This document shows positions 1 to 64,000 of a DNA stretch of 64,000 nucleotides, piece by piece. Source of the stretch: Alphaproteobacteria bacterium (GTDB lineage Bacteria; Pseudomonadota; Alphaproteobacteria; DSM-16000; Inquilinaceae); assembly GCA_028277405.1 (NCBI GenBank), contig JANQGH010000098.1:124001-188000 (forward strand), in the 5' to 3' direction. How positions within the stretch are numbered: the stretch's first letter is position 1; every line of letters starts with the position of its first letter. The translations under genes and the position numbers were made by a program. The notes under the pieces are model-generated. The model saw only the letters and a list, made by a program, of their open reading frames with translations, did no database searches and had not been told where the DNA came from.

Positions 1-678
1 GGCTTGTTCCCATAGCGCGAGCGAGGCCTGCGGCATGATCTGCAGCGCGACGGCCGCCAGATAGCCGACCACGATGCCGATCAGCACGGAATAGGTGCGG
101 AAGTGGCGTCCGCCCCAGATGGTCAGCAAGTACATGATCGCGACGGTCGCGATACCGATCGCCGCCTCCACCGGATCGGCCTCGTGATCATGCGCGTCAT
201 AGCCGGCCATGTAGGACACGCCGACGGGAATGAGGGAGATGCCGACCATGGCGATAATGACGCCCGTTACTTCCGGCGGCATCACGACACGCAACCGGTT
301 CACGAACCGGGACAGCAAAACCTGAAAGGCGCCCGCGATGATGATCATGCCGAACAGCAGCGACAAACCGCCCGTGGAGGCCGCCAGGGTCGAGGCCGGC
401 AGGAAGCCGGGGCCCGCCACGCTGGGGCAAAGGTAGCCGGACCCCACCGGGCCCCGTCTCAACGACTGCAGAATCGTCGATATCCCCAGGACGATCATGG
501 TGATGCGGATCAGATCATGGGTGGTGGCCAGCCCGGCACCCGCCGCACCGACGATGACAGCCGCCATCACCAGCGTCGACGACATGGCGAAGCTGTGCTG
601 CAGGCCCATGACAAGGGCGATGTGCGGGCGGACCGGCTCGTCGGTGCCGATCGCTATGTTGTCCGGCTTTTGCGCCAT
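1..678 (-). CDS. NCS2-family nucleobase (xanthine/uracil) permease, 3' end beyond the window
   Basis: Reading the minus strand from ATG at 678 gives 226 uninterrupted codons running off the left edge. The protein begins MAQKPDNIAIGTDEPV and has several hydrophobic helices. A stretch around residues 75-100 (GPVGSGYLCPSVAGPGFLP) and PPEVTGVIIAMVGISLIPVG around 135-155 are typical of the NCS2 (SLC23/uracil-xanthine permease) family, proton-coupled inner-membrane importers of nucleobases. An AAGGG ribosome site lies about 10 bases before the ATG. The gene sits 18 bases after a STAS-domain gene on the same strand, so it is probably the last part of an operon with the decarboxylase upstream. The substrate cannot be told without the C-terminal half. 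Confidence 0.85.
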   Translation of the reverse strand, partial: MAQKPDNIAIGTDEPVRPHIALVMGLQHSFAMSSTLVMAAVIVGAAGAGLATTHDLIRITMIVLGISTILQSLRRGPVGSGYLCPSVAGPGFLPASTLAASTGGLSLLFGMIIIAGAFQVLLSRFVNRLRVVMPPEVTGVIIAMVGISLIPVGVSYMAGYDAHDHEADPVEAAIGIATVAIMYLLTIWGGRHFRTYSVLIGIVVGYLAAVALQIMPQASLALWEQA

Positions 679-696
679 CGTGGTCGCCCTTGGCGA

Positions 697-1053
697 TCAG
701 GGGCGTAGAGAGGCGAGCGCCTCGTCAAGGCTGGCATGCATGCTGACATGCTTGCACAGGCTGGCGCATTGCAGCCGATCTTTAACTTCCGGCCGGCAAT
801 TCGACAGCAGCATCGCGCAGTTGTTTTCGTCCAATCGCGTCGCCAGCACATGCAGACTTCGATAGCCGGCGGAGTTGAGCGAGTAGAGGTTTTCCAGGTC
901 GATGATGATCGGCTTCGAACTGTTCTGCGTGTGCGGAAGTACTTCGTCGAGCAAAAGTGGCGCTGTTCGACTGTGAAGCCTGCCGCAAAGCTTCAGGACC
1001 AGGGCTTCGTCGAACTCCTTGGCAAAAACATCCATCCCGATCACCGTCGACAC
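697..1053 (-). CDS. Free-standing STAS-domain protein (anti-sigma-antagonist type)
   Basis: A 118-residue single-domain protein with the STAS fold pattern: beta strand ALVLKLCGRL, then IIIDLENLYSLNSAGYRSL (about residues 49-67), where Ser61 falls at the site phosphorylated in SpoIIAA-type antagonists. In alphaproteobacteria such proteins act in partner-switching or regulate transporters. STAS domains are usually the C-terminal tail of SulP transporters; here it is separate and sits directly before an NCS2 permease. The longest reading begins with GTG at 1053; an ATG at 1035 is an equally plausible start. No cognate anti-sigma kinase is visible nearby. Confidence 0.75.
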   Translation of the reverse strand: MSTVIGMDVFAKEFDEALVLKLCGRLHSRTAPLLLDEVLPHTQNSSKPIIIDLENLYSLNSAGYRSLHVLATRLDENNCAMLLSNCRPEVKDRLQCASLCKHVSMHASLDEALASLRP

Positions 1054-1157
1054 GTCGCTTTTATTCGCTCGACCTTCAACCTACCGGGTCGATCCGGCGA
1101 ACTCAATTGAGCCAAGGTCGATGAATCGTATCGCGGCGCATCGGTCCGCTAGGGCTC

Positions 1158-2852
1158 TTAGACGGTGCGCGGCGGTCGGCTGTTGTTCCGGGCGACGTAG
1201 GTGCCCCATTCCAGCAGATTCTTGCTGCAATCATCGCGGTCGATCGACACCTCGATCAGGGCAGGGCCGTCATGGCTCGATGCCTCGCCGATCGCCAGGT
1301 CAAGCTCGCCGACGGTCGCGGCTTTCAAGCCCAACCCGTTGCCGTCCGTGGCGTTGAACACGGACATGAGGGCGGCATAGTCCCAGTTCTTGATCACGTT
1401 GTACGGGCCGTCGTGGATCTCCACCTCGATCGTGTAGCCGCCATTGTTGATCAGGAAGATGATCGGCCGGACCCCGTAGCGGATCATGGTCGAGATTTCC
1501 TGCGCGGTCATTTGGAACGATCCGTCGCCGATCAGGGCGATGACCCTCCGTTCCGGACTGCCCAGCGCGTACCCAAGTGTGGCGCCAACCGACCAGCCGA
1601 TGGAGCCGTACTGCATTTGGATCTCAAACCGGGCATCGGACGGCAGGTCCAGTTGCAAGCCATTGAACCAGGAATCACCGGTTTCAGCGATCACCGCGCT
1701 CTCGTGATTGAGCAGGCGTTGCACCCGATCGAACAGAACCCGCGTGGTCATCGGGTCGTCGGCGTTGGCTTGTCGAGGCGCGGGACGTTCCTCGGCAATG
1801 CGGCGATAGGCGACGATAGAGGCGTCGTTGGGGCGCAGTTTAGGCGCCAGTGCGGTCAGAAAATCGGCCAGGGCGACGTCGTTGTAGGTTCGTCCCGGCA
1901 TCACGACGCTGTCGGGCCGCGCAAGGATCATTTTGGCCGGATTGATCAGGGCGGATTGCCCCACGGTCGTATAGTCGGTGAAGGTCGTCCCGGCATAAAG
2001 ACCGATATCTGACGAGGCCACGATCTGGCCGCAACCGGGCGAACCGACCGAACCCCAATAGATGCCCATATAGTTGGGATGCGCCTCCCCGAAAAAGCCC
2101 TTCGCGTTGGGCATTGCGGCGACCGCGTAGTTTGTTGCGTGCGCGAGGCTGTGAAAGGCTTCTGTGGCCAGGCTCGATCGAAGCTGAACACCGGCTACCA
2201 AAACCGGCCTGGCCGCTTCGTTCAGCACCTCAGCCGCTCGCTCCACCGCAGCGTCCAACGCGGTGATGTCGCAGACGCACCCTCTTGAGAACCTCTTCTT
2301 CTGAGGCTCCGAAATCGGCGATCCAGCGATGTTCGCCGCAACCTCGAGATAGACCGGCTTGCTTTTCTCCAATGCGATCTTGATGGCGGAGTCGATTTGT
2401 GTCGGTGCATCCCGCGGATTGGTGATCTGGACCGACTCCGCGGTTATGCGGGCAAAGATCTCGCGCACATAGTCATAGTCGATCTTGCCCAGCGTGTGGT
2501 GCAGCAACTCGTACTCGGCGGCGGAGTTGGTGTTCGGGCCACCCGAAATCGCGATGACCGGAAGGTCTTCCGCATAAGCGCCGGCGATCGCATTGCTCAG
2601 GCTGAGGCCGCCAACGGAATAGGTGACGCAAACCGCCGCGGGACCGCCGGTGGCGCGCGCATAGCCGTCAGCAGCATAGCCGGCGTTAAGCTCGTTACAG
2701 CAGGAGATCATTTCCAGATTCTTGTTGGACAGCAGCTCGTCCAACAAGACCAGGTTGTAGTCACCGGGCACGGCGAAATAGTGTTTCAGGCCGATCTGCT
2801 CCAAACGGGCGGCGAGATAGTTTCCGATCGTCGAGCTTGCTTTATCGGGCAT
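1158..2852 (-). CDS. pdc: Thiamine-diphosphate-dependent pyruvate decarboxylase (Pdc) family enzyme
   Basis: The 564-residue protein matches the length and organisation of bacterial pyruvate decarboxylase (about 560 residues), which converts pyruvate to acetaldehyde and CO2. The N-terminal cofactor domain keeps the catalytic set: Asp31 in VPGDYN, Glu54 in CCNELNAGY, and His118-His119 in LLHHTLGK. These correspond to Asp27, Glu50 and His113/His114 of the Zymomonas enzyme. The C-terminal domain has the thiamine diphosphate motif GDGSFQ...LINN and NGGYTIEVEIHDGPYN with the catalytic Glu. The ATG has a GGAG site 10 bases upstream. It leads the minus-strand operon with STAS and permease genes. A related 2-keto-acid decarboxylase (phenylpyruvate or indolepyruvate) is the main alternative, but the similarity recalled to true Pdc is strong throughout. 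Confidence 0.88.
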   Translation of the reverse strand: MPDKASSTIGNYLAARLEQIGLKHYFAVPGDYNLVLLDELLSNKNLEMISCCNELNAGYAADGYARATGGPAAVCVTYSVGGLSLSNAIAGAYAEDLPVIAISGGPNTNSAAEYELLHHTLGKIDYDYVREIFARITAESVQITNPRDAPTQIDSAIKIALEKSKPVYLEVAANIAGSPISEPQKKRFSRGCVCDITALDAAVERAAEVLNEAARPVLVAGVQLRSSLATEAFHSLAHATNYAVAAMPNAKGFFGEAHPNYMGIYWGSVGSPGCGQIVASSDIGLYAGTTFTDYTTVGQSALINPAKMILARPDSVVMPGRTYNDVALADFLTALAPKLRPNDASIVAYRRIAEERPAPRQANADDPMTTRVLFDRVQRLLNHESAVIAETGDSWFNGLQLDLPSDARFEIQMQYGSIGWSVGATLGYALGSPERRVIALIGDGSFQMTAQEISTMIRYGVRPIIFLINNGGYTIEVEIHDGPYNVIKNWDYAALMSVFNATDGNGLGLKAATVGELDLAIGEASSHDGPALIEVSIDRDDCSKNLLEWGTYVARNNSRPPRTV

Positions 2853-2964
2853 CGGCTTTTTTCTCCGTTTGCGTCACGACCGCGCGCGGCCATAGAGGGA
2901 TGACAGACGGTCGACCTGGCAGTGACCGCGCTTAAGTCTGCAATTCTTCAGTGATGGACAGTCA

Positions 2965-2985
2965 TAGCGTGCGAATCCTACGCTA
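2965..2985. promoter_or_regulatory. Inverted repeat in the divergent pdc / mutarotase-like intergenic region
   Basis: TAGCGT (2965-2970) and ACGCTA (2980-2985) form a six-base inverted repeat separated by nine bases, about 110 bases upstream of each divergent gene start. The geometry suits a helix-turn-helix dimer site, but six-base arms can arise by chance and no regulator is assigned. Confidence 0.25.
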
Positions 2986-3086
2986 GCATGAAAGCAATTG
3001 TCGCAGCGGGCTAAACGCGCGGCCTGCCGTCAACGTGCAAGAGAGCGGGGCTGGTCGGATCGACGGCCCGTTCAACGGGAGGGGAC

Positions 3087-4112
3087 ATGAACGGAGTGAC
3101 GACCGAGACCAGCCATCAGGGGCTGGGTTGGCGGCATGGCTGCCTGACCGTTCAGCGGCTTGGTGCCATGCTGGCGCCGGTTACGTTCGTGCTGCCGGGC
3201 GGGCGTCAGGTCAGCCCGCTCCACATCGCGCCGTGGGCCGGTGATCCCGGTACCGAGGAGTTGCCCGGTATCCTGCGACGGTTGCGCGGCGAATGGCCCT
3301 GCGTACCGTTCGGGTACACCATGCCGCCGGATGGATTCACGGCGCGATGGTCCGAGATCATGGCGCCGGCCGAGCCGGATGAGGAGGCGCACGGCCATTC
3401 GGCCAATAGCGATTGGGCTTGGCAGGCTGCCGATTCGGGATCATTGCGGCTGGCGCTCGACTATCCCGAGGCCAGCCCCGTCCGGCGCGTCGAACGGATC
3501 GTCAGGCCCGATGACGGCGCGCCGGCGATCGATCTGGAATTCCGGATCGAGGTAAAGCGCCCCTGTCGGCTGCCCTTGGGCTTGCATCCGGTGCTGCGCT
3601 TGCCCGCCGAGCCCGGCACGGCACGGCTGGAACCGGGCGGTTTCGATCATGGGCTGACGCATCCCGGCACGGTGGAACCGGGCGCGGCCCTGTTTGCCCA
3701 GGACCGTGCGTTCGACAGGCTCGAACGGGTGCCGTCGCGCGAAGGTGGCGAGATCGACGCGAGCCGGGTCCCGCTACGGCCTGACATTGAGGAGTTGCTG
3801 CAGTTGAACGGCGTCGACGGCCGATTTGCCCTGGCCAACCACGCCGAAAACTACCGCCTCATCCTGTCTTGGAATCCGGATCATCTCCCCAGCCTGCTGC
3901 TTTGGTTTTCCAACAGGGGCCGCAAGATGGCCCCTTGGAATGGTCAGCATGTCGCCATCGGCATTGAGCCGATTTGCTCGCCCTTCGGTCTTGGTCCGGC
4001 AACCGCGCGGGCGGACAACCCGATCGCGGCGTCGGGCACGCCAACCGCCCTGTCCTTTGAGCCCGACCGGCCCTTTGTCACCCGCTATCGCATCGAGGCC
4101 GAACCGCTGTAG
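3087..4112 (+). CDS. Aldose 1-epimerase (galactose mutarotase)-like protein
   Basis: A 341-residue cytoplasmic protein without signal peptide. LPLGLHPVLRLP (about residues 181-192) and IGIEPICSPFGLG near residue 295 resemble the sugar-binding His and Glu segments of the mutarotase beta-sandwich superfamily, which interconverts anomers of free sugars or binds related carbohydrates. The start follows a strong GGAGGGG site. The nearest downstream gene, an SDR on the same strand, lies 123 bases away and could use the same substrate. The substrate cannot be inferred; a catalytically inactive carbohydrate-binding homologue is possible. Confidence 0.65.
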   Translation: MNGVTTETSHQGLGWRHGCLTVQRLGAMLAPVTFVLPGGRQVSPLHIAPWAGDPGTEELPGILRRLRGEWPCVPFGYTMPPDGFTARWSEIMAPAEPDEEAHGHSANSDWAWQAADSGSLRLALDYPEASPVRRVERIVRPDDGAPAIDLEFRIEVKRPCRLPLGLHPVLRLPAEPGTARLEPGGFDHGLTHPGTVEPGAALFAQDRAFDRLERVPSREGGEIDASRVPLRPDIEELLQLNGVDGRFALANHAENYRLILSWNPDHLPSLLLWFSNRGRKMAPWNGQHVAIGIEPICSPFGLGPATARADNPIAASGTPTALSFEPDRPFVTRYRIEAEPL

Positions 4113-4235
4113 CCTGTGTCCGGGGGGCGACGTGCAGGCACGCCGAATGACGAGGGCTCGCTGAAAAAGGGGCTTGCGGCTATGGTGATCGCCTCGCCGG
4201 TTTCAGCCTAGTCGTCCACCAGCCTCACGAGCGTC

Positions 4236-5012
4236 ATGTCCGAGCCCGTCATACTTCCCCGCACACCCTCCTTTCGTCTCGACGGCCGCAAGGCGTTGGT
4301 CACTGGCGCCGGCCGTGGCATTGGGCTGGCGGCGGCCGCCGCGCTTGCCGAGGCCGGTGCCGACGTCATGCTGGCGGCGCGAACGGCCCACGAAATCGAG
4401 GCTGTCGCGGCGGCCATCAGGACGGCTGGCGGTACCGCCTCCAGCGCGGTGCTGGACGTCACCGACACACAGGCGGTGCGCGACTTCCTGGCCGATCACG
4501 GCCCGTTCGAGATTGTCATCAGCAATGCCGGCACCAACCGGCCCGCCCACGCGGTCGATGTCACCGAAGAGGACTACGACGCGATCATCGACCTCAATCT
4601 GCGGGCCGCCTATTTCCTGGCGCAGTCGGCCGGCAAGGCGATGATCGATGCGGGCGTCAAGGGGTCGATCATCACCGTCTCGTCGCAGATGGGTCATGTG
4701 GGCGGCGAGCGCCGGTCGGTCTATTGCGCCAGCAAGCACGCCCTTGAAGGCATGACCAAGTCCATGGCGTCGGAATGGGGCAAGCATGGCGTGCGCGTCA
4801 ACACCCTGTGCCCGACCTTCATCGAGACACCGATGACCAAGCCGTTCTTTGAGGATGCGGAGTTTCGCGCCGCCGTTTTGTCGAAGATCGCGCTTGGACG
4901 GCTCGGCACGGTCGAGGATCTGATGGGCGCGATCGTCTTCCTGGCGTCCGACGCCTCTGCAATGGTCACCGGTTCCGCGTTGCTTGTCGACGGCGGCTGG
5001 ACCGCGCTTTGA
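4236..5012 (+). CDS. SDR-family NAD(P)-dependent oxidoreductase
   Basis: A 258-residue classical short-chain dehydrogenase. It has the cofactor motif TGAGRGIG near residue 23, NAG in ISNAGTNRP, catalytic Ser in TVSSQM and the YxxxK pair in VYCASKHALEG, with C-terminal VTGSALLVDGGW typical of the family. Members reduce or oxidise sugars, 3-oxoacyl groups or polyols in the cytosol; the overall look is gluconate-5-dehydrogenase or 3-oxoacyl-ACP-reductase-like, but specificity is not readable. It runs with the mutarotase-like gene and converges on the MarR gene, only four bases apart. Confidence 0.88.
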   Translation: MSEPVILPRTPSFRLDGRKALVTGAGRGIGLAAAAALAEAGADVMLAARTAHEIEAVAAAIRTAGGTASSAVLDVTDTQAVRDFLADHGPFEIVISNAGTNRPAHAVDVTEEDYDAIIDLNLRAAYFLAQSAGKAMIDAGVKGSIITVSSQMGHVGGERRSVYCASKHALEGMTKSMASEWGKHGVRVNTLCPTFIETPMTKPFFEDAEFRAAVLSKIALGRLGTVEDLMGAIVFLASDASAMVTGSALLVDGGWTAL

Positions 5013-5016
5013 CGAT

Positions 5017-5445
5017 CTAGCCGGCGAGTGCTTGCAGCCTTTGTCTCGTGTCGGGCCAAAGCGCTTCGGGCAAGCGGTCGAAGGTTTCTTCTTGAGCCTT
5101 CTGCCACAGCGGGCTCGCCCTTTTGAGCAGAGCCCGGCCTTCATCCGTCAGAGACAGGAGCCGTACCCGGGCGTCGTTTCGATCTGGCGAATCGGCCAGC
5201 AGGCCGCGCCGTATCATGGGCCGCAGGTTGCGGGTCAATGTGGTCCGTTCCATGCCCAGCCCGTCGGCAAGCGCACCCAGCGGCACCTGCGGTTGCTGAG
5301 ACAGGGCAATCAGGATCGAAAACTGGCCCGCCCTCAAGCCGACCGGGCGCAGTGCCTCTTCATAGCGCCGCGATACCATCCGGGCGGCCCGGCGCAGATT
5401 GAACATCACGCAATCGGACGGAACGTTCGAGAAATCATCCAGCAT
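5017..5445 (-). CDS. MarR-family transcriptional regulator
   Basis: A 142-residue regulator starting MLDDFSNVPSDCVMFNLRRA, with the winged-helix core LGALADGLGMERTTLTRNLRPMI and wing DRNDARVRLLSLTDEG characteristic of MarR. These proteins dimerise and repress, losing DNA affinity on binding small phenolic or other ligands. The reading frame stays open 28 codons further upstream, but that extension runs through an intrinsic terminator of the preceding gene and a palindrome, so ATG at 5445 is preferred. The convergent SDR gene ends four bases away; no target gene is obvious besides itself. Confidence 0.88.
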   Translation of the reverse strand: MLDDFSNVPSDCVMFNLRRAARMVSRRYEEALRPVGLRAGQFSILIALSQQPQVPLGALADGLGMERTTLTRNLRPMIRRGLLADSPDRNDARVRLLSLTDEGRALLKRASPLWQKAQEETFDRLPEALWPDTRQRLQALAG

Positions 5446-5457
5446 GGCCGGTAAATA

Positions 5458-5467
5458 TGCATATGCA
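5458..5467. promoter_or_regulatory. Candidate MarR operator, perfect TGCATATGCA palindrome
   Basis: TGCATATGCA overlaps a second palindrome, ATATGCATAT (5455-5464). Both lie 10-22 bases upstream of the chosen MarR start. Sites built on TGCATATGCA are common for MarR-family proteins, so autoregulation is a reasonable inference. Confidence 0.45.
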
Positions 5468-5481
5468 CTTATCGAGTCAAG

Positions 5482-5513
5482 AAAACGGCCCGACCGCACG
5501 ATGCGATCGGGCC
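5482..5513 (-). terminator. Intrinsic terminator of the BTAD regulator gene
   Basis: On the minus strand GGCCCGAT pairs with TCGGGCC, with an inner CGCA/TGCG stem and a three-base loop, followed by GTTTTCTT. It lies 31 bases after the stop of the BTAD gene and before the MarR start. Confidence 0.7.
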
Positions 5514-5543
5514 CTTGAGAAAACCTCAAAGAGTATCGATTCG

Positions 5544-6458
5544 CTAACCCGTAATCACAGCTTGAATATCCTCTGCGGTATCCAGCTCAAGTATCCGATC
5601 GGCCAGGTCCCTGGTCTCCGCTTCCGGCCGCGCACCCAGTTCCTCGCTCAACAAATGGGCGAAGCCGTCGAAGTGCTCCAGCGCCCGTTGCCGGCCGTGC
5701 AGCGCCAGATGGGCGCGCATGGCAATCCGCTGGGCCGGCTCAAAGAACGGATCCTGCGCGATCATCCAGTGCGCCCGATCCAGGGCCGCGAACGGCTTAT
5801 TGATGCGAAGATCGGTCCTGGCGGCCGCCAAGTTCAGGCTCAGCTGCAGATCCATGATCCGTCCGCGCTCAGAGGCCAGCCAGTCGTCGAAGACCGGGTC
5901 CAGCCCGTCCAGCCCGTCCAGGAACGGCGCGCGATTGACGGCTTCCAAAGCCGAGCCCGCCTCGACATCGTCGCCGGTCGCCGCCGCGTCCATGAGGCGC
6001 TGCACGTCGCAGGTCACGACATCGTCGCGGCGCTCGATCAGTCGGGTTCCGACGGTGAAGGCCTTGTCAAACGCCGGACCGATGGACTGGCGCAGGGCGT
6101 AGAGCGCCTGGCGCAGGTTGGCCAGCGCGTCCTTGTCCTCCTTCGTCGACCACAGCAGGGTGGCCAGGCGATCGCGCGGCCAAGAGCCGGCACCATCGGT
6201 GGCAAGGAAGCCGATCAGGGCCTTCGCCTTTCGGGTCAGGCATTCGATCTTGCGGCTGTCGTTGCCAACCACCGAGAACCCGCCAAGCAGGCGCAGCGAC
6301 AAGATCGACTTGTCTGTTTGTTCTTCGGTGCGATGTACCCAGCCGGCCCGTGTTCTGGCCACTAAGCGAACATCATTACCGTTGGCGGGGTGAAGCGCGT
6401 TCGCCGCCATAAAGGCGTCAATCGGCTGAGGCGCGGTAAGCTGAATCGTCATACCCAT
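5544..6458 (-). CDS. BTAD/SARP-like transcriptional activator-domain protein
   Basis: A 304-residue protein. After a poorly conserved leader of about 50 residues comes a winged-helix segment (SLRLLGGFSVV, then RKAKALIGFLATDG...WPRDRLATLLW, roughly 53-105) with ANLRQALYALRQSIG. This is followed by a C-terminal helical-repeat region (about 150-300) containing NLAAARTDLRINKPFAALDR. This arrangement is that of the bacterial transcriptional activator domain found in SARP regulators and in alphaproteobacterial cyclase-associated proteins. It is downstream of the cyclase gene on the same strand but has its own 107-base leader with a perfect CRP-like palindrome. DNA binding is likely; targets unknown. 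Confidence 0.78.
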   Translation of the reverse strand: MGMTIQLTAPQPIDAFMAANALHPANGNDVRLVARTRAGWVHRTEEQTDKSILSLRLLGGFSVVGNDSRKIECLTRKAKALIGFLATDGAGSWPRDRLATLLWSTKEDKDALANLRQALYALRQSIGPAFDKAFTVGTRLIERRDDVVTCDVQRLMDAAATGDDVEAGSALEAVNRAPFLDGLDGLDPVFDDWLASERGRIMDLQLSLNLAAARTDLRINKPFAALDRAHWMIAQDPFFEPAQRIAMRAHLALHGRQRALEHFDGFAHLLSEELGARPEAETRDLADRILELDTAEDIQAVITG

Positions 6459-6525
6459 TTTCTTGAACGTCCTATCGTCAAGCGGATCGGATATGATGGT
6501 TCTAGAGATGGCGGCCCGGGCTGGC

Positions 6526-6541
6526 TGTGAACCGGTTCACA
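6526..6541. promoter_or_regulatory. Perfect 16-bp CRP-type box upstream of the BTAD gene
   Basis: TGTGAACCGGTTCACA is a complete palindrome matching TGTGA-N6-TCACA. It lies 68 bases upstream of the BTAD start and 25 bases after the end of the cyclase gene. The CRP-type regulator encoded at 9475 keeps the Arg-Glu recognition pair for TGTGA. The central CCGG also fits LacI-family operators, but no LacI gene is in the window. Confidence 0.6.
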
Positions 6542-6565
6542 TCTCAGCTGAACGGCGACCTTTTT

Positions 6566-8461
6566 TCAGCGTCGCAGCTTGTAACCGGCGCCAAGACTGG
6601 TGCCGTCTGCTAGCGCGACGGCCTCCACGGGCGATGAGAAGCCGGCAAGGGTCAAGGGCTTTGCCAACGCGTTGAGCTTGACCGCCAGATCGGCGGGCAG
6701 CCGGTCGCGCACCGTCGGGTCGGCAAGCAGCGGGACACCGGCCACGCCGGCCGCCGCCATCAGCCGGGCGGCCCGGTTGACGGTCATGCCGGTCGCGGTG
6801 ATATGGCCATGGCCGCCGCCGCCGAGCCGGCTCACCACGACCGGCCCGGCGGTGATGCCGATCTTCAACCGAATGGCATGGCTGCGCACCTGCGGCACCC
6901 CGGGCAGGCGTTCCAAAATGTCCAACGCGGCATTGAAGGCGTTCAACGTATCGTTCGGTCCCGGTTTCGGCAGGCCGAACACAACCATCATGCCGTCGCC
7001 CAGCCAACTTGAGACATAGCCGCCGGTCGCATTGACCGCATCGGCGACCTGGCGATGGAACTCCGACAGCAGTGCCTGGGAACCCTCCGGCCCCAGCCGG
7101 TCCGCGAGCGGCGTGAAACCAACCAGGTCCAGGAACATGATCGTGGCGTCCTGGTGCCTGGGTTGGTCCAGAAAGGACGGGTCCTCCGCCAAAGCCCGCG
7201 TAATCACCGGCGATTGTAAGGCCCCGTATGCCGTCGCCGTGCGCCCCAGACGGCCGCGATCGCGCCATTCCAGCGTTTGACGGACCGCCAGTGCCAGCAG
7301 CGCCGCCGGAACAGCGGCAGCAAAGGGAAAAGCGATGGCGAGCCACCACCCCGCCCAGGCAAAGGCCAGGACGGTGGCCGCTAGCCAAGCGATCAGCACG
7401 CCGACGGTGGCTACCGGTCCAATCCAGCCAGGCGTGGCCAGGACCAGCACCACCGCGATCGCCGTTAGCGCGAAGGCGCCGCCGACGTCGATCCAGCGCA
7501 CCGTCATGTCGCGCCGCAAGGCCGTGCCATCCATCAAGTTGGCAATCGCCGTGGCGAGAACCTCGACACCTGGCAGCCTGGCATCGTAGGGCGTGGCAAA
7601 CGCATCCCCGGCACCGGTCGCCGTCGCACCGATGAGAGCGAGGCTGTCCTTGATGTCGGTCGGCAGACCGTCGCGCCACAGGGTCGCCAGTGATCGGGTT
7701 TCGATCGTGCCGGTGGGGCCCAGAAAGCGCATCGCCAACTGCGCATTCAGGTCCAGCGGGACGGAACGCCCGCCGACCGCGATCGCGTCGGGCCCGAAGC
7801 GTACGTCGGAGTAGCCGCCCGCGACGGCCATGGCGACGACGAAACTGGGCGCGACGGTGGTCGGCGCATCGTTGGGCGTGAACAGCAGCGGCGCGTGACG
7901 CGGCGTGCCACTGCCATCGACCACGACAAGCGCTGGCGCGTCGACGGCGTCGTCCCGAAACCGCGGCAAGGGCCGGGCCAACCGGGTCAATGATGGAAAG
8001 CTGGGGGCGCTTTGACCGGCGGCGGGATCAGACGCATTCGTCCATTCCGGTGAAATAATAAATGGGCTGCCGGCCATGCCGCCCGCCGCCAAGACGACGG
8101 GACGGTTCCGCAGCGCCTGTTCCAGGGCCGCGTCGTTCTCCTCCGATGTCGGGTCCAGCAGCAAGACGTCGACGCCGATGGCCGCCGCCCCGGCCTCGGC
8201 CAGCGTTTCGATCGCACCGGCCAGCCTTTGGCGTGGGATGGGATAGCCGCCGGCCATGAACACGGCCTGGTCGTCGATCGCGTAGATGACGATGCCATCC
8301 GGACGGCCCGGCATGCGGGCCAGCATGTGCCGCCAGTCCAACGTGACAGCCTCGGCGCGGTCGAGGGGGCCAATCTGGCCGCGGAGATGCCAAATGCCGA
8401 GGCCGCAGGCCCAGAGCAGTGAGAGAGCCAGAACGGCCCAATGGGCCGCGCGCCAACGCAT
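6566..8461 (-). CDS. CHASE2-domain class III nucleotide cyclase
   Basis: A 631-residue membrane protein. One N-terminal helix (about 8-25) precedes a periplasmic CHASE2 sensor region (about 30-320); three membrane helices follow (about 325-395) and then a cytosolic class III cyclase domain (about 436-620). Metal-binding Asp445 (MFLDLVGFT) and Asp489 (WLGDGMM) and transition-state Asn562 and Arg566 (VNRAARL) are present. The two residues that select adenine in canonical cyclases, Lys and Asp, are Ser485 and Met559 here, so activity is likely but the product (cAMP, cGMP or other) is uncertain. It begins 12 bases after the FecR-like gene, the usual partner of CHASE2 cyclases. Confidence 0.9.
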   Translation of the reverse strand: MRWRAAHWAVLALSLLWACGLGIWHLRGQIGPLDRAEAVTLDWRHMLARMPGRPDGIVIYAIDDQAVFMAGGYPIPRQRLAGAIETLAEAGAAAIGVDVLLLDPTSEENDAALEQALRNRPVVLAAGGMAGSPFIISPEWTNASDPAAGQSAPSFPSLTRLARPLPRFRDDAVDAPALVVVDGSGTPRHAPLLFTPNDAPTTVAPSFVVAMAVAGGYSDVRFGPDAIAVGGRSVPLDLNAQLAMRFLGPTGTIETRSLATLWRDGLPTDIKDSLALIGATATGAGDAFATPYDARLPGVEVLATAIANLMDGTALRRDMTVRWIDVGGAFALTAIAVVLVLATPGWIGPVATVGVLIAWLAATVLAFAWAGWWLAIAFPFAAAVPAALLALAVRQTLEWRDRGRLGRTATAYGALQSPVITRALAEDPSFLDQPRHQDATIMFLDLVGFTPLADRLGPEGSQALLSEFHRQVADAVNATGGYVSSWLGDGMMVVFGLPKPGPNDTLNAFNAALDILERLPGVPQVRSHAIRLKIGITAGPVVVSRLGGGGHGHITATGMTVNRAARLMAAAGVAGVPLLADPTVRDRLPADLAVKLNALAKPLTLAGFSSPVEAVALADGTSLGAGYKLRR

Positions 8462-8473
8462 CGAGACCGCGAC

Positions 8474-9109
8474 TCAGCCAGCAGGAAAGCGGGCCAACAG
8501 CGCCTCGGCCCGTTCAGCCCCCCAACGCACCGGCCGCAACGCTTCCGACGGTACGGACTCCGCCAGCCCGCTTCTGCTCGCGGGTGGGGCCGGGGCCGCC
8601 TCGTCGGCACGATCGGCGGGCGGTTCGGCCGCCGCCGGGGCCGTGACATCGACGCCAAACCCCGGCGTTAGGACCACGCCGGAGTTGATCGCCAGGTCGG
8701 TGACCTGAACCTCGCCCGCGACCACGAACACTTCCGTGCCCGTTTCGGACAGCGCGGTTGCCCAATCGGTGCCGCGTACCGACACGATTGCCTGGCGCGT
8801 TCGGATCTGGAAATGCGTGGGATCCTCCGTTGGTTCGACCCGGGTGCGCACGGCGCCCGTATCGAGGTCGAGCGTGTCGATCACGCCGTCGCCGCTGCTG
8901 TCGGACAAGGAATAGGTCGCATCGGCGCCGAGGCTGACGCTGACATCCGGCCGGCACGACAGAAGCTGCCAACCCGGCTCGTCCGCGTCGGCGACCAGTT
9001 CGCAGACCTGCTGTCCGCTGGCCGCGCCCGTCAACGAGATGGCGAGCAGCCAGGCGGCAAACAGACTGCCGCGAAATAGCCAAAAAAAGCTGATTGATCG
9101 ATAGCCCAT
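8474..9109 (-). CDS. Exported FecR-domain protein
   Basis: A 211-residue protein with an N-terminal export signal (helix FAAWLLAISLTGAASG, about 17-32). Next is a FecR-like region with HFQIRTRQAIVSVRGTDWA (about 98-116) and TEVFVVAGEVQVTDLA, then a Pro/Ala-rich linker from about 150. FecR-like domains sense periplasmic conditions, and isolated forms are commonly encoded beside CHASE2 cyclases, as here. It probably acts as the periplasmic input for the cyclase. It is the first gene of the minus-strand unit and diverges from crp. Confidence 0.83.
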   Translation of the reverse strand: MGYRSISFFWLFRGSLFAAWLLAISLTGAASGQQVCELVADADEPGWQLLSCRPDVSVSLGADATYSLSDSSGDGVIDTLDLDTGAVRTRVEPTEDPTHFQIRTRQAIVSVRGTDWATALSETGTEVFVVAGEVQVTDLAINSGVVLTPGFGVDVTAPAAAEPPADRADEAAPAPPASRSGLAESVPSEALRPVRWGAERAEALLARFPAG

Positions 9110-9474
9110 ATGACATTCCCTTGAACGGCTCTGACCATGGCCGTCGCCCGATCAACACAGCCTCTGCGACGTAAAGGCTGCGTCAATTCCCCGGTTTCGA
9201 GCGGTCGGCCGATTCCTTGCCGTTATGCTTTGCCAACCTGGTTCGAAAGGCATAGTACCCTAGAGTTAGAGGCGCTGATAACGCCCGATCTGATGACGCT
9301 GTCGGCTCGGTTTTGTTGGCGCCATTGTTGGCAGAGGCAACACCCGTACCCCCGGGTCGGCGCCAAGACAGGTTTGCCGGCCAAGTGTTGCAATCGCCAT
9401 GACAAACGCCTCGGTCGTCGTGCTCGGGCGCCGTTGGCCGCTGCGACGATCTGCAGGCGAGGAAGGCAGGCTGT
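9110..9474. other. Divergent intergenic region between fecR-like and crp-like genes
   Basis: This 365-base stretch should hold the promoters of both divergent units. I saw no protein-coding signal and no clear sigma-70 boxes. The only notable structure is the compact three-stem element at 9315-9366. Confidence 0.5.
9315..9366 (+). ncRNA. Candidate structured leader element (three-stem junction) upstream of crp
   Basis: An outer stem TTGGCGCC/GGCGCCAA (9315-9322 with 9359-9366) encloses two adjacent hairpins, GTTG-GCAGAGG-CAAC and ACCCG-TACCCC-CGGGT, with almost no unpaired linker. This could be a folded 5' leader of the crp-crtYIB transcript. Because GGCGCC is self-complementary, the outer pair may instead be two copies of a protein site, so this remains a candidate. 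Confidence 0.3.
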
Positions 9475-10185
9475 ATGACGGAGGCCGAACAGGTAAGGCG
9501 GTGGTTGACCCGCTCCAGCCTTTTTGGAGACCTGGAAACAGGTGATCTCGATCCTTTGGTGTCGCTATGCCGACGCCGCGAACTGGCGCGTGGCCAGATG
9601 CTCTTCAACCAGGGGGACGAGGCGGACGGGCTTTACATCGTCACCGAGGGCATTCTGCGGATCGTCCTGGTCGCCGGCGATGGCAGAGAGCTGACACTGA
9701 ACCTCATGGAACCCGGCGACGTGGTCGGCGAAATCTCCTTGCTCGACGGTTTGCCACGCAGTGCCGGCGCCATCGCGCTGACCGAGGTCAGTTGTCTGGC
9801 CCTCAGCCGGACCGACTTCGAGGCCGCCATGGATGAGAATCCAGGCCTTTCGCGCCAGATCATCTACGCGCTGTGCGAGCTGTTGCGGCGAAACACCAGC
9901 ATCATCGGCGACCGCGCCTTCCTGGACCTGCGCGGCCGGCTGTGCCGCTTGCTCAGTGCGCTCGCCATCGGCCACGGGCGGCCCGGCGATGACGGCGCGA
10001 CCGAAATCGCCGTCCCCATCACGCAGAGCGACCTGGCGACCATGCTGGGGGCCACCCGCGAGGCCGTGAACAAGCAGATGAACGCGTTGGCGAAAGTCGG
10101 TCTCGTCCGATTGGCACAAGGGCGGGCCCTGATCCTCGACCGCGACGGGTTGGCCGAAATCACCGAGGAACAGGCGGCCGGTTGA
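9475..10185 (+). CDS. CRP/FNR-family cyclic-nucleotide-responsive regulator
   Basis: A 236-residue regulator. The N-terminal beta-roll carries a phosphate-binding cassette GEISLLDGLPRSAGAI with Glu86, Arg95 and Ser96, the residues that hold the cyclic nucleotide in CRP. The C-terminal winged helix (about 178-207) has recognition helix ATREAVNKQMNAL. Its Arg-Glu pair aligns with Arg180-Glu181 of E. coli CRP, with Lys in place of Arg185. No Cys cluster of FNR type is seen. Its stop overlaps the TTG start of crtY, so it should be co-transcribed with the carotenoid genes. Likely ligand and partner: the product of the nearby CHASE2 cyclase. Confidence 0.9.
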   Translation: MTEAEQVRRWLTRSSLFGDLETGDLDPLVSLCRRRELARGQMLFNQGDEADGLYIVTEGILRIVLVAGDGRELTLNLMEPGDVVGEISLLDGLPRSAGAIALTEVSCLALSRTDFEAAMDENPGLSRQIIYALCELLRRNTSIIGDRAFLDLRGRLCRLLSALAIGHGRPGDDGATEIAVPITQSDLATMLGATREAVNKQMNALAKVGLVRLAQGRALILDRDGLAEITEEQAAG

Positions 10186-11360
10186 CCCACGGGACGACAA
10201 CGCCGGGCTCGGAATCGCAGCCCTATGACGTTGTCATCGTTGGCGGTGGCCTCTCCGGCTGCCTGACGGCGTATCGCCTGTCCATGCGCGGACAGCTCAA
10301 GATCCTGCTGCTGGAGGCGGGGCCGAAGCTGGGCGGCAATCATACCTGGTCGTTTCACGAGACCGATGTTTCCGCGGACGTCCGAGACTGGCTTGCGCCC
10401 TTTGTCGCCCATCGCTGGTCTGGCCACGACGTCCGTTTTCCTGCCTATCACCGCACGCTGCAGGGCAGCTATTGGTCCGTGACGTCCGATCGCCTGCGCG
10501 CGGTGATGGCGGCGACCACGGGCCTCGACGTTCGCCTCGATGCTGCTGTGGACGAGGTATCGGTCGGGTCCATTCGGCTTGCAGACGGCCATGTGTTGCC
10601 GGCAAAGGCCGTCTTGGACGCCCGTGGCGATCGGGGCGCCGGCACGATCATTCGCCGCTATCAGAAGTTCCTCGGCCAAGAGGTGGAACTGGCGTCGCCG
10701 CACGGCCTCACCCGGCCGATCCTGATGGACGCGTCGGTCGACCAGGCGGACGGCTATCGTTTCATCTATGTCCTGCCGTTCACGGACACCCAACTGTTGA
10801 TCGAGGACACCTACTACGCGGACGGACCCGACCGCGACGCCGACCTGTTGCGGGGCCGCATCGCCGAATATGCGAGCGCGCAGGGCTGGTCGATTGCACG
10901 ACTGATCCGCGAGGAGGCCGGCACCTTGCCCATCGCGCTGGGCGGCAGGCCGCCGGCGTTCGAAGACGATCAGCCCCCGTCGATCGGGTTGCGCGCCGGC
11001 CTCTTTCATCCAACGACCGGCTATTCGTTGCCCGACGCGGCATCCCTCGCCGACCATCTGGCCAGCCTCGACGCGCTTGACGCCGATGCGGCACGGCAAG
11101 CCATCGCTGATTGGACGGCCGGGCGATGGCGGCGGCGCGGCTTTTATCGGCTGCTGAACAGAATGATGTTCCTTGCCGGCCACTCGCAGGATCGTTGGCG
11201 GGTCATGGCCCGTTTCTATCGATTGCCGGAGCCGCTGATCGCGCGCTTTTACGCCGACCGCTTGACGTTCGCCGACAGAGCCCGACTTTTGATCGGCAAG
11301 CCGCCGGTCCCTATCCGGGGTGCCCTCTCCGTCGTTTCGGAACGTTCGCTGACCTCATGA
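10182..11360 (+). CDS. crtY: Lycopene beta-cyclase
   Basis: A 392-residue flavoprotein of the CrtY type that closes both ends of lycopene to give beta-carotene. The N-terminal Rossmann motif VVIVGGGLSGCLTAYRL is followed by LLLEAGPKLGGNHTWSFHE, a CrtY signature; DGYRFIYVLPFT, LIEDTYYAD, and GLRAGLFHPTTGYSLPDA are further family segments. The only start codon upstream of the Rossmann motif is TTG at 10182, overlapping the crp stop, which implies translational coupling. The end overlaps crtI by four bases (ATGA). Confidence 0.95.
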   Translation: MTHGTTTPGSESQPYDVVIVGGGLSGCLTAYRLSMRGQLKILLLEAGPKLGGNHTWSFHETDVSADVRDWLAPFVAHRWSGHDVRFPAYHRTLQGSYWSVTSDRLRAVMAATTGLDVRLDAAVDEVSVGSIRLADGHVLPAKAVLDARGDRGAGTIIRRYQKFLGQEVELASPHGLTRPILMDASVDQADGYRFIYVLPFTDTQLLIEDTYYADGPDRDADLLRGRIAEYASAQGWSIARLIREEAGTLPIALGGRPPAFEDDQPPSIGLRAGLFHPTTGYSLPDAASLADHLASLDALDADAARQAIADWTAGRWRRRGFYRLLNRMMFLAGHSQDRWRVMARFYRLPEPLIARFYADRLTFADRARLLIGKPPVPIRGALSVVSERSLTS

Positions 11361-12883
11361 ACGCTAACGCTGCTGTCGATCATCCGGGTACCCGCACCGC
11401 TGTTGTCATCGGTGCGGGCTTTGGCGGGTTGGCCTTGGCCATCCGCCTGCAAAGCGCCGGCATCGCAACAACCCTGGTCGAACGGCGGGACAAGCCGGGC
11501 GGACGGGCCTATGTCTACGAGGATGGCGGCTACATTTTTGACGCCGGCCCCACCGTAATTACCGACCCAACGGCGCTGGAGGAACTGTTCGCCCTGTCGG
11601 GTCGAAGGCTGGCCGACTATGTCGACCTGCTTCCGGTCACGCCGTTCTATCGCCTGATCTGGGACGACGGTTACGCGTTCGACTATGTGAACGATCAGGC
11701 GGCGCTCGATCGGCAGATCGCGGAATTGTCGCCGCGCGACGTTGCGGGCTATCAGCGCTTCCTGGCGTACTCTCGGGCCGTCTTCGATGAGGGCTACCTG
11801 AAGCTCGGTACCAAGCCGTTCTTGCGCTTCTGGGACATGGTGCGCGTCGCACCGCAACTGGTGCGCCTCGAAAGTCACGCCAGCGTCTATGGCAAGGTGG
11901 CGCGCTTCATCGAAAACGAAAAGCTGCGCCAGGCGTTCAGTTTCCATTCCCTGCTCGTGGGCGGAAATCCGTTCGCGACCTCCGCCATCTATGCGCTCAT
12001 CCATGCGCTGGAGCGTGAATGGGGCGTGCACTTCCCGCGTGGCGGGACCGGCGCCCTGGTCCAGGGCTTGATACGCTTGTTTGAGGACCTCGGCGGGCGG
12101 GTCCTGTTGGACGCACCGGTCACCAGGATCGATGTGCGTGACGACCGCGTGTCCGGCGTGGAGCTTGAGAGCGGTCAGCGGATTGACTGCGACATCGTCG
12201 CCAGCAACGCGGATCTGGTGCACACTTACGGCACGCTCTTGGCCGAAACCGAACGCGGGCGGCGCGAGTCGGCCAAGCTGGCCAAGCGGCGCTTTTCCAA
12301 CTCGCTGTTCGTGGTCTATTTCGGCGCGGCGAAGACCTGGCCGGACCTGGCCCACCATACCGTGCTGTTCGGACCGCGCTATCGCGGCTTGATCGAAGAG
12401 GTGTTCAAGGGTCCGAACCTGCCGGACGATTTCTCGCTCTACCTGCATGCGCCGACAGCGACCGATCCGTCCCTGGCCCCGCCGGGCTGCACCTCGTTCT
12501 ACGTCCTGTCGCCGGTTCCGCATCTCGGTGCGGCGGAGATCGATTGGTCGGTCGAAGGGCCGCGCTATCGCGATCGGATTCTCCGACATTTGGACCAAAC
12601 CACCGTGCCCGGTCTCTTGGATTCGATTGAGACGACGCGCATTTTCACACCGGCGGATTTTCGCGACACCTTAAACAGCCATCTGGGTTCCGCCTTCTCC
12701 CTAGAACCGATCCTGCGGCAGAGCGCCTATTTCCGCGCGCACAATCGCGACGACCAGATACGGGGGCTCTATTTCGTCGGCGCCGGCACCCATCCGGGCG
12801 CGGGCATTCCCGGTGTCGTCGGTTCGGCCAAGGCGACGGCCGGCCTCGTGCTCGAAGACTTTGCGGTCGCCAGCGCCGCCTAA
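11357..12883 (+). CDS. crtI: Phytoene desaturase (lycopene-forming type)
   Basis: A 508-residue FAD enzyme that desaturates phytoene to lycopene. It has VVIGAGFGGLALAIRLQ near the N terminus, ERRDKPGGRAYVYEDGGYIF with DAGPTVITDP, and the C-terminal FAD segment GLYFVGAGTHPGAGIPGVVGSAKA, all typical of bacterial CrtI. The frame is open further upstream into crtY, but ATG at 11357 overlaps the crtY stop and gives the usual CrtI length. It is the middle gene of crtY-crtI-crtB. Confidence 0.96.
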   Translation: MNANAAVDHPGTRTAVVIGAGFGGLALAIRLQSAGIATTLVERRDKPGGRAYVYEDGGYIFDAGPTVITDPTALEELFALSGRRLADYVDLLPVTPFYRLIWDDGYAFDYVNDQAALDRQIAELSPRDVAGYQRFLAYSRAVFDEGYLKLGTKPFLRFWDMVRVAPQLVRLESHASVYGKVARFIENEKLRQAFSFHSLLVGGNPFATSAIYALIHALEREWGVHFPRGGTGALVQGLIRLFEDLGGRVLLDAPVTRIDVRDDRVSGVELESGQRIDCDIVASNADLVHTYGTLLAETERGRRESAKLAKRRFSNSLFVVYFGAAKTWPDLAHHTVLFGPRYRGLIEEVFKGPNLPDDFSLYLHAPTATDPSLAPPGCTSFYVLSPVPHLGAAEIDWSVEGPRYRDRILRHLDQTTVPGLLDSIETTRIFTPADFRDTLNSHLGSAFSLEPILRQSAYFRAHNRDDQIRGLYFVGAGTHPGAGIPGVVGSAKATAGLVLEDFAVASAA

Positions 12884-12900
12884 CGCGGATTGACCGGGAT

Positions 12901-13845
12901 ATGAACAGCGAGCTGATCAAGCTCAGCGAGCGTGTCATTGCCGAAGGCTCGAAGAGTTTTGCGGCTGCGTCGCGCCTGCTGGATCGCCGCGCCCGGGAAT
13001 CGGCGGTTCTGCTGTACGCCTGGTGCCGCTACTGCGACGACATGGTCGACGGTCAGACCCTGGGGCAAGGTCGCGTCGACAGGGACGGCTCGGCCTCGGA
13101 GCGGCTGGAGGATCTGCGCCGTCAAACCGCCGCGGCATTGGAAAGCTCGGTCCCGGTCGACCCGCCGTTCGAGGCGCTACGCGTCGTTGTCCGCCGCCAC
13201 GGCATCCCACACGCCGCCCCGCGCCACCTGCTGGACGGCTTCTCGCTCGACCTGACCAACGTTCGCTGCGCGACATTTCAGGACACTTTGTTGTACGCCT
13301 ACCATGTCGCCGGTGTCGTCGGCCTGATGATGGCCTGGACAATGGATGTCGCCGACGAAGCCACCCTTGATCGCGCCTGCGACCTGGGTCTTGCGTTGCA
13401 ACTGACCAACATCGCCCGCGATGTTTTGGCGGATGCAGAGATCGGCCGTATCTATTTGCCGGTCGACTGGTTGGACGACGCGGGTGTCCCCCTCGATCCG
13501 GATCGGTTTTCCGATCACAAACAGCCTCTGGCGGCTGTCGTTGGCCGCTTGCTTGGTCAGGCTGAACCCTACTATGGCTCGGCGCTGGTCGGGATTGGCG
13601 CGCTGCGGGCGCGGCGGGCGTGGTCGATCGCGGCAGCCCGCGCCGTCTATCGCGAAATCGGCGTGACGGTCCGTCGCTCAGGTGCCGAGGCTTGGGATAG
13701 TCGCGCCGGGGTCTCCAAGCCGCGCAAGCTGGCGCTGCTCGCGGGCGCCTTGGCGCAGACGGTCTGGGTCAAGGCGGGCCTGGCAAATCTCGACACTGGC
13801 CGCGAGGGGCTGTGGCGTCGGCCGTCGCTTACGCCGTCGACCTGA
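12901..13845 (+). CDS. crtB: 15-cis-phytoene synthase
   Basis: A 314-residue trans-isoprenyl-diphosphate synthase that joins two geranylgeranyl diphosphates into phytoene. The first Asp-rich motif is CRYCDDMVD (about 41-50) and the second is LTNIARDVLADAEIGRIYLP (about 163-182), with YHVAGVVGLMM between them. It follows crtI by 17 bases. Its last 17 bases overlap the convergent crtZ, so no terminator separates them. Confidence 0.96.
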   Translation: MNSELIKLSERVIAEGSKSFAAASRLLDRRARESAVLLYAWCRYCDDMVDGQTLGQGRVDRDGSASERLEDLRRQTAAALESSVPVDPPFEALRVVVRRHGIPHAAPRHLLDGFSLDLTNVRCATFQDTLLYAYHVAGVVGLMMAWTMDVADEATLDRACDLGLALQLTNIARDVLADAEIGRIYLPVDWLDDAGVPLDPDRFSDHKQPLAAVVGRLLGQAEPYYGSALVGIGALRARRAWSIAAARAVYREIGVTVRRSGAEAWDSRAGVSKPRKLALLAGALAQTVWVKAGLANLDTGREGLWRRPSLTPST

Positions 13846-14326
13846 GCGACCGTCGCGACTCTTTCAACCGCTCGCGCAGGACTTCCGGCCGTCGGGCGTA
13901 CAGAAAGCCGAAAGAGACGCAGCCCTCCTTGCCTGAAACCGCGTGATGCAGCCGATGGGCCTCCACGAGGCGCTTCAGATAGCGGTTTCGGGGCGCGTAA
14001 CGAAACGGCCACCGCCGATGGACCAGACCATCATGCACAAGGAAGTAAAGAACGCCGTAAAGCGTAACGCCGATGGCCAGCCACCACAGGGGCGACCAGG
14101 CGTCACCGGCGGCAAACAGAACGACCGCGATACCGGCGAAGATGATTGCAAAACGATCGTTCTTCTCGAAGACGCCCGAACGCGGTTCGTGATGCGATTT
14201 GTGCCAGCGCCAGCCCCAGCCGTGCATGACGTACCGATGGGTGAACCAGGCGACACCCTCCATGCCGACCACGGCGCCGACGACGATCAGAATAGGGACA
14301 AGCACGTCAACCATGCGCCAGGTCAC
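13829..14326 (-). CDS. crtZ: Beta-carotene hydroxylase (fatty-acid-hydroxylase type)
   Basis: A 165-residue membrane di-iron enzyme converting beta-carotene to zeaxanthin. The four His boxes are present: THRYVMHG, HKSHHEP, HDGLVH and HRLHHAVSGKEGCVSFGFLYA. Hydrophobic helices lie at about 5-25 and 58-98. The frame begins with GTG at 14326; ATG four codons in (14314) is the alternative. Transcribed toward crtB, it lies downstream of the ABC transporter genes on the same strand, separated by 107 bases, so it may share their transcript or have its own promoter. Confidence 0.95.
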   Translation of the reverse strand: MTWRMVDVLVPILIVVGAVVGMEGVAWFTHRYVMHGWGWRWHKSHHEPRSGVFEKNDRFAIIFAGIAVVLFAAGDAWSPLWWLAIGVTLYGVLYFLVHDGLVHRRWPFRYAPRNRYLKRLVEAHRLHHAVSGKEGCVSFGFLYARRPEVLRERLKESRRSLRSTA

Positions 14327-14433
14327 ACGAACGCTGCTTCATCATCAACATGCTGCAAACACTAGTTCAAAACATGACGATTGGCAGAGCAGTCTTTGAC
14401 GGCGTGTCGTCGCAGGCGGGCGCGTATCGATCC

Positions 14434-15621
14434 TCACGCGCGCATCTTGCGGCCTTCGGCAATGATGGCTAGGCCCAGGCCCAAGGCGGCGAATACCGAC
14501 AAACCGAGCCATCCGTCGGCCATGGCGGAAATCGCACCGCCTTGGCCTAATGTCCCATTATAGGCCTCGATGGCCCAGGCGTTGGGCGTAATCCAGCCAA
14601 GATCGCGCAGCCATTCCGGCATCAGAAAGCGCGGCGCCATGCTGCCCCCGATGGCGGAAAGGATCAGCACGGTAAAGTTGGACAGGGAGAAGGCCTGTTC
14701 CCGGCTGGCGCTGAGCGTGCAAAGGGCCAGGGCCAGACCGCTGGCCGCCGCGGCCGCCAAGACGGTCGTCGCTATCCAGGCCGGCAAAACACCTAGCCAT
14801 TCAACGCCGTAGAAGATCCAGGCCACGATGAAGATGACCAACGCCTGGGCAGTGCCCTGCGCCGTCAGAAACAGAAAGCGTCCTCCGATCAGGACCCCGG
14901 CCCCGCCGGAGGACAGGGCAAGGCGGGCGCGCACGCCGCTCAGACGCTCCTCGACAATGCCGACCGCGCCCTGAACGCTGGAAAACAGCAAAAACAGTAT
15001 TGCGACGGCCCCCGCATAGTAGGTCACGGCATCGGCGGGTCCTTCGACCTGATCGACGCTTTCGATGACGATCAGGCTGTTGGCAGGCGCGCCTTGTCCG
15101 TCAAGGGCGCCAATCGTCTGCTCCAACCCCGCCTGCTGCACCGGATCAAGCGCGCCAATGACCGCTGTCAGCGCATTGGCCTGGCGCCGCAGCGCGATGT
15201 CGGGCAGGTCTGCCGCCAAACGCTCTTGGATGTGTCCGATGAGCATCGAGCTTGGCAGTTCGTTGGCACTGGTGATCAGCAGCCGCAGCGGCGGCGTGTC
15301 GCTGTCGGCCAATGGTCGCTCGATGATCAGGCCGACATCGTGACTGCCGTTCGCGACCGCCACCCGCACGGCGTCGATATCCTGCTCGACCCTCACTGCG
15401 ACCCCTTGGGCCGTTTGCAGGGCCTCGATCAGGCGCGCGCCGGTCTCGTCGGCGGTCTGGTCCGTGGCCGAGACCCGCACGCTGATATCGCCGCCGGCCG
15501 ACCCGCCGAAGATCGCCGCGAAGATGACGAAGATTACGCTTGGTAAGACAAAGGTCATGACCAAGGCGCCGCGATCGCGGACGAGGCGCAGCAAGGCAAC
15601 ACGAAAGACGGCCCAGATCAC
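14434..15621 (-). CDS. ABC-2-type transporter permease
   Basis: A 395-residue inner-membrane protein: an N-terminal helix (about 19-40), a large soluble loop (about 45-195), then five or six helices to the C terminus, the layout of ABC-2 (YhgE/drug-exporter type) permeases. SLSNFTVLILSAIGGSMAPRFLMPEWL is a typical late segment. Its start overlaps the ATPase stop by four bases (ATGA). Encoded between crtE and crtZ, its cargo may be a carotenoid, a glycolipid or another hydrophobic compound; none is proven. Confidence 0.87.
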   Translation of the reverse strand: MIWAVFRVALLRLVRDRGALVMTFVLPSVIFVIFAAIFGGSAGGDISVRVSATDQTADETGARLIEALQTAQGVAVRVEQDIDAVRVAVANGSHDVGLIIERPLADSDTPPLRLLITSANELPSSMLIGHIQERLAADLPDIALRRQANALTAVIGALDPVQQAGLEQTIGALDGQGAPANSLIVIESVDQVEGPADAVTYYAGAVAILFLLFSSVQGAVGIVEERLSGVRARLALSSGGAGVLIGGRFLFLTAQGTAQALVIFIVAWIFYGVEWLGVLPAWIATTVLAAAAASGLALALCTLSASREQAFSLSNFTVLILSAIGGSMAPRFLMPEWLRDLGWITPNAWAIEAYNGTLGQGGAISAMADGWLGLSVFAALGLGLAIIAEGRKMRA

Positions 15622-16562
15622 GGCGGGCTCTTACGATCGCAAAGCACAGCGTAAAGGGTGTCAAGACCGGGCTTGCGGACGCGAATCTCGTCGATCTCGA
15701 GTGCCTTCAGTTCGGCTTCGATGTCGTCGGCGGTGAGGTCTACGAACCCGCGCCAGATCAGCCCGGATTCTGCTTCCGATAGCCCGACCCGCTGCAGGTG
15801 AACCGACACGTCTGGTGCCGGCCGTGTGCCCACCCTGACCATCATCTCGTGGCCGCCATCGTAGTGTTCCGACACCAGGTCACGGGGGCGGCCAACGGCG
15901 CGAAGCTGGCCGTCGACCAAAATCGCCACGCGGTCGGCCAACCGTTCCGCCCGATCGAGTTCGTGGGTCGACAGCAGGATCGCCATCCCGTCATCGCGCA
16001 GATCCGCGATCAGCGCAAGAACCCCGTCCAACGCCGCCTGATCGACGGCCACGGTCGGCTCGTCCAGAACCAGCAGGGCAGGCTGATGCAACAGCGCGCA
16101 GGCAATGTTCGTGCGCCTTTGATAGCCGCCGGACAGCCTGGCCACCCGCGTGTGTTGATGCCCTGTCAGTTGTGCGCGCTCTAGCGCCTCTGGTACGCGC
16201 GACGCCAGGTCCGCCCGAGACAGGCCGGAAAGGCGGCCAAGCACAAAGAGGTTCTCGCGGACCGAAAGGTGGTCGTAGAGGGCTATTTCCTGCGGCACAA
16301 GGCCTATCCGCGCGCGCGCCTTGGACGAACGCGCAGGGTCTTTGCCGAGCACGCTGACGGTGCCGGCGGCAGGGCGTACCAAGCCGCAGGCGGCGCGCAT
16401 GAATGTGGTCTTGCCAGCGCCATTGGGCCCGATCAGCGCACAGATCTCGCCGCCGAATACTTCCAGGTTAACGGCCGTAAGGACGGGAAGGCCCGCCAAG
16501 GCGACATCGAGAGATTTCGCGGCAAGCACCGGACCGTCCCGATCGCGGGATTGCTCAGCCAT
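15618..16562 (-). CDS. ABC transporter ATP-binding protein
   Basis: A 314-residue nucleotide-binding subunit with Walker A GPNGAGKTT, signature LSGGYQRR, Walker B LLVLDEP and the His switch STHELDRAE. The signature has Tyr where Gln is most usual. A C-terminal extension of about 80 residues follows the core. The frame extends 17 codons further up, but ATG at 16562 overlaps the crtE end by eight bases and gives a normal N terminus (MAEQSRDRDGPVL). Together with the next gene it forms an exporter translationally coupled to crtE. Confidence 0.9.
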   Translation of the reverse strand: MAEQSRDRDGPVLAAKSLDVALAGLPVLTAVNLEVFGGEICALIGPNGAGKTTFMRAACGLVRPAAGTVSVLGKDPARSSKARARIGLVPQEIALYDHLSVRENLFVLGRLSGLSRADLASRVPEALERAQLTGHQHTRVARLSGGYQRRTNIACALLHQPALLVLDEPTVAVDQAALDGVLALIADLRDDGMAILLSTHELDRAERLADRVAILVDGQLRAVGRPRDLVSEHYDGGHEMMVRVGTRPAPDVSVHLQRVGLSEAESGLIWRGFVDLTADDIEAELKALEIDEIRVRKPGLDTLYAVLCDRKSPP

Positions 16563-17469
16563 CGAGGTGCGGTTCAAACACCGTACGCAGATAGGGCGCG
16601 AGTGCGGGCGCAACGGGCGAACATCCGTCGATCAGGCTCACCGCCTGCTCCATATGAAAGCGGGCTCCGTTGCGGGTCGCCGCGACGCCGTCGACGGAAA
16701 CCAGCGTCGGTTTGTCCCCGTCCTGTCGAACATCCTTGCCGACACTGGCCTGGTCCGCAGTGACATCCAGGATGTCATCGACGGTTTGAAACACCTCGCC
16801 GATATGGTCGGCCGCGTCGCGCATCTTGTCCGCCCGCGGACCGTCGACGGACGCGACGAGAAGGCCGATGTCGACCGCCGCGCCGATCAGCGCGCCGGTC
16901 TTGCGCCGGTTCAGTTCACGCAAGGCCTGCCTGTCGTTCAATTCTGGCCCGCACCGCAGGTCGATTTCCTGGCCGCCCACCAATCCGGCCAGTCCGGCGG
17001 CATCCGCCAAACGGGCGGTAATGCCGAGCTTCGTGTCGTTCGCCAGGCCGGTCGTTGCCGTGACGACGGCAAAAGCTCGGGTTACCAGCGCAATAGAGGC
17101 AAGGATTGCCATGTCCTCGCCGAAAAGCCTGTGAGTGGTCGGCAGCCCACGGCGCCTTGCCGCATCGTCCATCGACGGCAGATCGTCCAGGATCAAAGAG
17201 GCGGCATGGATCATCTCGATGGCGCAAGCCGGGTCGATCGCCGTCGCGACGTCGCCGCCAAACTGCTGAACCGTCAGCAGGGTCACGACAGGTCGGAAGC
17301 GCTTACCGGGAGACGTCAGGGCGTGACGCATGGCCTGCGCAACCAGGCCGTCTCGCGCCGTACCGTTGGTCATCAAGGCATCCAGGCGTACGTCAATCCG
17401 CCCTTTGAGAGCGTCCGGCTGTTGGGCGGTGCGGTCCATAGCGTCGCTGATGTTCGATTGACGGCGCAT
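16555..17469 (-). CDS. crtE: Geranylgeranyl diphosphate synthase
   Basis: A 304-residue trans-prenyltransferase supplying C20 diphosphate for CrtB. The first Asp-rich motif is LDDLPSMDD (about 93-101), the second TVDDILD (about 230-236), with GKRFRPVVTLL and GGQEIDL as expected. The extra residues within DDLPSMDD are usual for bacterial CrtE/IspA. It leads the minus-strand unit crtE-ATPase-permease and overlaps the ATPase start. A plausible sigma-70 promoter lies about 110 bases upstream. Confidence 0.93.
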   Translation of the reverse strand: MRRQSNISDAMDRTAQQPDALKGRIDVRLDALMTNGTARDGLVAQAMRHALTSPGKRFRPVVTLLTVQQFGGDVATAIDPACAIEMIHAASLILDDLPSMDDAARRRGLPTTHRLFGEDMAILASIALVTRAFAVVTATTGLANDTKLGITARLADAAGLAGLVGGQEIDLRCGPELNDRQALRELNRRKTGALIGAAVDIGLLVASVDGPRADKMRDAADHIGEVFQTVDDILDVTADQASVGKDVRQDGDKPTLVSVDGVAATRNGARFHMEQAVSLIDGCSPVAPALAPYLRTVFEPHLDG

Positions 17470-17576
17470 TGGTTACGGCAGTTCTTCCGCGCTGGATGAT
17501 GCAATCCGGCAAAAAACATCGGCCAGTGTCCCGAGGGGCCGACCTTGAGCTCAAGCCATGGGGAGTGAGCTGACTG

Positions 17577-17605
17577 GCAATACACAGGCCAGCGAGGCCG
17601 GTCAA
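17577..17605 (-). promoter_or_regulatory. Candidate sigma-70 promoter of the crtE unit
   Basis: On the minus strand TTGACC (17605-17600) and TATTGC (17582-17577) are spaced by 17 bases, about 108 bases upstream of the crtE start. No other convincing pair was found in this gap. Confidence 0.35.
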
Positions 17606-17655
17606 CGCTGCCTGATGCCCGGCCCGATCAATGGATGGCGATTTGGGCGCGGCGG

Positions 17656-18372
17656 CTATTCGGCGGCTCGGACGCCGGTTGGAAGTCCGACCCGTGCGAA
17701 CGGATTGCTGATTGAGATGCCGGGATTGGGGTAATAGTCGACGAACAGATTGATGCGCGGCTTGCGGCCCGAATGTCGAACGGAATGCCGCATGCGGTTG
17801 TTGAAATCATAGGCCCGGCCGGCCGCCATGGCGATATTTCGACCGCCAATCTTGTAGCGAACGCCGGCATTGCCATCGATCGCGACGTGGATGCGGTGGG
17901 CGCGCTCCGCCATCGGCTGGCCATCCGTGTGGGGGTCGATGCGCAACCCTGGCTGCAGGCGCACGAGCGCCAGCCGCGTTATGACGCCGTGCGGTGTGCG
18001 CAGCGAGGCAATGGTCTGATCGACGATCGGCTCCAGCACCTCGCGCCACTCCAACCAGTCCGGAAACGTGTAGACGGGGCCGAGATCGGTTTCTTCGCGC
18101 TTGATCGGCATGAACGCGGCCGCATCGACACCCCGGACGGTCGCCCAGTGCTGCACCAGGTCCTCCAGATGAGGGAACCCGAGCGTGTTGTAGCGGCGAT
18201 GCCACTCATGCTTGAACAGGATCGACTGGGCCGTCGCGTGTGCACCGGCGGCCAGCGCCTCCTGGCGAAACGTGTTGGCCGTCCACGCTTCCTCTGGCAG
18301 CGATGCCAGCTTCTGCTTCAGACTTTCGGTTTTGACCGGACCCAGATCCTTGATCGGCGTGCCGATATCCAT
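17656..18372 (-). CDS. Aspartyl/asparaginyl beta-hydroxylase-family 2-oxoglutarate/Fe(II) protein
   Basis: A 238-residue cytosolic protein of the Asp/Asn hydroxylase cupin fold. The iron-binding HxD is in LRIDPHTDGQ (about 147-156) and a second His is in HSVRHSGRKPRINLFVDY (about 196-213), where the Arg should bind 2-oxoglutarate. The preceding RALRIHVAID-like segment (AHRIHVAIDGN) also fits. Family members hydroxylate aspartate residues, free amino acids or lipid head groups; the substrate is unknown here. It is a single gene with its own AT-richer promoter region. Confidence 0.75.
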   Translation of the reverse strand: MDIGTPIKDLGPVKTESLKQKLASLPEEAWTANTFRQEALAAGAHATAQSILFKHEWHRRYNTLGFPHLEDLVQHWATVRGVDAAAFMPIKREETDLGPVYTFPDWLEWREVLEPIVDQTIASLRTPHGVITRLALVRLQPGLRIDPHTDGQPMAERAHRIHVAIDGNAGVRYKIGGRNIAMAAGRAYDFNNRMRHSVRHSGRKPRINLFVDYYPNPGISISNPFARVGLPTGVRAAE

Positions 18373-19004
18373 GCCGCGACCTCTCTCGCCAATTCAGGCG
18401 GGCTTGGAGATGACGTTCTGCACATAAAGAAACGCGTGCGCGTTCTTCCGCGCAAAACGCTACCTATCAGTACTTTTTGCAATAATATTGCTAAGATAGA
18501 GATAGAATGGTTGGGCGACCGATCAAGGGAAGTGGGCGTTGTTTCGTCGCCAAATCAACGGGCTGCGACGATACGCGCAGCCGATGCGGCGGGTGCCGAC
18601 AACTCTTGCCGTGAGATGCTTGGATGGCGATGATGTGGGCCGCAGGTGTCACGGCGGGGCCGGTGAAAACCAGCCGAGACGGCCTCTTGTCAACTGGCGG
18701 TTCGCGTTTTGCTGTGGCAAGTTCGACGAACTCTCGCTCCCTGGCGTCAACCCTGTTTCCGACGTGGTGCCCGACCGCAGTTCACGAGGTTTTTACGGCG
18801 GTCGCGCCATTGAATCAGCTTGCGCGTGACAGCTCGGTCGGCCTAGGTTTCCGCCGCCGGTACGCGCTGGCTTAGGGGTCTAGCGGAATGCTGCGATTGC
18901 GGGTGCGCATGGTGGCACCATATCCAGTCGTGCGCCCCGGTCGCGCGCATAGTCATGGCAGTTTGACAGTCTAAGTACTTTGACAAAGCGGAATAATCGC
19001 CACT
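18373..19004. other. 632-base intergenic region without a supported gene
   Basis: The part next to the hydroxylase gene (about 18410-18510) is clearly AT-richer and should carry its promoter and the palindrome at 18479. The remainder to the penicillin-binding-protein start has short open frames with Arg-rich, low-complexity translations that I do not believe. TTGACA occurs at 18963 and 18980 but without convincing -10 partners. Confidence 0.5.
18479..18491. promoter_or_regulatory. Perfect palindrome GCAATAATATTGC upstream of the hydroxylase gene
   Basis: GCAATA-A-TATTGC lies 107 bases upstream of the hydroxylase start in an AT-rich promoter-like stretch. It is a good candidate operator; I cannot assign it to a known regulator family. 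Confidence 0.4.
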
Positions 19005-21311
19005 GTGTCTGACCTATTCGATTTCGCCACGACGCTGGTGACGGCAGCCACGCCCCTGTTGGCGGGCCCGGTCGGTCCCATCGAGTTGCCCGACATCGAC
19101 CGGCTGATGTCGAGCCGGAGAACCCAGGCCGAAAGCATCATCAGCTATGCCGACGGTTCGCTTGCCGGCACGACGGCGGGCCGGCTGTCGCGCTGGACAC
19201 CGTTGGACGATCTGCCGCCGCTGTTTCTTCAGGCGCTTCAGGCATCCGAGGATGAGCGGTTCTTCGACCATAACGGGGTCGATCTGCTGGCCATATCGCG
19301 GGCTGCGGTTGACTGGGTGTCCAGCGGCCAGTTGACGTCAGGCGGTTCGACGATCACCCAGCAGGTGATCAAGAACGTAATGCTCGATGCGAGCCAGTCG
19401 CTCGACCGCAAACTGCAAGAGATCATGCTGGCCGTCCAGTTGGAGGCCATGTTCGACAAGGACGAGATCTTCGAGGTCTACGTCAATGCGATCTATTTCG
19501 GCCGCGGGCAATGGGGGGCCGGCGATGCCGCCGAGGTCTGGTTCGGCCGACCTTGGGACGCGTTAAGCGTCGGCGAGATTGCCTTCCTGGCCGGTGTCAT
19601 TCAGGCGCCCTCGGCGCTTGATCCCAACAACAACCCCGACCAGGCCGTCGCCCGCCGGGATTACGTGCTCAACCAGATGTACGATGACGGCATCATCGAC
19701 CAAGAGACGCGTGAAGCCGCGCTGGCCGAACCGTTGGTTGCGAGCGAGCGGGTCTATGAGGATCGGGTGGACAGTTGGGTCGCCCATTCGTTGAGCCGCA
19801 CGCTCGACTATTACGTTGGCGAGGACGTTGCCATCCGCGGCGGTTTTGTGATCGAAACCACGGTCGACCCGGCGGTACAGGCACGCACCACCGAGATCGT
19901 CCAGGACTATATGGCCGGCCTGGATGGGTTCGGCATTGCCGGCATGACCAATCTCGAAGACGGCCTGGACGAGACCGATTGGGCTGAGGCCCAGGCCGTG
20001 CTGCCGAGAATACCGGTTGGATGGGCGCGGGGGATCGTTACCGCCCCGCCTGCGGACGGATCGCTGACGGTCGCTCTGGCGGACGGAACCGAGGCATCGA
20101 TTGTCTTGGACGAACAGCCGGTCGCCGCGGATGCGATCACGGCGGCGGTCGATCTCGGGTCCATTGTCACGCTTTCGCCCCTACCCGCGGCGCCAATCGA
20201 GGCCGAGGCCAGCGAAGAAGGGGCGAACGAGACAGCCGAGGTCAAACCCGACTCCCTTGAAGAAGACGTCGCCGCCGAAGAGGCGCCCGTCCGCTGGCAG
20301 CTTGAATCGATCCCGGAGCGGCAGGTCGCCGTGGTTGTGATGGAGACGGACACGGGCAATATCCGCAGCCTCATCGGTGGCTATGATCCGGGTCTGTCTG
20401 AGTTCGACCGCAGCAATGCCATCCGCCAACCGGGGTCTTCGATCAAGCCATTGCTCTGGCTCGCCGCCTTAGAGGCCGGCCTTGAATACGATCAAATGGT
20501 CCTGGACCTGCCGATCGAGGTACAGACCGCTGACGGCCGGTGGCAGCCTGCCAATTATGGTGGGGAGTTCGTCGGCACCGTGCCGTTGTTCACAGCCTTG
20601 GAGCGCAGCATCAATCTGGTCGCGGCGCGCCTAGCCTACGAAATTGGCGTGGAAACCTTCGCCAGCATGGCCGAGAGAGCCGGTGCCTATCCGCCCGGCG
20701 AAATGGAACTGGTGCTGTCGTCGGCGCTGGGCAGCATCGGCACCACGCCTGTCTCCATGGCAGGCGCCTACGCCACCATCGCCAATGGGGGCGTGCCGGT
20801 CCGCCCGACGCTCGTCAGTTCCATTCGCGATCCGCTGACCGGCAATGCGGTTTGGCAGCCACAACCGGGCTGGGGGCTGGCGTCGACCGTCGCCGAGCCG
20901 ATCACGGATCCGGAGTTTATCGACCATCTGACATCGATGATGCGGGGCGTGACCACGCGCGGAACGGCGGCGCGATCCTTCGCCAGCTTTGCCCACCCGG
21001 TCGCCGGCAAGACCGGGACCAGCCAGGACTTCCGCGATGCCTGGTTCATCGGCTTCACGCCAGAAATGGTCGTCGCGGTCTGGGTCGGGCGGGACGACAA
21101 TCAGCCGATGGGTCGCGGCGATGCCGGCGGTGTCCTGGCCGCGCCGTTGGCGGCGGAACTGTTCGCCATGCTCTACGAGGACGGTGTGGTGACGCAAGAC
21201 GCCAACTGGCAGTTGCTCGCCGCGCGGGAAGGGGCATCGGGCGTCGTCGGTCTCGGCGAGTCCGGCCCCTCGAACGCCGGCCAGTTCACGGGCACCGGCG
21301 GTCTCTACTGA
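19005..21311 (+). CDS. Bifunctional class A penicillin-binding protein
   Basis: A 768-residue peptidoglycan synthase. The glycosyltransferase-51 domain (about 65-230) has catalytic Glu82 in ASEDERFFDHNGVD, GGSTITQQVIKN and AIYFGRGQWG. The transpeptidase domain (about 440-740) has SxxK in PGSSIKP (about 478), SxN in ERSINLVAA (about 533) and KTGTS (about 668). Between them is an Ala/Glu-rich acidic stretch. The GTG start is limited by an in-frame stop eight codons upstream, and the N terminus (MSDLFDFATTLVTAATPLLAG) is only weakly hydrophobic, so the usual membrane anchor is missing or unusual. It resembles PBP1A-type proteins most. Confidence 0.88.
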   Translation: MSDLFDFATTLVTAATPLLAGPVGPIELPDIDRLMSSRRTQAESIISYADGSLAGTTAGRLSRWTPLDDLPPLFLQALQASEDERFFDHNGVDLLAISRAAVDWVSSGQLTSGGSTITQQVIKNVMLDASQSLDRKLQEIMLAVQLEAMFDKDEIFEVYVNAIYFGRGQWGAGDAAEVWFGRPWDALSVGEIAFLAGVIQAPSALDPNNNPDQAVARRDYVLNQMYDDGIIDQETREAALAEPLVASERVYEDRVDSWVAHSLSRTLDYYVGEDVAIRGGFVIETTVDPAVQARTTEIVQDYMAGLDGFGIAGMTNLEDGLDETDWAEAQAVLPRIPVGWARGIVTAPPADGSLTVALADGTEASIVLDEQPVAADAITAAVDLGSIVTLSPLPAAPIEAEASEEGANETAEVKPDSLEEDVAAEEAPVRWQLESIPERQVAVVVMETDTGNIRSLIGGYDPGLSEFDRSNAIRQPGSSIKPLLWLAALEAGLEYDQMVLDLPIEVQTADGRWQPANYGGEFVGTVPLFTALERSINLVAARLAYEIGVETFASMAERAGAYPPGEMELVLSSALGSIGTTPVSMAGAYATIANGGVPVRPTLVSSIRDPLTGNAVWQPQPGWGLASTVAEPITDPEFIDHLTSMMRGVTTRGTAARSFASFAHPVAGKTGTSQDFRDAWFIGFTPEMVVAVWVGRDDNQPMGRGDAGGVLAAPLAAELFAMLYEDGVVTQDANWQLLAAREGASGVVGLGESGPSNAGQFTGTGGLY

Positions 21312-21334
21312 GCGCGCGGGTTGCAGGAGCCATC

Positions 21335-22789
21335 ATGTCAGTCTTTGCCCGTGCCGCAACGGTCGGCGTCCTAGTCAGCCTTGCCCTGCCGCTCGTTGCA
21401 CAGCAGGCAGATTCCCAGACGCCAGATGCGCTGGACCAGCTCCGCGCCTTCTTGCCCTCGGATTCGGCCCTGGCCTTTGGCGAGCGGCGGGATGGTGCCG
21501 AGGGCACGGTGCTGGAGGATGTCGTCGTCGACCTGATCTGGCGCTCGTCTCGCATCCGCGCCGATCGTGTGTTGCTCGGCACCGAGGCCGGCGACCTGAC
21601 GGTCGAGCTGGACGGGGTCGTTTTACGCAATGCGAGCGGGTCCTTAGCGGCCGATCGCCTGTCGTTTGATGCCAACGCGGCGGCGGTTCTGCGGTCGTGG
21701 GCCGAAGTCGAGGCGCCTACCGAAGGCCTCGAAGAGGACGCGGCGGCACCGGCAGATGAGACGGATACGAACCTTCCGCCGGGCAATCTGTCCGCTAAGA
21801 ACCTGACGATCCGCACGACCGCGCAGCCACCGACCCAAGGGTGGTTCGCTGGCGATGTTTTGGCGGAGGGTCTGACGTCCAACGCCGTCGAACGGCTGGA
21901 GTTCGGCAATCTCGTCGCCTATGCGGCCGGGCGCTTCCAGGCCGGTCGCATGGTTGTGGAGGGGATCGATATCGGCTGGCTGTCCCAGCTTTCCGGTGTT
22001 GACGACATCGTCGGCGGCCGTTTGCCGGAAGGCGGCGTGTCTTTGACGCTTGAAGACATGATGGCGCTTGATGCAAGCGGTCAGCCTTTCTTCGAAGTTG
22101 GCCATCTGCGGGCCTTCGTCGACGGTCAGCCGGCACCGCAGGTCGAGGCCGGCGCTGGCGAGACGGATGAAGCGGACGAGTCGGTGCCGGTTGGGCGTCT
22201 CACGGTCGACTTTGCCATCGATGACTTCGCGCTGCCGATCGACACGCTCCGCCCCCTGCCGATCGCCGAGGAACTGGCGCTGGTCGCGCCGGAGACACTG
22301 AGTGGCAGTGTCCAGTTCGCCGGCACGATCGATGGCCCAGGCCAGCGGCTGTCGATCGAAACCGGACTGATCGATTTGGCGGATGTCGCTTTCATCGAGG
22401 GGTCGCTGGACCTTGCCGATGTGAGCTTCGCGCCCGACGCCCCGCAAATGCCGTTAGCCCTGATCCAGTTGCCCGGCTCGATCCCGATGTTTTCGATCGC
22501 TGGCGGCCATCTCGACCTTGAGGATCATGGCCTCCTTTCAGACCTCGAAGCCCAGGGCGTACCGCCGCTTTCGGCGACCGTCGACAGCCTGTCGACGCGC
22601 CTGTCCAATCGTCTGCCGATGCTGTCGGGCCGCCTTGACGGCATTTTGGCCTGGTTGCGCGCATTCGAGTCGGAGGGGCGCGGAACGGTTCGATTGGAGC
22701 CGGCGACGCCGGCGCCGGTCGTCGAGCTGCTGAGCTTGATGCTGATCAATCCGGACGGCGTGGTCGATCGCCTTGGATTGTCCAGCTAG
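21335..22789 (+). CDS. Exported protein of unknown function downstream of the penicillin-binding protein
   Basis: A 484-residue protein starting MSVFARAATVGVLVSLALPL with a cleavable-looking signal (AQQA). The mature part is acidic, Asp/Leu-rich and beta-strand-like, with repeated phrases such as LTVDFAIDDFALPIDTL and IDLADVAFIEGSLDLADV, giving the impression of a repetitive periplasmic or outer-membrane-associated beta protein. The start has a CAGGAG site seven bases upstream and follows the PBP gene by 23 bases, so they likely share a transcript. I do not recognise a family. Confidence 0.7.
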   Translation: MSVFARAATVGVLVSLALPLVAQQADSQTPDALDQLRAFLPSDSALAFGERRDGAEGTVLEDVVVDLIWRSSRIRADRVLLGTEAGDLTVELDGVVLRNASGSLAADRLSFDANAAAVLRSWAEVEAPTEGLEEDAAAPADETDTNLPPGNLSAKNLTIRTTAQPPTQGWFAGDVLAEGLTSNAVERLEFGNLVAYAAGRFQAGRMVVEGIDIGWLSQLSGVDDIVGGRLPEGGVSLTLEDMMALDASGQPFFEVGHLRAFVDGQPAPQVEAGAGETDEADESVPVGRLTVDFAIDDFALPIDTLRPLPIAEELALVAPETLSGSVQFAGTIDGPGQRLSIETGLIDLADVAFIEGSLDLADVSFAPDAPQMPLALIQLPGSIPMFSIAGGHLDLEDHGLLSDLEAQGVPPLSATVDSLSTRLSNRLPMLSGRLDGILAWLRAFESEGRGTVRLEPATPAPVVELLSLMLINPDGVVDRLGLSS

Positions 22790-22872
22790 CCCGATCGCCA
22801 TCGCGCGCTTGCCAAGCCGTCGCCCGAATTGCCAGTACAGTCACCGTAACCACCAATGGGTTGAGGATTGCC

Positions 22873-24414
22873 GTGCCCCTTCGCCGACGTAGCTTTCTGG
22901 CAACTGCGGCTGCGGCCGGTTCCACCCTTGGCCTTGGCATCAAGGCCAGTTCGGCCCAGCCTTCTGGCGGTTTCTCCTTCGACGACGTGATTGCCGAGGC
23001 ACAGGCCCGCGCGGCGGACCCCCATGTCGAAGCGAGGCCGTTGGTCGGCCCGTTCTGGCGCGGTTTGAACTACGACCAGCATCGCGCCATCCGGTTCCTG
23101 CCCGACCAGGCCTTGTGGCGGAACGATCGCCATCTCAGCCTACAATTCTTCCATGTCGGCCTGTTCTTTCAACATCCGGTGATGATCAACCTGGTCGAAA
23201 ACGGGCAGGCCATGCCGCTGCCCTTCGATGCCGATCTCTTCGACTATGGCTGGCTGGATGTGCCGGACCATGCCGAAGACCCGACCGGCTATGCCGGGTT
23301 TCGGGTTCACTACCCCATCAACACCCCCGATTGGGCGGACGAGTTCGCGGTGTTTTTGGGGGCCAGCTATTTCCGGCTGATCGGGCGCGATCAGGTCTAT
23401 GGCATTTCCGCGCGCGGACTTGCCGTCGACACCGCCGAGCCCAGGCCCGAGGAGTTTCCGGCCTTCACCGACTATTGGATCGAAGTGCCCGAGCCCGACG
23501 CGACCGAGCTGACCGTCATGGCCCTGCTCGACAGTCCGAGCGTTGCGGGCGCCTACCGCTTTCGGCTGCAGCCGGGTGGCCGGACCATCGCCGAGGTCGA
23601 CGCCGCGCTGTTCACGCGACGGCAGGCCAAGTTCGGCATCGCGCCGCTTACCAGCATGTTCATGAAGGGCGAGATGTCGGACGATCGCTTCGACGATTTC
23701 CGGCCCGAGATCCACGATTCCGACGGGTTGAGCGTCCTGACGGCCAACGGCGAATGGCTGTGGCGGCCCCTGACCAACCGGCGTGTCCTGCAAACCACGT
23801 CGTTTCTGGATCGCGATGTCCAGGGTTTCGGCTTGTTCCAGCGGGACCGCAGTTTCGCCAGCTATCAGGATCTGGAGGCGCGCTACGATCGCCGGCCCAG
23901 CCTCTGGGTCGAACCGACACGACCGTTTGGTCCCGGACGGGTCGAACTTGTCGAGATCCCGACCGAACGTGAGATCGAAGACAACATCGTTGCCTATTGG
24001 GTGCCGGACGTGCCCTTGGGTCCAGGCGACCGGCTGGATGTGTCCTATCGCCTGTCGGCGATCGGCGACGACACCTCGATCCCGCCGATCGGCAGAACGA
24101 TTTCCAATCGTGTCGGCACGGACCGTCGGCCCGGCATCGAGGACCAGATCCCGCCGGACGGGCGGCTGTTCGTCATCGACTTTGCCGGCGGCGAGTTGGC
24201 GTCGATTGGCGCCGACCAGCCGGTCGAGCCCGTTGTCGAGGCGTCGACCGGCAGGCTTGCCAACGTCACCGCGGTCCGCAACGAACCCGCGCGTGGCTGG
24301 CGGGTCTTCTTCGACCTGCTGCCCGACGGCAACCTGCCATGCGAACTGCGCTGTCGCCTGGTCTTGGGCGTGCGCCCGATCACGGAGACCTGGTCGCTTC
24401 TCTGGCTGCCGTGA
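22873..24414 (+). CDS. opgG: Periplasmic glucan biosynthesis protein OpgG/MdoG
   Basis: A 513-residue protein with a twin-arginine signal (PLRRRSFLATAAAAG). It matches OpgG in FSFDDVIAEAQARAADP, LNYDQHRAIRFLPDQALW, FFHVGLFFQHPV, GASYFRLIGRDQVYGISARGLA and a C-terminal immunoglobulin-like domain. OpgG builds or branches osmoregulated periplasmic glucans. GTG at 22873 is chosen because GAGG lies six bases before it; TTG at 22861 is possible. The glucosyltransferase OpgH, the usual partner, is not in this window. Confidence 0.92.
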   Translation: MPLRRRSFLATAAAAGSTLGLGIKASSAQPSGGFSFDDVIAEAQARAADPHVEARPLVGPFWRGLNYDQHRAIRFLPDQALWRNDRHLSLQFFHVGLFFQHPVMINLVENGQAMPLPFDADLFDYGWLDVPDHAEDPTGYAGFRVHYPINTPDWADEFAVFLGASYFRLIGRDQVYGISARGLAVDTAEPRPEEFPAFTDYWIEVPEPDATELTVMALLDSPSVAGAYRFRLQPGGRTIAEVDAALFTRRQAKFGIAPLTSMFMKGEMSDDRFDDFRPEIHDSDGLSVLTANGEWLWRPLTNRRVLQTTSFLDRDVQGFGLFQRDRSFASYQDLEARYDRRPSLWVEPTRPFGPGRVELVEIPTEREIEDNIVAYWVPDVPLGPGDRLDVSYRLSAIGDDTSIPPIGRTISNRVGTDRRPGIEDQIPPDGRLFVIDFAGGELASIGADQPVEPVVEASTGRLANVTAVRNEPARGWRVFFDLLPDGNLPCELRCRLVLGVRPITETWSLLWLP

Positions 24415-24572
24415 GCTTCACAAATCCGCCATCCGCTTGACGCCGGGTGGCTTTGCCGGCCAAGCTGGCGCGTCCCGAAACGCGCGCCAAATGCCGGGCC
24501 AACTCTCGGGAGATTTTGTCAGGAAACCCTCGTGGCGGCCCGGCCCGAGGTTCGGGATGGAATGCGTCTGTG

Positions 24573-26228
24573 ATGATCGATCGGTGGAAGGGGGCGGAGG
24601 CGACAGGTGGCGCGCGTCTTGGGTGGCCCCAGATCATCGCCGCGCTGGTCCTCTTGAACCTGCTGCTCGTCCTGCCGGATCGACCGTCGGAACTGACCGC
24701 CGGTTTCCCCTTCCGGGTCGCGCCGGAGCTTCCATTCATCGTTTTGGCCTTGGTGTTGGCGCGCGGTTGGCCCGGGACCCTTCTGCGATGGGCGGTCGTT
24801 CTGTTCGTCGTTGCCTCGATGGTTTTCAGCGTCGCCGACCTGGTCATGCGGGCTTCGTTGGATCGGCCGTTCAAGCCGCTGTTGGATCTGCACCTTGCGT
24901 CTGCTGGCTGGGACCTGGTCGCGGGCGCGGTGGGTCCATTCTCTGCCGCGTTGATCGCAGTCGCGCTGGGCGGAGGCTTGGTCTTGGGGACCATCGGGTG
25001 CATCTGGGCAACCCGTCGATTGGCGTCGATCGCGGTTCCAGTTCGCCGCAATGCGATCGCCGGTGCTGCTGGAGTGGCCGCGATTGCGACGGTCGTGGTG
25101 GCGGCGATCGGGCCGATCCCGATCCGGTTCGAGGCTTCAACCTCGCTTGTGCGCCATGCCGAGCAAATGGCCCGGGACATCGAGGTCCGGCGGGCGTTTG
25201 CGGTCGACACGGCCCCCGATCGGTTTTCCGAGGCCGCCCCTTCCGACATGCTGGCGGACCTTGCCGGACGGGACGTGCTGCTGTTCTTCGTGGAGTCCTA
25301 TGGTCGATCGGCGATCGAGGACCCGCGCTACCGTCCGACTGTGGGTCCTGCGCTCGACAGTCTCGACGATGCCGTAGCCGAACTCGGCGCGGGCATCCGC
25401 TCCGCATGGCTGACCTCACCGATCTCCGGCGGCCAAAGCTGGCTGGCCCACGCCACCTTGCTGTCCGGCCTCTGGGTCGACAGCCAGCGTCGCTATGAGG
25501 CGCTGTTGACCAGTGGCCGCCAGACGCTGGTCCACGCTTTCGCCGACGCCGGTTGGCGCACGGTGGCGGTGATGCCGGCGATCAGCCAGGCTTGGCCGCA
25601 GGGCACCTTCTACGGCTATGATCGGATCTACGCGGCCGCCGACCTCGGCTATGCCGGCGACCCGTTCAACTGGGTCACCATGCCCGACCAGTACACGCTG
25701 TCGGCGCTGGAGAGGTTTGAGCTTGCGGCCGAAGACCGCGCCCCCGTGATGGCCGAGGTCGCGCTCATCTCAAGCCACGCGCCGTGGACGCCGATCGCCG
25801 AACTGGTGCCTTGGGACGACGTCGGCGACGGGTCCGTGTTCAACCGCTGGGCCAATGAGGGCGACCCGCCGGCCGTGGTCTGGCAGGACTTCGATCGCGT
25901 CAGGGCACAATATGTGTCGGCGGTGGAGTACGCGATCCGGACCTTAGCCTCGTATTTCCAGACGCACCTGGACGATGACACGGTCGTCGTCATTTTGGGC
26001 GACCACCAGCCGGCGCCTCTGATCACCGGCGAGGATGCCTCGCGCGACGTTCCAATCCACATCATCAGCCGTGACAGCGACGTCCTGAGCGCGCTGGATG
26101 CTTGGGACTGGACCTATGCGGCTGATCCGACGCCGGCCGCCCCCGTCTTGCGCATGGACGCATTCCGCGACGCTTTCCTGGACGCCTTCACGCCGTCCGC
26201 CGCTACGATCGCCAGCAACCAACCCTGA
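24573..26228 (+). CDS. Membrane-anchored sulfatase-fold (alkaline phosphatase superfamily) transferase
   Basis: A 551-residue inner-membrane protein with about five N-terminal helices (about 20-210), then a periplasmic domain with VLLFFVESYGRSAIED, SGGQSWLAHATLLSGLW and VVVILGDHQPAPLI. These are metal-site segments of the sulfatase/LtaS/phosphoethanolamine-transferase fold. Coming directly after opgG, it could add phosphoglycerol or phosphoethanolamine to periplasmic glucans, as OpgB does; this is inference. ATG at 24573 is preferred to an upstream frame extension with a hydrophilic Arg-rich leader. Confidence 0.78.
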   Translation: MIDRWKGAEATGGARLGWPQIIAALVLLNLLLVLPDRPSELTAGFPFRVAPELPFIVLALVLARGWPGTLLRWAVVLFVVASMVFSVADLVMRASLDRPFKPLLDLHLASAGWDLVAGAVGPFSAALIAVALGGGLVLGTIGCIWATRRLASIAVPVRRNAIAGAAGVAAIATVVVAAIGPIPIRFEASTSLVRHAEQMARDIEVRRAFAVDTAPDRFSEAAPSDMLADLAGRDVLLFFVESYGRSAIEDPRYRPTVGPALDSLDDAVAELGAGIRSAWLTSPISGGQSWLAHATLLSGLWVDSQRRYEALLTSGRQTLVHAFADAGWRTVAVMPAISQAWPQGTFYGYDRIYAAADLGYAGDPFNWVTMPDQYTLSALERFELAAEDRAPVMAEVALISSHAPWTPIAELVPWDDVGDGSVFNRWANEGDPPAVVWQDFDRVRAQYVSAVEYAIRTLASYFQTHLDDDTVVVILGDHQPAPLITGEDASRDVPIHIISRDSDVLSALDAWDWTYAADPTPAAPVLRMDAFRDAFLDAFTPSAATIASNQP

Positions 26229-26341
26229 ACGCCGGCTTGCCGCATGGACGAATGTCAAATTGGCATTCGCCTTGGCGGACGTCGGATTTTATCTGATCAA
26301 AGATATCGGGCGCACATGCGTCGGCTCAGGGGATGGCAACG

Positions 26342-27403
26342 ATGGATCAGATCGGCATTGGCATCATTGGCACCGGCTGGTGCGGCGGCATACGGGCGGA
26401 AACTTGTGCCGACCATCCTCAGGTCCGCTCGCTACACATCGCCGAGACCCGGCCGGAGCGCTTGGCGGAGGTCCAAGCGCTGACCAACCCCGCGACGGCC
26501 ACCGAAGATTATCGCCGGCTGCTGGACAATGACGAGATCGACGCGATCATCGTCTCCGCGACGCCCGAGGACCTTCACTATCCGATGACCAAGGCGGCCC
26601 TGCAGGCCGGCAAGCATGTCTTTCTGGAAAAGCCGATCGCGCAAACTCTGGCCGAGGCGGACGAGCTGATCGCGCTGGCTCGTGACAAGGATCTGAAGTT
26701 CACGATTGGATATTCCCAACGTTTCAAGCCGCAATACGCCTATATGCGCGAGAAGATTCTGGACGGCACCGTGGGCGAGCCGGTCAGCGCGCTGGTCAGC
26801 CGGCACATCACGCGCAGTCTGGGCAAGAAGATCTCCGGCCGGATCAAGCTGTCGCCGGCAGCCATGGAGGCCACGCACGACCTCGACTTCGTGCTCTGGT
26901 GTCTGGAGCCGCGCAAGCCAGTCCGCGTCTATGCCCAGGCGGTCGAGAAGGTGATGATCAAGACCGCGAACGCGTCCGACTGCATGTGGATCGTCGTCAC
27001 CATGGATGACGGTACGGTCTTTACTGTCGGCGCCGGCTGGATCCTGCCGCCGGGCTATCCGAACTATTCGACTACCTGGCTGGAGTTTGTCGGGTCTGAA
27101 GGCTCGCTGTTCATTGATGACGGCCACAAGGACGTTGTCCTGAACACGATGAAGGACGGCATCCAGTTTCCCATCTCGTCGATGCCGGGCGAACCGGTGG
27201 GCCACACTTACGCCGGCCCGATGGCCAGCGAGACGGTCCATTTCGTCGATGCCGTCGCCCGTGACCGGCCCGTTCTGGTCACGGCGGAACAGGCCCGCAA
27301 GGTGATGGAGGTCTACATCGCCGCCGACCTCTCGGCGGAGCGCAACGAGCCGGTCTTGCTGCCGCTGAACGCCGATCCGGCCTCCGTGTCCGCCGTGGCG
27401 TGA
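26342..27403 (+). CDS. Gfo/Idh/MocA-family NAD(P)-dependent dehydrogenase
   Basis: A 353-residue oxidoreductase starting MDQIGIGIIGTGWCGGIRAE with the Rossmann motif, then HVFLEKPIAQTLAEAD with the conserved EKP, FTIGYSQRFKP and a C-terminal sheet domain (SEGSLFIDD). Members act on sugars, inositols and similar polyhydroxy compounds. The ATG at 26342 is spaced properly from AGGGG; an ATG three codons upstream would sit on top of it. The stop overlaps the next gene by four bases (GTGA), so the two are coupled. Confidence 0.86.
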   Translation: MDQIGIGIIGTGWCGGIRAETCADHPQVRSLHIAETRPERLAEVQALTNPATATEDYRRLLDNDEIDAIIVSATPEDLHYPMTKAALQAGKHVFLEKPIAQTLAEADELIALARDKDLKFTIGYSQRFKPQYAYMREKILDGTVGEPVSALVSRHITRSLGKKISGRIKLSPAAMEATHDLDFVLWCLEPRKPVRVYAQAVEKVMIKTANASDCMWIVVTMDDGTVFTVGAGWILPPGYPNYSTTWLEFVGSEGSLFIDDGHKDVVLNTMKDGIQFPISSMPGEPVGHTYAGPMASETVHFVDAVARDRPVLVTAEQARKVMEVYIAADLSAERNEPVLLPLNADPASVSAVA

Positions 27404-28290
27404 CCCAAGGCCAACCATTCCGCCTGCGCTTCGCCGGTTATCAGGGTCCGGACTCGCCGCACACCCTTGCGGCGGCGACGTTTCTCGATCAGATCAGCGA
27501 TCGCCTTTCGGGCTGGCCGGTCGAAACGACGCTGCAGCCCGACATTCTGCGACTCGGCCACGCGACGGCGGATCTGCCGACCTTGGTCAGCGCCGGCCGG
27601 TACGAGTTCTGCTATCTGTCGACCAGCTATCTGACCCGGTTTGCCGCCGGCCTCAGCCAGTTCGACACCCCCTTTGCCTACGACGACGTGGATGCCGCGC
27701 TTGCCGACCTGGATGGACCGTTAGGGCAACGGATCGCGGATGACCTCGTCGATCGGGCCGGTCTCAGGGTACTGGGGTTCTGGAGCAACGGCCTGCGCCA
27801 TCTGACCAACCGCGTCCGCCCGATCTGGGCGCCGGAGGATTGCCAAGGGCTACGCATTCGGGCGATCGAGAATTACCTGCACACCAAACTGTTCGAGCGG
27901 CTGGGCTTCGACGTGACGCCGCTTGACCTGCGCGAACTGATGCCGGCGTTGGAGGACGGCATGGTCGATGCCCAGGACAACCCGCTCGCCACGATCGATC
28001 GGCTGGGCGCCATGCGCCATCACCGCTACCTCACTTTGACCGGCCATCTGGTCGGCGTCGTCGCGCTGCTGTGTCGCGAGGCCGACTATTGCCGCTGGCC
28101 CGATGGGGTCCGGAAGGCCGTTGCCGCCTCGGCCGACGAGGCGACGGTGCTTCAGCGCTCCGTCGCCAAAGCCAGGGAAAGCGCGCTGGAGAAGGCGCTG
28201 ATGGCCGATCCCGCCGTGGAGGTGGCGAACCTAACGCCGTTGCAGCGGGACCGTTTCAGGGCGTGTTTTCGACCGGTACGGGCTGCGTGA
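27400..28290 (+). CDS. TRAP-receptor (DctP)-like protein without a signal peptide
   Basis: A 296-residue protein with DctP-type features: LRFAGYQGPDSPHTLAAATFLDQ, GLRVLGFWSNGLRHLTN, the central signature EDCQGLRIRAIENYLHTKLF (carrying the Arg that binds carboxylates) and ALEDGMVDAQDNPLATI. The N terminus has no export signal and no DctQ/DctM membrane genes are near, so it is probably cytosolic or an orphan. It is coupled to the Gfo/Idh/MocA gene by a GTGA overlap, suggesting a role in handling the same ligand. Its 3' end overlaps the convergent LysR gene by 35 bases. Confidence 0.72.
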   Translation: MTQGQPFRLRFAGYQGPDSPHTLAAATFLDQISDRLSGWPVETTLQPDILRLGHATADLPTLVSAGRYEFCYLSTSYLTRFAAGLSQFDTPFAYDDVDAALADLDGPLGQRIADDLVDRAGLRVLGFWSNGLRHLTNRVRPIWAPEDCQGLRIRAIENYLHTKLFERLGFDVTPLDLRELMPALEDGMVDAQDNPLATIDRLGAMRHHRYLTLTGHLVGVVALLCREADYCRWPDGVRKAVAASADEATVLQRSVAKARESALEKALMADPAVEVANLTPLQRDRFRACFRPVRAA

Positions 28291-29212
28291 ATTCGGCCGG
28301 CAGGTCGGAGACCTGACCGCGCCGCTGAAAGTCGCGCATGCCGGCCTTGATCGTGTCGATGAACTCCTGCGCGATCAGGGGCAGGGGCGATCCCGACGGC
28401 AGGATCAGCCCGAACTCGAAGCCGAAGGTCGGCTCAAAGGTCTTGACCACCAGGCGGTCCGCGAACGTCTCGCCGATGAACCTGTGCACCAGGGACACGC
28501 CCAGCCCTTGCGCGACCAGGCCGCAGATCATGATCGTCGATTGGGTCTCGATCTGCAGCGTCCGGCGGATGCCGAGGCGGGAAAACAGCTCGTCCGTGCG
28601 GTACCGGAACAGCGTGCCCGGCTCCATCGAGATAAACTGCTCACCCTCCAGATCCTCCGGCGTGATGATCTCGCGTTCGCTGAGCGGATGATCCTTCGGC
28701 AAAACGCACACGCTCTCAATGCCGCCGAGCGGTTCTACGACCAGGGCGTCATTTTCGATCGGAAGCGTCACCAGGCCGAGATCGTAGCGGCCGCGCATCA
28801 CGCCTTCTTCCAGTTCCGACCGCGTACCGATATCGACGGAAACCCTGAGCCGGCGATACCGTTTGCGGATTGACCTAATCGCGGGCGGCAGCATGCCGAA
28901 GCCGAGCGCGCTCATGGCCGCGATGCGCAGCGAGGCGTAGCTGAGCGTCGAGATGTCCCGCGCCATCGCCTTGATCTGATCGACGCCGGTCAGAACCTTC
29001 TCCACGGTCGTGTAGAATTGCTGCCCCTCCGGCGTGACGCGCAGGCGGCCCTGGCGCCGCTCGAACAGCGAAAAGCCGATCTCCTGCTCCAGTTGGGAAA
29101 TCAGGCGACTGACCGCCGACTGGGTCAGGCCCAGCGCCTCGGCCGCGTGTTTGGTGGTGCCACGGGACAACACCAGCCGCAGGGCCTCGAGCTGTCTCAG
29201 CGTCATACTCAT
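28256..29212 (-). CDS. LysR-family transcriptional regulator
   Basis: A 318-residue regulator: N-terminal helix-turn-helix (LRQLEALRLVLSRGTTKHAAEALGLTQSAVSRLISQLE) and an effector-binding domain with YDLGLVTLPIENDALVVEPL and GLVAQGLGVSLVHRFIG. It diverges from tctB-tctA and is therefore the likely regulator of the transporter operon, responding to the imported carboxylate. A GAGGAGG site precedes the ATG. Two palindromes lie in the divergent promoter region. Confidence 0.92.
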   Translation of the reverse strand: MSMTLRQLEALRLVLSRGTTKHAAEALGLTQSAVSRLISQLEQEIGFSLFERRQGRLRVTPEGQQFYTTVEKVLTGVDQIKAMARDISTLSYASLRIAAMSALGFGMLPPAIRSIRKRYRRLRVSVDIGTRSELEEGVMRGRYDLGLVTLPIENDALVVEPLGGIESVCVLPKDHPLSEREIITPEDLEGEQFISMEPGTLFRYRTDELFSRLGIRRTLQIETQSTIMICGLVAQGLGVSLVHRFIGETFADRLVVKTFEPTFGFEFGLILPSGSPLPLIAQEFIDTIKAGMRDFQRRGQVSDLPAEFTQPVPVENTP

Positions 29213-29230
29213 GGCGGTTCCTCCTCGACC

Positions 29231-29271
29231 CGCATAGTATGCGCAGAAAACATATAAAAAGCGGAATTCCG
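29231..29271. promoter_or_regulatory. Two palindromes in the lysR-tctB divergent promoter
   Basis: CGCATAGTATGCG (29231-29243) and CGGAATTCCG (29262-29271) lie 18 and 49 bases upstream of the LysR start. A partial repeat TGGATTCCGAAA follows near 29290. Paired sites like these fit LysR-type recognition and activation sites for the tct operon. Confidence 0.45.
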
Positions 29272-29400
29272 AATTTTACGTCATCAAGTTGGATTCCGAA
29301 AATGCCTCTGGGCCTGCGTTTCGAACCCGACGAAGACCGGGGAAACGGCAGGCCGCCGCGCGATCGGCCGCCTCCACCTGGTGGCCAGGGGAGGAGCTAT

Positions 29401-29919
29401 ATGGGGCGCAGCCCGGCCGGAAGCGATCCGGACTCGATGTTCAAGGGTCGCCTCAACTTCAACACGGTTGCCGGCATTGTCTGCGTTGTTTTCGCAATTG
29501 TTCTGTACATCATCATTCCCTACGAGGTGGACGAACCGCCGACCTTGTTCGGCCAGTCGGGTTCGGATCTGGACCCGAAACTGTTTCCGACGATCGTCGC
29601 GGTTTTGTTCCTTGTCGTTGGCGTTTGGTACATCGTCGAGAGCCTCGGCCTGCGCGAAAAGAACGACTTCAAACAGCTAACGCTTGGCAATCTGAAGAAT
29701 ATCGCGATCTCGGTCGTTGTAATTCTGTTCTACGCATTGGCGCTGGAACCGATCGGTTTCATCATATCGAGTTTCGTCGTCACGATCGTTCTGACGCTTT
29801 ATTACGGATCGCGAAATATATTCGGCATCGTCGGCGTCACGATCGTTGTTCCGGTCGGCATTTATTACATCTTTACCCGCTTGCTGCAGGTCTATCTGCC
29901 TGCGGTACCGGACTTCTGA
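29401..29919 (+). CDS. tctB: TctB-family small membrane subunit of a TTT carboxylate transporter
   Basis: A 172-residue protein with four hydrophobic helices (first at about 23-40) and the TctB pattern DLDPKLFPTIVAVLFLVVG. TctB pairs with TctA in the inner membrane and takes ligand from the periplasmic TctC protein. The frame is open far upstream, but ATG at 29401 directly follows GGGGAGGAG and gives the normal TctB length; ATG at 29437 is the next alternative. tctA starts three bases after the stop. Confidence 0.85.
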   Translation: MGRSPAGSDPDSMFKGRLNFNTVAGIVCVVFAIVLYIIIPYEVDEPPTLFGQSGSDLDPKLFPTIVAVLFLVVGVWYIVESLGLREKNDFKQLTLGNLKNIAISVVVILFYALALEPIGFIISSFVVTIVLTLYYGSRNIFGIVGVTIVVPVGIYYIFTRLLQVYLPAVPDF

Positions 29920-29922
29920 TCG

Positions 29923-31434
29923 ATGTTCGAAAGCCTGTTGGCGGGCCTGGAAATGGCCCTGCGGCTCGACACCATGCTGATGATGGGGCTGGGCCTGGTG
30001 CTGGGCATGTTCATCGGTGCCTTGCCCGGCTTCACGACCATCATGGCGATGGCCGTGTTGCTGCCGATCTCGTTTTTCCTGAACCCTCTGGTCGGCATCC
30101 CATTCCTGATCGGCGTCTATAAGGGCGGCATCTTCGGTGGCAGCATTCCCGCCATTCTCGTCTCCATGCCTGGGACGGGTGCCTCTGTCGCCACCCTCTT
30201 CGACGGTCCGGCGCTGACCAAGAAGGGCAAGTCGCGCAAGGCGCTGGAAATGGCGCTGTTCTCCTCGGCGTTCGGCGACTTCACGTCCGACATCATCACC
30301 ATCCTGCTGATCGGGCCGATCGCCTTGATCGCCATGCGGATCGGCCCGCCGGAACTGGCGGCCGTCCTGGTCTTGAGCCTGCTGGTGATCGTGGTCAGCG
30401 GCGGCGGCGTGGTGGTCAAGGGCTTCGTGATGCTGCTGGTCGGCCTGTTCCTGGCCATGATCGGCCAGGACCCGATCGGCGCGGCCAGCCGCTTCACGTT
30501 CGATTTCTTCGCCATCCGTTCCGGCATTCCGCTGTTGCCCATGCTGATCGGCCTGTTCGCCTTGCCGGAGATCTTCGCGGCGATCGAGAAGCGAACGGCG
30601 AGCTATATCCGCCGCTCCGTCGGCAGGGCGGAAGGCGAACGCCTGACCTTCGCCGAGTTCAAGCAGTGCTTCAAGACGATCTGCCGTTCGACCGGGATCG
30701 GCACCGTGGTCGGCATGATCCCGGGCGTCGGCCAGGTTGTCGCCGCCTTCATGGGCTATGCCGCCGCGAAAAGCGCTTCGCCAACGCCGGAAAAGTTCGG
30801 CACCGGCGAGTTGGAGGGCGTAGCGGCGGCCGAGGCGGCCAATAACGCCGTTAACGGGCCGACCCTGGTGCCGCTGATGACCATCGGCGTGCCGGGCGAC
30901 AACATCACCGCGATCCTGCTCGGCGCCTTTGTCGCGCAGGGCTTGCGGCCGGGGCCGGAGCTGTTCGCGACCCAGTCGGCCCTGGTCTATGCCATCCTGA
31001 TCGCCATGCTGCTGGCAAACGTGCTGTTCGTCGTGGTCGGCTACGCCCTGGTACCGGTCTTCGCCAAGATCGTCACCATCGGCAAATCCTATCTGCTGCC
31101 GCTGACCATCGTGTTCGCGTTTGCCGGCACCTATGTCTACCGGTCGAACACGCTCGACCTTCTGTTCCTGGTCGTCTTCGGCGTCGCCGGCTATGCCCTG
31201 CGCAAGCTGAAGTTCGACGTCACGCCGCTGGTCATGGGCTTCATCCTTGGGCCGGTGCTGGAATACTCCTTCGGCCAGACGGTCACGCTCAGCCAGGGTG
31301 ACATGCTGGGCTACATCATCGCCGACCGGCCGATCACGATCGTCATCGTGATTACCATTCCGTTCCTGACCTACTTCATGTGGCGCCGCGGGGCCAAGCT
31401 GCGCCGGACCTATTCCGACGGGGGAGGCCACTGA
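29923..31434 (+). CDS. tctA: TctA-family large permease subunit of a TTT carboxylate transporter
   Basis: A 503-residue polytopic protein with the TctA signatures GALPGFTTIMAMAVLLPISF and GVYKGGIFGGSIPAIL near the N terminus. NGPTLVPLMTIGVPGDNITAILLGAF in the second half is the conserved inverted repeat. It is the translocating subunit for citrate, tricarballylate or related carboxylates, driven by a cation gradient. It follows tctB; its TGA overlaps the next ATG by one base. Confidence 0.95.
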   Translation: MFESLLAGLEMALRLDTMLMMGLGLVLGMFIGALPGFTTIMAMAVLLPISFFLNPLVGIPFLIGVYKGGIFGGSIPAILVSMPGTGASVATLFDGPALTKKGKSRKALEMALFSSAFGDFTSDIITILLIGPIALIAMRIGPPELAAVLVLSLLVIVVSGGGVVVKGFVMLLVGLFLAMIGQDPIGAASRFTFDFFAIRSGIPLLPMLIGLFALPEIFAAIEKRTASYIRRSVGRAEGERLTFAEFKQCFKTICRSTGIGTVVGMIPGVGQVVAAFMGYAAAKSASPTPEKFGTGELEGVAAAEAANNAVNGPTLVPLMTIGVPGDNITAILLGAFVAQGLRPGPELFATQSALVYAILIAMLLANVLFVVVGYALVPVFAKIVTIGKSYLLPLTIVFAFAGTYVYRSNTLDLLFLVVFGVAGYALRKLKFDVTPLVMGFILGPVLEYSFGQTVTLSQGDMLGYIIADRPITIVIVITIPFLTYFMWRRGAKLRRTYSDGGGH

Positions 31435-32186
31435 TGGGCGAAGCGATTTGGGCGACGTGGTTCGATCTGCCGGAGGCGGAGGCGGAGGCGGAGGCGGAAG
31501 ACCATCTCGCCTGGCTTCATGGCACGCATCTGCCGGCGATCCTGTCCCGTCCCGGATTCGGCTGGGCCGCGACCTACCGGAACAGCGGCGGCGGCGCCCA
31601 TATGGACAAGATCGCCGACGGGCTGGCGCGACCAGGCGAGGACGAGGTGCCCGGCGGCCGGGACTATGTGGTGCTGGTCGGCGCGCCGGATGTGGAGTTG
31701 TTCTTCAACCCTCGTGTCGATGAGGTCGAAGTGGGCTTGGGCGGTGACAGGCTAAACCAGCGGCGCGGCGCCCGAAGCGCGGTGTTCATTGAGCAGTCCT
31801 ACGTCGCGGGGCCGGAAATGGCGACACGGCCACGGGGCGGACCCACGGGGCCGGCGATCCAGTTCGGCAGCTTCCGCACCAAGACCACCGAGGATGAGTG
31901 GGACCTGTCCGCCTGGTATGGCCAGTATCGGCTGCCGGCGATGTCGGCCATGACGGGCTGCATTGCCACGCGCAAGCTGGTCGCGGTCGCCGGCTGGGTC
32001 AAGCACGCCGTACTCTATGAGTTCACCTCGCTTCAGCAGCGGCAGGAGCATTTTCAGGGCCACGAATCCCTGGCCTTGGACCAGCGTGTCTGGACCAACA
32101 AGATCATCAATTACACCATCCATTCGCCCGGTTCGCCCGTGGTCGGCAGCCGCCTGTGGCCGCCGGTCGCCGCCGACGCCGGTTAA
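31434..32186 (+). CDS. EthD/dimeric alpha-beta-barrel-like protein of unknown function
   Basis: A 250-residue protein beginning MGEAIWATWFDLPEAEAEAE. Two similar parts, HLAWLHGTHLPAILSRPGFGWAATYR (about 23-48) and YGQYRLPAMSAMTGCIATRKLVA (about 160-185), look like tandem dimeric alpha-beta-barrel (EthD/DABB) units, a fold used by small-molecule monooxygenases and isomerases. The start overlaps the tctA stop (TGATG), so it belongs to the transporter operon. An in-frame hexanucleotide repeat encodes the Glu-Ala run. The assignment is by pattern only. Confidence 0.55.
   Translation: MGEAIWATWFDLPEAEAEAEAEDHLAWLHGTHLPAILSRPGFGWAATYRNSGGGAHMDKIADGLARPGEDEVPGGRDYVVLVGAPDVELFFNPRVDEVEVGLGGDRLNQRRGARSAVFIEQSYVAGPEMATRPRGGPTGPAIQFGSFRTKTTEDEWDLSAWYGQYRLPAMSAMTGCIATRKLVAVAGWVKHAVLYEFTSLQQRQEHFQGHESLALDQRVWTNKIINYTIHSPGSPVVGSRLWPPVAADAG
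31472..31498 (+). repeat. GGAGGC tandem hexanucleotide repeat inside a coding region
   Basis: Four complete GGAGGC units and a half unit encode an alternating Glu-Ala run at residues 14-22 of the DABB-like protein. Unit gain or loss by slippage would change the protein in frame. Confidence 0.85.
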
Positions 32187-32201
32187 CACGGGAGAAACGC
32201 C

Positions 32202-32849
32202 ATGGCCCTGCTATCGATCCCCACGAACGAAGACGCCGACCCGGAAGCGCAAGCCCTGTTCGGCCACGCCGAAAAGCTGATGGGGCGGGTGGCCAATGCC
32301 GTTCGTGTCGCGGCGCATTCGCCGAAGGCGGCCCAGCCATTGTTCGGCTTCCTGGTCGCTGCGCTGCGCTATGAAATCACCGGCATCCTGGACCTGCGGA
32401 TCAAGACCCTGGTGATCCTAAAGACCTCGATGTTGAACGGCTGTTCCTACTGCATCGGCCACAACACGGCACTCGGCCGGTCGATCGGCTTTGAGGACGA
32501 CGAGATCGCCGCCATCGAAGGCGACTATCAGAGTTCCGACCGATTCACGCCGGCGGAAAAGGCCGCCATGGCCTGGGCGGAATATCTGACGGAGCGCACC
32601 TATCGCCAGCACCCGGAGGCGATGCCGGAGTTGAAGAAGCACTTTACCGAGGCGCAGATCGTCGAAATCACGATGGTCTCCGGCTTCTTTAACTTCTGGA
32701 ACCGGTTCGTCGACGGGCTGCAGGTCGATTTGGAGGCCGAGCGCATGGTCGGCAACATCAAGCGCTCGCGCGTCGTCGACCTCGACGAGTATGTTGCCTT
32801 CATGCGCGATGGCTGGTGGCGCGAGGAGACGCGGCAGGCGGCGGAGTAG
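32202..32849 (+). CDS. AhpD/carboxymuconolactone-decarboxylase-like protein
   Basis: A 215-residue all-helical protein with LDLRIKTLVILKTSMLNGCSYCIGHN; Cys81 and Cys84 form the CxxC of the AhpD-like superfamily with a nearby His, pointing to peroxidase or thiol-redox chemistry rather than lactone decarboxylation. The second half (FTPAEKAAMAWAEYLTE, EAQIVEITMVSGFFNFWNRF) fits the family repeat. It follows the DABB-like gene by 15 bases with a GGGAGA site and is part of the tct operon. Confidence 0.82.
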   Translation: MALLSIPTNEDADPEAQALFGHAEKLMGRVANAVRVAAHSPKAAQPLFGFLVAALRYEITGILDLRIKTLVILKTSMLNGCSYCIGHNTALGRSIGFEDDEIAAIEGDYQSSDRFTPAEKAAMAWAEYLTERTYRQHPEAMPELKKHFTEAQIVEITMVSGFFNFWNRFVDGLQVDLEAERMVGNIKRSRVVDLDEYVAFMRDGWWREETRQAAE

Positions 32850-32960
32850 CCGTCGCGGGGCAATTCGCACAGCGCATCGGCCGGCGACTTTTATGCATTT
32901 CGCTTCATACCTGGCGGGGATCAGAATGATCGTGAACGAAAGGCGACGGGTTTCGGATCC

Positions 32961-33977
32961 ATGCTGAATGCGGCGATCTTTGGCTTGGGCTGGTGGGGCC
33001 GACATATGGTCCGGCGCATGGCCGATTCCGAAAAGCTGCGGATCGTGCGCGCGGTGGACACCAATCCCGATGCGGCGGCGGACTTCGCGGCCGAACACGC
33101 GCTGCCGTTGTCGGCGGACCCCGACGACGCGCTGAACGACCCGTCGATCGACGCGGTCATTCTGTGCACCCCGCACTCGATGCACACGCGGCAGGTCGAG
33201 GCCGTCACAGGCGCGGGCAAGCACTGCTTCTGCGAAAAGCCACTGGCCTTGACGCGGGCGGACGCCGAACGGTCCGTGGCCGCCTGCCGTGCGGCCGGCG
33301 TCATGCTCGGCATCGGGCACGAGCGGCGCTACGAGCCGGCCATGCAGGAGGTCGCGCGCCTGGTGAAGAGCGGCGCGCTGGGCACGATCATGCATGTCGA
33401 GTCCAACTTCAGCCACGACAAGCTGGCCCATGTCGCGCCGACCGATTGGCGGGCCTCGCCGTCCGACGCGCCGGCCGCCGGCATGACCGCCATGGGCATC
33501 CATCTGACCGACGCCTATCTCAGCCTGTTCGGGCCGGTCAGCGACGTGCATGCGTTCACGGCGCGGCGGGCGCTGGACTTCGAGACCGGCGACGTCGTCT
33601 CAGTCACGCTGCGGTTCGAAAGCGGCGTCACCGGCTTCATCAGCGCCGTGCTGAAGACGCCGCTGTTTCTGCGACTGACCGTGTTCGGATCGGACGCCTG
33701 GGTCGATGTTCGCAATCATACCCACCCGGACACGCCGGGACCGGTCACGCTGACGCTTCAGCGCAGCGGCGCCGACCCGGACGTGCGCACGTATGAATGG
33801 ACCGACACGGTGAAGGCCAATCTCGAGGCGTTCGCCGACGCGGCGCTCGGGTCGGGGGACTATCCGTTCACCGACGCCGAGAAAATCGGAAACATCGCGG
33901 TGCTGGAGGCCATCGCGCAGTCGGCCGCCAGCGGGCAGCCGGTTGCCGTGACGTCGACCAGCCGAGCGGCGGCTTGA
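32961..33977 (+). CDS. Second Gfo/Idh/MocA-family dehydrogenase
   Basis: A 338-residue oxidoreductase starting MLNAAIFGLGWWGRHMVRRM (Rossmann motif GLGWWG) with HCFCEKPLALTRADAE carrying the EKP motif, GIGHERRYEPAM and GMTAMGIHLTDAYLSLFG around the catalytic His. It is distinct in sequence from the protein at 26342. Position between the AhpD-like gene and tctC suggests it oxidises the imported compound or a derivative. Confidence 0.88.
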   Translation: MLNAAIFGLGWWGRHMVRRMADSEKLRIVRAVDTNPDAAADFAAEHALPLSADPDDALNDPSIDAVILCTPHSMHTRQVEAVTGAGKHCFCEKPLALTRADAERSVAACRAAGVMLGIGHERRYEPAMQEVARLVKSGALGTIMHVESNFSHDKLAHVAPTDWRASPSDAPAAGMTAMGIHLTDAYLSLFGPVSDVHAFTARRALDFETGDVVSVTLRFESGVTGFISAVLKTPLFLRLTVFGSDAWVDVRNHTHPDTPGPVTLTLQRSGADPDVRTYEWTDTVKANLEAFADAALGSGDYPFTDAEKIGNIAVLEAIAQSAASGQPVAVTSTSRAAA

Positions 33978-34045
33978 GTCTCCATGAACGGCCGCTGCCC
34001 GGTGCTCAAGAGGTTAGGTGAAGATAAGAAAAGGGGAGGAACGAG

Positions 34046-35005
34046 ATGTTACGTCGTACATGTCTGAAACTGGCCGCGCTGCTGGCCGCGACCGCCATGA
34101 CGGTGTTGCCGGCGGCGGCGCAGGAGGCCTATCCGGATCGGCCGATTACCATGATCCTGCCGCTGGGGGCCGGTGGCTCTCACGACATCAATGCACGGGT
34201 GGTGACCAGCATTCTGCCGACCTATCTGGAACAACCGGTCGTGGTTCGGCTGATGCCGGGCGGCAGCGGTCAGATCGGCACCGCGGCGGCGGCGGAGTCG
34301 CCGGCGGACGGCTATACGCTGCTGTTTTCGCACAACTTCTTCGACCAGTTGCAGCACCATCTGGTTGATCTGCCATATGCGCCACTGGACGATTTCGTCA
34401 CCGTCGCGCGCCTGAATGCCGCGCCGCTGACCATCGTCGTACGGTCCGACGCGCCTTGGCAGACCCTGGAGGAAATGCTGGACCACGGTCGCGACAACCC
34501 GGGCGAACTGCGCTTTGGCCATAGCGGTAACTGGGGTGCGATCATGGTGCCCGGCGCGCAGCTGATGCAGCAGGCCGGTGTCGAGGCGGCGTTCACGCCC
34601 TATCAGGGCGGCGGCCCGACCGTTCAGGGTCTGCTGGCCGGCGATGTCGACTTTTCGATGATGTTCCCGGCCGTGATCGAGGCCCAGGGCGATGCCCTGC
34701 GTCCCTTGGCGACGGCGGCCGCCTCACGACTCTACGAGGACGTGCCGACCTTGGAGGAGCTGGGCTACGGCGGCAACGTCAGTGACATGCACCGCATCGT
34801 GCTGGCGCCTGCGGGGATTCCCGAGGATCGGCTCGCCGTCTTGCGCCAGGCCTTCGTCGACCTGCAGGAAGATCGCACCTTCCAGCGCATGACCCAACAG
34901 TTGGGCGAGGACCCGTCCACGTTCATGACCGGCGAGGATTATGACGCCGTGCGGCCGGAACTGAGCGAGGATTACCGGCAGCTGATCGAAGGGTTCAGCG
35001 GCTGA
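34046..35005 (+). CDS. tctC: TctC-family periplasmic solute-binding protein
   Basis: A 319-residue exported protein with signal peptide MLRRTCLKLAALLAATAMTV...AAAQ and the TctC/Bug pattern YPDRPITMILPLGAGGSHDINARV, VRLMPGGSGQIGTAAAAESPADGYTL and LRFGHSGNWGAIM. It binds the carboxylate and delivers it to TctBA. A strong GGGGAGGA site precedes the start. It is separated from tctBA by three genes; a strong hairpin follows its stop. Confidence 0.95.
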   Translation: MLRRTCLKLAALLAATAMTVLPAAAQEAYPDRPITMILPLGAGGSHDINARVVTSILPTYLEQPVVVRLMPGGSGQIGTAAAAESPADGYTLLFSHNFFDQLQHHLVDLPYAPLDDFVTVARLNAAPLTIVVRSDAPWQTLEEMLDHGRDNPGELRFGHSGNWGAIMVPGAQLMQQAGVEAAFTPYQGGGPTVQGLLAGDVDFSMMFPAVIEAQGDALRPLATAAASRLYEDVPTLEELGYGGNVSDMHRIVLAPAGIPEDRLAVLRQAFVDLQEDRTFQRMTQQLGEDPSTFMTGEDYDAVRPELSEDYRQLIEGFSG

Positions 35006-35013
35006 TTTGTTGC

Positions 35014-35040
35014 GGCGGCGCGCGATGAAGGCGCGCCGCC
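35014..35040 (+). repeat. Strong intergenic hairpin after tctC
   Basis: GGCGGCGCGC and GCGCGCCGCC form a perfect 10-base stem with a seven-base loop, starting nine bases after the tctC stop and with no T-run after it. This is more like an mRNA-stabilising or attenuating hairpin, as often follows binding-protein genes, than a terminator. Confidence 0.7.
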
Positions 35041-35065
35041 ATCCGACTGCACGAAAGAGAGCGTT

Positions 35066-35479
35066 ATGCCGACCGCCAAGATCATGACCATTGACGAGGT
35101 GCCGCTGGTCGACCGGGGCGACGGGGTCGCGACGACCCTGCTGGTCGGCACGGAGCGGGTCGGCAAGGCCGCTTTTACGTCCGGCTTGACCCGGTTCCCG
35201 CCGGGCCGCGCGGCACCGGTCCACAGCCACAATTGCGACGAGATGGTCATCCTTTTGGAGGGTGAGGGAGAGGTTGAGGTCGACGGCATCACCAAACGCC
35301 TGTCGCGCTACGACACCACCTACATCCCGGCCGACAAACCGCATCGGTTCAACAATGTCGGCGACGCGGACCTGCTGATCCTTTGGGTTTATGGCGCCGA
35401 CCATGTGACCCGCACCTTCACCGAAACCGGTAAGACCGTGGAACACCTGTCAAGCGGCGACAAGGTAACGCCGACCTGA
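35066..35479 (+). CDS. Small cupin-domain protein
   Basis: A 137-residue single cupin: [31 protein letters not shown] holds the first metal motif (two His and Glu) and [24 protein letters not shown] the second. Such proteins are metal-dependent isomerases or dioxygenases, or small-ligand binders. It lies between tctC and the dehydrogenase gene at 35497, in the same operon, but the substrate is unknown. Confidence 0.85.
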
Positions 35480-35496
35480 GCGGCGGAGCGACGACC

Positions 35497-36408
35497 ATGC
35501 CGGCGGATGTGGGCATTATCGGCGTTGGCCAGATGGGCTCCGGCATCGCGCGCCAGCTTGCCGCGGCGGGCCGGTTGGCGGCCGTCTACCATACCGATGC
35601 GGAAAGCGCGCGCGCTCTTGGCCTGCCGAATGCGGTGATCGCGGCCACCGCCGCCGAGATGGCCAGCTTGTGCCGCTTCGTGCTGTTTGTCGTGCCGGGC
35701 TCGGCGGAAATCGACGGCATCCTGACCGGCGAGGACGACCTGCTGGGCCTTGTCCAATCCGGCACCCTGCTCATCGACCTGACCACGTCCGACCCCGCCG
35801 AAACAAGACGGCTGGCGGCGCTTACCCAGGCTGCCGGCGGGTGGTATCTGGATTGCGGCATGACTGGCGGCGCTATCGCAGCGGATGCCGGCACGCTGAC
35901 CCTGATGGTTGGCGGCGAGGCGAAGGCCTTGGACCTCGCGCGCCCGGTTCTCGATGTGATCGCGCAGCGGATCTTTCATCTCGGGCCCTCCGGTGCGGGG
36001 CACACCATGAAGCTGATCCACAATCTGGTGTGCCACACGGTCTTTCTGGCCACCTGCGAAGGCGCGCGCCTGGCCGAACAGGCGGGCCTGTCGCTGGATC
36101 GCACGATCGAGGTCTTCAACGCCGGCAACGCGCGCAGCTTCGCCAGCGAAGTGCGCTTTCCCAAACACATCGTCAGCGGCAGGTTCGATGGCCGGTCACG
36201 GGTCGCCAATCTGGCCAAGGATGTCGGCATGGGCGTCGATCTGGCCGGCCGGTTGGACCAGCCGCTCGCGATTTCTCGGGCGGCCGACGCGCTCTTGCAA
36301 CGGGCGATCGAACAAGGTCTGGGTGACGAGGATTTCAGCCGCCTTTATCCGGCACTTGCCGATCTGATTGCCGGGGCATCGGAGCGCGCGCAGGAGCTGA
36401 CGCCGTGA
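35497..36408 (+). CDS. 3-hydroxyisobutyrate-dehydrogenase-family NAD(P) oxidoreductase
   Basis: A 303-residue beta-hydroxyacid dehydrogenase: N-terminal VGIIGVGQMGSGIARQLAAAG, substrate segment DCGMTGGAIAADAGTLTLMVGG and the catalytic Lys in GAGHTMKLIHNLVCHTV. Family members oxidise 3-hydroxyisobutyrate, tartronate semialdehyde or similar acids. It ends three bases from a convergent paralogue, with which it shares only family-level similarity. Confidence 0.87.
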   Translation: MPADVGIIGVGQMGSGIARQLAAAGRLAAVYHTDAESARALGLPNAVIAATAAEMASLCRFVLFVVPGSAEIDGILTGEDDLLGLVQSGTLLIDLTTSDPAETRRLAALTQAAGGWYLDCGMTGGAIAADAGTLTLMVGGEAKALDLARPVLDVIAQRIFHLGPSGAGHTMKLIHNLVCHTVFLATCEGARLAEQAGLSLDRTIEVFNAGNARSFASEVRFPKHIVSGRFDGRSRVANLAKDVGMGVDLAGRLDQPLAISRAADALLQRAIEQGLGDEDFSRLYPALADLIAGASERAQELTP

Positions 36409-36411
36409 CCG

Positions 36412-37293
36412 CTAGCCCCGCTCGCAATTCGCGGCCCGCTCCATCGCCGCACAGACGGCGGACTGGTCCTCGTCGATATGCCCCTGCGCCACGGCGGCAT
36501 AATAGCTTTGCAGGGCGGCCTGATAAATCGGCGTCGGGCAGGACAGGGTGGCCGCATGCGCGCTGATAATCCGCGAATCCTTCAGGGGGATGGAAAAGTT
36601 CATACCTTCGCGTCGATAGTCGTTGTCGGCCATCAAGGCGCCGCGCACCTCGAACATGGCGGAACTGGAACCGCTGCCGCTGATCACCTCATGGATCAGC
36701 TTTGGGTCCAGGCCGGACTTCATGCCCAGCACCATCGCCTCGGCGGCGACGCTGTTGTGGACCAGGTTCAACAGGTTGCCGACGAATTTCATCTTCGAGC
36801 CGCAGCCGAACGGGCCGACATAATGGGCCTTCTTGCAAAAGGTCAGCAGAATCGGCTCGACCCGGTCGTAAGCGGCTCGATCGCCACTGCCGAACGCGGT
36901 CAGCCCCTTGCGCAGGGCCATGATGCGGTTGCCGCTGACCGGGACGTCCAAGAGCGTGATGCCACCCTCTGCGAGCCGCGCATGCGCCGCCTCCTTGTCG
37001 GCGATCGGCAAAGTGCTGAGTTCGACGACGACCTGACCCTCGCGTCCGGCGGTTCGGATGTCGTCCACGATTTTGGCCAGAACGGCGGCGGTCGGCAGAC
37101 AGGTGAAAAGGACATCGGCCTGCCGGGCGACGTCCACCGCCGATCTCGAAGGCGCCAAACCAAGGCCCGCCAGCGTCTCCAGCCGCTCAGCATCGAGGTC
37201 ATAGCCCAGCAGCCGAATGTCGGCCTTCAACAGATTCTCGGCAATGGCGGAGCCGAGAACGCCGAGGCCGATCATGCCGATCATATCATTCAT
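36412..37293 (-). CDS. Second 3-hydroxyisobutyrate-dehydrogenase-family oxidoreductase
   Basis: A 293-residue homologue starting MNDMIGMIGLGVLGSAIAENLL, with DVPVSGNRIMALRKGLTAFGSG and catalytic Lys in GCGSKMKFVGNLLNLVHN. It is downstream of the LDH2-family gene on the minus strand (30 bases), so the pair forms its own operon with divergent control next to the VOC gene. Substrate probably another 3-hydroxy acid of the same pathway. Confidence 0.87.
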   Translation of the reverse strand: MNDMIGMIGLGVLGSAIAENLLKADIRLLGYDLDAERLETLAGLGLAPSRSAVDVARQADVLFTCLPTAAVLAKIVDDIRTAGREGQVVVELSTLPIADKEAAHARLAEGGITLLDVPVSGNRIMALRKGLTAFGSGDRAAYDRVEPILLTFCKKAHYVGPFGCGSKMKFVGNLLNLVHNSVAAEAMVLGMKSGLDPKLIHEVISGSGSSSAMFEVRGALMADNDYRREGMNFSIPLKDSRIISAHAATLSCPTPIYQAALQSYYAAVAQGHIDEDQSAVCAAMERAANCERG

Positions 37294-37323
37294 GGTTGCC
37301 CTCTCGTGCTCGCAAGTGGTCGG

Positions 37324-38379
37324 TCACAGCGGGTCGATACCAAGGCCGGCCGCGCAGTCGGCCAACACGCGGTCCAGATCGGGGTGGATCGGGACCCCAT
37401 GCGCGCGCCTGTCCTCGGCGACATGGGCGGAACGTTCGCCGGGCAGCCGGATCTCGTCGACGTCGGGCAGTGTCGGCGACGACTTCATCGCCCCCCAAAC
37501 CCCGTCGATCTGCCGCTTGAAGTCATCCACATCCATGAACGCCGCGATGTCGAGCGCCAGGATGAATTGGCCGGTATTTGTGACCGAACTGGCATCGGCG
37601 TTGAAATCGATCACGTCGCGCCCGAAAGCGGCGCCGTTCAAGACACCGGCCAGAATTCCGAACGTCAGGCCGAGGCCGTAGCCCTTGGCGCCGCCGATCG
37701 GCAGCAGAAAGCCCTCGCCGGCCCGGCTGGCATCGGTCAGCGGCTTGCCCTCTCTGTCGATCATCCAGCCTTCGGGCATCGGTTCGCCGCGCTGGGCCTT
37801 CAGCTTGACCTTGCCGTAGGCGGCGACCGTGGTCGCCATGTCCAGCACGATCGGCGGAAACCGCTGCGACGGGATCGCGATGGCGATCGGATTGGTGCTC
37901 AACAGCATTTCGGTACCGCCCCAGGGCGGCAGATGGTTGGCGTTGCCGACGGCGGCGTAGAGGCCGATCATGTCGTGCTCAAGCAGCATGCGGACATAGA
38001 GCGAGGCGGGACCGGCATGGTTGCTGTGATGGACGCCGACCCAGCCGACACCGCAGGTCTTCGCCTTCTCCGCCGCGATCCGCGCCGCCTCGCTGACGAC
38101 CAGATGGCCCATGCCGTTGTCGCCATTGAGAACGGCCATGGCCGGCCGTTCCTTGTCGATCCGGATGTCCGGGCGCAGGTTGATCCCGCCGGCCTTGATG
38201 CGGCGGACATAGTTGGGCAGGCGAAAGACGCCATGGCCGTCCGAACCCATGACGTCGGCCGTCGCCATCAGATCCGCCACCGTGCCGGCATCCGCCGTCG
38301 GCAATCCGGCCGCGACGAGGGCTTGCGTCATAAACGATACCAGCCGGCTTTTTGGCACGCGTCGAGAGGTGGTCGTCAT
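37324..38379 (-). CDS. LDH2/malate-type dehydrogenase (malate/L-lactate/ureidoglycolate family)
   Basis: A 351-residue NAD(P)-dependent 2-hydroxyacid dehydrogenase of the non-Rossmann LDH2 fold. It has SDGHGVFRLPNYVRRI, GVGWVGVHHSNHAGPASLY with the catalytic His, NPIAIAIPS and the late PIGGAKGYGLGLTFGILAGVL. ATG at 38379 follows GGAAGAG and is preferred over a TTG 11 codons upstream. It heads a minus-strand pair with a 3-hydroxyacid dehydrogenase. It faces a divergent promoter with a GntR-type palindrome. Confidence 0.9.
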   Translation of the reverse strand: MTTTSRRVPKSRLVSFMTQALVAAGLPTADAGTVADLMATADVMGSDGHGVFRLPNYVRRIKAGGINLRPDIRIDKERPAMAVLNGDNGMGHLVVSEAARIAAEKAKTCGVGWVGVHHSNHAGPASLYVRMLLEHDMIGLYAAVGNANHLPPWGGTEMLLSTNPIAIAIPSQRFPPIVLDMATTVAAYGKVKLKAQRGEPMPEGWMIDREGKPLTDASRAGEGFLLPIGGAKGYGLGLTFGILAGVLNGAAFGRDVIDFNADASSVTNTGQFILALDIAAFMDVDDFKRQIDGVWGAMKSSPTLPDVDEIRLPGERSAHVAEDRRAHGVPIHPDLDRVLADCAAGLGIDPL

Positions 38380-38416
38380 GGTGGCTCTTCCACTGAACTC
38401 AGTTTCGCTCAAATGT

Positions 38417-38470
38417 ACTCATGAAGAAACGGAGTTGTCAATTTGACAAAACTCGATCTATTTTCATGAG
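38417..38470. promoter_or_regulatory. Nested inverted repeats in the LDH2-VOC divergent promoter (GntR-like operator)
   Basis: TTGTCAATTTGACAA (38435-38449) is a perfect 15-base palindrome resembling GntR/FCD-family operators. It is flanked almost symmetrically by CTCATGAA (38418-38425) and TTCATGAG (38463-38470). The region is AT-rich and separates divergent starts at 38379 and 38523. No GntR gene is in this window. Confidence 0.55.
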
Positions 38471-38522
38471 AGTATGAAATAAATGTCCGAAGAAGTCCCT
38501 TCTATTTATTGAGGAGAGCGCA

Positions 38523-38996
38523 ATGGGCTTGCGATTCATGGAACACATCTTGATCCTCACCGACGACGCCGAGGCAACGGCCGACTGGTGGTGCAAATAT
38601 CTCGGCTTTCGGGAAGGCGACCATCCGGAGTTCGGCTTTCCTGTCCGATGGCTCTATATCGGCGACCAGGATGTGGTGCATATCGGTCAGCGGAACTTCT
38701 CCGAGCACCAGGACGAATATCTGAAAACGCCAGAGCAGAAAGCGGCGACCAACGATCCGACCCTCGGGTCCGGGCGCGTCGACCATGTCTGCTTCAACTG
38801 TGAAGGCATCGAGGAGTTCATTGCCCGTTTCGAGGCCGGCAATGTCGAGTTCAGCGAACGCCAGGCGCACAACCAGTCGCTCTATCAGCTATTCCTGCGC
38901 GAGCCGATCAATGGCATTAAGGTCGAACTGAACTTCCCCGCCGAAGAGGCCGAACGCGCCGGCCGCCAGGCCGCTCGAACCGCCGCCGACGCCTGA
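38523..38996 (+). CDS. VOC-superfamily (glyoxalase/dioxygenase fold) protein
   Basis: A 157-residue protein starting MGLRFMEHILILTDDAEATADWWCKYLGFREG. The N-terminal His (EHILI), HIGQRNF and the later DHVCFNCEGIEEF plus VEFSERQAHNQSLYQLFLREPINGIKVEL give the paired beta-alpha-beta-beta-beta units and metal ligands of the VOC fold. A GAGGAGAG site precedes it. It is followed at 37 bases by the GST gene, both probably under the GntR-type operator. Confidence 0.85.
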   Translation: MGLRFMEHILILTDDAEATADWWCKYLGFREGDHPEFGFPVRWLYIGDQDVVHIGQRNFSEHQDEYLKTPEQKAATNDPTLGSGRVDHVCFNCEGIEEFIARFEAGNVEFSERQAHNQSLYQLFLREPINGIKVELNFPAEEAERAGRQAARTAADA

Positions 38997-39032
38997 AGCA
39001 AACCTGACCGTCACGAGGAGAGACCGTCTTTC

Positions 39033-39665
39033 ATGATCGACCTGTACACCTGGACCACGCCCAACGGCCGCAAGGTCTCCATCATGTTGGAGGAGGTGGG
39101 CCTGCCCTATCGCACCCACGCCATCGACATCACCAAGGGCGACCAGTTCGGCGAGGCGTTCCTCAAGGTCAGTCCGAACAACAAGATCCCGGCGATGGTC
39201 GATCACGACACAGGCATTGCGTTGATGGAATCGGGCGCGATGCTGATGTATCTGGCGAAAAAGGCCGGCCAACTGCTGTCCGACGACGAGGCGACCTACT
39301 GGCAGACCATCCAATGGCTGATGTGGCAGATGGGCGGGGTCGGCCCCATGCTTGGCCAGGTTCACCACTTTACCAAGTACAATCCCGGCAAGGCGCCCTA
39401 CGCTGAGGACCGCTATCTGACCGAAGGCAAGCGCCTTTACGGCGTCTTGGACAAGCAGCTTGCCGGGACGGAGTATCTGGCCGGCGATTACTCGATTGCC
39501 GATATCGCCACCTGGCCCTGGATTGCCCGGTTCGATTGGCAGACCATCGATCTCAACGACTATCCCAACGTGAAGCGCTGGTACCTGGCGATCGCCGACC
39601 GGCCCGCCGTCAAGCGTGGTTTCGACGTGCCGAAGAAGGTGCAGGACATCCCGATGCCGGACTGA
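39033..39665 (+). CDS. Nu-class glutathione transferase (YfcG/YghU-like)
   Basis: A 210-residue protein with thioredoxin-fold N terminus MIDLYTWTTPNGRKVSIMLEE, VSPNNKIPAMVDHDTG and LMESGAMLMYLAKKAG, and a helical C-terminal domain. TPNGxK and SPNNKIPAIVDH-type segments are typical of E. coli YfcG/YghU, which act as glutathione-dependent disulfide-bond reductases and peroxidases. Its stop is five bases from the convergent RadC-fusion stop. Confidence 0.88.
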   Translation: MIDLYTWTTPNGRKVSIMLEEVGLPYRTHAIDITKGDQFGEAFLKVSPNNKIPAMVDHDTGIALMESGAMLMYLAKKAGQLLSDDEATYWQTIQWLMWQMGGVGPMLGQVHHFTKYNPGKAPYAEDRYLTEGKRLYGVLDKQLAGTEYLAGDYSIADIATWPWIARFDWQTIDLNDYPNVKRWYLAIADRPAVKRGFDVPKKVQDIPMPD

Positions 39666-39670
39666 CGGCT

Positions 39671-40969
39671 CTAAAGGGCCGCCGGCCGCCGCAAATAGCC
39701 GAGTTGGCGCAGGCTCGTGAAGTTGTCGCGGGTCACGATCAGATGGTCGTGCAGTTTCATGTCGACATGGTCCGCGGCCGACCGAAGTTCCAACGAGAAC
39801 TGAATATCCGCTGCCGATGGCGTCGCGTCGTCGGACGGATGGTTGTGAACCATGACGATGCCCGCGGCATCGAGATTGAGGCCGCGCTTGATGACACTGC
39901 GCGACTCCACGGGCGTGAAGGTCGGGCGGCCAAGCCCCATCTGCTCGTCATGGATCAGCCGCATGCCTCTGTTGACAAACAGCGCCCGAACCACCTCCAC
40001 CGGGCGATAGGCAATGCGCGCCCGGCAATAGGTCATCAGGTCATCCAGATTATCCAGAAGCGGCTTGTTGACCAGATCCAGCCTTAGAATGCGGGCCGCC
40101 ATCTCGGCCGCCGCCTTCAACTGGGCGATCGTGCCGGGCGTGAGGTCGCCGACCTCTTTCAGCCGCTCGGGGTTGGCGTTGACCACCTCGGCCAAGTTGC
40201 CAAACGCGGCGATCAACTGCGTCGAGGTCGCGCGCGGATCGATCCTCGGGGATACCTGAAGCAGGAATTGCTCCAGCAGTTCGACATCGTCCCGATCGCT
40301 GAAATCCAGCAGAGAGAAATGGTCGAAACGCTGGCCATGGGTGTTCGCACGGCCGTTCATCGCGGGCGCGATCGAAACGGTTTTGAAGTGGTAGGGCCGT
40401 ACCTTCCGGTCGATCGCGCATTCCTGCAGGCGCACCACGGTCATCAGATGCGTGCAGTGTTTCTCGCCGGCCATCCCGAGCGGCAGGATCAGGCGCGCAA
40501 AGCGGCGCGGCACGCCGCCGGTGCCAAGCGAAATCTCCATGAAACTGCAGCGGCGCAGCATCGCCGACGTGGCATAATCGGCCAGCAAGGCCTCGGCCAT
40601 GATCGGGTCGGGATAGTCGCGGACCAGACTGCCGGTCAGCCTGTCGCCCGTCAGCCGCGTCTTGGGATCGAACTTCATGAACGCGAACGATTCCGGATCA
40701 CGGCCGCGCACATCGATCAGGTGTTTCTGCAGCCCGTCATCATCCGATGTGAGCACCTGCATCAGATCGTCTGCCGATGGCAAGTGATCGGGGCCGCCCG
40801 CCGCCAACCATCGGGCGTGAACGGCCGCGAAGTCCGGCAGGTTGTCCATCGCGTCGAGGCTGTATTCATCGCGCCGCAGCAATGTGTTTCCGTTGGCGGC
40901 GACCCGCTCGCTGAAGCCGACCAGATAGCGGCTGACCAGCGGTCGAGGGATCGGACGTAGCAGAAGCAA
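39671..40969 (-). CDS. PAS-like domain fused to RadC (HhH + JAMM) protein
   Basis: A 432-residue protein. The C-terminal half is RadC: helix-hairpin-helix-like region (about 250-290, ERLKEVGDLTPGTIAQLKAA) and a JAMM metalloprotease-like domain with VHNHPSDDATPSAADIQFS, in which His375, His377 and Asp388 form the metal motif. The N-terminal part (about 40-185), with LPDFAAVHARWLAAGGPDHLP, KFDPKTRLTGDRLTGSLVRD and RLILPLGMAGE, resembles the alphaproteobacterial PAS_5 sensor-like domain and is not part of normal RadC. The TTG at 40969 is the longest start; ATG at 40849 is the first ATG and would trim the N terminus. RadC function is itself unresolved. Confidence 0.72.
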   Translation of the reverse strand: MLLLRPIPRPLVSRYLVGFSERVAANGNTLLRRDEYSLDAMDNLPDFAAVHARWLAAGGPDHLPSADDLMQVLTSDDDGLQKHLIDVRGRDPESFAFMKFDPKTRLTGDRLTGSLVRDYPDPIMAEALLADYATSAMLRRCSFMEISLGTGGVPRRFARLILPLGMAGEKHCTHLMTVVRLQECAIDRKVRPYHFKTVSIAPAMNGRANTHGQRFDHFSLLDFSDRDDVELLEQFLLQVSPRIDPRATSTQLIAAFGNLAEVVNANPERLKEVGDLTPGTIAQLKAAAEMAARILRLDLVNKPLLDNLDDLMTYCRARIAYRPVEVVRALFVNRGMRLIHDEQMGLGRPTFTPVESRSVIKRGLNLDAAGIVMVHNHPSDDATPSAADIQFSLELRSAADHVDMKLHDHLIVTRDNFTSLRQLGYLRRPAAL

Positions 40970-41321
40970 TCTACAATCAACCCTAACTTGAACAACAAAC
41001 GCTAGAAATCAAAGTAAAGAACTGACAGTTTTTGATAATTGTCTGTCTTGACCCTGATTACTTTGTGAAACTAGGGTCGGTATTTTGACGAATCAACCAG
41101 TTTTGCGTGTGAGGGAGAATAAAAAAAATCTCAATATTACAATAGATGGCAAGCTGCTCGTTTGTGTATAGTCAGTGCTCGGAAACCTTCCGACGAGTCG
41201 TGCGGCTTCTTCGATCGCCACAGGCGACCCTTGCGAAGGGCGGACGGTCGACGGGGCGCAACCGTGTCAGATGGCGAGCCTGCAACCGCTGGCTCGGATC
41301 ACGGCGGTTGCTCCCGATGGG
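40970..41321. other. AT-rich intergenic region upstream of the RadC fusion
   Basis: About 40985-41165 is much AT-richer than its surroundings and contains GACCCT/AGGGTC (41050-41055 with 41073-41078), a six-base inverted repeat with 17-base spacing. A looser GACAG/CTGTC pair lies around 41024-41047. No protein-coding frame here is credible. The rest, to the SDR stop at 41322, shows nothing I can assign. Confidence 0.5.
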
Positions 41322-42026
41322 CTATGACAGCCCAACGACGGGAACCAGCGCGCCATGGACGGCCTTGGCTTCGGCAGAGCACAAGAATGCGACAACGGCG
41401 GCGATGTCCGCCGGTGAAACCCATTTCGACGGGTCTGCGTTAGGCATGGCGGCGCGGTTTTCCGGCGTGTCTATGATCGAGGGCATCACGCAGTTCACGT
41501 TGACGCCCTTGTCGCGCAACTCCGCCGCCATGGCCTCTGTCACCCGAAGCACGACGGCTTTGGATGCCGTGTAGGCCCCCATTTGGGCAACGCCATGGGT
41601 GGCCGCGTTCGCCCCCACCGTAACGATCTTGCCCGAACCGCGCGCGACCATGCCGGGTGTGACGACCCTGACGACATTCAACAGGGTCTCGGTGTTCAGA
41701 CCCATCATCCGGTCCCATTTCTCGGACGATGTCTCGTAGACCGGCTGGCCCATGTCAAAGCCGCCGGCGGCCGCACACAGGATGTCGACACCGCCTGGTC
41801 CGTCGACAAGCGGCTGAAACGCCGTTTCGACCGACGGCCCGTCCAACAGATCGACCGCCACCTTGGTCAGGTTTGCCCGTGCGTCCGGGAAGGCCCTGTC
41901 GAGGGATTCCCGCGATGCGCCGACAACGATCAGATTGGCGCCTTCGGCCTCGAAGGTTTGCGCGACCGCGCGACCGAGGTTCCCGGCCGCGCCCGTGATC
42001 ATCACAGTCTTGTTGTCAAATCGCAT
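41322..42026 (-). CDS. SDR-family NAD(P)-dependent oxidoreductase
   Basis: A 234-residue short-chain dehydrogenase starting MRFDNKTVMITGAAGNLGRAVAQTF. The catalytic YxxxK is in GAYTASKAVVLRV, NVNCVMPSIIDTPENRAAM follows, and the C terminus is short. The sequence around the active Ser (IVTVGANAATHGVAQMGAY) has Ala-Asn rather than the usual Ser-Ser, an atypical feature. It is not in an obvious operon. Confidence 0.83.
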   Translation of the reverse strand: MRFDNKTVMITGAAGNLGRAVAQTFEAEGANLIVVGASRESLDRAFPDARANLTKVAVDLLDGPSVETAFQPLVDGPGGVDILCAAAGGFDMGQPVYETSSEKWDRMMGLNTETLLNVVRVVTPGMVARGSGKIVTVGANAATHGVAQMGAYTASKAVVLRVTEAMAAELRDKGVNVNCVMPSIIDTPENRAAMPNADPSKWVSPADIAAVVAFLCSAEAKAVHGALVPVVGLS

Positions 42027-42122
42027 CGAGATCGCCCCCCGTTCGACCTGGTCCGCGCTTGGCGCGTTTGTCAGAAGCGCATCCTAATGCTTGTGCGGAC
42101 GCTCGTCATGAAGCTTTGGGGG

Positions 42123-42707
42123 CTAGCTTGGCATCTGGGCGTCAACGCCGAAGATGCCGCCCAGCAGAGCCAACAGGATAGCGCCGGCAAGCAAGTTCAC
42201 GCCGATCAAGGCCAGCACCATCAGGCCGCGCCGCTCGTCCGGGATGCCCAGGCAAATCGGTGAACCGCGGAAGACGAGCACAAAGGTGTAAACAAAGGCG
42301 GCGATCACCAACAGCCAGCCAAGCGCCGGAAAGGGTGCGACCGCCTCTGCCAGGAACATCGGCGTCGTCGCCAGGCCGATCAGTACGAAGCCGGCATCCA
42401 AATCGCCGCGGCCGCCCCAGGCCGCCGACAGTCGTGCGGCGACATAGGCCATGGCAAAGACCAGGACGACGTTAGTCACCAGGCGAAGCACGACGATCAG
42501 CAGCATGATGTCGAACGGCGATACGGTCGCCGGCAAAAACACCAGCTGCATCAGCGCCGACACCACGGTGCTGCCGATAATCAGCGGAAAGACATGCTCG
42601 CGCGCCACCACGCTCCATGGCGGTGCGGGCTGGCCATCGCTCTTGAAGGTCGCGTCTGGCTGCATGAGGATGCCGCGCACGCGGTTTCGGAATGCCGTGA
42701 CGTCCAT
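42123..42707 (-). CDS. Yip1-family integral membrane protein
   Basis: A 194-residue protein starting MDVTAFRNRVRGILMQPDATF followed by about five hydrophobic helices (from about residue 40 to 190). The N-terminal amphipathic MQPDATFKSD segment followed by helices matches the bacterial Yip1 domain family, whose function is unclear. It lies 96 bases upstream of the SDR start on the same strand. Confidence 0.7.
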   Translation of the reverse strand: MDVTAFRNRVRGILMQPDATFKSDGQPAPPWSVVAREHVFPLIIGSTVVSALMQLVFLPATVSPFDIMLLIVVLRLVTNVVLVFAMAYVAARLSAAWGGRGDLDAGFVLIGLATTPMFLAEAVAPFPALGWLLVIAAFVYTFVLVFRGSPICLGIPDERRGLMVLALIGVNLLAGAILLALLGGIFGVDAQMPS

Positions 42708-42846
42708 TATCTTCTTATTCTCGCTACCATCCGCGCTTGTGTCTCGGACCCCAAAACTCGCCTGCCGTCCTCTAGATAGGGGCTATTTCGCTTGTGTCGA
42801 GCGGCCGGGTTGCAGTTGGTCGACTGCGCATGGCAGACCATAGCGT

Positions 42847-44151
42847 ATGGCCCAGCCGCGAAAACCTGCTCGAAAGCGCCGCCGCCTTGGGCCAGCGGAA
42901 CTGAAGATAGACCGGTTGGGCCGCTATGGCGATGGCTTAGCGGTCCGTCAAGGCCAAGAAGTCTATGTCCCGTTCGCGTTGCCGGGCGAGCGCGTCGAGG
43001 CCGTACTGGAACAAGACGGCGATCGGCTTCGCGCGACGGTGCTTAAGGTCCTATCCCCGAGTTCTGACAGGGTGGCGCCGGTTTGTGAGCATTTTGGAGC
43101 CTGCGGCGGCTGCCAAATGCAGCACATGTCCGATCGTGCGTATCTGGCGTGGAAGCGCGATCTGGTTGTCGAACCGCTACACCGCGCCGGCGTTGACCCC
43201 GGCCGCATCGATGACGTTGTTGCCGTTCGGCAAGGCACCAGGCGCCGCGTCACGGTGGCGGCGCGTCGCACGGCGAAGGGTGTCGTTCTGGGTTTCAACG
43301 CGTTTAGATCGGCGCGGATCGTCACGATCAGCCAATGCCCGGTTTCGCGGCCGGAAATCCTGGGGCTGTTCGCGCCGCTCCGCGACCTGCTGTGCCAACT
43401 GCCGATTGGTGACCGCACCGTCGACGTCACGATCTCGCTGTTGGATGATGGTCTCGACGTTGTCCTGACGGGTGTCGAAGAACCAGACCTTGCGCAGCTC
43501 GAACTGCTTGCCGCCTTCGCCGAAGGTCACGACCTGGCACGGCTGTCCTGGCGACCGTCGCCCCGTGATCGGGCAGAACCGATCGCGCATCGCCGCGGCG
43601 GCGTGTTGCGCATGGGCGAGGCGCGCGTGGTGCTGCCTCCCGGGGGCTTTTGTCAGGCCAGCGCCGAGGGCGAGGCGGCCCTGGCCGATCTGGTTCTCGA
43701 TGCGGTCGGTTCGAGGGGGCCGGTCGTTGACCTGTTCTGCGGCGTGGGAACGTTCGGTTTGCGTCTTGCATCGCGAGGATTGCGGGTAGCCGGCTTCGAT
43801 GGGGATGCCCGCGCGGTTGCCGCCTTCGAAGCGGCGGTACGACACCTTGGCGGTCGCGAGAACACCGAAGCCCTTGTTCGGGATCTCTTCCGCGACCCCC
43901 TGTCTCCCGGCGAATTGAGTGGGTTTCAAGTCGCGGTTTTCGATCCGCCAAGGGCCGGTGCCCGGGCCCAGGCAGCCGCGCTGGCGACGTCGAATGTGCC
44001 GTTGGTCATCGGCGTATCGTGCGACCCGGGAACGTTCGCGCGCGATGCGCGGTTGCTTGTCGATGGCGGCTATCGGCTTGACCGCGTGACACCGGTCGAC
44101 CAGTTCGTTTGGTCGCGACATGTCGAGTTGGTCGGGGTGTTCAGGCGCTAG
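42847..44151 (+). CDS. rlmD: RlmD-type 23S rRNA (uracil-C5) methyltransferase
   Basis: A 434-residue class I SAM methyltransferase. A TRAM-like domain (about 18-72) precedes a four-Cys iron-sulphur site, CEHFGACGGCQMQH plus the Cys in ISQCPVS. The SAM domain has VVDLFCGVGTFGLRLA, FDPPRAGARAQAAAL and VSCDPGTFARDARLL with the catalytic Cys. This is the RumA/RlmD arrangement that makes 5-methyluridine in 23S rRNA; RlmC or TrmA-like specificity cannot be excluded. The gene ends six bases before a strong hairpin. Confidence 0.88.
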   Translation: MAQPRKPARKRRRLGPAELKIDRLGRYGDGLAVRQGQEVYVPFALPGERVEAVLEQDGDRLRATVLKVLSPSSDRVAPVCEHFGACGGCQMQHMSDRAYLAWKRDLVVEPLHRAGVDPGRIDDVVAVRQGTRRRVTVAARRTAKGVVLGFNAFRSARIVTISQCPVSRPEILGLFAPLRDLLCQLPIGDRTVDVTISLLDDGLDVVLTGVEEPDLAQLELLAAFAEGHDLARLSWRPSPRDRAEPIAHRRGGVLRMGEARVVLPPGGFCQASAEGEAALADLVLDAVGSRGPVVDLFCGVGTFGLRLASRGLRVAGFDGDARAVAAFEAAVRHLGGRENTEALVRDLFRDPLSPGELSGFQVAVFDPPRAGARAQAAALATSNVPLVIGVSCDPGTFARDARLLVDGGYRLDRVTPVDQFVWSRHVELVGVFRR

Positions 44152-44156
44152 ACCAA

Positions 44157-44285
44157 TAGCCGATCATACCGAACCATGAGGTTCGGTATGATCGGCTAAA
44201 ATTGCTCTATCTTTGAATAAGTTAGAGCATCTTTGTTCGATCGTTTGGATCGCGTAGCGATTCCAATCGATCGAACGATGCGCTA
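44157..44285. repeat. Triple-hairpin REP/MITE-like palindromic element
   Basis: Three consecutive structures. First, a perfect 19-base inverted repeat (arms 44157-44175 and 44180-44198, loop ATGA). Second, TGCTCTA/TAGAGCA (44203-44209 with 44223-44229). Third, a long nearly perfect stem (44235-44253 with 44257-44276, loop GTA), bracketed by TAGAGCAT (44223-44230) and ATGCGCTA (44278-44285). The layout is that of an intergenic repeat element and may also stop transcription from both sides. It contains the ParA stop codon. Confidence 0.75.
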
Positions 44286-44909
44286 GCGCGAACGCTCGAT
44301 CGCGGCGATCAGCGGGTCCCAGTCTTCGGCCAGGGCAGCGGCGCGTTTGGTCGTCAGATCGAACAGCGATCGGCCGTCGGCCGCCAGTTCCGCATAGATC
44401 GCGCTTTCGCGCAGGCGGGCGGCTACGAAGTGACCTTGGTTCGCCAGAAAAGATTCCAGCCTGGCACCCGCGCGGGTCCGTGGCCGCATCCTGTTGCCGA
44501 CGATCGCAACGCCCGTCTTTTCCTTGCGGATGGGTTTCAAGGCGTCAATGCGCTTCAAGAACCTGGCCGTGGCGGCCTCGTCAAAGGTCGATGGCAGTAC
44601 GGGAACGATGACGATGTCGGCCGCGCGGATCAGGTCCTCGACCCTGCTTGTCCGCATCGCCGCCGGGGCATCGATCACCAGCCGATCGCATCGCTTTGGC
44701 GGTTTGCCGATCGACTTGGTCCAGTCGTGACCATCGATCTTGGCATCGTGCTTCGGCCTGCGCTTCAGCCAGCCGATCGCGCTGCGTTGCCGGTCGGTGT
44801 CGGCCAGGGCCGTATGCAGGCCGCCATTGGCGAAGGCGGCCGCCAGGTGGGTCGCGATGGTGGTCTTGCCGCAGCCGCCTTTTCTGTTGGCCACCAAAAT
44901 GGTCAGCAT
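44283..44909 (-). CDS. Orphan ParA/MinD-type ATPase
   Basis: A 208-residue P-loop ATPase starting MLTILVANRKGGCGKTTIATHLAAAFA, a deviant Walker A (KGGCGKTT) with the signature Lys of ParA proteins, then LADTDRQRSA and RLVIDAPAAMR. No ParB or centromere partner is adjacent. It follows the CYTH-CHAD gene by 28 bases on the same strand and may position or regulate something linked to polyphosphate. Its stop codon lies inside the repeat element. Confidence 0.85.
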   Translation of the reverse strand: MLTILVANRKGGCGKTTIATHLAAAFANGGLHTALADTDRQRSAIGWLKRRPKHDAKIDGHDWTKSIGKPPKRCDRLVIDAPAAMRTSRVEDLIRAADIVIVPVLPSTFDEAATARFLKRIDALKPIRKEKTGVAIVGNRMRPRTRAGARLESFLANQGHFVAARLRESAIYAELAADGRSLFDLTTKRAAALAEDWDPLIAAIERSR

Positions 44910-44937
44910 CGGCGTGGGTTTCCTTCAGCGCCGCGTC

Positions 44938-46506
44938 TCAGACATGCCAGAACGGCTTGGCACTCTTGAACGCCGCCCATTCGGCGTTGGTACGCGTTGA
45001 GAGATCGACCATCGCGTGGGCATGCCAGCCGGCGACCAGGCCGACCGCGCGCTGCAGCTTGGCGTCCGCCCCACCGCCCTCAAGATGGCCCAACGCGGCT
45101 TCTGTCATGGCCTGGTCTTGGAGATGCCCCAGCAACGATTGCAGGCGCTTCAGGTGCTTGAAGAACAGCTTTGTGGCCGGCGACGGATACAGCGGCGCAC
45201 AGAAATCGACCGCATAGCGTAGCTTCTTCATGGCGATCCGCACCTCGTGGCGCGCGTCCGCCGGCAGATTGGCGAAGCCACGACCGCGCTTGAGGACCGC
45301 GCGCAAACGTCGTTGCAGCAATTGGTCGGCCAAATCGACCATCGGCCGGTCCAACCATTCGACCGTCGGGCTGTAGGGTTGCTGGCGCCAGCCCCGCAGG
45401 GCGATCCAGTGGCCCATGCTCAACGCCATCTCGGTTGCTTGCGGCCCGTCAAGGGCCATACGGGCCTCTGCGTAGCCCTCGCGCCGCCAAGCCTCCGCAG
45501 CCTGCTTCAACACCGCCAACGAGGTTTCCTGCGGCATTGCGGTCGCCACCGGCCCCAGCATCTCGTCGATAAACACGTCTGCATCGCGCGCCGGGCCCAT
45601 CGCGTTGCCAAGCGCGCGCAATCGATGCTTCAAGGGCTCGATTTCCGCTGCGCCGATGACCGGTCGGAAGAGCTGCAGGGCGGAACGCAGCCGGCGCAAG
45701 GCAACACGCGCCTGATGGATGCCCTCCGGATCGCTGCCCTCCCGCACAGCCGGCAGGTTCTCCGTCCAATGGGTCAGGCAGTTGCCAAGGATCAGGGCCA
45801 GCCCGTCATCGACCGTAACGTCGTCTGGCAGGTCGATCGACGATTGGAATTTCGGCTGCGGCGCGCTGCCATTGGCCAGAGCCTCACCCCTGGCCGCCTT
45901 CGACCGTGGGTCGATGCTCAGCGTATGGCGGCGATTCAGCGCCAGGGCCAGCTCGTAAAGCGGGTCCACGTCTCCGGCCAACAGCTCAAGTTCCACTTCA
46001 TGGAGGGGCTGTCGCCGCCGTCCCGCGACGACCTCACCATCGTCCAGCGCGACCTCGATCCGCGCGCCGCCGAATTCGAGCGTGCGGGTCGCGCGGCGAA
46101 CGCGGGTACCGAAGACCGCTTGTAATTCTTGCGGCCGGACCAGCCCGATCAGGCCAATGACGCTGTGGTCGTCGATTACCGAAAGGTCTGGCTTCGGCCC
46201 GTCGACCGGCCATTCCCACTCGCTTCTCGTGCTCAGGCCGCCGGCGCTGCCCTTGCCCGCCGTCTTGATCGTCTGCACATAGCGGCGGCCAATCTTCCGA
46301 ACCCGTAGCGTGATCCCCCGAGCCGTCAGCCGTCGGTCCCTGGTGTCGAAATAGGTCGAGTCCAGGCGACGCACCGAGGACTGCCCGTCGAGTTCGGGCG
46401 CGTCGCTGAGTGCCGCGAGCCCGTCGGCGTCGGTGGCCAGCTTCAGCTCGATCTCGACGGGCGCCGATGGTGCTGCCGACGTCACTGATTCTGGGTCCTC
46501 TGCCAT
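44938..46506 (-). CDS. CYTH-CHAD protein (triphosphatase / polyphosphate-associated)
   Basis: A 522-residue cytosolic protein. The N-terminal CYTH domain (about 15-215) begins with the metal-binding EIELKL motif and has STYFDTRDRRL and RSEWEWPV, as in inorganic triphosphatases. The C-terminal CHAD domain (about 245-505) is helical with paired conserved His (EGIHQARVALRRLRSAL and RHEVRIAMKKLRYAVDF), which binds polyphosphate. ATG at 46506 is chosen; it is embedded in a perfect palindrome. A TTG 18 codons upstream is less likely. Confidence 0.88.
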   Translation of the reverse strand: MAEDPESVTSAAPSAPVEIELKLATDADGLAALSDAPELDGQSSVRRLDSTYFDTRDRRLTARGITLRVRKIGRRYVQTIKTAGKGSAGGLSTRSEWEWPVDGPKPDLSVIDDHSVIGLIGLVRPQELQAVFGTRVRRATRTLEFGGARIEVALDDGEVVAGRRRQPLHEVELELLAGDVDPLYELALALNRRHTLSIDPRSKAARGEALANGSAPQPKFQSSIDLPDDVTVDDGLALILGNCLTHWTENLPAVREGSDPEGIHQARVALRRLRSALQLFRPVIGAAEIEPLKHRLRALGNAMGPARDADVFIDEMLGPVATAMPQETSLAVLKQAAEAWRREGYAEARMALDGPQATEMALSMGHWIALRGWRQQPYSPTVEWLDRPMVDLADQLLQRRLRAVLKRGRGFANLPADARHEVRIAMKKLRYAVDFCAPLYPSPATKLFFKHLKRLQSLLGHLQDQAMTEAALGHLEGGGADAKLQRAVGLVAGWHAHAMVDLSTRTNAEWAAFKSAKPFWHV

Positions 46507-46523
46507 GCGCACACAGTGCGCAT
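46505..46523. promoter_or_regulatory. Perfect palindrome covering the CYTH-CHAD start codon
   Basis: ATGCGCAC-ACA-GTGCGCAT forms eight-base arms around three bases and includes two bases of the start codon on the minus strand. As RNA it would hide the start in a hairpin; as DNA it could be an operator. Confidence 0.45.
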
Positions 46524-46667
46524 TTTGCTCTTCGGATGTCAACCTGGCCGCCCCGCCCAAAGACTGCGCATTCGCGCTTAACTAACCATAGGACGAAAAA
46601 CTATTTCTGTGCCGATTTCCTTCAATGGTCTGACGCTTTCGCCCGGTCGCGGCTGAGCGGCCACACC

Positions 46668-49418
46668 CTAATGGGCGGCCGCCCAACTGTCGCCGATGCC
46701 GAACTCGGCCACCAGAGGCACGTCGATATAAGCCGCCCGTTCCATCACCTTGCACGCGGTTGCCGCGGTTGCCTCTGCCTCGTCAGCGGGCGCCTCGAAC
46801 AAGAGCTCGTCATGGACCTGAAGCAGCATCCGCGCTTGCAGTCCTTCGCGCGCCAGGGCCTTGGGCATGCGCACCATGGCGCGCTTGATGATGTCGGCGG
46901 CCGTACCCTGGATAGGCGCGTTGATCGCCTGACGTTCGGCAAAGGCCCGGCGCGCGGGGTTGGGGTCCTTGATGCCCGGCATGTGGCATTTGCGCCCGAA
47001 CAGGGTCGTGACGAAGCCTTCCTCCTTGGCCCGCTTGCGCGTCTCTTCCATCCAGGCCTTCAGTTCGGAGAACCGGTCCAAATAGGCCGTGATGAACGCG
47101 CGCGCCTCCCGCTGCTCGATGCCGAGCTGGTTGGCCAGGCCGAACGCGGAGATGCCGTAGATGATGCCGAAATTGATCGCCTTGGCCTTGCGCCTGATAT
47201 CGCCCGTCATCTCCGCCATCGGCACGTCGAAGACCTGCGACGCGGTCATGGCGTGAATGTCCTCGCCGGCCCGAAACGCCTCCTTCAGGGCCTCGACGTT
47301 CGCGATGTGGGCGACCAGGCGCAGCTCGATCTGGCTGTAGTCGACCGAGATCAGCTTGCAGCCATCCTCGGCGATGAAGGCCTCGCGGATGGCGCGGCCC
47401 TCCTCTGTGCGGATCGGGATGTTCTGCAGGTTCGGGTCGTTGGAACTGAGGCGGCCCGTGTTGGTCGCCGCCAGGCTGAAAGAGGTGTGGACCCGCCCCG
47501 TGCGCGGGTTGATGTAATTGACAAGCGCGTCGGTGTAGGTGCTTTTCAGCTTCGACAGCTGGCGCCAATCCAGCACCCGGCGGGCGATGTCATAGCCCTG
47601 GGCGGCCAAGGGCTCCAGGATCTCCGATCCCGTGGCGTAGGCCCCCGTCTTGCCCTTCTTGCCGCCTTCGATGCCCATCTCGTCGAACAGCACCTCGCCC
47701 AACTGCTTGGGCGAGCCGACATTGAACGGGTGGCCCGCCAGCGTGTGGATTTCTTTCTCAAAGCCTTCGATCCGTTCCGCAAAGCGGGCGGACATGCGTT
47801 CCAGAATGCCGCGATCGACCTTGATGCCGTCGGTCTCCATTTGGCCGATGACCTGGGCCATCTTGCGCTCGATGGTCTCGTAGACGGTGGCCATGCTTTC
47901 GGCCACGAGGCGGGGCTTCAGGTGGCGATGCAGGCGCAGGGTGATGTCGGCGTCCTCGGCCGCGTAATCGAGCGCCTTGTCCAGCGGCACGCGGTCAAAG
48001 GTGATCTGGTTCTTGCCCTTGCCGACGATCTCGGTGAACGCAATGCATTGGTGGTTCAGGTGCAGTTGCGACAGCTCATCCATACCGTGCCCGTGGGCGC
48101 CGCCGTCGAGCACGTACGAGATCAGCATGGTGTCGTCGATCGGGTCGAGCCTGGCGCCGTGCCGGACCAGGATCTGATAGTCGTATTTCAGATTGTGCCC
48201 GATTTTTAGGACCGTCGAGTCCTCCAGCAACGGCTTCAGGATTGCCATCGCGATCTCGGTATCGAGCTGGTCGGGGACCTGGTCGCCTTCCTCCAGGTCC
48301 AGCGTACCGTCGCCGGCCTGACCGACATGGGCCAGCGGGATGTAGCAGGCCTTGCCCGGCGCGGTCGACAGGCTGATGCCGACCAGCTTGGCGGCGGCCG
48401 CATCCAGAGAATCGGTCTCGGTGTCGACGGCGATCACGCCGGCGGCGAAACCGCTCGCGACCCATTTCTCCAGGGCCGCAACCGTGGTCACCAGCTCATA
48501 CGCCGCCTCGGCCGACCCCGCTTCCTCCGGTTCGGATGGGCCACCCTCGGCGAAGCGGTTTTCCGCCCTTGCGACCAGCGACGGAAACTCCATGCCTTGC
48601 AGAAACGCCAGCAAGGTCGTCGGCTCGGTGTCGGGCTCCAGCCCGTCGAGATCGATCGGCAGGTCGACATCGTCGGCCAGCCGCACCAGTTCGCGCGACA
48701 GCTTGGCCTGTTCGGCGAAGGTCTGCAGGTTCTCGCGGCGCTTGGGCTGTTTGATTTCGCCGGCCCGGTCCAACAGCGTGTCGAGATCGCCGAACTCGCC
48801 GATAAGCTGCGCCGCTGTCTTGACGCCGATGCCCGGCACGCCCGGCACGTTATCGGTGCTGTCGCCGGCAAGGGCCTGCACGTCGACCACCTTCTCTGGC
48901 GGCACGCCGAATTTCTCGATCACCTCGTCCCGATCGATTGGCTTGTTCTTCATCGGGTCCAGCATGGTGACGCCGTCGCCCACCAGCTGCATCAGGTCCT
49001 TGTCCGACGAGACGATGATCGCCTTGTCGCCCCGTTCTCGCGCCAGCTTGGCGTAGGTCGCGATGATATCGTCGGCCTCATACCCGTCGACCTCCACCAC
49101 CGGCAGGCCGAACGCGCGGGCGGCGTCGCGCACCAGCGGGAATTGCGGACGCAGCTCTTCCGGCGGCTCGTCGCGGTTCGCCTTGTAGAGATCGTAAAGC
49201 TCGTTGCGGAAGGTGTGCGACGAGGCGTCGAACACGACCGCGATATGGTCGGCATTCACGTCCGCCAACAGCTTCATCAGCATGCTGGAAAAGCCGTAGA
49301 CCGCATTCGTCGGCGTGCCGTCGACCTTGCGAATGCGCATGGGGATCGTGTGAAAGGCCCGGAAGATAAAGCCCGAACCGTCGACCAGATAATAGGTGCG
49401 TTGGCTGTCGTCGCTCAT
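46668..49418 (-). CDS. polA: DNA polymerase I
   Basis: A 916-residue family A polymerase. The 5'-3' exonuclease domain (about 1-290) has YYLVDGSGFIFRAFH and YEADDIIATYAK. The 3'-5' proofreading domain (about 315-510) keeps its acidic site in VIAVDTETDSLD and IGHNLKYDY. The polymerase domain has DYSQIELRLVAHIA (motif A), RRKAKAINFGIIYG (motif B) and QVHDELLFE (motif C). ATG at 49418 is chosen over TTG three codons earlier. It repairs gaps and removes Okazaki primers; it is monocistronic here. Confidence 0.97.
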   Translation of the reverse strand: MSDDSQRTYYLVDGSGFIFRAFHTIPMRIRKVDGTPTNAVYGFSSMLMKLLADVNADHIAVVFDASSHTFRNELYDLYKANRDEPPEELRPQFPLVRDAARAFGLPVVEVDGYEADDIIATYAKLARERGDKAIIVSSDKDLMQLVGDGVTMLDPMKNKPIDRDEVIEKFGVPPEKVVDVQALAGDSTDNVPGVPGIGVKTAAQLIGEFGDLDTLLDRAGEIKQPKRRENLQTFAEQAKLSRELVRLADDVDLPIDLDGLEPDTEPTTLLAFLQGMEFPSLVARAENRFAEGGPSEPEEAGSAEAAYELVTTVAALEKWVASGFAAGVIAVDTETDSLDAAAAKLVGISLSTAPGKACYIPLAHVGQAGDGTLDLEEGDQVPDQLDTEIAMAILKPLLEDSTVLKIGHNLKYDYQILVRHGARLDPIDDTMLISYVLDGGAHGHGMDELSQLHLNHQCIAFTEIVGKGKNQITFDRVPLDKALDYAAEDADITLRLHRHLKPRLVAESMATVYETIERKMAQVIGQMETDGIKVDRGILERMSARFAERIEGFEKEIHTLAGHPFNVGSPKQLGEVLFDEMGIEGGKKGKTGAYATGSEILEPLAAQGYDIARRVLDWRQLSKLKSTYTDALVNYINPRTGRVHTSFSLAATNTGRLSSNDPNLQNIPIRTEEGRAIREAFIAEDGCKLISVDYSQIELRLVAHIANVEALKEAFRAGEDIHAMTASQVFDVPMAEMTGDIRRKAKAINFGIIYGISAFGLANQLGIEQREARAFITAYLDRFSELKAWMEETRKRAKEEGFVTTLFGRKCHMPGIKDPNPARRAFAERQAINAPIQGTAADIIKRAMVRMPKALAREGLQARMLLQVHDELLFEAPADEAEATAATACKVMERAAYIDVPLVAEFGIGDSWAAAH

Positions 49419-49478
49419 GGCGCCCAAGATGGCGCAAGCAAGGGGCGGAGTCGAGGTGGCGTGGCCGAGGATCGGCGG

Positions 49479-50489
49479 TTAGTTTGCGCCGCCCGTCAAA
49501 CCCAATCGCTTCATGCTGTTGCGTAGCTGGCTGTAGCTGAGGCCGAGCGCCTCCGCCGTGTGGCCTTGATGATGCCGATGGGACGCGAGTGCATGCTGGA
49601 TCTGGGTGCGTTCATAGTCCGCCAGGCTTGCCTTCAGGTCTGTCGGCAGCGGCGCTGGTTCTGGCGCCTTGCCTTGCGGGGATTTGACCGCTTCCTCGCC
49701 GCGAACCGGCGGCCGGTATCGCGACTCAAACGGATCGACCACGATATGCTCAATGATCGTCTCGCCAGCCTCCGCTGCGCGGGCGACGCTGCGCTCGACC
49801 GCGTTCTTCAACTCGCGCACATTGCCTGGCCAATGATGGGCCCCGAGTGTGGCCAAGGCGCTCTCGGAAAATGTGTCTAAGACGATCCCCAGTTCGCCGG
49901 CGAAGCTTTGGCCGAAGGCGTTGGCCAACAGTTCGACATCGTCGGGCCGCTCTCTCAAGGGTGGCACGGTCACCACGTCAAAGGCCAGCCTGTCCAAGAG
50001 GTCCGCGCGAAAACGCCCAGCCTCGGCCTCGGCCGGCAAGTCGACATTGGTGGCGGCGATCAGGCGGACATCGGCGGTCAACGTTTCTCGGCCGCCCACC
50101 CGCTCATATTCGCCATACTCGATCACCCGCAGCAGCTTTTCCTGAATGGCGGCGGGCGCGGTGGCGATTTCGTCGAGAAACAGGCTACCGCCATCGGCGC
50201 GTTCGAACCGGCCGGCATGCCGTCGCGCGGCACCGGTGAAGGCGCCGGCCTCATGGCCGAACAGCTCGCTGTCGATGAGATCGACAGGCAGGGCCGCGCA
50301 ATTGACCCGCACGAAGGGCTGTTCCCAGCGCTGGGACAGATAGTGCAGCCGGGCCGCCAGCAACTCCTTACCCGTGCCCCGTTCGCCGACCACCAGCACG
50401 GGCCGGTCGATCGGCGCCAGGCGCGAGACCTGGTCGAGGACCGTCACGAAGCTGGCGGCGGCGCCGATAATGTCCGGCAGTTCGATCAT
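49479..50489 (-). CDS. pspF: Phage-shock-protein operon activator PspF
   Basis: A 336-residue sigma-54 enhancer-binding protein with no N-terminal receiver domain, as in PspF. The AAA+ domain has Walker [13 protein letters not shown], the sigma-54-contacting GAFTGA loop and [10 protein letters not shown]; a Fis-type helix-turn-helix ends the protein ([22 protein letters not shown]). It is divergent from pspA, with a sigma-54 promoter between. ATG at 50489 starts [14 protein letters not shown], close to other PspF proteins. PspA normally inhibits it by direct binding. Confidence 0.93.
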
Positions 50490-50629
50490 TGTCGTTTGTC
50501 CGATACCGATAAAATTTAGCAATTTTTATTGATTATTGACCAATTGAACCTGGACTTCAACTGCGCGTCGGATTGCTGGCTTCGGGATTTCCGAAGCAAA
50601 ATCAGTGGCCTGCGCGATTTGCATCGGTT

Positions 50630-50644
50630 TGGCACGGGAATTGC
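50630..50644 (+). promoter_or_regulatory. Sigma-54 promoter of pspA
   Basis: TGGCACGGGAATTGC has GG and GC with the exact ten-base separation of -24/-12 elements and lies 63 bases upstream of the pspA start. PspF encoded next door is the expected activator. Confidence 0.88.
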
Positions 50645-50706
50645 GCCTATGTGGCTAGCGGCACGGCCAGGTGGGCAAGCCGCAAAGACGACTAGTGGAG
50701 AGCCTG

Positions 50707-51420
50707 ATGGGCATCTTTTCGCGGCTAAGCGACATCATCAATTCCAACATCAACGCGATGCTGGACAAGGCGGAAAACCCGGAGAAGATCATCCGCCTGA
50801 TCATTCAGGAGATGGAAGACACGCTGGTCGAGGTCCGGGCGACCGCGGCGAAATCGATCGCCGAGAAAAAGGAGCTGGAGCGTAAGCGGTCCAGCCTGGA
50901 GGCGGACGCGGCGGAGTGGGCGCGGCGTGCCGAGTATGCGCTAAGCAAGGACCGCGAGGATTTGGCGCGCGGTGCCTTGCTGGCGAAACGGCGCGCCAAC
51001 GAGGCCGTCGGGGCCATCCAGGAAGAGCTGGACGCGCTTGAGGACGCGCTGACCAAGACCGGCTCGGATCTGGAGCGGCTGCAGGCCAAGCTGGATGAGG
51101 CGAAGGCCAAGCAGGCGGCATTGAACCGCCGGCGCGAAACGGCGCTGGGGCGTGAAAAGGTGCGCCGCCACCTGTATGACCCGCGGGTCGATGCCGCGCT
51201 CGATCGCTATGAGACGGTTCAGCGCAAGGTCGACGAAATCGAGGGCCGCGTAGAGGCGTTCGACCTCGGCGGCGCGCCCGCAGGCCGGCCAGACCAGCCG
51301 CAGACGCTGGACGGCGCCTTCGCCGAGCTGGAAACCGAAGGACAGATCGAGCAGGAGTTGGAGAAGATTCGCCGGCGGTTGAGCGGCACGCGCAGCGACG
51401 GCAACGGGGCGTCGGCGTGA
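50707..51420 (+). CDS. pspA: Phage shock protein A
   Basis: A 237-residue PspA/IM30 protein starting MGIFSRLSDIINSNINAMLD, with the amphipathic N-terminal helix, then the conserved KAENPEKIIRLIIQEMED and a long coiled coil. It binds stressed inner membrane as an ESCRT-III-like oligomer and, unstressed, inhibits PspF. ATG at 50707 follows GGAGAG; the longer frame begins in the promoter region. First gene of pspA-pspB-pspC. Confidence 0.95.
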   Translation: MGIFSRLSDIINSNINAMLDKAENPEKIIRLIIQEMEDTLVEVRATAAKSIAEKKELERKRSSLEADAAEWARRAEYALSKDREDLARGALLAKRRANEAVGAIQEELDALEDALTKTGSDLERLQAKLDEAKAKQAALNRRRETALGREKVRRHLYDPRVDAALDRYETVQRKVDEIEGRVEAFDLGGAPAGRPDQPQTLDGAFAELETEGQIEQELEKIRRRLSGTRSDGNGASA

Positions 51421-51467
51421 TCGCACCGCCCGACCAAGCCCACGCCGACGAGGGGAGGTGATCCGCA

Positions 51468-51707
51468 ATGGACGTCTTCTTCTTCGTACCGCTGGTGATC
51501 CTGATCGGCTTCGTGCTGCCGCTTTGGCTGATTCTCGATTACGTCAGCAAGTGGCGTTCGCGACGCATGCTCACCACCGAAGACCAACAGATCTTGACCG
51601 AGCTCTGGCGCAGCGCCCAGCAGTTCGAAGATCGGATCGAAACGCTTGAACGCATCGTGCTCTCCGATGCGCAATACAGGAAAAAAGATGACCATTCGAA
51701 ACCGTAA
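51468..51707 (+). CDS. pspB: Phage shock protein B
   Basis: A 79-residue protein with a single N-terminal membrane helix (FFFVPLVILIGFVLPLWLIL) and a charged helical tail with LTTEDQQILTELWRSAQQFEDRIETLERIV, the PspB pattern. With PspC it senses membrane damage and draws PspA away from PspF. AGGGGAGGTGA lies seven bases upstream. Its end overlaps pspC by 20 bases. Confidence 0.93.
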   Translation: MDVFFFVPLVILIGFVLPLWLILDYVSKWRSRRMLTTEDQQILTELWRSAQQFEDRIETLERIVLSDAQYRKKDDHSKP

Positions 51708-52113
51708 TGGCGGCGTGCCGCACCGGCTGTATCGAAACACGCGTGACGGCATCCTGTTCGGCGTCTGTGCCGGCATTGCCGACTTCATGAATGTCAGCCG
51801 CCTCGGCGTGCGGCTGATCTTTATCATCAGCCTGTTCTTCTTCTTTCCTTTCACCGTCATGGCCTACCTGGTGCTCGCCGTGTTCATGAAGCGGAAGCCC
51901 GACGAACCGGCGCTGCGCGACCCGAACGAGGAGCAGTTCTGGCAGTCAGTGACCTTGGAGCCGGGCGATACGTTGCGCGCTTTGCGGCACAGGTTTCGCC
52001 GATTGGATGGCCGGCTTGCCCACCTCGAACGCGAGATCACCTCGAAGGACTACGATTTGCGCCGGCAGTTTCACGACTTGGAGCGGAGCGAGCGCGGGCA
52101 GCCGGGTCCATGA
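51688..52113 (+). CDS. pspC: Phage shock protein C
   Basis: A 141-residue protein with the PspC domain LYRNTRDGILFGVCAGIADFMNVSRLGVRL at about 13-42 and membrane helices IFIISLFFFFPFTVMAYLVLAVF. The C-terminal helix with REITSKDYDLRRQFHDLE is typical. ATG at 51688, inside the end of pspB, has AGG upstream; an in-frame codon further up is less natural. Confidence 0.93.
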   Translation: MTIRNRNGGVPHRLYRNTRDGILFGVCAGIADFMNVSRLGVRLIFIISLFFFFPFTVMAYLVLAVFMKRKPDEPALRDPNEEQFWQSVTLEPGDTLRALRHRFRRLDGRLAHLEREITSKDYDLRRQFHDLERSERGQPGP

Positions 52114-52148
52114 CGACGGATGCCGAACCCTTGGCCTTGGAGATAACG

Positions 52149-52385
52149 ATGCCCATCAGACACGTGCATTTGACCGACCAGCAGGACGCGCTGGTCAGCG
52201 CGCTGGTCTCCAGCGGCCGATACCGGGATGCCGACGAAGTCCTGCTCGCCGGCCTTCGAATGATCGCCGAGCGCGAGGCGTGCGGTGCCAACGACAACGG
52301 GGCATTGCGGCCGGTCCACAGCGCCGCCCGCGCCATGCCGGACTGCTGGATCACGCAACTGCATCTCCCGTCCGGCACGGCCTAG
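52149..52385 (+). CDS. ParD-like antitoxin-family protein without a toxin partner
   Basis: A 78-residue protein. MPIRHVHLTDQQDALVSALVSSGRYRDADEVLLAGLRMIAERE fits the ribbon-helix-helix of ParD (beta strand, then helix SGRYRDADEVLLAGLR). The C-terminal 35 residues have no recognised antitoxin motif. ATG at 52149 follows GGAG; the frame also opens at 52110, overlapping the pspC stop. No ParE toxin follows, so it is either a psp-associated DNA-binding protein or a remnant. Confidence 0.62.
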   Translation: MPIRHVHLTDQQDALVSALVSSGRYRDADEVLLAGLRMIAEREACGANDNGALRPVHSAARAMPDCWITQLHLPSGTA

Positions 52386-52490
52386 ACGTCATCGGTTGCT
52401 TGTCTCGACGTCTGGGCCGCAGAAGCCTCATTCAATCTGTGTTACGAGTGATGTCCCGCAGATGCAGTTTCTGTTGTCAGGAGTTCTGCC

Positions 52491-53114
52491 TTGGACCAGG
52501 TCAAGACCGTCGACCAATTGCGCGCCATCATCCGCGAACCTTCGCCCGTCAGCGAAGCCAAGATTCTCGACCATCTGGACGATCAGGCGCTGGCGTTCAT
52601 CGCGCTGTCGCCGTTCGCGGTCTTGACCACGGCCAGCGTCGACGGGCGGCTGGAGGCATCACCGAAGGGCGACGCGCCCGGTTTCATCCGGGTGCAAAGC
52701 CCGACTTGCATCCTGCTGCCCGATCGTGTCGGCAACAATCTGGCGTTCGGTCTGCAGAACATCCTGGAAAACCCCAAGGTCGCCTTGCTGATCATGGTGC
52801 CGGGCACCAACGAAACCCTGAGGATCAGCGGCACGGCGGAAATCCTGGCCGATCCGGACGTGCTGAACAGCATGCAGGAGCATGGCAAGCCGGCCCTGCT
52901 GGCCATCAGGATCGCCATCGAGCGCAGCTTCTTCCATTGCGGCAAGGCCTACATGCGGTCCGGACTTTGGAAGCCGGAAACTTGGCCCGAACGACAGAGG
53001 GTTTCGTTTGGCAAGGTGATTTCTCGGCAACTGAAGGGCGGTGACGAGATGGAACACACCATCGACGAGAGGGTCGAACGTGTCTACGCGCCCTATAGCG
53101 AACCGAACAGGTGA
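52491..53114 (+). CDS. Pyridoxamine-phosphate-oxidase-family FMN protein
   Basis: A 207-residue split-barrel flavoprotein. FAVLTTASVDGRLEASPKGDAPGFIRV and ILLPDRVGNNLAFGLQNILENPKVALLIMVPG match the PPOX subgroup of about 200 residues, and SFFHCGKAYMRSGLW is the characteristic C-terminal segment. These proteins bind FMN or F420 and reduce small molecules. The TTG start at 52491 has AGGAG at a good distance and no alternative fits. Confidence 0.83.
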   Translation: MDQVKTVDQLRAIIREPSPVSEAKILDHLDDQALAFIALSPFAVLTTASVDGRLEASPKGDAPGFIRVQSPTCILLPDRVGNNLAFGLQNILENPKVALLIMVPGTNETLRISGTAEILADPDVLNSMQEHGKPALLAIRIAIERSFFHCGKAYMRSGLWKPETWPERQRVSFGKVISRQLKGGDEMEHTIDERVERVYAPYSEPNR

Positions 53115-53186
53115 ACTCGCCTCTGCCGCCCCCAATCACCTGGCCAACCGGCTCCTAGACCTAACTGCAATGGGAGAGATATCACT

Positions 53187-53600
53187 ATGATAAGCAAGGC
53201 AATGCTGGTGTCCGCTCTTCTAGTGATGACCGTCAGCATCGGCGTGGCGCACGCCGACGACGATGACTGGGTGGGGTTCTATACCGCCATTGATGCGCTG
53301 GACGGCTCGGTCGATCATCTTTCCATCGTCCAGAACAGCGACGGGACATACGACATCCGAATGACGTCGTCCGCGCTTGCTCTATGCACGCCGGACCAGA
53401 CCGCGGGCTGGATTGTCGCAACGGGTCGTCTTGTGGGCGGCAACCTGGTCCGCGAGAACGTCATGTTCGGCTGCGTGGGCACGGACGGTATGACGCCGAT
53501 GGCGGACGGGACCTACACGCGCGATCACGAGACTGAGATCCTGACCATAGAAGGCCCGCTCGATCGCTTGAATCACTACCACCCGGTACATGACGACTAA
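53187..53600 (+). CDS. Small exported protein of unknown function
   Basis: A 137-residue protein with a clear signal peptide (MISKAMLVSALLVMTVSIGVAHA) and a mature acidic domain of about 114 residues containing two Cys (ALCTPDQTAGW and MFGCVGTDG) that could form a disulfide. The pattern of short strands suggests a beta-barrel or lipocalin-like fold, but I do not recognise it. GGGAGAG lies upstream of the start. Confidence 0.65.
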   Translation: MISKAMLVSALLVMTVSIGVAHADDDDWVGFYTAIDALDGSVDHLSIVQNSDGTYDIRMTSSALALCTPDQTAGWIVATGRLVGGNLVRENVMFGCVGTDGMTPMADGTYTRDHETEILTIEGPLDRLNHYHPVHDD

Positions 53601-53653
53601 GGCTATCTAAGCACCTTTGTCGGTCCGAACGAGACCGTCACTGCAGGCTGTTG

Positions 53654-54580
53654 CTAGCGCGCCCTCGGGTGGGCCTTCCGATAAACCGCCAGCAATTGCT
53701 CTTGATCGACATCGGTGTAGCGCTGTGTGGTGCTCAGCGAGCTGTGGCCAAGCAGTTCCTGGATGGCGCGCAGGTCGGCGCCCCCGGCCAGCAGGTGGGT
53801 CGCGAAACTGTGGCGCAGGGCGTGGGGCGTGGCGTGTTCGGGCAGGCCGAGCAGGCCCCGCAGCCGGCGCATCTGGCGTTCGGCGACGGCCGGATTGAGA
53901 ACCCCGCCACGTGCGCCGCGAAAGATCGGCGCATCTGGGTCGAGGGCGACGGGGCAGGCCTCGACATAGTTCTCGACCAGCCGCGCCACGTCCGGCAGCA
54001 CAGGCACCATGCGCTGCTTGTCGCCCTTGCCCGTGATCGTGATGGCCTTGCCCAGCGGCACGTCCCGCTTGGCGACGGACAGGGCCTCCGACAATCGCAT
54101 GCCGCAGCCGTATAGCAGGCCAAACAGCGCTTGATCGCGCTTGCCGATCCAGCCCGCATCGCCTGCCGCCTCCACGACCGACAGGGCATCGCCTGCGGTC
54201 AGGGGTTTGGGCAGCGTGTCGGGCCGCTTGGGCGCGCGCAGGCCCGAGATGCCGGCGACGTGGACGATGCCGCGCCGATCCAGAAAACCGACGAGACTGC
54301 GCAGGCCGGAAAGCGACCGCGCGCGGCTGGTGATACCGGCACCTTGCGCGGCGCGCCTGGCCTGAAAGGCACGGAAGTCGGCAATCGTCAAATCGCCCAA
54401 CATGTTCAGCGAAACGGCCCCGCCCTTATGGTCCGCAATGAAGGCCAGGAACTGGTCGACATCGCCGCCATAGGCTCGCAGCGTGTGGGCCGACAAGTTG
54501 CGCTCGACCGACAGCCAGCGGCGCCACGCATTCAAGGCATTGAGAAGATCGTCCGCTACCGCAAAGGCGGTGTCGACCAC
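53654..54580 (-). CDS. xerC: Tyrosine recombinase XerC
   Basis: A 308-residue site-specific recombinase. SAM-like N-terminal domain (WLSVERNLSAHTLRAYGGDVDQF) and a catalytic domain with Arg in GCGMRLSEAL, Lys in ITGKGDKQR, HALRHSFATHLL (His and Arg), LGHSSLSTTQRY with the nucleophilic Tyr. The length and the neighbouring DUF484 gene favour XerC, acting with XerD at dif to resolve chromosome dimers. The GTG start is four bases after the DUF484 stop. Confidence 0.94.
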   Translation of the reverse strand: MVDTAFAVADDLLNALNAWRRWLSVERNLSAHTLRAYGGDVDQFLAFIADHKGGAVSLNMLGDLTIADFRAFQARRAAQGAGITSRARSLSGLRSLVGFLDRRGIVHVAGISGLRAPKRPDTLPKPLTAGDALSVVEAAGDAGWIGKRDQALFGLLYGCGMRLSEALSVAKRDVPLGKAITITGKGDKQRMVPVLPDVARLVENYVEACPVALDPDAPIFRGARGGVLNPAVAERQMRRLRGLLGLPEHATPHALRHSFATHLLAGGADLRAIQELLGHSSLSTTQRYTDVDQEQLLAVYRKAHPRAR

Positions 54581-54584
54581 CAGG

Positions 54585-55310
54585 TCACCTGCCGACGTGC
54601 AGCCATGAGCGGATAATGCGCTCGGTCACCCGGCCCAGAAAGCCGATCAGGTCCGCCCGCATGCCGGGATGGAACATGTCCGCGTCGCGACTGCCCAGGG
54701 CCAACAGGCAGGGCGGGCTTTCCGGCGATATGGTCAGGCGGACCAGCGCCTGGCTCGCCACCAGACCGGCGCCGCTGCCGAAAACACTGTCGTCACCAGT
54801 CGCCTTCGTCTCCAACACGACGTCCCGGCCATCGGTCAGATGGTCGAGGAAACCGGCATCGACCAGCCGGACACCGTTGGCGACCGCCGCCGGGCCAAGC
54901 TCGCTGCCGTCGCTTTCGACCAGCAGGCAGGCCACATCCACGTCCAGCAGCACGGCAAGGTCGTTGCCGATGATCTGGATCAGCTCTTCGAAACTGGCCG
55001 CATCAAGCAGGAACAGGATCGCCGTTTGAACCCTCTGCAGGCTGCTCTCGTTGGCCCGCGCGGTGCTGACGATGTCCTTCTGGCCTTGTTTCAGCCGGCC
55101 GACCTCGTTGCGCAGCCGATCGACCATGAAGCTTTGCAGGTCGATGATGCCGTCCGGCCGCGGCCGTACCTCCTGGGCCTTGATCATGTGGGCCAGCACG
55201 TCGGGCCGGCCTCGCAGGAAGTCTGGATGGGCGACGAGATAGTCGGCCACCTTGTCCTCTGTCAGCGATCCATCGTCCGCAACCGGATGGACCTTGTCTT
55301 CCTGCCCCAT
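54585..55310 (-). CDS. DUF484 family protein
   Basis: A 241-residue protein with VADYLVAHPDFLRGRPDVLAHM at about 21-42, a coiled-coil region (MVDRLRNEVGRLKQGQ), then a GAF-like domain (SFEELIQIIGNDLAVLLDVDVACLLVE). DUF484 genes regularly precede xerC in proteobacteria; the function is unknown. It is followed closely by xerC and lies 21 bases after fsa on the same strand. Confidence 0.9.
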   Translation of the reverse strand: MGQEDKVHPVADDGSLTEDKVADYLVAHPDFLRGRPDVLAHMIKAQEVRPRPDGIIDLQSFMVDRLRNEVGRLKQGQKDIVSTARANESSLQRVQTAILFLLDAASFEELIQIIGNDLAVLLDVDVACLLVESDGSELGPAAVANGVRLVDAGFLDHLTDGRDVVLETKATGDDSVFGSGAGLVASQALVRLTISPESPPCLLALGSRDADMFHPGMRADLIGFLGRVTERIIRSWLHVGR

Positions 55311-55331
55311 GATTCTGTCGGACCCCGTCGG

Positions 55332-56021
55332 TTAGGCTGGCTTGCGCAGCGGCTCGACCTCGCTGCCGAGAATCGATTGGCCCGTCTTGGCCCAATCGGC
55401 CAGGAAGGCTTCCAGCCCCTTGTCGGTCAGCGGATGCTTGAACAGTTGGCGGATGACCGACGGCGGCATGGTCGCGACATGGGCGCCCAGCTTGGCGGCG
55501 TCGGCCACTTGTCGGGGCCCACGGATCGAGGCGACCAAGACTTCCGTCGTCAGGGCCGGATAGCGGCTGTAGATCTCGACGATGTCCGCGATCAAGGCCA
55601 TGCCGTCGAAGGAGATATCGTCCAGCCGGCCGACGAACGGTGAGATGAACGTTGCGCCCGCCTTGGCCGCCAGCAGGGCCTGGCTGGCGGAGAAACACAG
55701 GGTGACATTGACCATCGTGCCCTCGTCGGACAGGGCCTTGCAGGTTTTGAGCCCGTCGACGGTCAGCGGCACCTTCACGGCGATGTTGGGCGCGATCTTG
55801 GCCAGATGGCGTCCTTCGGCCAGCATCGTGGCATGGTCCGTGGCTGTCACCTCCGCGCTGACCGGGCCGGACACGACCTCGCAGATCTCGGCGATCAGGT
55901 CGAGAAAGCTTTTGCCGGATTTGGCAACCAGCGACGGGTTGGTCGTGACGCCGTCGAGCAGGCCGGTCGATGCCAGGTCAACAATCTCGCCCAGATCGGC
56001 TGTGTCGATGAAAAACTTCAT
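55332..56021 (-). CDS. fsa: Fructose-6-phosphate aldolase / transaldolase-like protein
   Basis: A 229-residue TIM-barrel aldolase starting [36 protein letters not shown]; the Schiff-base Lys is in [13 protein letters not shown] and the FSA signatures [11 protein letters not shown] and [11 protein letters not shown] follow. Short transaldolases of this group may act as fructose-6-phosphate aldolase or as TalC. An open frame extends far upstream, but ATG at 56021 gives the standard N terminus. It is divergent from priA. Confidence 0.93.
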
Positions 56022-56105
56022 GATCCTCAATTCCCCGATAAAGTCGGTTCGTGCCGGGCGCCGCACAGTCGAATCGTCCGGTCGCTGTTGAACGAAGTGT
56101 ACCGG

Positions 56106-58319
56106 ATGGCCCCGACCGATACCACAGCCGAACCGCCAGCCGCCATCAAGACGCATGGTGACCGGGTGCGCGTGCTTCTGCCCTTGCCGTTGGCTGAGGC
56201 ATACGACTATCGCGTGCCCGGCGGCATGATCGTCGATGCCGGCAGCTTCGTCAGCGTGCCGCTCGGTCAGCGCCTGGTCGCAGGGGTCGTCTGGGGAGAC
56301 GGCAGCGGTGCCGTGGACGAGAGCCGGCTGCGCGACATCGACGCAGTGCTCGACGTTCCGCCCATGGCCGACGCGATGCGGCGCTTTGTCGATTGGGTGG
56401 CCGACTACACGGTCAGCGCCCCGGGATCGGTCCTGCGCATGGCCATGTCGGTGCCGGCCGCGCTGGAACCGCCCGCGCCCCTGATCGGCTATCTCGCGGC
56501 GCCCGATCCGCCGGAGGACACACGGCTGACCCCGGCCAGACGCCGGGTGCTGGACCTGCTTGCCGACGGGCCGCCGAGACAGGCGCGCGAGTTGGCGCGC
56601 GAAGCCGGCTGCGGCACGGGGGTGGTCAAGGCGATGGTCACGGCCGGACTGCTGCAGCCGGTCGAGATGAGACGGCCGCCACCGCCCGCGCCTCAGCCTG
56701 GGCGCGCCGGCCCCGCGCTCAGTCCCGCGCAAACGGAGGCCGCCGCCTCACTGCAGGAAGCGGTCCGACAGGGGACCTACAGCGCGACGCTGCTTGACGG
56801 GGTCACCGGGTCGGGCAAGACAGAAGTCTATTTCGAGGCGCTGGCCGAGGCGCTGCGGTGCGGTCGACAAGTCCTTGTGTTGTTGCCGGAGATCGCCTTG
56901 TCGCCCCAATGGCTGGACCGGTTCGCCGAACGGTTTGGTGTGCGCCCGACCGAATGGCATTCCGACGTGGGCGGGACACGACGGCGGGCGAACTGGCGCG
57001 CGGTTGCGGAGGGCGAGGCCAGGGTGGTGGTTGGCGCGCGCTCGGCGCTGTTCCTGCCGTTCTCGGAACTCGGCCTGATCATCGTCGATGAGGAGCATGA
57101 GGGCGCCTACAAGCAAGAGGACGGCGTCATCTATCATGCGCGCGACATGGCCGTGATGCGCGCGCACCTTGCCGACATCCCGATCGTCCTGGTCTCGGCG
57201 ACCCCCTCGATCGAAAGCCGGGTCAATGTCGAGCGCGGGCGCTATCAGGCCTGCCACCTGCCGGATCGCTTCGGTGGCGCGCAGCTGCCCGAGGTCGAGG
57301 CGGTCGATATGAGGCAGAGCGCGCCGCCGACCGGCCGTTTTCTGTCGCCCCAGATGCTGGAGGCGCTGGTCGACACGCTGGGGCGCGGCGAGCAGGCCAT
57401 GCTGTTCCTGAACCGTCGCGGATACGCGCCGCTCACTGTCTGCCGATCTTGTGGCCACCGTTTCGAATGCCCCAATTGCAGCGCCTGGCTGGTTGACCAC
57501 CGATTGCGCGGCCGGCTGATCTGTCATCATTGCGGCTTCACCGCCCGGCATCCGCCGGAATGCCCGGTTTGCGCGGCCGTTGACAGTTTGGTGCCCTGCG
57601 GCCCCGGTGTGGAGCGCATTGCCGAGGAGGTTGACGCGTCATTGCCAGGTGCCAGGTGGACGGTCGTGACCTCCGATACCGTGCCGGGGCCAAAAGCGAT
57701 GACTCAGCTGGTGGCTGACATGGCGGCCGGCGAGATCAACCTGCTGATCGGCACCCAGATCATTGCCAAGGGCCACCATTTCCCCAGGCTGACCCTGGTC
57801 GGCGTCGTGGATGCCGATCTGGGCTTCAACAATGGCGATTTCCGCGCCTTCGAACGCACCTATCAGCTTCTGCATCAGGTCGCCGGGCGGGCCGGGCGCG
57901 AGAGCCTGCCGGGCCGGGTCCTGCTGCAAAGCTACGAGCCGGAAAATCCGGTACTTCAGGCGCTGATCGACCACGACCGAGACCGGTTCTTCGAGGGTCA
58001 GATCGAAGCGCGTCGTCGCGCCGGGCTGCCACCGTTCGGCAGGCTTGCAGCCCTGATCGTCTCAGGCCGGGATCGCCACCAGGCCGATCAGGCGGCGCGG
58101 ACGCTCGGGCAAACGGCGCCACGCGCGGAGGGTGTCGAGATCATTGGGCCGGCCGAGGCGCCTCTGTCTCTGTTGCGCGGCCGTTTCCGGCGGCGCCTTC
58201 TGGTCAAGGCACGGCGTTCGGCGCCCATACAGGGCCTGATCCGCGACTGGCTGTCACGGGCGAACCTGCCGTCCTCCGTCCGTGTCTCTGTTGATGTGGA
58301 TCCTTACAGCTTTCTCTAG
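56106..58319 (+). CDS. priA: Primosomal replication restart helicase PriA
   Basis: A 737-residue superfamily 2 helicase. N-terminal DNA-binding domain, a winged-helix insert (about 145-185), helicase core with [14 protein letters not shown] (motif I), [14 protein letters not shown] (motif II), and two Cys pairs around [17 protein letters not shown] and [17 protein letters not shown] that bind zinc. It rebuilds replication forks by loading DnaB. ATG at 56106 is chosen since upstream sequence belongs to the fsa promoter region. Its end overlaps the convergent yceI by four bases. Confidence 0.96.
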
Positions 58320-58873
58320 TTTGCTGCGTCGGCGACGATACCGATGGTGATGGTCACCTCGTGGGAGACCGGATCGTTGGCGGCCCACTGACCATGCCCC
58401 ACATCGAAGTCGATCCGGTTGATCACCAGTTCGCCAATCGCGTGGGCGCGGCCGCCCTCGATCGCGAGCGTAAAGGGCAGGGAGACCTGCTGTGTCACGT
58501 CCCGGATCGTAAGGTCGCCAACCGCTGCGAACGCGCCGTCTCCTTCGACCGCGAAACCGTTGGCGGTGAACCGGGCGGTCGGATACTCCGCGACATAGAA
58601 AAGATCGATGCCGCGAATGATGTCGTCGCGCTGGGGATTGTCGGTGTCCAGGCTGCTCATGTCGATTTGGACGTCGATTGTTGCGGCCGCCGGATCGTCC
58701 GGGTCGAAGGTGATGGCGGCATCGAAGTCCAGGAACTCGCCCTCGAACGCCACGCCGTTCTGATGGCCGATGATGCCCAGTACGCTCTCGTCATGGATGA
58801 CGGTCCAGTCGGCGGCTTGCGCGCCGAGCGAGGTCGTCAAGGCCGCGGCGGCGACAAACATGGTAAATTTCAC
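58316..58873 (-). CDS. YceI-family periplasmic lipid-binding protein
   Basis: A 185-residue protein with signal peptide (MKFTMFVAAAALTTSLGAQA) and the YceI lipocalin-like beta barrel: DWTVIHDESVLGIIGHQNGVAFEGEFLDFDAAITFDP and PTARFTANGF. YceI proteins bind isoprenoid chains such as quinones. It is the last gene of a minus-strand set with cytochrome b561 and a second YceI. Confidence 0.9.
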   Translation of the reverse strand: MKFTMFVAAAALTTSLGAQAADWTVIHDESVLGIIGHQNGVAFEGEFLDFDAAITFDPDDPAAATIDVQIDMSSLDTDNPQRDDIIRGIDLFYVAEYPTARFTANGFAVEGDGAFAAVGDLTIRDVTQQVSLPFTLAIEGGRAHAIGELVINRIDFDVGHGQWAANDPVSHEVTITIGIVADAAN

Positions 58874-58917
58874 GGGGGGCGTTCCTCGTTCTTCGAAGAT
58901 GTACGGCGACAGGTCGG

Positions 58918-59490
58918 TCAGACCTGCGTGCCTGGCAACATGCGTTTCAGCGTGTCGTCCTTTAGGACAAAATGGTGTTTAGCGGCCCCAACCACATGCA
59001 ACACCAGAAGCGCGATGAACACGAAACCCAAGGTCGCGTGCAGCCGGATCATCGCCCCCTCCAACTGTTCGTTCGGCCCCGTAAGGTGGGGCAGTTCGAC
59101 GACGCCATAGAGAACCGTCGGAATCTGCCAGGGCGAGGCCGAAACCATGATCCAGCCGACGACCGGCATGGCGATCAACAAAAGGTAAAGGGCGACATGG
59201 GTCAACCTGGCCGCCCATCGTTCCCAGGCCTTGAGGTTTTCTGGCAAGGGCGGTACCGGATTGATCCAGCGCCACACCAGGCGCAAGACCGCCAGGACAA
59301 GGATGGTGAAGCCGACGCTCTTGTGAAGCTGATAGGCGGCGAACTGGTTCAGCCCCAGCAACCGTCCGTCGGGTGCCATGTTCTCCATGGCGATGCCGAA
59401 CCCCAGCATGAAGATCACGGCAATGGCCAGCACCCAGTGAAACAGCATGGCGAGGCTGCCATAGCGGCGTGGTGTGTTGCGCAGTCCCAT
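58918..59490 (-). CDS. Cytochrome b561-family membrane protein
   Basis: A 190-residue four-helix protein (YGSLAMLFHWVLAIAVIFML, AAYQLHKSVGFTILVLAVLRLVWRW, THVALYLLLIAMPVVGWIM, MIRLHATLGFVFIALLVLHVVGAAKHHF). Helix His residues suit two b haems. It transfers electrons between quinol and periplasmic partners or superoxide. Lying between two yceI genes, it likely works with them. Confidence 0.92.
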   Translation of the reverse strand: MGLRNTPRRYGSLAMLFHWVLAIAVIFMLGFGIAMENMAPDGRLLGLNQFAAYQLHKSVGFTILVLAVLRLVWRWINPVPPLPENLKAWERWAARLTHVALYLLLIAMPVVGWIMVSASPWQIPTVLYGVVELPHLTGPNEQLEGAMIRLHATLGFVFIALLVLHVVGAAKHHFVLKDDTLKRMLPGTQV

Positions 59491-59524
59491 GACAGTGTCC
59501 CGACGGATCGTTGCGGCCTCAGGC

Positions 59525-60100
59525 TTACTGAGGCTGGATCACTTCGGCTTCGATGATCACGGCGACCTCGTCGCCGATGGCGGGTACGCCGAAATCGATG
59601 CCCCAGTCTGATCTGTTCAACGTTGCCGTCGCCGAAAACCCGGCGGTCGGCGTCTCAAAAAACGGATTTGGTCCAAGCTGGTTCAGCGTGACGTCCAGGG
59701 TCACCGGGTTGGTTGTCCCCAGCATGGTCAGATCACCGGTGACCTCGGCTGTATTCTCGCCCGTAACGTTGACCGAGGTACTCTCAAACGCAATCGACGG
59801 ATTGTTCGCAACGTCGAAGAAATCGTCTGACGCCAGGTGCGCGTCGCGGTCGGCATAACGCGTGTCGACACTGGCAGGGTCAATGGTGACCGATACGCTG
59901 GAATTGGCCGGGTCGTCCTGGTCCAGCAGGACCGTGCCGTCAAACTCTGTGAACACCCCGTACATCGTCGCAAAGCCCAGGTGATCGACGGTGAAGCCAA
60001 TCATCGTATGGGCGTGGTCGAACTGCCATTCCTCCGCCGCGAGGGCCGGTGCCGAGGCCAGGATCGTTGCCGCCACCAATGTCGTCGTCAGTCGTGTCAT
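59525..60100 (-). CDS. Second YceI-family periplasmic protein
   Basis: A 191-residue exported protein (MTRLTTTLVAATILASAPALA) with EEWQFDHAHTMIGFTVDHLGFATMYGVFTEFDGTVLLD, TRYADRDAHLASDDFFDVANNPSIAFES and SDWGIDFGVPAIGDEV, a closer match to E. coli YceI than its neighbour at 58316. ATG at 60100 begins the signal; an upstream frame extension is hydrophilic. It is 34 bases upstream of the cytochrome b561 gene. Confidence 0.93.
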   Translation of the reverse strand: MTRLTTTLVAATILASAPALAAEEWQFDHAHTMIGFTVDHLGFATMYGVFTEFDGTVLLDQDDPANSSVSVTIDPASVDTRYADRDAHLASDDFFDVANNPSIAFESTSVNVTGENTAEVTGDLTMLGTTNPVTLDVTLNQLGPNPFFETPTAGFSATATLNRSDWGIDFGVPAIGDEVAVIIEAEVIQPQ

Positions 60101-60275
60101 GCCTTCTGTTCCCGGTTCAGTGATGATGAGATCATGCGCCGCAGTGCCGCACCCGATCGAAATAGGTGTGGCGATGTCCCCTGGCAGCAACCTGGGCAGG
60201 AACAGTTTGTATCAACGTGGGCGACAATAAGTCTCAGTTTGATAATTTTGTTTCAAGACGCGCCAAGGTCTCACC

Positions 60276-61223
60276 CTATTGGCCATTGATGGTCGGCAGC
60301 ATCGTCAAATAGACCGCCATCGCTTGCCGATCAGAGGTGGTCAGCTGTGATGTGTTTTCGCTGACGACTTCGGCCATGTCTCCGCCGACAAAATTCCCGT
60401 CCGGCAGCATGCCGATGTTCAGGAAGAACGTTATGTCCGAAAGGCTCCAGCCATCGAGGCCGGCGGGCGTGATGTCCGGAACCGGCCGCCCGTCCGGGCC
60501 CGAGGAGGTGCCCGAAAACGCGCTGTCGTGATCGAGCCCGCCAAGAAGTGTTCTGTCCGTATGGCATTGCCCGCAATGGCCCAGCACCTCGACAAGATAG
60601 GCGCCACGCAGCCAGGCCTCGGGCTGCTCGCCTGAGATCTCGGGCCCGCCAGGCTCGAAATAGAGCCATCGCCAGGCTTGGATCGGAAACCGCCAGCGGT
60701 ACGGCAGTGCGAGGTCATGCTCCAGATTTGGCTCGGCCGATGGCGGCACCGTCTGGAGATAGGCCCACAGATCGGCCACGTCCGTGTCGGTCATGCCGGT
60801 GTATGACGTGAACGGAAAGGCGGGGTAATAGAGGCTGCCGTCCGGCGCGATGCCTTCGCGCAGGGCGCGATCGAACTCCGCTTCCGTCCAACCGCCGATA
60901 CCGTGCTCGGCGTCGGGCGTGATGTTCGGTCCGTAGAAGGTGCCGAACGGTGTCTCCAGCGGGCGGCCGCCGGCTAAGGCTTCGCCGTTCTCGGCGGTGT
61001 GACAGGCGGCACACCCCCCGGCAATAAAGACTTGGCGTCCCCGCTCGACCGGGTCGTCGATAGGTGGGTTCGGCTGCCAGTCAATCTCGGCCAGCAGGGC
61101 ACCCACATCGCCTGCCGGGGCCAGCGGGGGTCTCGGGCCGGGTGCCAGGACGAAAATGACGACCACCAGCCCGGTGATGCCGACCGCCAGGGTCAGTGCG
61201 ACCAGTCTGAGCAGCCGTCGCAC
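60276..61223 (-). CDS. Membrane-anchored dihaem cytochrome c
   Basis: A 315-residue protein with one N-terminal membrane helix (LRLVALTLAVGITGLVVVIFVLA), then two c-type haem sites, CAACH (about 71-75) and CGQCH (about 217-221). PNITPDAEHGIGGWTEAEFDRALREG and PDITPAGLDGWSLSDITFFL are typical of the dihaem c subunits paired with alcohol, sorbitol or gluconate dehydrogenases, but no such dehydrogenase is adjacent. It lies 22 bases after the cytochrome c-prime gene. Confidence 0.9.
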   Translation of the reverse strand: MRRLLRLVALTLAVGITGLVVVIFVLAPGPRPPLAPAGDVGALLAEIDWQPNPPIDDPVERGRQVFIAGGCAACHTAENGEALAGGRPLETPFGTFYGPNITPDAEHGIGGWTEAEFDRALREGIAPDGSLYYPAFPFTSYTGMTDTDVADLWAYLQTVPPSAEPNLEHDLALPYRWRFPIQAWRWLYFEPGGPEISGEQPEAWLRGAYLVEVLGHCGQCHTDRTLLGGLDHDSAFSGTSSGPDGRPVPDITPAGLDGWSLSDITFFLNIGMLPDGNFVGGDMAEVVSENTSQLTTSDRQAMAVYLTMLPTINGQ

Positions 61224-61245
61224 AGCCTCGGCCGCCCTCTATGAA

Positions 61246-61713
61246 CTAGCTGTCGTCGGCCTGATAAACGTCGTGGCAGGCGCCACAGGTTCGACCGGCC
61301 TGGGCCATGGCGGCAGCAATGTTCGCAGGATCTCCAAGCGCGACGACTTCCTCAAAGTCTACAATGGCCTGAGAGGCCGCGTTGGCCGCCTCGGTAAAGT
61401 CGTCCCATTGCTCCCAGATGATGGGCAGCGCAGCGCTGTTGCCGACCCCGACCTCCGTGCCCTCGGGGAACCAGGACAGGATGTCGGGCGCAAGCGCGGC
61501 GGCCGGCATGACCGCTTCCTGCACCTCTTCGATCGTCGCGGCATCTTCGCGCACATAGGCACCGGTCACGCGCATCGCATTGCCGAAGACCTTCATATTG
61601 TCTTGACGCTGCTCGACAAGTTCCTCCGGCGACTGGGCGTTGACCGCGGTCAGGCCGATGCCGGTGGCGATAGCGATGCCAGCCAACGATGCAGCGGTTC
61701 CAATCCTTTTCAT
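61246..61713 (-). CDS. Cytochrome c-prime / c556-type protein
   Basis: A 155-residue exported protein (signal MKRIGTAASLAGIAIATGIGL...AQS) with a helical body and a single haem site near the C terminus, RTCGACHDVYQ (about 142-152), the layout of cytochrome c-prime. Such proteins bind NO or carry electrons in the periplasm. It is the first gene of the minus-strand cytochrome set, with GGAGGAT just upstream. Confidence 0.88.
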   Translation of the reverse strand: MKRIGTAASLAGIAIATGIGLTAVNAQSPEELVEQRQDNMKVFGNAMRVTGAYVREDAATIEEVQEAVMPAAALAPDILSWFPEGTEVGVGNSAALPIIWEQWDDFTEAANAASQAIVDFEEVVALGDPANIAAAMAQAGRTCGACHDVYQADDS

Positions 61714-62031
61714 CCTCCCGATCCTCCTGTCCAGAAAATCAAAGTGACCGGGCTATTGTCATCAAAACGGCCCGCGAGGCCAGCCAATTGCCACCATTCA
61801 CGGATATTTCATCCTTATTCACACCCATTTGTCGATGTTTTTGAGTGTCGCCGGTATCATCGCAAACCCCCGATTGATCGGCGTTCCGGACGTTGTTGCG
61901 CTGCGCAAACCTGTATGATAGACCACGGCCCGACTGGGCGGCGCCGGGCCGTTCGGGCATCGAAACCGCTGCCCCCAATGCCCATTTTGCGGCGTGGGGC
62001 CTTTGTTCTTTTCCGGCATTAGAGGATCGCC
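61714..62031. other. Divergent promoter region between cytochrome c-prime and the atp operon
   Basis: A 318-base gap that should carry the atpHA promoter and that of the cytochrome set. TATGAT at 61914-61919 is a plausible -10 for atpH, but its -35 is weak. A TTAGAGGA site precedes the atpH GTG. No coding frame here is convincing. Confidence 0.4.
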
Positions 62032-62591
62032 GTGGCAGCCACAGCAACCGGTTCATCGGGCCTTGCCCAACGCTATGCCAACGCCTTGTTGGAATTGGCG
62101 GAAGATGCCAAGGCGCTGGATCAGGTCGCCGATGATCTGAAGGCCCTGCACCAGGCGTTGGCGGAGAGCGCCGATCTCCGGGTCCTGGTGCGCAGCCCGC
62201 TGCTGACCCGCGACGAGCAGACCGGTGCGATGAAGTCCATCCTGGACAAGGCCGGTGCTGCGGACCTGACGCGCAAGTTCTTGGGCGTGGTTGCCTCCAA
62301 CCGCCGTCTGTTCGCGCTTGAGGCCATGATCACCGCTTACCTGGAAGAGCTGGCGCGCCGCCGAGGCGAGGTCACAGCGGACGTGGTGACGGCCCATGAA
62401 CTGTCGGACGAGCAAACCAAGGCGCTGACCGATCAGATCAAGAAGGTCGTCGGCGCCAAGGTCGCGATCAACCAGACGGTCGACCCGTCGCTGTTGGGCG
62501 GCATGGTCGTGCGGATCGGGTCGCGCATGGTCGACAGCTCGCTCAGGACTAAATTGAACAAGATGCAACTGGCCATGAAAGGTATTGGCTA

Positions 62592-62592
<1 letters not shown>
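62032..62592 (+). CDS. atpH: ATP synthase F1 subunit delta
   Basis: A 186-residue delta (OSCP) subunit joining F1 to the peripheral stalk. [22 protein letters not shown] at the N terminus and [28 protein letters not shown] at the C terminus are the family signatures. GTG start. The TAA overlaps the atpA ATG by one base, so the two are coupled, as in the alphaproteobacterial atpHAGDC operon. Confidence 0.96.

Positions 62593-64000
<1,408 letters not shown>

Follow-up and report, generated by a model that had tools for sequence, protein, structure and literature searches.

GlxR of Corynebacterium and Rv3676 of Mycobacterium tuberculosis, global regulators of Actinobacteria, both carry a recognition helix of the form [ST]RE.VNK. 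The GlxR operator consensus is TGTGANNTANNTCACA (PMC4254451). In Sinorhizobium meliloti, CHASE2 adenylate cyclases feed a CRP-like regulator, Clr; the part of PMC5498481 on which we draw gives the Clr box as TGTTN8AACA, or HGTYHCNNNNGRWACA, and includes among the Clr-controlled genes one that encodes a FecR-domain protein. A pairing of FecR with CHASE2 is also found in the BiofilmReg operons of Burkholderia, which encode FecR together with a CHASE2 histidine kinase (PMC5192318).

We analyzed a 64,000-nucleotide stretch of alphaproteobacterial DNA, hereafter the window, taken from a 288 kb contig of a 6.2 Mb genome. It encodes a CRP-type protein, a FecR-domain protein, a CHASE2-containing nucleotide cyclase and a regulator with a BTAD domain (Table 1), and it resembles each of the described systems in part. 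The recognition helix of the CRP-type protein is like that of GlxR and Rv3676, but the window's genome differs from theirs in having few sites, a GC-rich site center, and a linked pair of genes for FecR and a CHASE2 cyclase. With E. coli CRP the locus shares a TGTGA-N6-TCACA operator, counterparts of Arg180 and Glu181, and the Glu, Arg and Ser of the cyclic-nucleotide pocket. With the Clr system it shares the arrangement of CHASE2 cyclase and CRP-like regulator; the palindrome at 6526-6541, however, reads TGTG...CACA instead of TGTTN8AACA, and in the portion of PMC5498481 used here no link from Clr to a BTAD protein is seen. The likeness to BiofilmReg lies in the pairing of a FecR-domain protein with a CHASE2 sensor, but there the output is a two-component system, while in the window it is a cyclase and a CRP-type protein.

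We consider it probable that the CRP-type protein encoded nearby uses the palindrome TGTGAACCGGTTCACA, which lies in the BTAD leader, as an operator, and that the palindrome belongs to a local module based on a cyclic nucleotide, in which the CRP controls BTAD expression.

Table 1. Features of the locus, in window coordinates
Feature	Position	Strand	Basis
MarR-family regulator	5017..5454	-	domain match, ORF coordinates
BTAD/SARP-like regulator, 304 aa, predicted target gene	5544..6458	-	Pfam BTAD
Possible -10-like hexamer TAGAAC, weak	6499..6504	-	read from sequence
Predicted operator of CRP-type protein, TGTGAACCGGTTCACA	6526..6541	.	matches upstream of orthologs, matrix score
CHASE2 domain plus class III nucleotide cyclase, 631 aa	6566..8461	-	domains, alignment
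FecR-domain protein	8474..9109	-	domain match
CRP/FNR-superfamily regulator, 236 aa	9475..10185	+	domain matches; helix TREAVNKQ; Glu86, Arg95, Ser96

The palindrome and its expected frequency

The initial annotation described TGTGAACCGGTTCACA as a full 16-base palindrome of the form TGTGA-N6-TCACA in the BTAD leader. The match is indeed exact, occurs at exactly 6526-6541, and is one of a set of claimed coordinates that all hold. It consists of two copies of the half-site TGTGAACC, and the window contains no other perfect 16-base palindrome. It falls within the 107-bp gap that separates the cyclase stop (6566) from the BTAD ATG (6458), with its center 75 bp from the ATG.

Perfect palindromes of 16 bp are no rarity at this GC content, and one alone is unremarkable; the 288 kb contig contains 12, four of them intergenic. 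Nor is the TGTGA-N6-TCACA pattern over-represented in the window, where two occurrences with no more than one mismatch compare with 1.1 expected from a shuffle-based rate. A genome-wide search of the kind proposed at the outset as a check, made with this motif, returned four perfect matches, one of them inside a DeoR-type gene, against one for the reversed control and about two by our own base-composition estimate, which is not a clear enrichment. Allowing one mismatch raises the count to 40, against 11 for the reversed control, yet 40 is still below the shuffle-based rate of the window. Counts that exceed one reference and fall below the other are uninformative, and genome-wide enrichment was dropped as a line of support. 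A rough gene call places about 15 of the 40 sites between genes, compared with 9.5% of the DNA and with 11% of the matches to permuted half-sites in contig C38, an excess that is suggestive only. A literature search for the exact 16-mer found no paper.

As an inverted repeat 25 bp past the cyclase stop, the site might be taken for an element that acts in RNA, either a terminator of the cyclase mRNA or an attenuator of the BTAD gene. We rejected this reading, which is scarcely credible: there is no T-run, no terminator was found, and the region folds no better than its shuffles (z = -0.28).

The CRP-type protein and the motif upstream of its orthologs

The CRP-type protein scores 92.6 bits against cNMP_binding and 61 bits against HTH_Crp_2, both above their cut-offs. 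Its recognition helix is ATREAVNKQMNAL, and it contains the cyclic-nucleotide ligand pattern G-E...R-[ST], at Glu86, Arg95 and Ser96. These assignments bear out the initial annotation, as does the equation of the helix Arg and Glu with Arg180 and Glu181 of E. coli CRP. A Lys occupies the position of Arg185. Against NCBIfam model PRK11753, the equivalog of E. coli CRP, the protein scores 77.4 bits, far below the cut-off of 266, and it is therefore designated CRP-type and not CRP itself. Its closest solved structures are GlxR and the M. tuberculosis CRP, Rv3676 (E ~1e-33). Across CRP orthologs the ligand Glu and Arg are invariant and the third ligand position is Ser or Thr, and the contact helix reads [TS]REA[VI]NKQ in all that were aligned.

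Orthologs of the window protein would be expected to share any preference for TGTGA, and autoregulation is common among CRP-type genes; the DNA upstream of CRP orthologs was therefore searched for the motif. The closest orthologs in the sampled class occur in two other families and in one further genome. Family f37 provided 11 with upstream DNA, from four genera, at 42-49% identity to the window protein. A perfect TGTGA-N6-TCACA lies no more than 400 bp upstream in nine of these 11, which share ancestry and are not fully independent, and a version with one mismatch in two; dinucleotide shuffles of the same stretches gave a perfect match in about 0.02%. We also scanned the 11 stretches exhaustively with all 1024 five-base half-sites at the 13 spacers from 0 to 12. 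TGTGA with a spacer of 6 ranked first (9/11), followed by its own sub-motif GTGAA with a spacer of 4 (seven), and half-sites other than sub-motifs or shifted versions of TGTGA-N6 never occurred in more than two. Within genus g47, TGTGAACCnnTTCACA is conserved in a leader that otherwise mostly varies.

Further sites accompany CRP genes outside family f37. Two genomes of family f93, G108 and G161, have TATGAACCATGTCACA and TGTGAACCGCTGCACA, with one mismatch, by their CRP orthologs, and G161 has an additional perfect site, TGTGAACCCATTCACA, near its CRP gene, identical to the second-best site (C57:20347) of the window's own genome. The CRP orthologs of G043, G173 and G174 have no site within 400 bp upstream. 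Unlike the orthologs with sites, the window's own CRP gene has none in the 365-bp gap that separates it from the FecR gene, where the best position scores -1.9 bits on the matrix described below. Autoregulation of the CRP gene in this genome was accordingly rejected.

In genus g139, extra sites follow the CRP gene and precede a gene for a TPR-repeat protein. This gene adjoins the CRP ortholog in genera g139 and g138 (L200:4473-5795 and L202:3683-5062), with TGTGA-N6-TCACA sites in front, and it may be a conserved target of this CRP clade. The homolog in the window's own genome has no site, in contrast to the genes in f37.

It is this footprint among orthologs, and neither the palindrome as such nor the motif count, that gives the site in the BTAD leader its significance.

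Matrix scoring and other candidate readers of the site

A matrix was built from 16 ortholog sites, none of them from the window's genome, with training scores from 15.7 to 26.0 bits. The site in the BTAD leader scores 25.3 bits, and the next best position in the 288 kb contig 14.1, a gap of 11 bits. When genus g47 is left out of the matrix the site still ranks first in the contig, by 9 bits. The commonest half-site among the training sites is TGTGAACC, and the site is identical to the ortholog motif, including its ACC extension. To judge from these comparisons, assignment of the site to this CRP clade is well supported, and the palindrome is very probably the docking site of the neighboring CRP-type protein; the earlier attribution of the site to that protein thus finds good support in the ortholog operators, the shared helix and the contig-wide top score.

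The palindrome and motif counts given above, 12 in the contig and four against about two in the genome, would suit a chance palindrome with no regulatory role. Such an origin is very unlikely in view of the position 75 bp before a start codon, the identity to the ortholog motif through the ACC extension, and the 11-bit gap.

Another possible reader is a paralog encoded elsewhere in the same genome, where seven proteins have clear HTH_Crp_2 domains; one of these, at C38:256 kb, has a cyclic-nucleotide pocket and an RE helix, THREAVSRE. But the operator adjoins the genes of orthologs of the window protein, and the loci of its paralogs in this genome contain no site above 9.3 bits. We regard a paralog as an unlikely reader.

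The initial annotation also remarked that the center of the site suits LacI-family proteins; on that reading the site would serve a LacI-family repressor whose gene lies elsewhere. Its central CpG within a perfect palindrome does have the formal pattern of a LacI-type operator, the ACCGGT core suits the family, and the genome has 27 LacI-type HTH genes, several with perfect 16-bp central-CG palindromes just upstream; one, at C53:73 kb, adjoins a site, ATGCAACCGGTTGCAT, that shares the core AACCGGTT. Distance and context speak against a LacI-family repressor, with no LacI-type gene within 70 kb of the site (the nearest is about 72 kb away) and no sugar operon after it. The 27 LacI loci contain no sequence within four mismatches of TGTGAACCGGTTCACA and no similar self-operator. 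On the CRP matrix the same-core site obtains -19 bits, and the outer TGTGA and TCACA arms match the CRP-ortholog operators, whose centers vary. The suggestion is weakened to the point that we consider it quite unlikely. The ATGCAACCGGTTGCAT palindrome lies at L112:1740-1755 (G000:C53), just upstream of its LacI-type gene, and LacI genes L094, L100, L103 and L114 likewise have perfect 16-bp central-CG palindromes upstream.

A second high-scoring site in the window's genome, TGTGAACCCATTCACA at G000:C57:20347-20362 (L184:2348-2363), scores 23.4 bits and is intergenic, about 74 bp before a 39-codon open reading frame with a signal-peptide-like start. It is also identical to an operator upstream of a CRP ortholog in G144.

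The FecR and CHASE2-cyclase genes

That a cyclase gene stands between the site and the CRP gene, as first annotated, proved correct; a FecR-domain gene, previously unmentioned, lies there as well. The FecR gene is 12 bp before the cyclase gene, and the two are likely on the same transcript. Genes for FecR and a CHASE2 cyclase adjoin the CRP ortholog in G108 and G151 and lie about 2 kb from it in G158, and partial matches to one or both are found beside the CRP ortholog in G150, G152, G173 and G174. Because these genes recur beside CRP orthologs, we treat CRP, FecR and cyclase as a putative working unit, a view that the recurrence of the neighborhood in other families supports.

The cyclase keeps its metal-binding Asp445 and Asp489 and its transition-state Asn562 and Arg566, all invariant in the alignment. 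At the substrate-specifying positions it has Ser485 and Thr555, where relatives have Gln and Thr or Ser, and it shows neither the canonical adenylyl pair (Lys with Asp or Thr) nor the guanylyl pair (Glu with Cys). With so atypical a combination, cAMP is not a safe prediction as its product. The cyclase also has Met559 where relatives carry Asp or Glu.

Downstream, there is a 4-bp overlap between the CRP gene and the start of crtY, and crtI and crtB follow on the same strand (9475-13845), so that CRP and the carotenoid genes may be transcribed together. No crtY, crtI or crtB gene was seen beside CRP relatives elsewhere.

The BTAD gene and the proposed pathway

The predicted target matches Pfam BTAD at 48.6 bits (cut-off 22.1) and has a weak match to NCBIfam AfsR over residues 37-294; an N-terminal winged-helix DNA-binding domain is not called by Pfam. 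Neither 60 relatives nor a scan covering 84,980 species genomes yielded an ortholog of this gene. In its leader, the hexamer TAGAAC on the BTAD coding strand is 32 bp, center to center, from the site, the spacing of class II CRP promoters. A promoter scanner found no sigma-70 consensus promoter, and the geometry hints, weakly, at class II activation. In genus g47 the site is just downstream of a possible TTAACC...TAGGTT promoter, an arrangement that would fit repression.

In the mechanism that we propose, the FecR/CHASE2-cyclase pair would make a cyclic nucleotide in response to a signal, and the ligand-bound CRP dimer would then read the two TGTGAACC half-sites through its TREAVNKQ helices. 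Binding would change transcription of the BTAD gene, perhaps along with that of the MarR gene behind it. We infer that it is the window's CRP-type protein that occupies the site in the cell, that this cyclase supplies its ligand and that control falls on the BTAD gene. The locus had been read from the start as a complete local circuit, from signal through cyclase and CRP to BTAD regulator. That circuit is plausible and in part supported. The association of cyclase with CRP is seen again in other families; for the BTAD step no ortholog turned up, the cyclase does not allow its nucleotide to be predicted, and the CRP gene here lacks a site.

As a description of the locus, conventional gene regulation by an unusual combination of partners is well supported. 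A broader interpretation is tentative, and on balance we doubt it: that FecR, CHASE2 cyclase and CRP form a transferable module with an atypical cyclase active site, in which the CRP controls its own gene in relatives, but in this lineage has had its control moved to a BTAD-type regulator and has become linked to a carotenoid operon. A signal at the envelope would then reach, by way of a single local palindrome, both the pigment genes and a regulator of the second tier. CHASE2 cyclases and their FecR partners are common, but few of their outputs are known. With the cyclase, its FecR partner, the CRP and a predicted operator in one neighborhood, every step of the pathway is open to test, and targets in this CRP clade can be predicted with the help of the operator motif.

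The MarR gene lies 89 bp downstream of the BTAD gene on the same strand, and is possibly co-transcribed with it. Directly upstream of the MarR gene, at 5455-5480, is an AT-rich palindrome, TGCATATGCA, likely a MarR self-operator.

Follow-up and report, generated by a model that had tools for sequence, protein, structure and literature searches.

The carotenoid gene cluster in the window, that is, the whole stretch of 64,000 nucleotides of alphaproteobacterial DNA analysed here, raises the question of what an ABC exporter encoded directly behind crtE might carry. The cluster contains the following genes:

10182-11360, plus strand: crtY, lycopene beta-cyclase (NCBIfam TIGR01789, 452.7 bits against an equivalog cut-off of 215.2)
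11357-12883, plus strand: crtI, phytoene desaturase (NCBIfam crtI_fam, 712.1 against a subfamily cut-off of 238.1)
12901-13845, plus strand: crtB, phytoene synthase (Pfam SQS_PSY, 213.9 bits; NCBIfam CrtB, 344.2, below the equivalog cut-off of 480)
13829-14326, minus strand: crtZ, beta-carotene hydroxylase (Pfam FA_hydroxylase, 52 bits)
14434-15621, minus strand: ABC-2 permease with a GTG start (Pfam ABC2_membrane_3, 96.6 bits against a cut-off of 31.6)
15618-16562, minus strand: ABC ATPase, DrrA-like, with an ATG start (Pfam ABC_tran, 111.1 bits against a cut-off of 25)
16555-17469, minus strand: crtE-type prenyl diphosphate synthase (Pfam polyprenyl_synt, 148.3 bits against a cut-off of 27)

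On the minus strand, crtE is the first gene of a coupled set, crtE-ATPase-permease, which faces crtY-crtI-crtB on the opposite strand and is adjoined by crtZ, the latter starting 107 bases past the permease and overlapping crtB with its 3' end. As the preliminary description had stated, the crtE stop and the ATPase start share eight bases (ATGGCTGA), while the ATPase stop and the permease start share four (GTGA); the ATG of crtI, as read from the sequence, also overlaps the crtY stop by four bases. The permease is present in a single copy in the window's genome, and a foreign GC content of the ABC/crtE set was ruled out, its value being 0.651 and that of the surroundings 0.64. CrtY and CrtI score above their curated cut-offs and a CrtZ-like hydroxylase is present, a combination of enzymes that predicts zeaxanthin as the most likely product. 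The name crtE was given by gene context, as both NCBIfam models stay below cut-off (NF045685 CrtE, 193.5 against 460; NF045485 FPP synthase, 227.7 against 275), and its product has a DDLPSMDD motif at residue 95. Since the genome encodes two further prenyl synthases (35% and 30% identity to the crtE product), the copy in the cluster is probably dedicated to it.

The ATPase contains all the expected motifs, namely Walker A (GPNGAGKT), LSGG, Walker B and the H-loop, which, together with the Pfam score of the permease and its ABCA/ABCG/ABCH-type transmembrane fold, place the pair among predicted ABC-2 exporters. In the AlphaFold model of the permease monomer (pLDDT 87.4), an alpha/beta domain outside the cytoplasm (about residues 45-190) separates the first helix from the remaining ones. 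In structure comparisons, Foldseek among them, the best matches of this fold were ABCH, ABCA and ABCG lipid exporters. The best solved match was ABCH-9C with ceramide (Z 22.5 over 348 residues), an ABC lipid exporter type from Tribolium castaneum that is like the permease even in the domain after TM1, although it shares 18% identity with it, is one chain with its own ATPase, and comes from an insect and acts on another lipid. ABCA4 with N-retinylidene-PE gave Z 20.8, and the folds of ABCA4, ABCA1 and ABCA7 together ranged from about 19 to 21. The best solved relatives of the ATPase were ABCA7 (E 9e-68), ABCA3, ABCA4 (1.1e-58) and ABCA1. The vertebrate lipid and retinoid transporters ABCA4, ABCA1 and ABCA7 are like the window pair in both ATPase sequence and permease fold, but each is one full-length polypeptide with large domains outside the cell, and ABCA4 is an importer. 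The modelled fold therefore suits a transporter of hydrophobic compounds resembling lipids and names no substrate, because NosY, although no lipid exporter, reaches the same scores as the ABCA proteins (Z about 21). Among bacteria, dedicated transport of an isoprenoid lipid to the outer membrane reportedly has a precedent in HpnN, an RND transporter for hopanoids, which differs from the window pair in family and substrate.

These folds would also suit the alternative that the pump exports some other lipid, such as a phospholipid, a glycolipid or an acyl-glycosyl compound, so that the membrane can accept the pigment and the link to carotenoids is physiological, since the closest folds are general lipid exporters (ABCH-9C, for ceramide, ABCA7 and ABCA1). 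Another alternative follows from the best NCBIfam match of the ATPase, which is the DrrA model of the DrrAB daunorubicin efflux system: a drug- or stress-efflux pump might have joined carotenoid clusters by chance and travelled with them. The ATPase is DrrA-like, but the DrrA and DrrB models both stay below cut-off (TIGR01188, 194.5 bits against 312.45; TIGR01247, 36.9 against 223.05).

Whether the association with carotenoid genes is a local accident was addressed by scanning a genome-contig collection with an alignment of six permeases, which gave 290 relatives, and by searching the neighbourhoods of the best 80 by tblastn with carotenoid and control proteins. The scan used the permease sequence only, so the neighbourhood was not built in; the best 80 are dominated by Caulobacter and Devosia and are therefore not independent of each other. 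Carotenoid genes were found on the fetched stretch in 72 of the best 80 (of 290), and the crtE-ATPase-permease triplet, for which a search across genomes had been proposed, in 52, which rules out a one-off insertion. Among the other crt-bearing loci, 19 have the ABC and crt genes in another order, and one contig begins in the permease. The eight stretches devoid of crt genes comprise seven from Microvirga, where the ABC stands alone, and one at a contig end (L063); carotenoid genes lie elsewhere in all eight of these genomes, as a pair of C30-type crtI genes in each of the seven Microvirga and as a crtB-like gene in that of L063. Within the best 80 of 290, the triplet occurs in Devosiaceae, Caulobacteraceae, Xanthobacteraceae, Phyllobacteriaceae, Rhizobiaceae, Methylocystaceae and Robiginitomaculaceae of the Alphaproteobacteria, and in Ectothiorhodospiraceae and Wenzhouxiangellaceae of the Gammaproteobacteria. 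Moreover, a search of the class sample and plasmid records gave five good permease homologues: G136 and G239 have the layout of the window (crtY-crtI-crtB facing crtZ-crtW-permease-ATPase-crtE), that of Neorhizobium lies beside crtW and crtZ, and those of Microvirga ossetica and G296 lie in C30-type clusters. A strong link of the ATPase and permease to the carotenoid pathway emerges from these neighbourhoods.

The arrangement of the genes is conserved as well. With the start nearest the preceding stop picked by script, the ATPase and permease genes share four bases at 71 of 79 related loci; crtE and the ATPase gene do so in 33 of the 52 triplets (both from the best 80 of 290). Because this geometry recurs, the overlaps in the window are, judged from the sequences compared, not due to chance, and the translational coupling of crtE, ATPase and permease proposed in the preliminary description is well supported. 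The gene directly downstream of the permease is crtZ in 42 and crtW in 16 of the best 80 (of 290), and wherever crtY is present (45 loci), so is crtZ or crtW. The position of crtE immediately upstream in the 52 triplets, with its frequent four-base overlap, would also suit a pump for removing an intermediate that is toxic or exerts feedback, or an isoprenoid in shared use (GGPP, FPP or a prenyl alcohol), hence the coupling to crtE. Against such export stand the downstream neighbours of the ABC, which are end-of-pathway enzymes, and the C40 loci L072, L087, L088 and L032, in which the ABC lies away from crtE and yet adjoins crtW or crtZ.

The cluster is patchily distributed, which fits a travelling efflux pump. 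The permease was found at E 1e-10 in none of 60 sampled relatives, and 16 genomes of the same family have neither a CrtY over cut-off nor the permease; the cluster is therefore rare in its family. Across 385 genomes of the class, nine have a CrtY over cut-off and four a strong permease match, counts that rest on scoring just four or five candidates in each genome, so that misses are possible. Strong matches, defined as E 1e-80 or better by a limit set after seeing the table, occur in three of the nine CrtY genomes against one of the 376 others (Fisher p 3.5e-5), and the lone positive among the latter lies in a C30 cluster. All six CrtY genomes of the class sample that are free of the permease have crtZ, which rules out that zeaxanthin requires the pump; xanthophylls do not need it, and it is accessory. 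In one of them (G307), crtE adjoins crtZ with no ABC between. The earlier statement that zeaxanthin clusters do not normally include ABC-2 transporters holds for some lineages only; in Devosia, Caulobacter, Xanthobacter, Methylobacterium and some Gammaproteobacteria, this subfamily occurs regularly. As for chance joining of an efflux pump, it would not be expected to yield one shared crtE-ATPase-permease-crtZ/W order in two classes of Proteobacteria, the GC content of the set equals that of its surroundings, and the C30 link holds in the seven Microvirga with dispersed genes; we consider this origin highly improbable.

The C30 clusters bear most directly on the substrate. In Methylobacterium and Microvirga, clusters with two crtI-like desaturases, an acyltransferase and a glycosyltransferase have the same ABC subfamily, and crtE is absent from them; the shared factor is therefore the carotenoid and not the product of crtE. 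In the permease tree, which left out L050 (same record as L020), L060 and L024, the 17 rows of C30 users (Methylobacteriaceae) group in a single clade nested among the C40 users, and two end products of different chemistry are thus served by one family. One row labelled C40 (L100) has C30-type genes. Of the ten distant permeases labelled as outgroup, two (L005, L006) lie near crt-like genes, and two short ones (L009, L012) were placed within the tree on a long branch. The residues Y201, G204, A205, S327 and R331 are found in 83 of 83 permease rows against few or none of eight outgroup rows, a contrast that is partly circular, as two retrieval patterns contained YYAGA and PR[FY]. Export of GGPP in particular is weakened by the C30 clusters without crtE, and removal of an intermediate or shared isoprenoid in general now appears improbable. 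The carotenoid link of the preliminary description is well supported, while another isoprenoid, which it had also allowed, is less likely than a carotenoid because the same subfamily serves clusters that lack crtE. For the export of another lipid, the acyltransferase and glycosyltransferase of the C30 clusters are a point in favour; however, most C40 loci have no query-type acyltransferase or glycosyltransferase beside the ABC, and a crtX-like gene occurs in only nine of the best 80 (of 290), and we regard this explanation as unlikely.

We therefore propose that the ATPase and permease are probably a dedicated inner-membrane exporter (flippase) of the cluster's carotenoid, here most likely zeaxanthin. 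A finished carotenoid, either a xanthophyll or a C30 compound, is the likely substrate, because crtZ or crtW follows the permease in most loci and accompanies crtY wherever the latter occurs, and because C30 clusters without crtE use the same subfamily. In the mechanism that we infer, CrtE, CrtB, CrtI, CrtY and CrtZ would build the pigment on the cytoplasmic face of the inner membrane, and a permease homodimer with two ATPases would take the hydroxylated carotenoid sideways from the bilayer. Driven by ATP, the pump would move the carotenoid, by one polar end or entirely, to the periplasmic side, after which the pigment might span the inner membrane or continue to the outer one. Through its translational coupling to crtE, the amount of pump would follow the pathway flux. 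Delivery to the outer membrane is speculative, and no recurrent outer-membrane or membrane-fusion gene was seen beside the ABC among the neighbour clusters.

In the C30 clade, a possible later step is represented by a DUF2141 protein, which adjoins the ABC in 17 of 17 loci (15 loci together with L021 and L022), even where the other carotenoid genes lie elsewhere. A signal peptide can be seen in most of these copies, a hint that one step takes place in the periplasm; for one example (L093:8525-8938), the AlphaFold model is all-beta, and no PDB fold matched it at a threshold of E 0.001. The window's genome has no DUF2141 gene, and an obligate partnership with the pump is therefore ruled out here. 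In one account of Sphingomonadales crt clusters (PMC5989583), which have the same crt enzymes as the window cluster, DUF2141 is reported beside crtG, whereas the words 'ABC' and 'transporter' occur zero times.

Ten more distant homologue loci were also inspected. Eight of them lack carotenoid genes in the vicinity; of the remaining two, one has a crtN-like gene of 55% identity (L025) and the other just a 31-residue fragment (L026). At L025:92-4958, an ABC-2 pair (about 26-29% identity to the window permease) and a PEMT-domain methyltransferase gene lie beside the crtN-like gene, so the distant family may hold a second carotenoid-linked ABC branch, or this may be chance. A broader and rather doubtful reading would make this family the founder of a class of bacterial exporters dedicated to carotenoids. 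The ABC flippase would then carry xanthophylls and C30 glyco-carotenoids out of the inner leaflet into the periplasm, secreted DUF2141 would act as their carrier to the outer membrane in Methylobacteriaceae, and the L025 pair would form a second branch. In the open-licence full-text literature, no description was found of an ABC transporter in carotenoid clusters, nor of a bacterial machine moving a finished carotenoid across a membrane; the class of machine is known, and its substrate assignment is undescribed in the literature searched. A conserved two-gene pump at astaxanthin-, zeaxanthin- and C30-type clusters makes the placement of carotenoids in Gram-negative bacteria, by membrane and leaflet, a testable question, for which cultured relatives of Methylobacterium, Caulobacter and Devosia are at hand, and such a pump would also be of use where carotenoids are to be released from production cells.

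A promoter scan gave one site against 0.7 expected and was of no use. A Crp/Fnr-type regulator at 9475-10185 ends four bases inside the crtY start (10182) and may be coupled to it, and a protein with an aspartyl/asparaginyl beta-hydroxylase domain is encoded at 17656-18372, upstream of crtE on the same strand; by tblastn in the best 80 of 290 related loci, no such regulator was found beside crt genes, and no such hydroxylase-domain gene was seen. In Neorhizobium sp. SOG26 (L020:8840-10975), a 711-residue protein that by eye resembles a bacteriophytochrome is encoded directly upstream of the ABC operon, for which light control is possible.
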